Source: a virus. From it: a stretch of 20,276 nucleotides of DNA. Shown here one piece after another: positions 1 through 20,276 of this stretch. How positions within the stretch are numbered: the first letter of the stretch is position 1; every line of letters starts with the position of its first letter. Position numbers and translations under genes: made by a program. Location: positions 1 to 20,276 of the IMG/VR virus record IMGVR_UViG_3300023237_000097. One strand, written 5' to 3'. The notes beneath the pieces were generated by a model that worked only from the letters and a program-made list of their open reading frames with translations, made no database searches and had not been told where the DNA came from.

Positions 1-4
1 CCAT
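1..4 (-). CDS. First codon of a leftward gene running off the window
   Basis: On the minus strand an ATG at positions 4-2 is preceded by GGAG with a 6-base spacer (AAACTT). This is the same ribosome-site layout as the neighbouring genes. It lies 10 bases beyond the stop of the HExxH protein, so the leftward operon very likely continues past the left edge. Only the start codon is visible and nothing can be said about the product. Confidence 0.4.
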
Positions 5-13
5 AAGTTTCTC

Positions 14-289
14 CTATTTGTTTAAATAAATGTACTCAACTGTTTTTGCATCTCTTTCTCTTAACCGCCACTCACTCCAGTTCTTTGCATTACCATCCCT
101 ATCCCACTGACAATAATGAAACAACTCATGAACTATAACATAATCTTTAGTCATTGCAACAGGTGTTAGTGTTATAGTACCTTCTTGGAAATAATTACTA
201 ACGCCTTGCTTGAACTCAGCATCTTGTGGGTAGCAAGAGATTAGAGCTAGAAACTCAAACAAGGACGCTAGTAAGATAGGATCAGGCAT
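14..289 (-). CDS. Small HExxH putative zinc metallopeptidase-like protein
   Basis: A 91-residue protein. The sequence shows a HELFH motif (H54, E55, H58), followed about 20 residues later by an acidic stretch ERDA (E78) that could supply the third zinc ligand. HExxH plus a downstream Glu is the gluzincin-type zinc site. Many phages carry short proteins of this kind that are too small to be ordinary secreted proteases. Residues 5-20 are hydrophobic, but there is no clean signal peptide. The ATG lies two bases after the NrdJ stop with no good Shine-Dalgarno nearby, which suggests translation by reinitiation after NrdJ. Its role is unknown: proteolysis of host or virion protein is possible, and a non-catalytic zinc fold is not excluded. 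Confidence 0.7.
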   Translation of the reverse strand: MPDPILLASLFEFLALISCYPQDAEFKQGVSNYFQEGTITLTPVAMTKDYVIVHELFHYCQWDRDGNAKNWSEWRLRERDAKTVEYIYLNK

Positions 290-291
290 CG

Positions 292-2181
292 TTAAATTTC
301 ACAGACTCCAGCAGAGCAAGCCAACTGCTGAGCACCTTCGACATTATCATCCACTTCGATGAGACTGTCCCAATCAATCTCTTGAGGCATCTTATGCAAC
401 AATTCTTTATACTCTTCCTCACTGCATTCCTCGTATGGAGCCTGTTTATAAGTACCTCCATCGTAGGGTAAGAAGCTGACACCAGATACATCATCGAAGT
501 TCTTCCACACCCACGCACCAACCTCAACCCACTCGTCCTCATTGACTGAGATAGTCACTGAAGGTTTGTGTTCACACCAATGTTGCTGATACATCATCCA
601 TAAGTCCAGATGTTGGACTGCAGTCAAGTCCTCACGCAGTAGTGCATTGTGTGGTGCTTTCTTAGGGAAGCTAAAGATAGTAGTAGACTCAGGACGCATG
701 ACACAATCCTCAAAGGGTATGCCTTGCTCCATCATGAAGGTGGAAAGAGGGTCTTTCTTATCGCCACGAATACGTCTGATATAATAACGACTATGGCGTG
801 GATGAATGCCACTGGCACTATCAACAAGCTGAGACACAGTACCACTAGGTTTAATGCAAGTAATAGCAGTAGACACAGGGATGCCAAGCTCGCCTGCGAG
901 AAGTTTGTTTGTCTCTGCAGCTTCCATCTTAAGTTTTTCAAGAAGAGTTTTAGTTTGAACAATAGTATCTCCAAGTATTTTGTTATCAAGGATACCAGTC
1001 AGTGAGACACCCAACAATCTTTCTTCCTCAGTGTTGCGATTCCATATCTTTCTGAGGTAAGGGAAGTGTGTCATTGTAGACTGATAGGTTCCCAGTATTG
1101 TAGCTAGGTTTACCTTACGTTCAAGATCATAGATCGAATCACTCTCTCGAACGACAACCTCAGATAGATTACAGAACTGATAAGGTCTAAGGATAATCTC
1201 AGAGCAAGGGTTAGTTCCAAACTCTGGTTCAGTAGTCCTACGTCCATTCTTACCTGCTTGAAACTGAGCAGCCTCTCTATTAAAGATACCACGCTCACCT
1301 GAGTGGCTGTGATACAGGCTGTTCCACTCGTCCATGAATTGACCAACATCAGGTCTACGAGCATACACAGCAGAGTTGTTAGCTAACGCACGTTGAGGAT
1401 TAGCTTCCCACCACTGACCTGTCTTAGCGTTACGCATCTTGTCATCTTCTAAGTCAGACAGTGATATCATGGCTGAACGTCTAACACCACCTACTACCAC
1501 AACCTCTGCTACCTTACACATGATATCATGACACTCTAGTGTGGTGAGCTTGCGCCCAGAGGCACACTTAAACTTACGAACAACAAACTCAAACAGTTCA
1601 TGTAAAGGACCAGGACCACTAGCTCTACCACCGAATGTCTTTAACCTAGCACCTGCAGGACGAACCTTATCTGTGTTCCACTTAGGTACTTCACCTGAGT
1701 ACAACAGGGCTATGACTTGACGTAATGCCTTAGCCCATCCTTCCTTGCTGTCTGATACCACGACAGTAGAGTCTGACTCAAACATCATGTGTGGTACTTC
1801 AGGTAGCTTGTCAACGTACTTCTTCTCAACACTGAAGCCAACACCAGTGCCACACAGTAGTATGTACATCGCCTCATCAAAGCACTTAGGATCATCAACA
1901 GGTAGGTAGGCACAGTTGTAACCTGCTGTGTTGTCCCTCTCAAGGGCTTTACCAGCTGTCATGATAGAGCGCATAGAAGGTACTATCTCTAAGTTCTTAA
2001 TAGCCTCACGCAGCTCTGAGTCTGTCTGCATAGGTATCGTGTAATTCATCTTAGTCTCTAGATGGTTCTTCATGAAGTCCATGTATCTATCAACTGTTTC
2101 AAACCAATTCTCTCTGCGTTCTTCTTCTTCTAAGAATCGTGAGTACCTGCTTTTAGCTATGTATTCCTGGTAAAAATCCAT
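292..2181 (-). CDS. nrdJ: Adenosylcobalamin-dependent (class II) ribonucleoside-triphosphate reductase
   Basis: A 629-residue monomeric class II reductase, converting ribonucleoside triphosphates to deoxyribonucleotides for phage DNA synthesis using coenzyme B12. It has the hallmark active-site loop NPCSE (N324, thiyl-radical C326, E328). A redox pair is formed by C90 (GYNC) and C337 (QFCN). The C-terminal CSAGVC tail (C622, C627) is the swinging dithiol that is re-reduced by thioredoxin. CGTGVGFS near 110-117 and the KPSGTVS stretch near 444-450 fit the family. At 629 residues it is shorter than the roughly 740-residue Lactobacillus enzyme. No small subunit or activase is nearby, as expected for class II. 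The ATG overlaps the preceding small gene in TAATG and has a GAGG ribosome site. It acts with ThyX and the polymerase of the same operon. B12 must come from the host or medium. Confidence 0.95.
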   Translation of the reverse strand: MDFYQEYIAKSRYSRFLEEEERRENWFETVDRYMDFMKNHLETKMNYTIPMQTDSELREAIKNLEIVPSMRSIMTAGKALERDNTAGYNCAYLPVDDPKCFDEAMYILLCGTGVGFSVEKKYVDKLPEVPHMMFESDSTVVVSDSKEGWAKALRQVIALLYSGEVPKWNTDKVRPAGARLKTFGGRASGPGPLHELFEFVVRKFKCASGRKLTTLECHDIMCKVAEVVVVGGVRRSAMISLSDLEDDKMRNAKTGQWWEANPQRALANNSAVYARRPDVGQFMDEWNSLYHSHSGERGIFNREAAQFQAGKNGRRTTEPEFGTNPCSEIILRPYQFCNLSEVVVRESDSIYDLERKVNLATILGTYQSTMTHFPYLRKIWNRNTEEERLLGVSLTGILDNKILGDTIVQTKTLLEKLKMEAAETNKLLAGELGIPVSTAITCIKPSGTVSQLVDSASGIHPRHSRYYIRRIRGDKKDPLSTFMMEQGIPFEDCVMRPESTTIFSFPKKAPHNALLREDLTAVQHLDLWMMYQQHWCEHKPSVTISVNEDEWVEVGAWVWKNFDDVSGVSFLPYDGGTYKQAPYEECSEEEYKELLHKMPQEIDWDSLIEVDDNVEGAQQLACSAGVCEI

Positions 2182-2333
2182 TATATTTCCTCAATAAGTT
2201 TGTCGTAATTTTCTTCAATAATATCTTCAAATCTGTTCAAGATGTCAACAGTAGTTAAGTCTAGTAACTCTAATATTACAGTCTCATCCAGCACTGATAA
2301 TTTTTCTTTAAGTTCAACAAGCGTCAAGTTCAT
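2181..2333 (-). CDS. Small conserved-looking acidic phage protein
   Basis: A 50-codon gene overlapping both neighbours. It starts inside the end of the DUF6378-like gene, and its TAA shares a base with the NrdJ ATG. The product begins MNLTLVELKEKLS and continues with leucine- and acid-rich helices ending IEEI. This resembles short helical proteins often found beside replication genes in marine phages. Two adjacent ATGs occur at 2336 and 2333. GGAG lies 4 bases before the first and 7 before the second, so the second is preferred. The function is unknown. Tight coupling to NrdJ and good codon continuity support a real gene. Confidence 0.75.
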   Translation of the reverse strand: MNLTLVELKEKLSVLDETVILELLDLTTVDILNRFEDIIEENYDKLIEEI

Positions 2334-2601
2334 CATTAGTCTCCTTGTCTTCATTAGTCATAACAACTAATGCAGAGTAACCACTTATGTCATGCCATGA
2401 ATCGTTCAGCATAAAGTCACCGTTAAGTAAACGTGCCATCTTATTAGCAATCATGTCTAAACTTTCACGAGCATAGTCAGGCATGATGTAGTAGTTAGGT
2501 GACTGCCTCATGATTTTCTTTATGTCTTGACTGATCTGACTAACTATTTCATATCTTCCGTACTGTCCTTCTCTTGTTGTTAGTGTCTCACTAATTTCCA
2601 T
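2314..2601 (-). CDS. DUF6378-like phage protein
   Basis: A 95-residue protein. It has the pattern REGQYGRYE near the N-terminus, then a helix with ESLDMIANKMARLLNGD and DSWHDISGYSALV. This matches, from memory, a small phage-encoded domain family (DUF6378) found mainly in replication or nucleotide-metabolism clusters. No enzymatic activity is established for the family to my knowledge. The combination of conserved His, Asp and Arg suggests a helical ligand- or nucleotide-binding fold, but that is inference. The ATG has a GAGG ribosome site 7 bases upstream and overlaps the end of the phosphoesterase gene by 11 bases. Confidence 0.8.
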   Translation of the reverse strand: MEISETLTTREGQYGRYEIVSQISQDIKKIMRQSPNYYIMPDYARESLDMIANKMARLLNGDFMLNDSWHDISGYSALVVMTNEDKETNDELDAC

Positions 2602-3355
2602 ATTGTTTCCTCAAGTAGTTAATTGATACGGGCATCTCGTCAAAGCTACCATTGTTTACTTCGTTCAACATCCAGATACCGGACCAGCTACCGTTAGTCT
2701 GAGGGTTTAAATACTCCTCATCGTGTTGGTAAAAGATACCGGCAAACAATCCAGTAATACTAGAGCCATCAGCTTTCTTGCTGTAAGAGATACCTCTGTC
2801 TTGAACGTGACCCATGATACAACTCATGTGTTTCTTTTGTAGCATGAGGTGAGGGCTACTGACTGGTCTACCCATAACACCAGATGTAAAGTAATGACTA
2901 TAAGCAATACCGTTTACAATGGCTACATCTAAAAAGTTATGCACTTCCCAGTTATGTTTCTTTAGATTGAAATCATTATAACCTACCAGACCCTCTAACT
3001 TTCTATCTGATTCTATTGCTCTATCAATACGATACTCATGGTTACCTATAAGGAATACTTTCTTAGGCTTCCATACTTTCTTTTTGTTTTCTTTCTGTCT
3101 CTTCTGTTCTTCGATGATAGGTTTCATGAACACATCCATAGCATCGTTACCTGCTTGAACGTCATGGTTGTATGTCCTACCTTCGAAAGACTTCTTACCT
3201 ATGTCGTAAACACTAAGGCTTGACATATCCCAGTGATCCCCTAAGTGAACGATAACATCAGGCTTAGTCTTGACTGCGTACTTACCTGCCCACTCTAAAT
3301 GATCGAATGAGTTACCAGGTTTGCATTGTGTGTCAGGTATAACTAAGTGTCTCAT
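2591..3355 (-). CDS. Calcineurin-like metallophosphoesterase
   Basis: A 254-residue protein with the ordered motifs of the metallophosphoesterase superfamily: DTQ at D8-Q10 (in place of the usual DxH), VHLGDHWD near residues 36-43, GNHEYR near 103, a His in AYSHYF, and a late GHVQ (in place of GHxH). These residues normally bind two divalent metals and hydrolyse phosphomono- or diesters. Phages with similar replication modules carry such proteins among their nuclease genes, so a role in DNA degradation or processing is plausible. The substrate cannot be read from sequence. The Gln substitutions at two usual His positions may alter metal use. The start overlaps the upstream small gene in ATGA. 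Confidence 0.85.
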   Translation of the reverse strand: MRHLVIPDTQCKPGNSFDHLEWAGKYAVKTKPDVIVHLGDHWDMSSLSVYDIGKKSFEGRTYNHDVQAGNDAMDVFMKPIIEEQKRQKENKKKVWKPKKVFLIGNHEYRIDRAIESDRKLEGLVGYNDFNLKKHNWEVHNFLDVAIVNGIAYSHYFTSGVMGRPVSSPHLMLQKKHMSCIMGHVQDRGISYSKKADGSSITGLFAGIFYQHDEEYLNPQTNGSWSGIWMLNEVNNGSFDEMPVSINYLRKQYGN

Positions 3356-3510
3356 ATAGATTTCTCCATACTTCTTTTGTTAAGTTCTTTAAGTTCTTTA
3401 TAGGTGTATCTTTTATAAAGACCTTCCTTTGATCCACCTTCTCTAAAAGCTTCTCTAATTAATTTAATAGTGTATTGGTATAAGTAATCCTTAGTGTTGA
3501 TATTGCTCAT
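3352..3510 (-). CDS. Small basic protein of unknown function
   Basis: A 52-codon gene whose frame stays open further upstream. The real start is set by GGAG lying 7 bases before the ATG at 3510. The product begins MSNINTKDYLYQY and is rich in Lys, Arg and Tyr, with predicted helices. Its TGA overlaps the phosphoesterase ATG (ATGA), and its start overlaps the end of the nuclease gene by 20 bases, the usual packing of this operon. I do not recognise the family. Its position between two nuclease-like genes suggests a role in DNA metabolism, but nothing in the sequence shows this. Confidence 0.65.
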   Translation of the reverse strand: MSNINTKDYLYQYTIKLIREAFREGGSKEGLYKRYTYKELKELNKRSMEKSI

Positions 3511-3847
3511 AAGCTTTCTCCAAGAGTAATAAGTAGTACACCGCATCAACCACAACAAGAGGTGCAGACTTGTTTTGTTTAATGACAACAACAGGCTCTC
3601 TATCTTCAGGACAGTTGTCATCTGCTTGAGAGTAGAAAGAGTAGACAGCCATTGACTCTCTTGACTTACACTCAATAGATATCCCTAGCTGGTCACCTAC
3701 TTCCTTAGAGAACAGGATGTCCTCACCAGCAGCTCCCATACTGGTGGACCTTACATCGTCTTTGGAAAAGGGAAAGACTTCAAGGATTGCATCTCTGAAC
3801 CATTGCTGGAGTTTCCTGCCTTTTGCTTTTGCGCTTTGGGTTTTAAT
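3491..3847 (-). CDS. PD-(D/E)XK-like nuclease with apparent ATT start codon
   Basis: The conserved product reads KAKGRKLQQW near the N-terminus, then DDVRSTSMGAAGED, then SIECKSRES and VVVIKQNKSAP. The SIECK segment with upstream Asp/Glu residues is the catalytic core of a small PD-(D/E)XK or Holliday-junction-resolvase-like nuclease common in phages. The first in-frame ATG (3739) would remove the AKGR..Q..VRD-type N-terminal region. Upstream, the frame stays open back to a stop at 3872-3874 with no ATG, GTG or TTG. An ATT at 3847-3845, 6 bases after AAGGAG, gives a 118-residue protein of the expected form, so ATT initiation is inferred. It overlaps the preceding gene by 97 bases in another frame. 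Frameshifting from that gene is the alternative explanation. Confidence 0.75.
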   Translation of the reverse strand: MKTQSAKAKGRKLQQWFRDAILEVFPFSKDDVRSTSMGAAGEDILFSKEVGDQLGISIECKSRESMAVYSFYSQADDNCPEDREPVVVIKQNKSAPLVVVDAVYYLLLLEKAYEQYQH

Positions 3848-4137
3848 GGGCTTCTCCTTATGTTTAAGAATTTATCTAGTGTAACTCTCTTAATACTTTT
3901 AATCCATCCTTTAGGAATATGTATCCTAGAGTTGGACTGCTCATGTGATATAGCTGCTGCAAGACAAATAGCATCTGGCGTTTCATCAACTATAAATCCT
4001 ATGCTTAGACATGGATGTACTTCTGCTTTTGATTCTTCATCCCAACCACAGTCAGACACAGCATCGACCCATTGCACATAAACTATTGTGAAGTGTTTGG
4101 CAACTGCCAGAGCTGATTCTCTTTTCTTCTTATCCAT
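3751..4137 (-). CDS. Small conserved phage protein with long overlapping C-terminus
   Basis: A 128-residue protein. Residues 1-85 form a compact domain with VQWVDAVSD, CLSIGFIVDE and HIPKGWIKSIKR. Similar 75-90-residue proteins occur in many phages and bacteria, where this pattern (W.DA, G.....T, I....I..I) is a small beta-rich domain of unknown role. The last 35 or so residues are basic and low in structure. They are encoded in the region that also codes, in another frame, for the N-terminus of the nuclease, so they probably reflect the overlap rather than a conserved domain. The ATG at 4137 has GGAAGG 5 bases upstream and overlaps the end of the exonuclease gene by 55 bases. Confidence 0.75.
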   Translation of the reverse strand: MDKKKRESALAVAKHFTIVYVQWVDAVSDCGWDEESKAEVHPCLSIGFIVDETPDAICLAAAISHEQSNSRIHIPKGWIKSIKRVTLDKFLNIRRSPLKPKAQKQKAGNSSNGSEMQSLKSFPFPKTM

Positions 4138-4781
4138 AATAACCTTCCACGCTCTGTTATTTTATCAAGGTCATGATCGTATTTTTCACTCACAGCTTTG
4201 AAAAGACTTTTCTCAGTTGTACAGTTCTCAAGAATTTTATTGGCTTTTACTGGACCAATACCTTTAAGACCTGGAATGTTATCAACACGATCACCAGTAA
4301 GTAACTGAAGATAGAAATTCTTTATAGCCTCCCTTTCAGTAACATAATATAAATCTCGCTTAACAAAGTTGTAGTGCCAACCTCGGATCATATCTAAATC
4401 TTTATCAATGGTCATTATGCAACTAGAATCCTCTGGTAATTCATACGCTTTGATTCCCATTGCATCATCAGCTTCTTGACCTTCAATGACTATAAAACCC
4501 CACTTAGATATAAGGTAATCACGCAGAGTATCGTAATGTACAGGTTTTCTAGCATCTTTACGATTCCCCTTATAAGGTTGTTCGGTGGCAATCTCTGATC
4601 TATAGTTGGTCTTCCCTGTTAAATAACCTTCATAAGAATCAATACCTTTTAATCTTATTAAGTTCTCAACAAAGTTACCCATGCGAGATATTGCAAACTT
4701 CTCCTCTGCAGGGTCATCGACAGAGAATCCGACACGATAAACCAGGATATCTCCATCGATTAAACCACACGCTTTATCCAT
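4083..4781 (-). CDS. T7 gp6-like 5'-3' exonuclease (FEN family)
   Basis: A 232-residue protein of the 5' nuclease family, which degrades DNA from 5' ends to remove RNA primers and break down host DNA. Visible motifs are LIDGD near the N-terminus (first metal-binding Asp), PYKGNRK in the helical arch, GQEADDA and TIDKDLD (metal-binding acidic residues), and LTGDRVDNIPGLKGIGPVKA, the helix-three-turn-helix DNA-binding element. The C-terminus WIRRKENQLWQLP fits phage homologues. The frame is open further upstream, but the ATG at 4781 lies 13 bases after the SSB stop and matches the family N-terminus. Its ribosome site is weak, which suggests coupling to SSB translation. Confidence 0.92.
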   Translation of the reverse strand: MDKACGLIDGDILVYRVGFSVDDPAEEKFAISRMGNFVENLIRLKGIDSYEGYLTGKTNYRSEIATEQPYKGNRKDARKPVHYDTLRDYLISKWGFIVIEGQEADDAMGIKAYELPEDSSCIMTIDKDLDMIRGWHYNFVKRDLYYVTEREAIKNFYLQLLTGDRVDNIPGLKGIGPVKANKILENCTTEKSLFKAVSEKYDHDLDKITERGRLLWIRRKENQLWQLPNTSQ

Positions 4782-4794
4782 TGACTTAGACAAG

Positions 4795-5199
4795 TTAGAG
4801 AGGATTGTCCATACTGGGACCAGTGTACTCTGCGTACTCAGTAACAACTATCCTACCTGCACCAGTACCTACACCAGTGTCACCAGAAAAGGTCCAAGTG
4901 TAAGGCTTAACTGTAGCGACTGCTTTAGAATTATTTGCAATTTTAGCATTAATAATTGGAGTGCCGTCTTCAAGCTCTGCCTTGATTGGATAATTTGCTG
5001 ATTTGACTACTATATAGTTACCTTGCTCTGGATCATGTTTATCGTTCCTAACTTTAACGCCAATCTCTGTTAGTTTTTTTACAGCGTCATCTGATAGATG
5101 AGTTAGATTAATCTGATACTTTTTACTCTGAGGGTTAATTATTTCTCTATCATCCCACATGAGTTCTGTCTTTACTACTATAGGTTTTAGATTAGCCAT
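4795..5199 (-). CDS. Phage single-stranded DNA-binding protein (OB fold, gp2.5-like)
   Basis: A 134-residue protein. It has a beta-rich pattern with KIANNSKAVATVKPYTWTF and a Gly-rich VGTGAGRIVV strand, followed by VTEYAEY. This resembles T7-like phage SSBs, which coat exposed ssDNA and recruit the polymerase and primase-helicase. The C-terminus is short (SMDNPL) and only weakly acidic, unlike the long acidic tail of T7 gp2.5. The ending Asp-Asn-Pro-Leu faintly recalls the protein-interaction tip of bacterial SSB, but that is speculative. AAGGA lies 6 bases before the ATG. The gene sits between polymerase and exonuclease, as expected for this role. Confidence 0.75.
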   Translation of the reverse strand: MANLKPIVVKTELMWDDREIINPQSKKYQINLTHLSDDAVKKLTEIGVKVRNDKHDPEQGNYIVVKSANYPIKAELEDGTPIINAKIANNSKAVATVKPYTWTFSGDTGVGTGAGRIVVTEYAEYTGPSMDNPL

Positions 5200-5209
5200 G
5201 TATTTCCTT

Positions 5210-6853
5210 TTAGTGTGTTGCTGCCCAGTTAGTACCTACTTTAAACTCACCATCGAGAGGGCAGCGTAGCCCGAATGCAAGTCCTGCTTCTTGTATTGCC
5301 ATCACACCGTACCTACCTACAATATCAGCGTGTTCTTCAGTTGTTTCTATTTGCCATTCATCATGGACATTAGCTACAATCGAGCCGTGTATTCTATCAC
5401 AATTTAGCTTCTGTGTCAATAGTATTAAGGCTTTTTTCATAACTATCGCACCAGCTCCCTGCAACAAAGTATTAAGAGCTGCGTGTTGTGATCTAACAAA
5501 TAACTTCCTACCATCCAAACCTGGCAGCCATCCTTTATCAGATAACTTATTAACTTTATCTTTCAGAACTTTTAAGGCTGGTGTATTCGCCAGGAAAGTA
5601 GAAATCAACTTCTTACCTTCACGCTCACTACCACCAACTACCTGCCCAATCTTAGCAGGACCGGCTCCATAAAGAAAAGCATAAATGAACCGCTTACTCT
5701 GATCTCTATCAGTAAGCCCTGCTGCCTTCATATTAGCTGTGTGGATATCACCACTCAGTATCTCATTGGTGTAGTCATCATCACGCATATAATGTGCAAG
5801 CATACGCAACTCAAGACCAGAAGCATCTATACCAACCAGTACATTACCTTCTTCCACTGTCCAGACAGACCTACACTCTTTACCGTAAGGGCTAGAGACG
5901 CTCGGCACTTGGGCGAGATTCGGTTTAGAATGGCTCATTCGTCCCGTGATACAACCGTTGGTGTTGACCGAACCGTGTACCCTGTCGGAGTGATCTGCAT
6001 AGTCAATCCATTTCTCAGCCTGAGTAATCCGTTTTTGAAGAAGTAAGAATTCTTCAAAGAGCCTAGCTTCAGGTCTGTCAATAGTTGAAAGTACTTTCTC
6101 ATCTACAATCACCGTTCCTTTCTCAGTGTATGTTTTAGGAGTCCAACCAAGAACAACAAGACGCTCTGCTATCTGCTTACGACTCCCTGGATTGAACACT
6201 TCTACTTTATCTTTAAGACGTTTACCTGTCTTCTCACTAAACCGAATAGTTACAATAGGTTTGAAAACTCTTTGTAGTTCTTCCTCAATTTCTGATAGTC
6301 TTTTCCTCCAGTCTGCCAGAAGTCCAATTGTTTTCTTAACATCAATTTTAAATCCTTTATCTTGCTGTGCTTTTGTGATAACAGCAACTTGATGTTCAAG
6401 ATCAGAGGACTGACCCCACTCCAATAAATCAGCACTAAGATTCTTGTATAACGCAGCAGTGACCTCAACATCTTGGATACAGTACTCAACCATCTCATCA
6501 GACAGACCTCCATCGAAAGCTGTGAAGTCTCCCTTGTGCAATCCTAGCCGTAGTCCCCATGATCTTAGCGAGTGTCCTGACTCGATTACTGGGTTTAGTA
6601 GCCGAGACATTATCAACGTATCTTGCAACTGGGCTGAATCTATTTTCAAGTTCCACAGCTTCCTCAACACTGGTGCATCGAATCCGATTATATTCTGACC
6701 AATCAAGGTATCTTCTGGTCTTAGATACTTTTGTAATTCGCTGGCTACTGTCCATACTTTAATCTCCTCAGTTGTTATGTTCTTAGTAACAGCACACCAT
6801 ATTCTGGTGGCATCAAGTCCATCTGTTTCTACATCAATAATTATTTTTCTCAC
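5210..6853 (-). CDS. Family A DNA polymerase with 3'-5' exonuclease
   Basis: A 547-residue replicative polymerase. Proofreading residues are D7 and E9 (DVET), D59 (NIIGFD) and D128 in YCIQDVEVT. Polymerase motif A is D343 in GIDASGLELR, motif B is the RDQSKRFIYAFLYGAG helix with Y391, and motif C is VANVHDEW (H497, D498). Tyr at the 391 position corresponds to T7 Y526 and E. coli F762. This is the T7-like state, associated in T7 with poor discrimination against dideoxynucleotides. The enzyme is much shorter than T7 polymerase (704 residues), and no clear thioredoxin-binding insertion is evident. It starts with GTG, overlapping the primase-helicase stop in GTGA, with GAGG upstream. Confidence 0.95.
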   Translation of the reverse strand: MRKIIIDVETDGLDATRIWCAVTKNITTEEIKVWTVASELQKYLRPEDTLIGQNIIGFDAPVLRKLWNLKIDSAQLQDTLIMSRLLNPVIESGHSLRSWGLRLGLHKGDFTAFDGGLSDEMVEYCIQDVEVTAALYKNLSADLLEWGQSSDLEHQVAVITKAQQDKGFKIDVKKTIGLLADWRKRLSEIEEELQRVFKPIVTIRFSEKTGKRLKDKVEVFNPGSRKQIAERLVVLGWTPKTYTEKGTVIVDEKVLSTIDRPEARLFEEFLLLQKRITQAEKWIDYADHSDRVHGSVNTNGCITGRMSHSKPNLAQVPSVSSPYGKECRSVWTVEEGNVLVGIDASGLELRMLAHYMRDDDYTNEILSGDIHTANMKAAGLTDRDQSKRFIYAFLYGAGPAKIGQVVGGSEREGKKLISTFLANTPALKVLKDKVNKLSDKGWLPGLDGRKLFVRSQHAALNTLLQGAGAIVMKKALILLTQKLNCDRIHGSIVANVHDEWQIETTEEHADIVGRYGVMAIQEAGLAFGLRCPLDGEFKVGTNWAATH

Positions 6854-8472
6854 AGTGGGTTTTCCTCTTCTTCGTTTAAACGCTGAGTCATTCTACCACA
6901 ATTCATATCATAAAGCAAGCGTCCAGCAGGACCAACCTGACCAGAGTAACGATTCTTTAGCACACGCACCCTGGTTGAGTTACGCTCAATAGGGTCAGGG
7001 TCTTGACTAGAACGCTCTAAACCAATAACAACATCAGACAACTGTGCAATACTTGCAGAGCCTCTGAGTGCTGATATAGACACTTGCGCTCCATCCTCAA
7101 AGCCTTTACCGTCAGGGCGTTTTAGGTGGCTGACTAAGAATAAACAGATACCAGTTTCTTGTGTGAGCATTCGTAATTTAGTCATGATTTCATCAATAGC
7201 CTTACGCTCATCTACGTTTGCTTGAGCAGAAACAATTATTGACACGTGGTCCAGGCAGACGTAACGACAATTAAGAGCTTTGGCAAAGTAGCGAACATTG
7301 TTAATAATAGAATCAATATCGTTAGAGCCAAAATGGTCATAGAAATAAATCCTATCATCTTTAAGCATGACATTATAAGAATCTTCAAGCTCTTGATCTG
7401 TAACCTCTGTTTCTGGTAAGTGTATTGGTTTGTTTAAATGTAAAGACATCAGTGATCTTGCAGTTCTATCTACACTTTCTTCAAGAAACATAATACCAAT
7501 GTTGTCAGTAGTTTGGTTGAAAATAGCGTAGATCAGTTCCTTCAAGAACTGTGATTTACCTAGACCAGAACCTGCAGTGATAGTAACCAACTCAGTGTCT
7601 CGAATACCCATAGTTAAGTCATCTAGCTGAGAGAATGGGTAACGAACTTTAGACGCTTCTGGTAGTTTAAGTACTTGATCTTTGAGTGAGGAGCCACTGA
7701 CAATACCAGCAGGAACGTACTTCTCAGCTCTCCACCAGGTGTCCAGAAATAACTTCTCTTCTCCTCTTGATAGATAATCACAAGCATCTTTGAAACCTTC
7801 TTTTGCCTTAAACACTTTAACTTTAGAGCCTAAGACCTGGGTAATAGCATCCACAGCTTTAGCACCTTGCTCATCATTGTCCATAAAGATCACTACATTA
7901 TCAAATGAGTTCAACCATTTGTAATGAGTTCTGACATCTACTGAGGCACTGGCTGCACCGTTCCTAATGGACAACACTGGGAACTTAGAGCCAAGCATAG
8001 CAAACGCACTCAGACAGTCAAATTCGCCTTCGCAAATCGTTACATACCGACCACCACTGTTAAATAAATTCTGTCCGAAAAGATTAGCTTGTTTCCAATC
8101 ACCTGTTGTGCTGAATTTTTTATCTGTGATCCCACGCTTTTTGTACGCTACTATTTTCCCTTTTTCATTAGTGTACGGAAACCAGTAATGATTAGAGTCA
8201 GCTTTAACTCCAAAGTGCTCCATAGTGGCTCTGGTTATGTTCCTTATAGGCACAGGTCGAGATACAGCATCTACATCAGGGTGTATCAGAGGCTTTGGAA
8301 CCTCGCTTGTTGTGTTTACTAACGTCATGTTTCTCCTTTGGTTTGGTTGATCTTGTTGGTTCCTATGCACAACTTCACAAGCATAGCACTTACTTCCCCA
8401 ATCATAAGTAGTCAAAGCATCCGAACTATTACAATCAGGACATGGTTGGTGGACTTTTAATTGTATTCCCAT
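6850..8472 (-). CDS. T7 gp4-like primase-helicase
   Basis: A 540-residue bifunctional replication protein. A zinc ribbon is formed by C11, C14, C29 and C32. The primase Toprim domain has E148 in CEGEFD, and D198 and D200 in FMDNDEQG. The RecA-like hexameric helicase domain has Walker A GSGLGKS (301-307), Walker B YVCLDH (D408), the SHLKRP motif and a late Arg-rich LKNRYSG that could hold the arginine finger. It synthesises primers and unwinds DNA ahead of the neighbouring polymerase. The open frame extends to a TTG at 8478, but AGGA lies 7 bases before the ATG at 8472, which is chosen. A second strong ribosome site precedes Met49 (see separate entry). Confidence 0.95.
   Translation of the reverse strand: MGIQLKVHQPCPDCNSSDALTTYDWGSKCYACEVVHRNQQDQPNQRRNMTLVNTTSEVPKPLIHPDVDAVSRPVPIRNITRATMEHFGVKADSNHYWFPYTNEKGKIVAYKKRGITDKKFSTTGDWKQANLFGQNLFNSGGRYVTICEGEFDCLSAFAMLGSKFPVLSIRNGAASASVDVRTHYKWLNSFDNVVIFMDNDEQGAKAVDAITQVLGSKVKVFKAKEGFKDACDYLSRGEEKLFLDTWWRAEKYVPAGIVSGSSLKDQVLKLPEASKVRYPFSQLDDLTMGIRDTELVTITAGSGLGKSQFLKELIYAIFNQTTDNIGIMFLEESVDRTARSLMSLHLNKPIHLPETEVTDQELEDSYNVMLKDDRIYFYDHFGSNDIDSIINNVRYFAKALNCRYVCLDHVSIIVSAQANVDERKAIDEIMTKLRMLTQETGICLFLVSHLKRPDGKGFEDGAQVSISALRGSASIAQLSDVVIGLERSSQDPDPIERNSTRVRVLKNRYSGQVGPAGRLLYDMNCGRMTQRLNEEEENPL
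8326..8339 (-). promoter_or_regulatory. Internal ribosome-binding site and start within the primase-helicase gene
   Basis: On the minus strand AAAGGAG (8339-8333) lies 4 bases before an in-frame ATG at 8328-8326, which is Met49 of the primase-helicase. Translation from here would give a roughly 492-residue protein without the zinc ribbon. T7 gene 4 makes two products in the same way: 4A with the zinc domain and 4B without. The Shine-Dalgarno here is stronger than that of the full-length start. Seen: the site and the frame. Inferred: its use. Confidence 0.6.
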
Positions 8473-8478
8473 TGACAA

Positions 8479-8548
8479 ATCCTTTAAAGTATGCTATAAT
8501 AACTATTTAGCTTTAATTAGCATTAAATATAAAATCATTAATAATAAT
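8479..8548 (-). promoter_or_regulatory. AT-rich leader upstream of the primase-helicase gene
   Basis: This 70-base gap is very AT-rich. On the minus strand it contains a CTAAATAG at 8510-8503, and a second copy lies at 8566-8559 inside the end of the preceding gene. The same octamer occurs before the terminase genes, arranged similarly relative to AT-rich DNA and the ribosome site. Minus-strand TTATTATAG-like sequence could serve as a -10 element, but no convincing -35 is seen. It may be a promoter or regulator-binding leader. Confidence 0.35.
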
Positions 8549-8740
8549 CTAATTGAGACTATTTAGACTGTTAGCTTGCTTCTCTTTCATTAACTCACAT
8601 ACAGTAAGTAATATGAAATTAGGATCATAAATAGTCATCAAATCAATATAGTCACTCAAAACCGCATAAAAATGCTGCTCCTCCTCTTGACTAAAGAACT
8701 GTTGATCGTCATCACCTTCAAAATAGTATTCATCACTCAT
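8549..8740 (-). CDS. Small acidic phage protein of unknown function
   Basis: A 63-residue protein beginning MSDEYYFEGDDDQQFF, with a strongly acidic N-terminal third and then a helical, hydrophobic segment (FYAVLSDYIDLM, FILLTVCELM). The frame is open further upstream. The ATG at 8740 is preceded by AAGGA and starts just past the stop of the zinc-ribbon gene, so it is chosen over the ATG at 8803, which would overlap that gene. I do not recognise a family. The acidic start could mimic DNA or bind a basic partner, but this is only a possibility. It is the last gene before the 70-base leader of the primase-helicase gene. Confidence 0.65.
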   Translation of the reverse strand: MSDEYYFEGDDDQQFFSQEEEQHFYAVLSDYIDLMTIYDPNFILLTVCELMKEKQANSLNSLN

Positions 8741-8750
8741 TGTCTTTTCC

Positions 8751-8996
8751 TTAGTCGTTGAAGTAAACATCAGTGACCCCAAGAGAGTCATAATCATTTT
8801 CATCTAATCTTTCAAACTCTAAACCTGGTTTGTCATCAGTAACATGACGCAGGTCCATTCTATCCAGCGTGAGTATGTTATCCTCTGGTGACACATTAAA
8901 GCAATGATTACACAGCTCTAAATATTCATTACTCTCTATCATTTTTCTGGTTGCCTCAAAATCAGACAATATCTCATCACAGGCTTGACACTTCAT
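8751..8996 (-). CDS. Small zinc-ribbon phage protein
   Basis: An 81-residue protein with two Cys pairs, CQAC at residues 3-6 and CNHC near 29-32, separated by SDFEATRK. This CxxC...CxxC arrangement with the FEATR motif recurs in short phage proteins of unknown function, and it should bind one zinc ion. The C-terminal half is acidic (DENDYDSLGV). It could bind nucleic acid or act as an adaptor to a host protein. The sequence does not decide. The ATG overlaps the ThyX stop codon by one base (TAATG), so the two are translationally coupled. Confidence 0.75.
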   Translation of the reverse strand: MKCQACDEILSDFEATRKMIESNEYLELCNHCFNVSPEDNILTLDRMDLRHVTDDKPGLEFERLDENDYDSLGVTDVYFND

Positions 8997-9649
8997 TATC
9001 CTTCTCCTATTTCAAAATTACGATTCATTAAAGAACTCCAACTTAGCGGGAACAGCTTACCACACTCCTTGTCAATTTGCAAGGAAATTATTTGAGTTTC
9101 TTTTTGGGAGTCTTCTTTGTTGCGTAGATTACACACCCTTGAGAACGCATACAGACTTCCAGACCAGAACCACTCAGTCATCATGCTCTGGGGAAGTACA
9201 GACCTTGCTTGCTCTTCACAGATATTCATACCCAGCAACTGTTCATAAGCATTAGAGCATAGTTTATGCGTTGAGTCACGCAGCAGGTTAGCCTCACGGT
9301 TAAATGGTGACAACCTTCCAGAGCCTTGCTTCTTGTCTTCTGTTGCTTCTCTCCATCCCATAGGAGCCTCCCAGAACTCAGGAGGATCACTGACATACCT
9401 CCTAGAGATTTCGTTCCATGACAGACCAACCTGGTGCTTCCCAAGCTGCCTGGCTACAAAGATAGGTGCTTGAATCCTGAACTGTACAAAGCAGTGTGCA
9501 AATGGTGACCAGTGTTTGTGCTTAGCCAGGTATCTTATTAAACCAGCGTCAGTAGATTCAACTTCAGTGTGTTGCTTATTGAAGCTGACACGAGCTGCAT
9601 TCACTACTGTTAAATCTGAACCCATGTAATCAAGCAGGTTAACAACCAT
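8996..9649 (-). CDS. thyX: Flavin-dependent thymidylate synthase
   Basis: A 217-residue ThyX, which methylates dUMP to dTMP using FAD, NADPH and methylenetetrahydrofolate. Supporting motifs are the N-terminal VVNAARVSF, HWSPFAHCFVQFRIQAPIFV, and the signature region KHQVGLSWNEISRRY. The canonical ThyX signature begins RHR. Here it is KHQ, with the SxNExSxRY part intact. The same kind of variant is, from memory, common in marine phage ThyX. The late NLRNKEDSQKETQ segment corresponds to the C-terminal substrate-binding region. GGAG lies 7 bases before the ATG. With NrdJ it supplies deoxynucleotides to the phage replisome and makes the phage independent of host ThyA. Confidence 0.93.
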   Translation of the reverse strand: MVVNLLDYMGSDLTVVNAARVSFNKQHTEVESTDAGLIRYLAKHKHWSPFAHCFVQFRIQAPIFVARQLGKHQVGLSWNEISRRYVSDPPEFWEAPMGWREATEDKKQGSGRLSPFNREANLLRDSTHKLCSNAYEQLLGMNICEEQARSVLPQSMMTEWFWSGSLYAFSRVCNLRNKEDSQKETQIISLQIDKECGKLFPLSWSSLMNRNFEIGEG

Positions 9650-9812
9650 GATAAAACTCCTCTGCGTCTTTCATTCCGTTAAAATATTGTTGTATTTCTG
9701 ATGGCAGCGTTAACTTACACTCTTTACCGTCTTTAATCAACCTAGGATTAGAGTCCTTGTTGTAGAAGGCATCTTCTTGACCACATTCAAAGGGTGTCAT
9801 CTCATTTTTCAT
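9639..9812 (-). CDS. Small protein, paralogue-like to the gene at 10693-10890
   Basis: A 57-residue protein beginning MKNEMTPFECGQEDAFY. The frame is open to 9860, but GAGG lies close before the ATG at 9812, which overlaps the preceding gene by 11 bases, so that start is chosen. The TPF/Y-x-x-G-x-x-D-A/C opening and the later YF.GMKDAEEF stretch resemble the TPYDQGSADCW and YHKGWKAQE segments of the small protein upstream in the same operon. The two may share a fold. The function is unknown. It ends just inside the ThyX start. Confidence 0.7.
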   Translation of the reverse strand: MKNEMTPFECGQEDAFYNKDSNPRLIKDGKECKLTLPSEIQQYFNGMKDAEEFYHGC

Positions 9813-9963
9813 TATTTTCCTCCATTTCTTTAATCCATTTCTCTTCAGTAACCTCAACACCGTCTATGTAGAAATGCTTCTGGTGATTTGTCCACATTAG
9901 ACTAAACTTAGGTCTACCGTTATCAAACTTTTGATACTCTGCTCTTATTTCTGTTTCAGCCAT
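9802..9963 (-). CDS. Small protein of unknown function
   Basis: A 53-codon gene beginning MAETEIRAEYQKFDNG and ending KEMEENNEK. It contains FSLMWTNHQKHFYIDGVEVTEE, a pattern suggestive of two short beta strands and a helix. GAAGGA lies about 8 bases before the ATG at 9963. Its end overlaps the next gene's start by 11 bases, and its start overlaps the end of the membrane-protein gene. I do not recognise a family. The support is the packing, the ribosome site and sensible composition. Confidence 0.65.
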   Translation of the reverse strand: MAETEIRAEYQKFDNGRPKFSLMWTNHQKHFYIDGVEVTEEKWIKEMEENNEK

Positions 9964-10133
9964 GAATATATCCTTCTAGTAGTTATAAATAAATGTAATG
10001 GTACAAAAAACACAAGATACTCTTCAAGCAGGTTCTTATTGACTACCATTTCACCTCTCCAACAAAAGTACAGTAGTGCCAGGAACCAAGCCATAAAAAC
10101 AACAACTATGGTTTGATTGATGTATTTAATCAT
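9945..10133 (-). CDS. Small membrane protein with two predicted transmembrane segments
   Basis: A 62-residue protein. Residues 8-26 (TIVVVFMAWFLALLYFCW) and about 39-53 (YLVFFVPLHLFITT) are hydrophobic, separated by a charged loop. Lys and Arg flank the second segment, so it is likely an inner-membrane hairpin. A very good AGGAGG sits immediately before the ATG. Holin activity can be considered from size and topology. However, its place in the early nucleotide-metabolism operon, away from any lysin, argues for an early host-membrane role instead. The function is unknown. Confidence 0.65.
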   Translation of the reverse strand: MIKYINQTIVVVFMAWFLALLYFCWRGEMVVNKNLLEEYLVFFVPLHLFITTRRIYSWLKQK

Positions 10134-10140
10134 ACTCCTC

Positions 10141-10677
10141 CTATAAAATAATGTTTGTTGCTTCTTTAGACGGAACCTGTCTAACGTACTCTGTTATGTT
10201 GTGTTGCTCAGCGTATTTATTAAAACTACGCACCAGAGGATACTTTAAAATAGTCTCACCCTCAAGCATCACAGCACGGTTACAATTTTTATTCATCTGA
10301 ATGTAATACACGTTGCAGTTATCAGCTATTTTGTATGGTATTTTGTTTGAAAATTCTTCTTCTTTCCTCCACATATATTCCTTCCTCTCGATACAGTTTA
10401 TTGTCGAGTACGGAAAGTTAGAATCAAACTTCCAAGCACCATTCCTAACTTCAACCTCCCAGGCAATAACAACTTCGTCTTGGTCGTTTAGTGTCAGTAC
10501 ATCAATACCATGCCTATTAGGATTAGAGACATTCTTAAATCCTATTTTATTCCTGTCAAGATAAGACAATAAAGCATTCTTTCCTTGATTATCAGTGACA
10601 GAGTGCATCTTATTACTGAATGGTTTGATATTACCTCTCATTGATCTTTTTTTCTCATTATCAAATGTAGTCATCAT
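10141..10677 (-). CDS. Putative restriction-endonuclease-like nuclease
   Basis: About 178 residues. The middle contains NRHGIDVLTLNDQDEVVIAWEVEVRNG: a conserved-looking Asp, a beta strand, then ExE on the next strand, which recalls the PD-(D/E)XK core (D...ExK) with a non-Lys last position. An adjacent N-terminal helix with GKNALLSYLDRNKIGF resembles the helix that precedes the catalytic Asp in such folds. Four Cys occur in the second half. Possible roles are host DNA degradation or another DNA-processing step. This is structural inference, not family recognition. The frame opens at 10689, but GGAG lies 6 bases before the ATG at 10677, which is preferred. Confidence 0.6.
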   Translation of the reverse strand: MMTTFDNEKKRSMRGNIKPFSNKMHSVTDNQGKNALLSYLDRNKIGFKNVSNPNRHGIDVLTLNDQDEVVIAWEVEVRNGAWKFDSNFPYSTINCIERKEYMWRKEEEFSNKIPYKIADNCNVYYIQMNKNCNRAVMLEGETILKYPLVRSFNKYAEQHNITEYVRQVPSKEATNIIL

Positions 10678-10692
10678 GTTGTTCTCCATTAG

Positions 10693-10890
10693 TTAATCTT
10701 CATCTAAATCCTCATCATAACGTAAGTCACTGTTCTTATCTCTCCAGTAGTCATCCAGGACTTCTTGAGCCTTCCAGCCTTTATGGTAATCAGCTACCTG
10801 CTCTGGTGTCCAGTTAAGCTCTGACAAGTCTCTATCACGCTCTGCCCAGCAGTCTGCAGAGCCTTGGTCGTATGGTGTTTTCTTTTTCAT
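10693..10890 (-). CDS. Small acidic phage protein
   Basis: A 65-residue protein beginning MKKKTPYDQGSADCW. It is rich in Trp, Asp and Glu and ends in an acidic run (DLRYDEDLDED). The PYDQGSADCW...YHKGW layout resembles short phage proteins seen in several marine phages, and resembles the gene at 9639-9812. AAGGAG lies 7 bases before the ATG. The function is unknown. It follows two tiny membrane-peptide genes near the start of the leftward operon, so it should be expressed very early. Confidence 0.7.
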   Translation of the reverse strand: MKKKTPYDQGSADCWAERDRDLSELNWTPEQVADYHKGWKAQEVLDDYWRDKNSDLRYDEDLDED

Positions 10891-10902
10891 AAATCTATCT
10901 CC

Positions 10903-10977
10903 TTAGTCTATAAAAAACCTAGCTGCTAAATATCCTAACACAAAGAATATAATGTACTCTTGAATTTCAGTAGCCAT
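10903..10977 (-). CDS. Tiny single-pass membrane peptide (24 residues)
   Basis: The ATG at 10977 starts MATEIQEYIIFFVLGYLAARFFID, read here as a short acidic start, a hydrophobic core (IIFFVLGYLAA) and a polar end. It overlaps the preceding tiny gene by 11 bases and ends 12 bases before the next start. The ribosome site is only GCGGGG. Very short membrane peptides are frequent in phage early regions. Support is the tight packing and the membrane-like composition. Confidence 0.45.
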   Translation of the reverse strand: MATEIQEYIIFFVLGYLAARFFID

Positions 10978-11056
10978 AAAGCCCCGCTATCAGATAATAA
11001 CACACCCAGACATAACCTGTAAACCCTATCCAAAGAAATATATCTAACTTGTTCAT
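10967..11056 (-). CDS. Tiny single-pass membrane peptide (29 residues)
   Basis: The ATG at 11056 overlaps the TGA of the first operon gene (ATGA). The product begins MNKLDIFLWIGFTGYVW and is hydrophobic and aromatic almost throughout, consistent with one membrane span. GAGG lies about 10 bases upstream inside the preceding gene. It and the following 24-residue peptide are overlapped in different frames. The function is unknown. It could be a leaderless regulatory or membrane-modulating peptide. Confidence 0.45.
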   Translation of the reverse strand: MNKLDIFLWIGFTGYVWVCYYLIAGLYGY

Positions 11057-11217
11057 AAGTATTCATCCTCAGTTGTTGTTATACGTTTAACAATCCTGTA
11101 CTTAGCTGAGTCCAACTCTTTCTTGTAGCTCTGAGCCTCAGACAAGTCTTCGAAGGACAACACCTCCTCCTCTTCATTGTTTAAACTTCTCGCTAATACT
11201 ATGTATTCAGTAATCAT
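11053..11217 (-). CDS. First gene of the leftward operon, small acidic protein
   Basis: A 54-residue protein beginning MITEYIVLARSLNNEEEEV and ending ITTTEDEYL. It has the layout beta strand, acidic loop, helix with repeated Lys/Glu, and final strand. The ATG has AAAGGAG about 6 bases upstream and lies about 47 bases beyond the leftward promoter, so it should be the first protein made from this operon. It overlaps the next tiny gene in ATGA. The family is not recognised. Position and acidity fit the small early host-takeover proteins of phages, but this is inference. Confidence 0.65.
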   Translation of the reverse strand: MITEYIVLARSLNNEEEEVLSFEDLSEAQSYKKELDSAKYRIVKRITTTEDEYL

Positions 11218-11263
11218 TTTATTTCTCCTTTGTTGTTAATTAAATTCCCTTACCACAATTGTT

Positions 11264-11291
11264 ATTATACCTACCTCAAGACACAATGCAA
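11264..11291 (-). promoter_or_regulatory. Leftward sigma70-type promoter for the early operon
   Basis: On the minus strand TTGCAT (11291-11286) and TATAAT (11269-11264) are separated by 16 bases. The -10 hexamer is perfect and the -35 matches TTGACA at four of six positions. It sits about 47 bases upstream of the first leftward start codon with nothing coding in between. This fits transcription of the replication operon by the host RNA polymerase, in keeping with the absence of a phage polymerase gene in the window. Confidence 0.65.
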
Positions 11292-11414
11292 GTGTTTTAT
11301 TCATAAATTAATAGATCATTTTGTTATAAGTGTTATGCCTTTAAAGCATAAGCTAATCAACGTCTTAGACGCATCCCCCAGTTCTTTTTAATCTGCAGGT
11401 AACCCCGTTAAGTC

Positions 11415-11436
11415 AGAGGCTTGTGAGAGGCTTGTG
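11415..11436 (+). repeat. Tandem 11-bp direct repeat
   Basis: AGAGGCTTGTG occurs twice in direct tandem, followed by a third partial copy (AGAGGCTGTGG). It sits about 100 bases before the DnaA-box cluster in the divergent region. It could be a protein-binding array or simple slippage. Confidence 0.5.
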
Positions 11437-11599
11437 AGAGGCTGTGGAGTGGTCTGTGGAGTCGTTGTGTAGTAGCTGTTAAATAGTGCTATGAGGCTAC
11501 CACTCGGATACATCCTCCCCTGGTATGACCCTCCCTCCCTGTGGATAACTTGTTAGTAACTTGTGAGTAGTTTGTGGATAACTATATAGCTCTGCTTAA

Positions 11600-11614
11600 T
11601 GCGAATGGTTATCA
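11600..11614. promoter_or_regulatory. Weak Fur-like site
   Basis: TGCGAATGGTTATCA matches the 7-1-7 Fur pattern TGATAATnATTATCA at 11 of 14 informative positions. It lies 14 bases left of a better Fur-like site and between two DnaA boxes. Alone it would be weak evidence. It is listed because of its neighbours. Confidence 0.3.
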
Positions 11615-11628
11615 TTTACAAATCTAAA

Positions 11629-11643
11629 TAGGAATCATTCTCA
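11629..11643. promoter_or_regulatory. Fur-like site
   Basis: TAGGAATCATTCTCA differs at only two positions from the perfect palindrome TGAGAATCATTCTCA found at 16004-16018, and fits the 7-1-7 Fur box pattern. It lies within the DnaA-box cluster. Fur bound here could affect origin use or divergent transcription; no promoter hexamers were found directly over it. Confidence 0.4.
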
Positions 11644-11813
11644 TTTAGAATCTTGTGTATAACTTGTGGATTCTTTGTGGATAACTTTATAGGGGGGGTA
11701 TGCTGCTCTCTGTAAAAACTTATTAGTATTACCCTAACAGACACAAAAAAGATCAGAATAGGAAAAGAAACTGGACAGTACTCTAGGTAATAGGTACGAA
11801 TAAGGAATCAGGA

Positions 11814-11920
11814 CATTTAGAGCTATTAAGGTCGTTTAGAGCTATTAAGGGTTATTAAGGGCTATTAAGGTCGTTTAGAGCTATTAAGGGTTATTAAGGG
11901 CTATTAAGGTCGTTTAGAAC
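11814..11920 (+). repeat. Tandem 39-bp iteron-like repeats
   Basis: A 39-base unit beginning GTCGTTTAGAGCTATTAAGG is present twice in perfect tandem (11831-11869, 11870-11908), with partial copies on both sides (11814-11830 and 11909-11918). Inside each unit the core YTATTAAGG recurs three times at about 10-base spacing, one helical turn. Helically phased short direct repeats beside DnaA boxes resemble origin iterons. The core also resembles TTTAAAGCTATTTAG just upstream of TerS. Confidence 0.8.
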
Positions 11921-11981
11921 TAAGATATGTCCCCTACTAAAAAAAAACACGGGAGTTCTGGACTAATACAGTAAATAGTTC

Positions 11982-12010
11982 TTGACTTTGTTGTTGATTT
12001 GTGGTATAAT
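11982..12010 (+). promoter_or_regulatory. Rightward sigma70 promoter for the terminase operon
   Basis: TTGACT and TATAAT are separated by exactly 17 bases. The -10 is perfect and the -35 matches five of six positions. The element lies about 108 bases before the TerS start. The whole 29-base element, including the spacer, recurs with one difference at 15957-15985. It should drive late packaging and portal genes by host RNA polymerase. Confidence 0.8.
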
Positions 12011-12077
12011 AGAACACTAAATAGATCAAAACAGATAATCATTAATAGTAATCTATTGATAATTTTTCTATTTAAAG

Positions 12078-12095
12078 CTATTTAGAACTAAATAG
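12078..12095. promoter_or_regulatory. CTATTTAG-AA-CTAAATAG palindrome before TerS
   Basis: A perfect 8-2-8 inverted repeat ends 22 bases before the TerS start codon. Another single CTAAATAG occurs at 12017-12024, just after the promoter -10, and one at 11624-11631. Two more lie upstream of the primase-helicase gene on the other strand. The layout suggests an operator for a phage or host regulator, or an RNA hairpin in the leader. Confidence 0.45.
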
Positions 12096-12117
12096 TATAA
12101 AACATAAGGATAAACAT

Positions 12118-12513
12118 TTGTCTGATGTAGATAATGTCCCTAAGAAAAGGGGTCGTGGTAGACCGAGAAAGTCTGAGGTTGAGTCCAAGAAGAAACGAGG
12201 TGTTATTGGTAGACCGCCAGGTGAGGCTGCTAGGATCAAAGAGTTTCATGCTAGGTTGTTAGCTACAAGCGGTGAGACAGTCATTAACACTATCATCAGT
12301 AAGGCATTAAATGATGATGACAAGGATCAAGTGGCGTGTCTAAAGATGTGTATTGATCGTGTCCTTCCAATGTCATACTTTGAGAAGGGTAGGGATGCAG
12401 GTAGAGGTAGTGTTAATATTCAGATATCAATGCTTGGTGATGCTAAGGCTGAAGTTTTAGATCAAGAAGAACTACAAGATGCAGAATATGAGGATGTAGA
12501 TGTCGAATCTTGA
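12118..12513 (+). CDS. Putative terminase small subunit
   Basis: A 131-residue protein directly before, and overlapping by 14 bases, the large terminase gene. The N-terminus is very basic with an AT-hook-like KKRGRGRPRKSE and a second GRPPGE. The middle is helical (EFHARLLATSGETVINTIISKAL), and the C-terminus is acidic (EELQDAEYEDVDVES). Small terminases recognise phage DNA and regulate the large subunit. Position, size and the DNA-binding N-terminus support this call, although no family motif is certain. The start is TTG, 7 bases after AAGGA, with no ATG available nearby. Confidence 0.75.
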   Translation: MSDVDNVPKKRGRGRPRKSEVESKKKRGVIGRPPGEAARIKEFHARLLATSGETVINTIISKALNDDDKDQVACLKMCIDRVLPMSYFEKGRDAGRGSVNIQISMLGDAKAEVLDQEELQDAEYEDVDVES

Positions 12514-13774
12514 TATTAAGCTACTACCTTGGCAGAAAGATGTGTGGGCTGATAAGTCCAGGTTTAAGGTTATAGCTGCTGGTCGTAGGACGGGTAAGAG
12601 TATGTTGGCAGCGTGGCAGTTGCTTGTTAACGCCTTAGAAGCTAAGAAGGGTCATGTCTGGTATATAGCCCCTACGCAGCAACAAGCTAGAGATATTATG
12701 TGGCAACAACTGCTTGAGCTTGGTAACCCAGTGATAGCAAGCAGTCACGTTAACAATATGCAACTTACATTGATTAACGGTTCTAAGATATCGTTAAAAG
12801 GTGCTGATAGACCAGAGACAATGCGTGGTGTAGCTTTAAAGTTTGTTGTACTCGATGAGTATGCAGATATTAAACCTACTGTGTTTGAACAGATTCTTAG
12901 ACCAGCGTTAGCTGACTTGAAGGGTCACTGTATATTTATTGGTACACCCAAGGGGCGTAATCATTTCTATGATACCTACAAGATGGGTCAGAGTGATAAG
13001 CCAGAGACTAAGGATTGGAAGTCATGGCACTTTACTAGCTTTGATAACCCACTACTGGATAAAGAAGAGATTGAAGTAGCTAAGAATACAATGTCTACGT
13101 TTGCTTACAGACAAGAGTTCATGGCTAACTTTGAAGCACCACAGTCAGACATCTTTAAAGAGAACTGGGTTGTTATTAAAGATAAGGATGATGAACCTAA
13201 AGAAGGCACTTACTATATGGGTGTTGACTTAGCAGGCTTTGAGAATGTATCCAAGCAAGCCAGTAATAAGAAGAAGTATCTGGATCAAACGTCCATAGCC
13301 ATTGTTAAGGTAGGTGATGATAACAAGTGGTGGGTGGATAAGGTTGACGCTGGTAGGTGGGACATTAAAGAGATATGCGAGAGGATGTTGGATCATGTCA
13401 AGACTTATAATATACAAGTCATAGGCATAGAGAAGGGTTCTCTGATGAGGGCTGTACTGCCTTACTTAACAGAGATGATGTTAAAGCAGAACATCTACCC
13501 ACGAATAGAAGAAGTAGCGTTAGGTAATAGAAGCAAGGTAGATAGAGTTGTTGGTGCTTTGCAAGGTAGGTTTGAGCATAAACAGATAGAGTTGTGTGAT
13601 GGAGACTGGGTAAGAGAGTTCAAGGATGAGTTGTTAAACTTTCCCACTACTGGTGTACATGATGACATGATAGATTCTGTAAGTCTTATTGCTCACATAG
13701 CTAACGCAGCAATGTACTTTGAAGATGACCCAGACGATGAATACGAATGTCTTGACCATATAAGCGGGTACTAA
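12500..13774 (+). CDS. terL: Terminase large subunit (packaging ATPase-nuclease)
   Basis: A 424-residue motor protein that packages DNA into proheads. The N-terminal ATPase has Walker A AGRRTGKS (27-34) and Walker B FVVLDEYAD (D119, E120), with the coupling-type GTPKGRNHFY at 148-157. The C-terminal RNase H-like nuclease has D243 in MGVDLAG, E311 in IGIEKGS and the late HDDMIDS (D388, D389, D392). Length is typical for phage TerL. The ATG lies inside the TerS end, giving coupled translation. It would dock on the portal encoded next. Packaging strategy (headful or direct terminal repeats) cannot be read from this window. Confidence 0.95.
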   Translation: MSNLDIKLLPWQKDVWADKSRFKVIAAGRRTGKSMLAAWQLLVNALEAKKGHVWYIAPTQQQARDIMWQQLLELGNPVIASSHVNNMQLTLINGSKISLKGADRPETMRGVALKFVVLDEYADIKPTVFEQILRPALADLKGHCIFIGTPKGRNHFYDTYKMGQSDKPETKDWKSWHFTSFDNPLLDKEEIEVAKNTMSTFAYRQEFMANFEAPQSDIFKENWVVIKDKDDEPKEGTYYMGVDLAGFENVSKQASNKKKYLDQTSIAIVKVGDDNKWWVDKVDAGRWDIKEICERMLDHVKTYNIQVIGIEKGSLMRAVLPYLTEMMLKQNIYPRIEEVALGNRSKVDRVVGALQGRFEHKQIELCDGDWVREFKDELLNFPTTGVHDDMIDSVSLIAHIANAAMYFEDDPDDEYECLDHISGY

Positions 13775-13915
13775 TATGAAAGATTGTAGGCTGTAGGCAA
13801 CGGGAACTCGTAAGACTAACTTACAAGTTGTTCCTGCATATTGTAATTGTAAGAAAGGTAATAGAAATATGAACACCTACGTAAAGAACACTTAATTATA
13901 TATTGGGATACTAAC
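13775..13915 (+). other. Terminase-portal spacer with imperfect hairpin
   Basis: A 141-base gap between TerL and portal, unusual in this compact genome. CTCGTAAG (13807-13814) and CTTACAAG (13820-13827) pair with one mismatch around an ACTAA loop. GGAA (13803-13806) can pair with TTCC (13831-13834) across a 3-base bulge. No T-run follows, so it is not a standard terminator; mRNA processing or stability is possible. An 8-codon frame at 13869 (MNTYVKNT) has a distant AAGG and is probably not a gene. Confidence 0.35.
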
Positions 13916-15949
13916 ATGGCTGAAATAAACAGGAATACAGAATTCACCTCAGATGAAGAAGTAGAAGTTACTGAAAGTGATAAAGAGTTAGTATCTTTTG
14001 TTGTTGATCACTGTAACAAGTGGAGAGACTGGAGGGACTCTAACTATGAGACCAAGTGGGATGAATATGAGAGGATTTATTATGGTGTTTGGAGCGCAGA
14101 AGATCGTACAAGGGACAGTGAGCGTAGTAAAATTATTAGTCCTGCCTCCCGTCAAGCTGTTGATAACAGGGTTGCGGAAACTATGGAAGGTTTTGCTGGA
14201 ACAGGCAAACTGTTTGAAATAAGTGATGATGGTTTAGATGAAGATGCCTCAGATATTGAGAAAATGCAGCTTCTTTTGCTTGAAGACACGCACAATAACG
14301 CTTATCTGAACAATGTATCATCAATTGTCAAGTTAGCAGAGATATTTGGTACTGGTGTTGGGGAAGTTTTAGTCAAAACTGAGATGGAACGTGTCCCTAC
14401 TACCAAAGAAGTGCCAGATCAAGGCATAGCAGAGGTTGGTGTCACCGAAAGAGAGAAGATATCCATAAAAATTAAGCCGGTAAACCCTAGAAATCTCTTA
14501 ATTGACCCAAATGCTGACTCAATTGAGGAATCTTTAGGTGTAGGCGTAGAAGAGTACCTCAGTTATCATCAAGTTATCAGAGGAATGGCTTCTGGTGTTT
14601 ATCGAAAGGTAGATGTCAAGCCTTCTTATGATGACGATGATTTAGATGACTCACAGCTTGAAGATACTCAATACCGTGATGATAAAGTTAAAGTTATCCG
14701 ATATTATGGGCTAGTACCTAGAGATTTACTAGAAAAATCAGGAGAAGTAGAGCAAAGAGCAGAAGAACTGTTCCCTGATGACGATGAAGCATCAGAAATG
14801 GCTGATTTGGTTGAAGCTATAGTAGTTATCGCCAATGATTCTCAGCTTTTGAAGGCAGAACGCTCACCGTACATGATGGAAGATAGACCTGTTATTGCCT
14901 ATCGACCAGAGGTACGTCCAGGACGCTTCTACGGGGTTGGAACAGTAGAGAAGGCATATAATATGCAAAAGGCTATTGATGCCCAACTGCGTAGCCATAT
15001 GGACTCCCTGGCACTAACAACAGCACCTATGATGGGTATTGATGCTACAAGATTGCCGAGAGGCATGAAGTTTGAGGTTAGACCTGGTAAAAACATCCTA
15101 ACTAACGGAAACCCCGCAGAAATATTAGTACCGTTTAAATTTGGAAGTACCGATGCCTCAAACTATGATACAGCTAAAGGGTTTGAGGCAATGCTGCTGC
15201 AAGCAACAGGCACACTAGACTCGGCAGAGTTGGTCAAGAGCGCAGCAGGTGGAGGAGGACAAAACAACGGTATGGGTATGTCGTTAGCTATGTCTGCTAT
15301 TGTCAAGAAGAATAAAGTGGCAATGGCATCGTTTCAGGATGACTTCATCATTCCAATGGTTAAGAAGGTTGCGTATCGCTATATGCAGTTTGACCCAGAG
15401 CGTTACCCAATGAAAGACTTTAAGTTTACCACAATGTCCTCTATTGGGTCTATTGCTAGAGAGCATGAACAACAACAGCTAATAGGGTTGCTTCAGACGC
15501 TTGGTCCTAACTCACCCATTGTTCCTATCATCTTAAAGAGCATTGTATCTACCTCTGGTTTGTTGAACAGAGAAGAGCTGGTATCACAACTAGATCAGAT
15601 GTCTCAGCCTAACCCACAAGCTCAAGAGATGCAGATGCAACAACAACAGGCTCAGATGCAATACCTCGCTGCTCAGACTGCTGAGCTACAAGCTAGAGCT
15701 GCTGAGTCTATGGCTGATGCTCAAGAGGCACAAGCCAGAGCGCAGAAACTTATGGTTGAGGCTTCTCTTATGGAAGATAAGGTTAAAACGGACATGATCC
15801 GTAACCTATCAGCTAACATTAAAGATGAGGATACTAACGAGTTTACTAAGAGAGCTAAGATTGCGGATATCTTGATTAAAGAAAAAGATATTGAATCTAA
15901 GGAAAGAATAGTTGAGAGACAGATGCAAGAAAAAAGAACCAGACAGTAA
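13916..15949 (+). CDS. Portal (head-tail connector) protein
   Basis: A 677-residue protein directly after the terminase genes. It has the charged helical N-terminus (CNKWRDWRDSNYETKWDEYERIYYGVW), a segment of the SERSKIISPASRQAVDNRV type near 70-88, the central KPVNPRNLLIDPNAD, and a long C-terminal helix. Portals form the dodecameric vertex through which DNA is packaged and ejected. The last 110 or so residues are rich in Gln, Ala and Met (QEMQMQQQQAQMQYLAAQ and following) and should form a coiled-coil barrel projecting into the capsid. A large size with a Gln/Ala-rich tail is usual for podovirus portals. The ribosome site is weak (TTGGGAT). Confidence 0.88.
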   Translation: MAEINRNTEFTSDEEVEVTESDKELVSFVVDHCNKWRDWRDSNYETKWDEYERIYYGVWSAEDRTRDSERSKIISPASRQAVDNRVAETMEGFAGTGKLFEISDDGLDEDASDIEKMQLLLLEDTHNNAYLNNVSSIVKLAEIFGTGVGEVLVKTEMERVPTTKEVPDQGIAEVGVTEREKISIKIKPVNPRNLLIDPNADSIEESLGVGVEEYLSYHQVIRGMASGVYRKVDVKPSYDDDDLDDSQLEDTQYRDDKVKVIRYYGLVPRDLLEKSGEVEQRAEELFPDDDEASEMADLVEAIVVIANDSQLLKAERSPYMMEDRPVIAYRPEVRPGRFYGVGTVEKAYNMQKAIDAQLRSHMDSLALTTAPMMGIDATRLPRGMKFEVRPGKNILTNGNPAEILVPFKFGSTDASNYDTAKGFEAMLLQATGTLDSAELVKSAAGGGGQNNGMGMSLAMSAIVKKNKVAMASFQDDFIIPMVKKVAYRYMQFDPERYPMKDFKFTTMSSIGSIAREHEQQQLIGLLQTLGPNSPIVPIILKSIVSTSGLLNREELVSQLDQMSQPNPQAQEMQMQQQQAQMQYLAAQTAELQARAAESMADAQEAQARAQKLMVEASLMEDKVKTDMIRNLSANIKDEDTNEFTKRAKIADILIKEKDIESKERIVERQMQEKRTRQ

Positions 15950-15956
15950 ATAATGC

Positions 15957-15985
15957 TTGACTTTGTTGTTCATTTGTGGTATAAT
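15957..15985 (+). promoter_or_regulatory. Second rightward sigma70 promoter, nearly identical to the first
   Basis: TTGACT and TATAAT with a 17-base spacer, identical at 28 of 29 positions to the promoter at 11982-12010 (one C/G difference in the spacer). It lies 7 bases after the portal stop and 68 bases before the next start. It would raise transcription of the scaffold and capsid genes above that of the terminase block. Identity through the non-conserved spacer points to recent duplication or strong constraint. Confidence 0.8.
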
Positions 15986-16003
15986 GCCGTAACATTATGT
16001 AAA

Positions 16004-16018
16004 TGAGAATCATTCTCA
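16004..16018. promoter_or_regulatory. Fur-box palindrome downstream of the capsid-operon promoter
   Basis: TGAGAATCATTCTCA is a perfect 7-1-7 inverted repeat, matching the Fur consensus TGATAATnATTATCA at 12 of 14 informative positions, with flanking AA and TT extending the symmetry. It starts 18 bases after the -10 hexamer, covering about +12 to +27, where bound repressor would block transcription. Iron-replete Fur could therefore hold down this promoter. A small RNA hairpin is the alternative. Confidence 0.55.
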
Positions 16019-16052
16019 TTCTAATACTCATTATTATTTAGGAGAACTCCAT

Positions 16053-16286
16053 TTGGATAAAGAACTCCAGGCGTACTACGAAGCAAGATTTGAAATGATG
16101 GCAACAGAGGGTTATATAGATTTGTTGGCAGATATTGAAACAATGATTGAAGAAAGAAACAACGTAATGGCTACAAAAGGGCTTGAAGACTTGCACTTTC
16201 GTAGAGGACAGTTAGACGTTTTACATTGGATGAGAACTCTCAAAAAGCTTTCTGAAGAAGCCTGGGAGCAACTAAACAATGAGTAA
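16053..16286 (+). CDS. Small conserved phage protein between portal and scaffold
   Basis: A 77-residue, mainly helical acidic protein beginning MDKELQAYYEARFEMMATEGY. It contains FRRGQLDVLHWMRTLKKLSEEAWEQL. Similar short proteins occupy the same place in several marine podovirus genomes, as far as I recall, without a known role. It is likely involved in virion assembly, given the late operon. The start codon is TTG, 8 bases after GGAG, with no ATG before residue 15. It ends inside the start of the next gene, overlapping by 8 bases. Confidence 0.75.
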   Translation: MDKELQAYYEARFEMMATEGYIDLLADIETMIEERNNVMATKGLEDLHFRRGQLDVLHWMRTLKKLSEEAWEQLNNE

Positions 16287-16512
16287 ACGGATATATGAAT
16301 TTAGGTGTGAACAGAATCATACCGCAGAGAATTATATTGATGAGAAGATAACCACGATTTCGTGTCCTACTTGTCAATGTGCAGCACCTCGTATTATCTC
16401 AGCACCACGTATTGCTTTAGAGGGAGTCACTGGTGACTTTCCAACAGCAGCAGACGCATGGGCTAGGAAGCACGAGCAAGCAACAAGAATCGCTGAAAAA
16501 CGTAGAGACTGA
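16279..16512 (+). CDS. FmdB-like zinc-ribbon phage protein
   Basis: A 77-residue protein with an N-terminal zinc ribbon: C10, H14, then CPTC (C29, C32) in the pattern IYEFRCEQNH...ISCPTCQ. This is the layout of the FmdB/CxxC-type small regulatory domain found in many phages next to capsid genes. The following APRIISAPRIALEGVTGDFPTAADAWARKHEQ is also typical of the phage version. Its biochemical role is not established. It could be a minor assembly factor. Spacing is 10 bases from GGGAG to the ATG. Confidence 0.8.
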   Translation: MSKRIYEFRCEQNHTAENYIDEKITTISCPTCQCAAPRIISAPRIALEGVTGDFPTAADAWARKHEQATRIAEKRRD

Positions 16513-16567
16513 GCGTCAGTGATATTTTTTATTTCCTATAATCACAATGTGACAGGAGTTTTTATAC

Positions 16568-17395
16568 ATGGCTAATTTTGAAGATCCGATTGAAGAAAAT
16601 CTTGACTTTACACCTGATGAAGTAGGTGATGATGATCCTACTGAACAGGTGCAGGTAGAAGCACAACAGGAACCAGCACCAGAGGATAACCCTGAAGATG
16701 ATTTACCTGAAAAGTATCGTGGTAAGTCTACAGCACAAATTGCTAAGATGCACCAAGAGCTAGAAAAGCTCAACGGTAGGCAAGCTCAAGAAGTTGGCGA
16801 ACATCGAAAGTTCGTTGATGAAATGCTCAAGCGGGAACTCTTAAAAAATACAGCAAATAAACAGTCATCAGAAGAGATTGAAGACCCAAACGAGAAATTC
16901 TTTAAAAAACCAACAGAAGCTATGGATGAGTATTTATCCAATCATCCGTCCATTAAACAGGCACAAGAAAATGCCTTGATAATGAAAGCTCAATCTGCTC
17001 AACAGAATCTGCAACAACAGTTTCCTGATTATGTAGAAGTGATAAAAAACCCACAGTTTAAAGAGTGGGTAGATGCTTCTCCTATTAGACAAAGACTGTA
17101 CGATGATGCAGACGATAGGTATGACGTAGCTGCTGCAACTGAATTAATCAGCACCTGGAAAGCTATTTCAGGTGTTAGGCAACCAGAACAGCAGCCAATC
17201 ACTACTGAAGTAAAAGAGAATAGAAGTAAATCTCTTAAAGCTGCCTCTGTTGATACAGGAACTTCTTCTATTAGTTCACAAAAGAAATACTCTCGAAAGG
17301 CTATTCAAGAACTTCTAAAAAACAACCCTGATAAATATTATGCACATTCAGAGGAAATCCTTCAGGCTTACGCAGAGGGACGAGTCTACAATTAA
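16568..17395 (+). CDS. Capsid scaffolding protein
   Basis: A 275-residue, strongly acidic and helical protein immediately before the major capsid gene. The N-terminal third is disordered and acidic (DEVGDDDPTEQVQVEAQQEPAPEDNPEDD). The centre is coiled-coil-like with IAKMHQELEKLNGRQAQ, and the C-terminus is basic-helical with YSRKAIQELLKNNPDKYY. Scaffolds guide prohead assembly and bind capsid protein through a C-terminal helix. Position, composition and size all fit T7-like scaffolds; sequence is poorly conserved in this class. AGGAG lies 9 bases before the ATG. Confidence 0.85.
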   Translation: MANFEDPIEENLDFTPDEVGDDDPTEQVQVEAQQEPAPEDNPEDDLPEKYRGKSTAQIAKMHQELEKLNGRQAQEVGEHRKFVDEMLKRELLKNTANKQSSEEIEDPNEKFFKKPTEAMDEYLSNHPSIKQAQENALIMKAQSAQQNLQQQFPDYVEVIKNPQFKEWVDASPIRQRLYDDADDRYDVAAATELISTWKAISGVRQPEQQPITTEVKENRSKSLKAASVDTGTSSISSQKKYSRKAIQELLKNNPDKYYAHSEEILQAYAEGRVYN

Positions 17396-17412
17396 CTTAA
17401 AGGAAATAAGAA

Positions 17413-18357
17413 ATGGCACTAGGTACTAATAATGTAACAACCACTACCGCAGCGAAGTTTATCCCTGAGATTTGGAGTGATGAGATTGTTGCCGCATACA
17501 AGGCTAATCTTGTTGCAGCAAACTTGTTCTCCAAGATGTCTTTCAAAGGCAAAAAGGGTGATGTACTTCACATTCCTAAACCAACTCGTGGAGCAGCCTC
17601 TGCTAAATCAGCATCAACTCAGGTCACACTGATTGCTGCTACAGAGAGTGAAATCCTCGTTAACATTAACAAGCATTATGAATACTCACGTTTCATTGAA
17701 GACATCGTAGAGACACAAGCACTAAGCTCTTTGCGTAAGTTCTACACTGATGACGCTGGTTATGCTATTGCTAAACAGGTTGATACTGACCTTGTACGGC
17801 TTGGTCGTTTGGTTAACGGTGCTACACTTGGCACTGATGACTACGCTACTTCTAACACAGCTACTAAAGCATGGATCGGTTCTACGGGTGCAACTGCTTA
17901 TAACTCTACGTCTTCAAACGCTGCTGCGCTTGCTGATGCAGGGATAAGACGTTCAATCCAAAGGCTCGATGACGCTGATGTACCTATGTCAGATCGTGTT
18001 TTACTTGTTCCACCTACAACCAGAAATACTTTAATGAGCATTGCTCGATTTACTGAGCAAGCGTTCACTGGTGATGTGGGTTCAAGCAACACAATCCGTA
18101 ATGGTTCTGTTGGTGATGTATATGGTGTTAAAGTATTTGTATCTACCAATGCTGACTTTGGTGCAGGTAGTTCAGGTGCTGACCGTATTTGCTTGATGGC
18201 TCATAAAGATGCTTTCTGTCTTGCTGAGCAAATGGGCGTACGTTCACAGACCCAGTACAAGCAAGAGTGGCTTGCAACATTGTTCACGACAGATATGCTT
18301 TACGGTGTAGCTGAGTTGCGTGACGATGCTGCTGTAGCTTTGGCTGTACCTGCTTAA
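17413..18357 (+). CDS. Major capsid protein
   Basis: A 314-residue HK97-fold type capsid subunit. It begins MALGTNNVTTTTAAKFIPEIWSDE and continues with GKKGDVLHIPKPTRG, the N-arm and E-loop region typical of phage coat proteins. It then has a central Ala/Thr/Ser-rich domain, the VLLVPPTTRNTLMSI beta strand and GDVYGVKVFVSTN, which are P-domain features of marine podovirus coats. The C-terminus ends in repeated AVALAVPA. A strong AAGGA ribosome site and the terminator just downstream fit a very highly expressed gene. Confidence 0.93.
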   Translation: MALGTNNVTTTTAAKFIPEIWSDEIVAAYKANLVAANLFSKMSFKGKKGDVLHIPKPTRGAASAKSASTQVTLIAATESEILVNINKHYEYSRFIEDIVETQALSSLRKFYTDDAGYAIAKQVDTDLVRLGRLVNGATLGTDDYATSNTATKAWIGSTGATAYNSTSSNAAALADAGIRRSIQRLDDADVPMSDRVLLVPPTTRNTLMSIARFTEQAFTGDVGSSNTIRNGSVGDVYGVKVFVSTNADFGAGSSGADRICLMAHKDAFCLAEQMGVRSQTQYKQEWLATLFTTDMLYGVAELRDDAAVALAVPA

Positions 18358-18374
18358 CCAGTAAGTTGTAATAC

Positions 18375-18405
18375 CTCCCCAGGCTCATAAGGTCTGGGGA
18401 GTTTT
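18375..18405 (+). terminator. Rho-independent terminator after the capsid gene
   Basis: CTCCCCAG (18375-18382) and CTGGGGAG (18394-18401) form a perfect 8-bp GC-rich stem with an 11-base loop, followed at once by TTTT. It lies 17 bases after the capsid stop. The T-run is only four bases, so partial read-through into the riboswitch and fibre genes is likely. Confidence 0.85.
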
Positions 18406-18410
18406 CATAA

Positions 18411-18457
18411 GTCGTTCATCCATCAGGACGGAAGTAGGGAGACCGAAGGAACGCACC
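18411..18457 (+). ncRNA. Glutamine riboswitch (glnA / Downstream-peptide class)
   Basis: Stem P1 is CGTTC (18413-18417) with GAACG (18449-18453). P2 is TCC/GGA around ATCA. The conserved internal segment CGGAAGTA (18429-18436) follows. P3 is GG/CC closed by a GAGA tetraloop, and GAAG follows before the P1 return strand. This order and these fixed bases (CGUUC, CGGAAGUA, GAAG, GAACG) match the glutamine-binding riboswitch known from cyanobacteria and marine metagenomes as I remember it. In the Downstream-peptide subclass it precedes very short ORFs, as here. The CACC after P1 can pair with GGTG overlapping the ribosome site of the following ORF (18476-18479), giving a possible switch by masking translation. 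Sign of regulation not established. Confidence 0.8.
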
Positions 18458-18481
18458 TATACCTTTAGCGAGGAGGGTGAT

Positions 18482-18637
18482 ATGCTTTGGACAAATTACT
18501 GCCGCAAGAACGAGATTAAAAGGCACGAAAGAGATAAGTTAATTAAAATACTCTGGAGAAACATGATGTGGACTAAACCTGAATATACAGAAATGAGATT
18601 TGGATTTGAAGTAACTATGTACATCGCAAATAGATAG
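18482..18637 (+). CDS. 51-residue riboswitch-controlled peptide with PqqA C-terminus
   Basis: The ATG at 18482 has a strong GGAGGG ribosome site directly downstream of the glutamine riboswitch. The frame reads a basic 28-residue leader ([18 protein letters not shown], then helical Lys/Ile-rich) and runs without interruption into a complete PqqA-like sequence. If the long form is made, it is a PqqA with an N-terminal extension. If the leader only couples translation, the short PqqA is made from the internal start. PqqA is the ribosomal peptide from which PQQ is cut after cross-linking. The leader also starts M-x-W-T-x-Y, faintly like PqqA itself. The gene is too short for routine ORF finding. 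Confidence 0.7.
18566..18637 (+). CDS. pqqA: PqqA-like PQQ precursor peptide
   Basis: A 23-residue peptide starting at the second of two adjacent ATGs, 7 bases after GGAG. It begins MWTKPEY, contains GFEVTMY and ends ANR. This is the near-exact form and length of gammaproteobacterial PqqA (about 23 residues, MWTKP..., GFEVTxY..., NR). Glu15 and Tyr19, the two residues joined by the radical SAM enzyme PqqE with PqqD to make pyrroloquinoline quinone, are both present at the usual spacing (EVTMY). No pqqB-E genes occur in the window, so host enzymes would be needed. The peptide could boost PQQ, compete with host PqqA, or bind PqqD/PqqE as a decoy. It lies in frame at the end of the longer peptide gene. 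Confidence 0.85.
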
Positions 18638-18647
18638 GGACAGTTAA

Positions 18648-19928
18648 ATGGCTATATATAGAGGCCCAGGTGGATCAGGAGACGCTACAACAGACGCTGC
18701 TAATCAGGCATCCGTAGCTTCTAACAAGGCTGCTGAGGCCGCTATATCAGCTACCGCTGCCGCTGGTTCAGCCAGTTCTGCTGCAACATCTGCATCTACT
18801 GCAACAACACGAGCATCTGAGGCTTCTACTTCTGCCACTAATGCTTCTAACTCTGAAACTGCTGCCGCAAGCTCAGCAACAGACGCTGCTGCTTCTTATG
18901 ATTCTTTTGACGACAGGTACTTAGGTGCTAAATCATCTGACCCTACCCTTGACAATGACGGTGATGCTTTAAGTGCTGGTGCATTGTACTTCAATACTGT
19001 TTCTAATGTCATGCAGACCTACACAGGTTCTGCGTGGCAGTCCATAAACACTGGTACTGGTCTACAAGCGTCTAACAATTTATCTGATGTATTAAGCGCA
19101 AGTACTTCTAGGGATAACCTAGGATTAACTATAGGTACTGACATCCAGGCTTTTGACTCTGTTCTTGCAGCTACGACTGCATCCTACACTACTGCTGAAG
19201 AATCTAAATTAGCGGGTATCGAGACTGCTGCAACTATAGATCAAACAGGTGCTGAAATTAAGGCTGCTTATGAGGTAGAAGCTAATGCGTTTACTGATAC
19301 TCAGTTTACTAAGCTATCTGGTATTGAGACAAGTGCTACTGCGGATCAAACTGCTGGAGAGATTAAAACTGCCTACGAGAGTAATGCAGATACTAACGCA
19401 TTCACTGACGCAAACAGCACTAAGCTAAGTGGTATAGAAACAAGTGCAGACGTAACAGACGCTACTAATGTGACTGTTGCAGGTGCGTTGATGGATAGTG
19501 AAGTCACTAACCTGGCACAAGTAAAAGCATTTGATACAACAGACTACGCTACAGCTGCTCAGGGGACACTGGCTGATAGTGCTAACCAACCGGCTACCAC
19601 AGTAGCTAAGACATCCTCTACAGGCTCTGCTGTGATGCCTACAGGCACTACGGCACAGAGAGATGTCTCTCCTACAACAGGTAACTTAAGGTTCAATTCT
19701 ACTGATACTTCTTTCGAGGGCTATGATGGCTCTGCTTGGGGTGCTATTGGTGGAGGTGGAGGAGCTTCTGGTGGAGGTTCTGATGCTATCTTTTATGAGA
19801 ACGGTCAGAGTGTCACCACAGACTACACCATTGTAGCTACTAATAATGCAATGAGTACAGGCCCGATAACTATTGATAGTGGTGTCACAGTTACCGTAAG
19901 TTCTGGCGCACGCTACGTTGTAATTTAA
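18648..19928 (+). CDS. Tail-fibre-like protein with repeat shaft
   Basis: A 426-residue protein. Residues 10-85 are almost pure Ala/Ser/Thr with heptad-like spacing, as in trimeric fibre shafts. DDRYLGAKSSDP (88-99) and GALYFNT...YTGSAWQ (111-131) match the conserved attachment-proximal segment of marine podovirus and cyanophage fibres. Residues 181-270 contain two and a half imperfect repeats with TKLSGIETSA and EIKxAYE. RFNSTDTSFEGYDGSAWGAI (348-367) is another small fibre module, followed by a Gly hinge and a beta-rich end. It probably forms part of the receptor-binding apparatus. No chaperone or enzymatic domain is visible. Confidence 0.85.
   Translation: MAIYRGPGGSGDATTDAANQASVASNKAAEAAISATAAAGSASSAATSASTATTRASEASTSATNASNSETAAASSATDAAASYDSFDDRYLGAKSSDPTLDNDGDALSAGALYFNTVSNVMQTYTGSAWQSINTGTGLQASNNLSDVLSASTSRDNLGLTIGTDIQAFDSVLAATTASYTTAEESKLAGIETAATIDQTGAEIKAAYEVEANAFTDTQFTKLSGIETSATADQTAGEIKTAYESNADTNAFTDANSTKLSGIETSADVTDATNVTVAGALMDSEVTNLAQVKAFDTTDYATAAQGTLADSANQPATTVAKTSSTGSAVMPTGTTAQRDVSPTTGNLRFNSTDTSFEGYDGSAWGAIGGGGGASGGGSDAIFYENGQSVTTDYTIVATNNAMSTGPITIDSGVTVTVSSGARYVVI
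19185..19460 (+). repeat. Degenerate internal repeats of the fibre gene
   Basis: About 2.5 copies of a roughly 105-111-base unit coding for (T/F)T..(E/F)xxKLxGIETxAT.DQTx.EIKxAYE. The copies are diverged at DNA level but clear in protein. This is typical of fibre shafts that grow or shrink by recombination. Confidence 0.7.
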
Positions 19929-19938
19929 AAGGAATATC

Positions 19939-20178
19939 ATGGCATCAGTAATTTCAGGGAGTAATACATCAACCTTCGGTGGACTGGTAGAAACGCCAGC
20001 AGGAGTCGGATACACATACGACACAACACGAGATGCTTTTATTTCGCCTAAGCATTATCCAAGCTGGTTATTAGATGAAGCTACTTGTCAATGGGCTGCA
20101 CCTGTTGCTTATCCTACTGACGGTAAGGATTACACTTGGAACGAAGACACAACCAACTGGATTGAGGTCACAGAATGA
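19939..20178 (+). CDS. Small fibre-associated phage protein
   Basis: A 79-residue protein. The second half has the common phage pattern PSWLLDEATCQWAAPVAYP followed by DGKDYTWNEDTTNWIEV. This Pro/Trp-rich motif recurs in small proteins and fibre tails next to tail-fibre genes of marine phages and cyanophages. A structural or assembly role at the fibre is inferred from context. AAAAGGA lies 7 bases before the ATG, and the gene starts 10 bases after the fibre stop. Confidence 0.75.
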   Translation: MASVISGSNTSTFGGLVETPAGVGYTYDTTRDAFISPKHYPSWLLDEATCQWAAPVAYPTDGKDYTWNEDTTNWIEVTE

Positions 20179-20196
20179 GTAAGAAAGGAAACCGAA

Positions 20197-20276
20197 TTGT
20201 CTAAGATTTCACTAACGCCTCATGCCTCGGGTACAGGCATCTTCACAGTTGCTTCACCTAACTCCAGTACCGATAG
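20197..20276 (+). CDS. Start of a tail or fibre protein, truncated by the window edge
   Basis: A TTG at 20197 lies 7 bases after AAAGGA. The frame begins MSKISLTPHASGTGIFTVA and continues SPNSST to the edge. This SLTPNASGTGxFTIAAPN-type opening is the well-known N-terminal module of many marine phage fibre and structural proteins. The preceding ATG at 20175 opens a 9-codon frame and is not the start. Only about 26 residues are visible. Confidence 0.7.
   Translation, partial: MSKISLTPHASGTGIFTVASPNSSTD

Follow-up and report, generated by a model that had tools for sequence, protein, structure and literature searches.

What does a tailed phage gain from a gene for PqqA, the precursor peptide of the cofactor PQQ, when the rest of the pathway is left to its host? 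The window (the whole stretch of DNA analysed) is a virus fragment of 20,276 bases. The preliminary description had reported in its late module a 23-codon open reading frame (ORF) with its own GGAG site, encoding a near-canonical PqqA. The ORF and its site were confirmed, and PHROGs placed a capsid gene on one side of it and a tail-fibre gene on the other, in agreement with a late-module location. The features of the region are:

17413..18357, + strand, major capsid protein gene, upstream (PHROG 267 major head protein, 175 bits)
18375..18401, + strand, intrinsic-terminator-like hairpin 3' of the capsid gene (11-pair stem with a T run)
18411..18457, + strand, glutamine riboswitch aptamer RF01739 (53 bits, gathering 35, whole model 1-53)
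18482..18565, + strand, short W..YCR-type leader ORF, in frame into pqqA (GGAGGG site 18473-18478)
18555-18558, ribosome-binding site GGAG of pqqA
18566..18637, + strand, pqqA, 23-residue PQQ precursor peptide (PF08042, TIGR02107)
18648..19928, + strand, tail-fibre-like gene, downstream (PHROG 24456 tail fiber protein, 155 bits)

The end of the capsid gene is 208 nt from the pqqA start, and the end of pqqA is 10 nt from the tail-fibre gene. Other genes in the window include a ribonucleotide reductase with a B12-type insertion domain, ThyX, DNA polymerase, primase-helicase, terminase, and portal.

The peptide matched both curated PqqA families at more than twice their cut-offs. Its score was 49.4 bits (E 3e-13, cut-off 20, full-length) against TIGR02107, an equivalog model for the PQQ precursor peptide, and 43.9 bits (E 2e-11, cut-off 21.1, whole model) against PF08042. 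The Glu and Tyr three residues apart, which form PQQ, are present. Translation of the window placed Glu15 at 18608-18610 and Tyr19 at 18620-18622, so the assignment as a near-canonical PqqA with both residues kept was upheld by the family scores and the codon positions. Judged from its sequence, 18566-18637 (+) is a full-length PqqA, far beyond chance. PHROGs gave no family for the 23-residue peptide. A tblastn search with PqqB, C, D, and E and two PQQ alcohol dehydrogenases of hosts detected nothing in the window, which agrees with the earlier statement that it holds no other pqq gene. Linkage to pqqBCDE, a usual feature of PqqA, was absent from the window and from the viral loci searched. 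Methylophilaceae normally have additional pqqA copies apart from pqqBCDE, so the missing linkage is compatible with membership in the PqqA family.

The window peptide was identical (23/23) to PqqA in several Burkholderiales genomes of a 399-genome sample. This sample was the order containing a Candidatus Methylopumilus genome, from which the label Burkholderiales was taken; the label follows from the placement of Methylophilaceae in Burkholderiales by GTDB. The best PqqA identity in a class-wide sample of 369 genomes was no more than 91%. The window gene differed from the compared bacterial genes for the identical peptide at 11-14 codons, and all differences were silent, indicating that the peptide is held constant. 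The pN/pS ratio was 0.33 over 160 distinct viral pqqA sequences and 0.15 for 43 sequences of the window's type; both ratios cover the positions left free by the search pattern and are rough because silent sites are near saturation. At the free positions of viral PqqA, Arg11 was invariant and Phe14 and Met18 were nearly invariant. The DNA search patterns fix Glu15 and Tyr19, and the conservation of these residues was rechecked by a purpose-built profile and by pattern-free matches. Drift of either residue in related phages had been named as evidence against a PqqA role. The profile search found no replacement of Glu15 or Tyr19 in 412 viral loci, in which one copy ran off the contig end ahead of Tyr19. 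As read from these codon and residue comparisons, purifying selection was shown to act on the phage PqqA peptide.

The PQQ alcohol dehydrogenase model had 2-11 matches, counting fragments, in each of the genomes with the window's peptide, and in one of them (L505) pqqA lies ahead of a pqqBCDE run. Going by the peptide, the host of the window phage is probably a Burkholderiales alcohol oxidiser. Methylophilaceae were set aside as its host, since their PqqA match was 74–83% compared with 100% in some other Burkholderiales. No isolate close to the window phage emerged from searches with its terminase and capsid. Three of the genomes with the window's PqqA (L504, L505, and L506) had two or three pqqA copies approximately 5 kb apart on opposite strands.

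To compare the insertion site, relatives were collected by their capsid protein, independently of pqqA. Three states were found. The site was empty in L130 and L135, with the order capsid, terminator, tail fibre. pqqA alone was present between terminator and tail fibre in L131, L136, L137, and L142. The glutamine riboswitch, leader ORF, and pqqA together occupied this position in the window, L199, and eight others. The terminator-like hairpin was kept in relatives with and without pqqA. Gene order in the three states showed that pqqA was inserted at a defined site beside the capsid gene. The proposed search of metavirome contigs for the 23-residue pattern beside capsid genes was carried out, and pqqA adjoined the capsid gene in 94 contigs among the matches listed from the second scan described below.

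A pattern scan of IMG/VR showed pqqA in at least 120 stretches, and a second scan for the [EQK]YTE subtype showed it in at least 119, overlapping the first set. Single linkage of flanking DNA divided the first scan's matches listed, the isolates, and the capsid relatives into 19 groups, one of which is large and possibly chained. Besides host-contaminated records, a search of 50,697 phage records found pqqA in nine Methylophilales phage records (MEP401, MEP402, MEP301, Venkman, P19250A, and four Melnitz variants) and in one metagenomic podovirus, which has the same PqqA peptide as Methylophilaceae. Several pqqA-bearing isolate records are labelled complete genomes, and the pqqA-bearing Methylophilales phages fall in several unrelated groups. 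NCBI taxonomy holds further Methylophilales phage names outside the matches, and carriage is claimed here for the nine records, not for all OM43 phages. No feature names pqqA in any of the nine records. In the Melnitz record inspected, pqqA (L004 3961-4056; MZ577097.1 76100-76195) is covered by a 'hypothetical protein' that was annotated on the other strand, so a real gene was apparently missed by gene calling. When the publications on Melnitz, MEP401/402, MEP301, and Venkman were searched by text, phage PqqA was not mentioned in any of them. A further candidate, 'Acinetobacter phage MD-2021a', was discarded as a pqqA phage. Two of its records matched, and the one inspected (L007, CAKLQF020000010.1 104210-112275), of 144 kb, is host DNA that holds ppk and a complete pqq operon.

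The aptamer RF01739 scored 50–62 bits in relatives of the window phage. Among the matches listed, the riboswitch motif was present in 64 of the 94 capsid-linked contigs and absent in 30, so the riboswitch is not essential to pqqA. It also lies upstream of pqqA where there is no window-type capsid gene, namely in L531, L510, the L511 group, and L075. In L531 and L510, as in the window, pqqA directly adjoins the leader ORF or overlaps with it, whereas a gap ahead of pqqA in the L511 group and L075 makes shared control less sure. In the phage group of the window, pqqA stands behind a glutamine riboswitch and a leader ORF that adjoins or overlaps it, so PqqA translation probably depends on glutamine. 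Leaders of the W..YCR type are also found behind phage glutamine riboswitches in contigs where no pqqA lies nearby, and the switch may therefore act mainly on the leader. In folding predictions, most of the leader ribosome-binding site was base-paired in almost every sequence examined, whether or not helix P1 was enforced, and no clear on/off change was seen at this site. Phage glutamine riboswitches (L328-L443) usually have a short ORF approximately 20–30 nt downstream, and the recurring ORF types include W..YCR, a YRG-motif type, an NP.YP-ending type, and a type with ARKEV.ING.

The leader raises the question of which start codon is used. The in-frame ATG at 18482, with the stronger GGAGGG site, gives a 51-aa reading that includes pqqA, and a further in-frame ATG lies at 18563. 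The offset from the leader ORF to the pqqA start was mostly 85 nt (range 81–86); in the window it is 84 nt, which makes one 51-aa frame. The in-frame fusion was seen in the window phage, its nearest relatives, and L529, and in most relatives the leader ORF and pqqA overlap in other frames. Because the frame relation varies, we take the internal pqqA start as the conserved, functional one; a fused 51-aa leader-PqqA product is possible. The pN/pS ratio of the leader ORF was 0.39 (29 sequences), and Pfam gave no family for two W..YCR leader examples.

In the PQQ pathway, one PqqA is consumed per PQQ, and the remaining Pqq proteins serve as enzymes or chaperone. We consider it probable that the phage supplies this consumed substrate of host PQQ synthesis, which would keep PQQ-dependent alcohol oxidation going in infected cells. 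On this view, a genuine PqqA gene was acquired by a tailed phage that infects a PQQ-using bacterium, and the phage would make the peptide in infection. Host PqqE/PqqD would cross-link Glu15 to Tyr19, and other host enzymes would complete PQQ. More PQQ would sustain PQQ-dependent alcohol/methanol dehydrogenases and so provide energy for virion production, to the benefit of the phage, if, as we infer, PqqA supply is limiting for PQQ in infected cells. The enzymes turn over, whereas each PQQ uses up one PqqA, which may be why PqqA alone is carried. In 3.3 Mb of viral loci, searches for PqqB-E and methanol dehydrogenase detected none. Surveyed Methylophilaceae have 3–12 pqqA copies and usually one pqqBCDE (PMC4109929); we counted 1–11 pqqA matches in each Methylophilaceae genome.

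The suggestion that the virus supplies a RiPP cofactor precursor was strengthened as to the precursor itself, by family membership, 23/23 identity, silent-only differences, and conserved Glu15/Tyr19; the restriction of carriers among phage records to methylotroph phages and one metagenomic podovirus also favours it, and its metabolic effect stays conditional. The same suggestion had named host dehydrogenases for alcohol or glucose as beneficiaries. The more probable target is the oxidation of alcohol or methanol, given that the isolated pqqA phages infect Methylophilales and that the Burkholderiales with the identical peptide match the PQQ alcohol dehydrogenase model. More tentatively, and with less than even confidence, we propose that phages of PQQ-dependent bacteria commonly carry a consumable cofactor precursor alone as a metabolic lever, and that in some lineages a riboswitch and leader ORF make its synthesis dependent on glutamine, which would link the host's energy yield to nitrogen status while virions are assembled.

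Other readings of the gene were weighed; two of them, reuse of the fold and competition for PqqD/PqqE, had been raised in the preliminary description and gained no positive support. A PqqA fold may have been repurposed for another phage task, such as lysis timing, signalling, or defence, through host PqqD/PqqE or without them, and a PqqA-annotated RiPP family was reported to be co-expressed with defence systems in bacteria (PMC11118758). We regard this as unlikely, since a general phage function would not track hosts rich in PQQ enzymes, and the carriers among phage records are methylotroph phages and a metagenomic podovirus with the Methylophilaceae peptide. A peptide carried alone would equally suit a competitor, so phage PqqA might be a decoy that occupies PqqD/PqqE, lowers host PQQ, and slows periplasmic oxidation. 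An inhibitor would be expected to lose the reactivity of Glu15/Tyr19, however, and the peptide is identical to the bacterial one with both PQQ-forming residues kept, which makes a decoy quite improbable.

Slightly less credible still is that pqqA is mainly part of the riboswitch-leader unit, or a spacer before the tail-fibre gene, with its PqqA chemistry incidental. In the window clade the gene is indeed packed closely between the leader ORF and the tail-fibre gene, but it is also found at this site where riboswitch and leader are missing, is found elsewhere in unrelated phages, and is conserved at the protein level. The ORF is very short and one 'phage' record with pqqA proved to be host DNA, yet a chance ORF or host contamination has a negligible probability in view of the family scores, the silent-only divergence, its constant position next to the capsid gene in the 94 contigs among the matches listed, and the occurrence of pqqA in phage isolate records, several of them labelled complete genomes. 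Supply of the consumed precursor remains our preferred reading.

Cyanophage photosystem genes such as psbA are phage copies of a host component that sustain host energy metabolism. PqqA resembles them in that host energy metabolism would be kept running, and differs in being the precursor of a small-molecule cofactor rather than a photosystem protein. The preliminary description knew of no established function for a phage PqqA, and this was superseded by a 2020 report of the Lake Baikal T4-like virus population VP_266, which encodes PqqA and methanol dehydrogenase (PMC7678222). The PqqA of VP_266 is likewise phage-encoded and was proposed to support methanol oxidation of Methylophilaceae hosts. 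VP_266 is T4-like and has a viral methanol dehydrogenase, whereas the window phage has pqqA alone and a different capsid and replication set; its peptide is identical to a non-Methylophilaceae Burkholderiales PqqA and lies behind a glutamine riboswitch. pqqA also appears in a list of viral genes in a 2026 paper. Compared with bacterial PqqA (TIGR02107, PF08042), the window peptide is a full-length match and residue-by-residue identical to some Burkholderiales copies, but its gene is phage-encoded, lies away from pqqBCDE, and has a riboswitch and leader ORF upstream. The riboswitch belongs to the same aptamer family as the glnA RNA motif RF01739 and the Melnitz ssrA riboswitch (PMC9004378), the latter also phage-borne, and these phage-borne aptamers lie upstream of short ORFs. 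The Melnitz riboswitch was described as controlling tmRNA (PMC9004378) and cellular glnA RNAs are linked to nitrogen genes (PMC2864571), whereas the riboswitch of the window precedes a leader ORF and pqqA.

A phage methylotrophy gene set including PqqA is thus already known from one report. New within the literature searched are the recurrence of pqqA alone across many phage backgrounds, the unannotated pqqA in cultured methylophages, a phage lineage with a Burkholderiales-type peptide, and the link of pqqA to a glutamine riboswitch. At 72 bases, pqqA would rank among the smallest phage metabolic genes, and standard gene calling overlooks it. The gene points to PQQ, and hence methanol/alcohol oxidation, as a putative bottleneck on which viruses would act in aquatic bacteria. 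Cultured phage-host pairs for work on pqqA are OM43 with Venkman, Melnitz, MEP301, and MEP401/402.

Further elements were observed in pqqA-bearing phage contigs, including a permuted tmRNA in L052 (4022-4393) and a manA RNA in L106 (7442-7646). A similar sequence (TAATGATT ... GTTTAAATA) was found upstream of pqqA in L096, L089, L075, L106, and the L511 group. It is followed by a short gene unit and then a hairpin, and may be a phage promoter.
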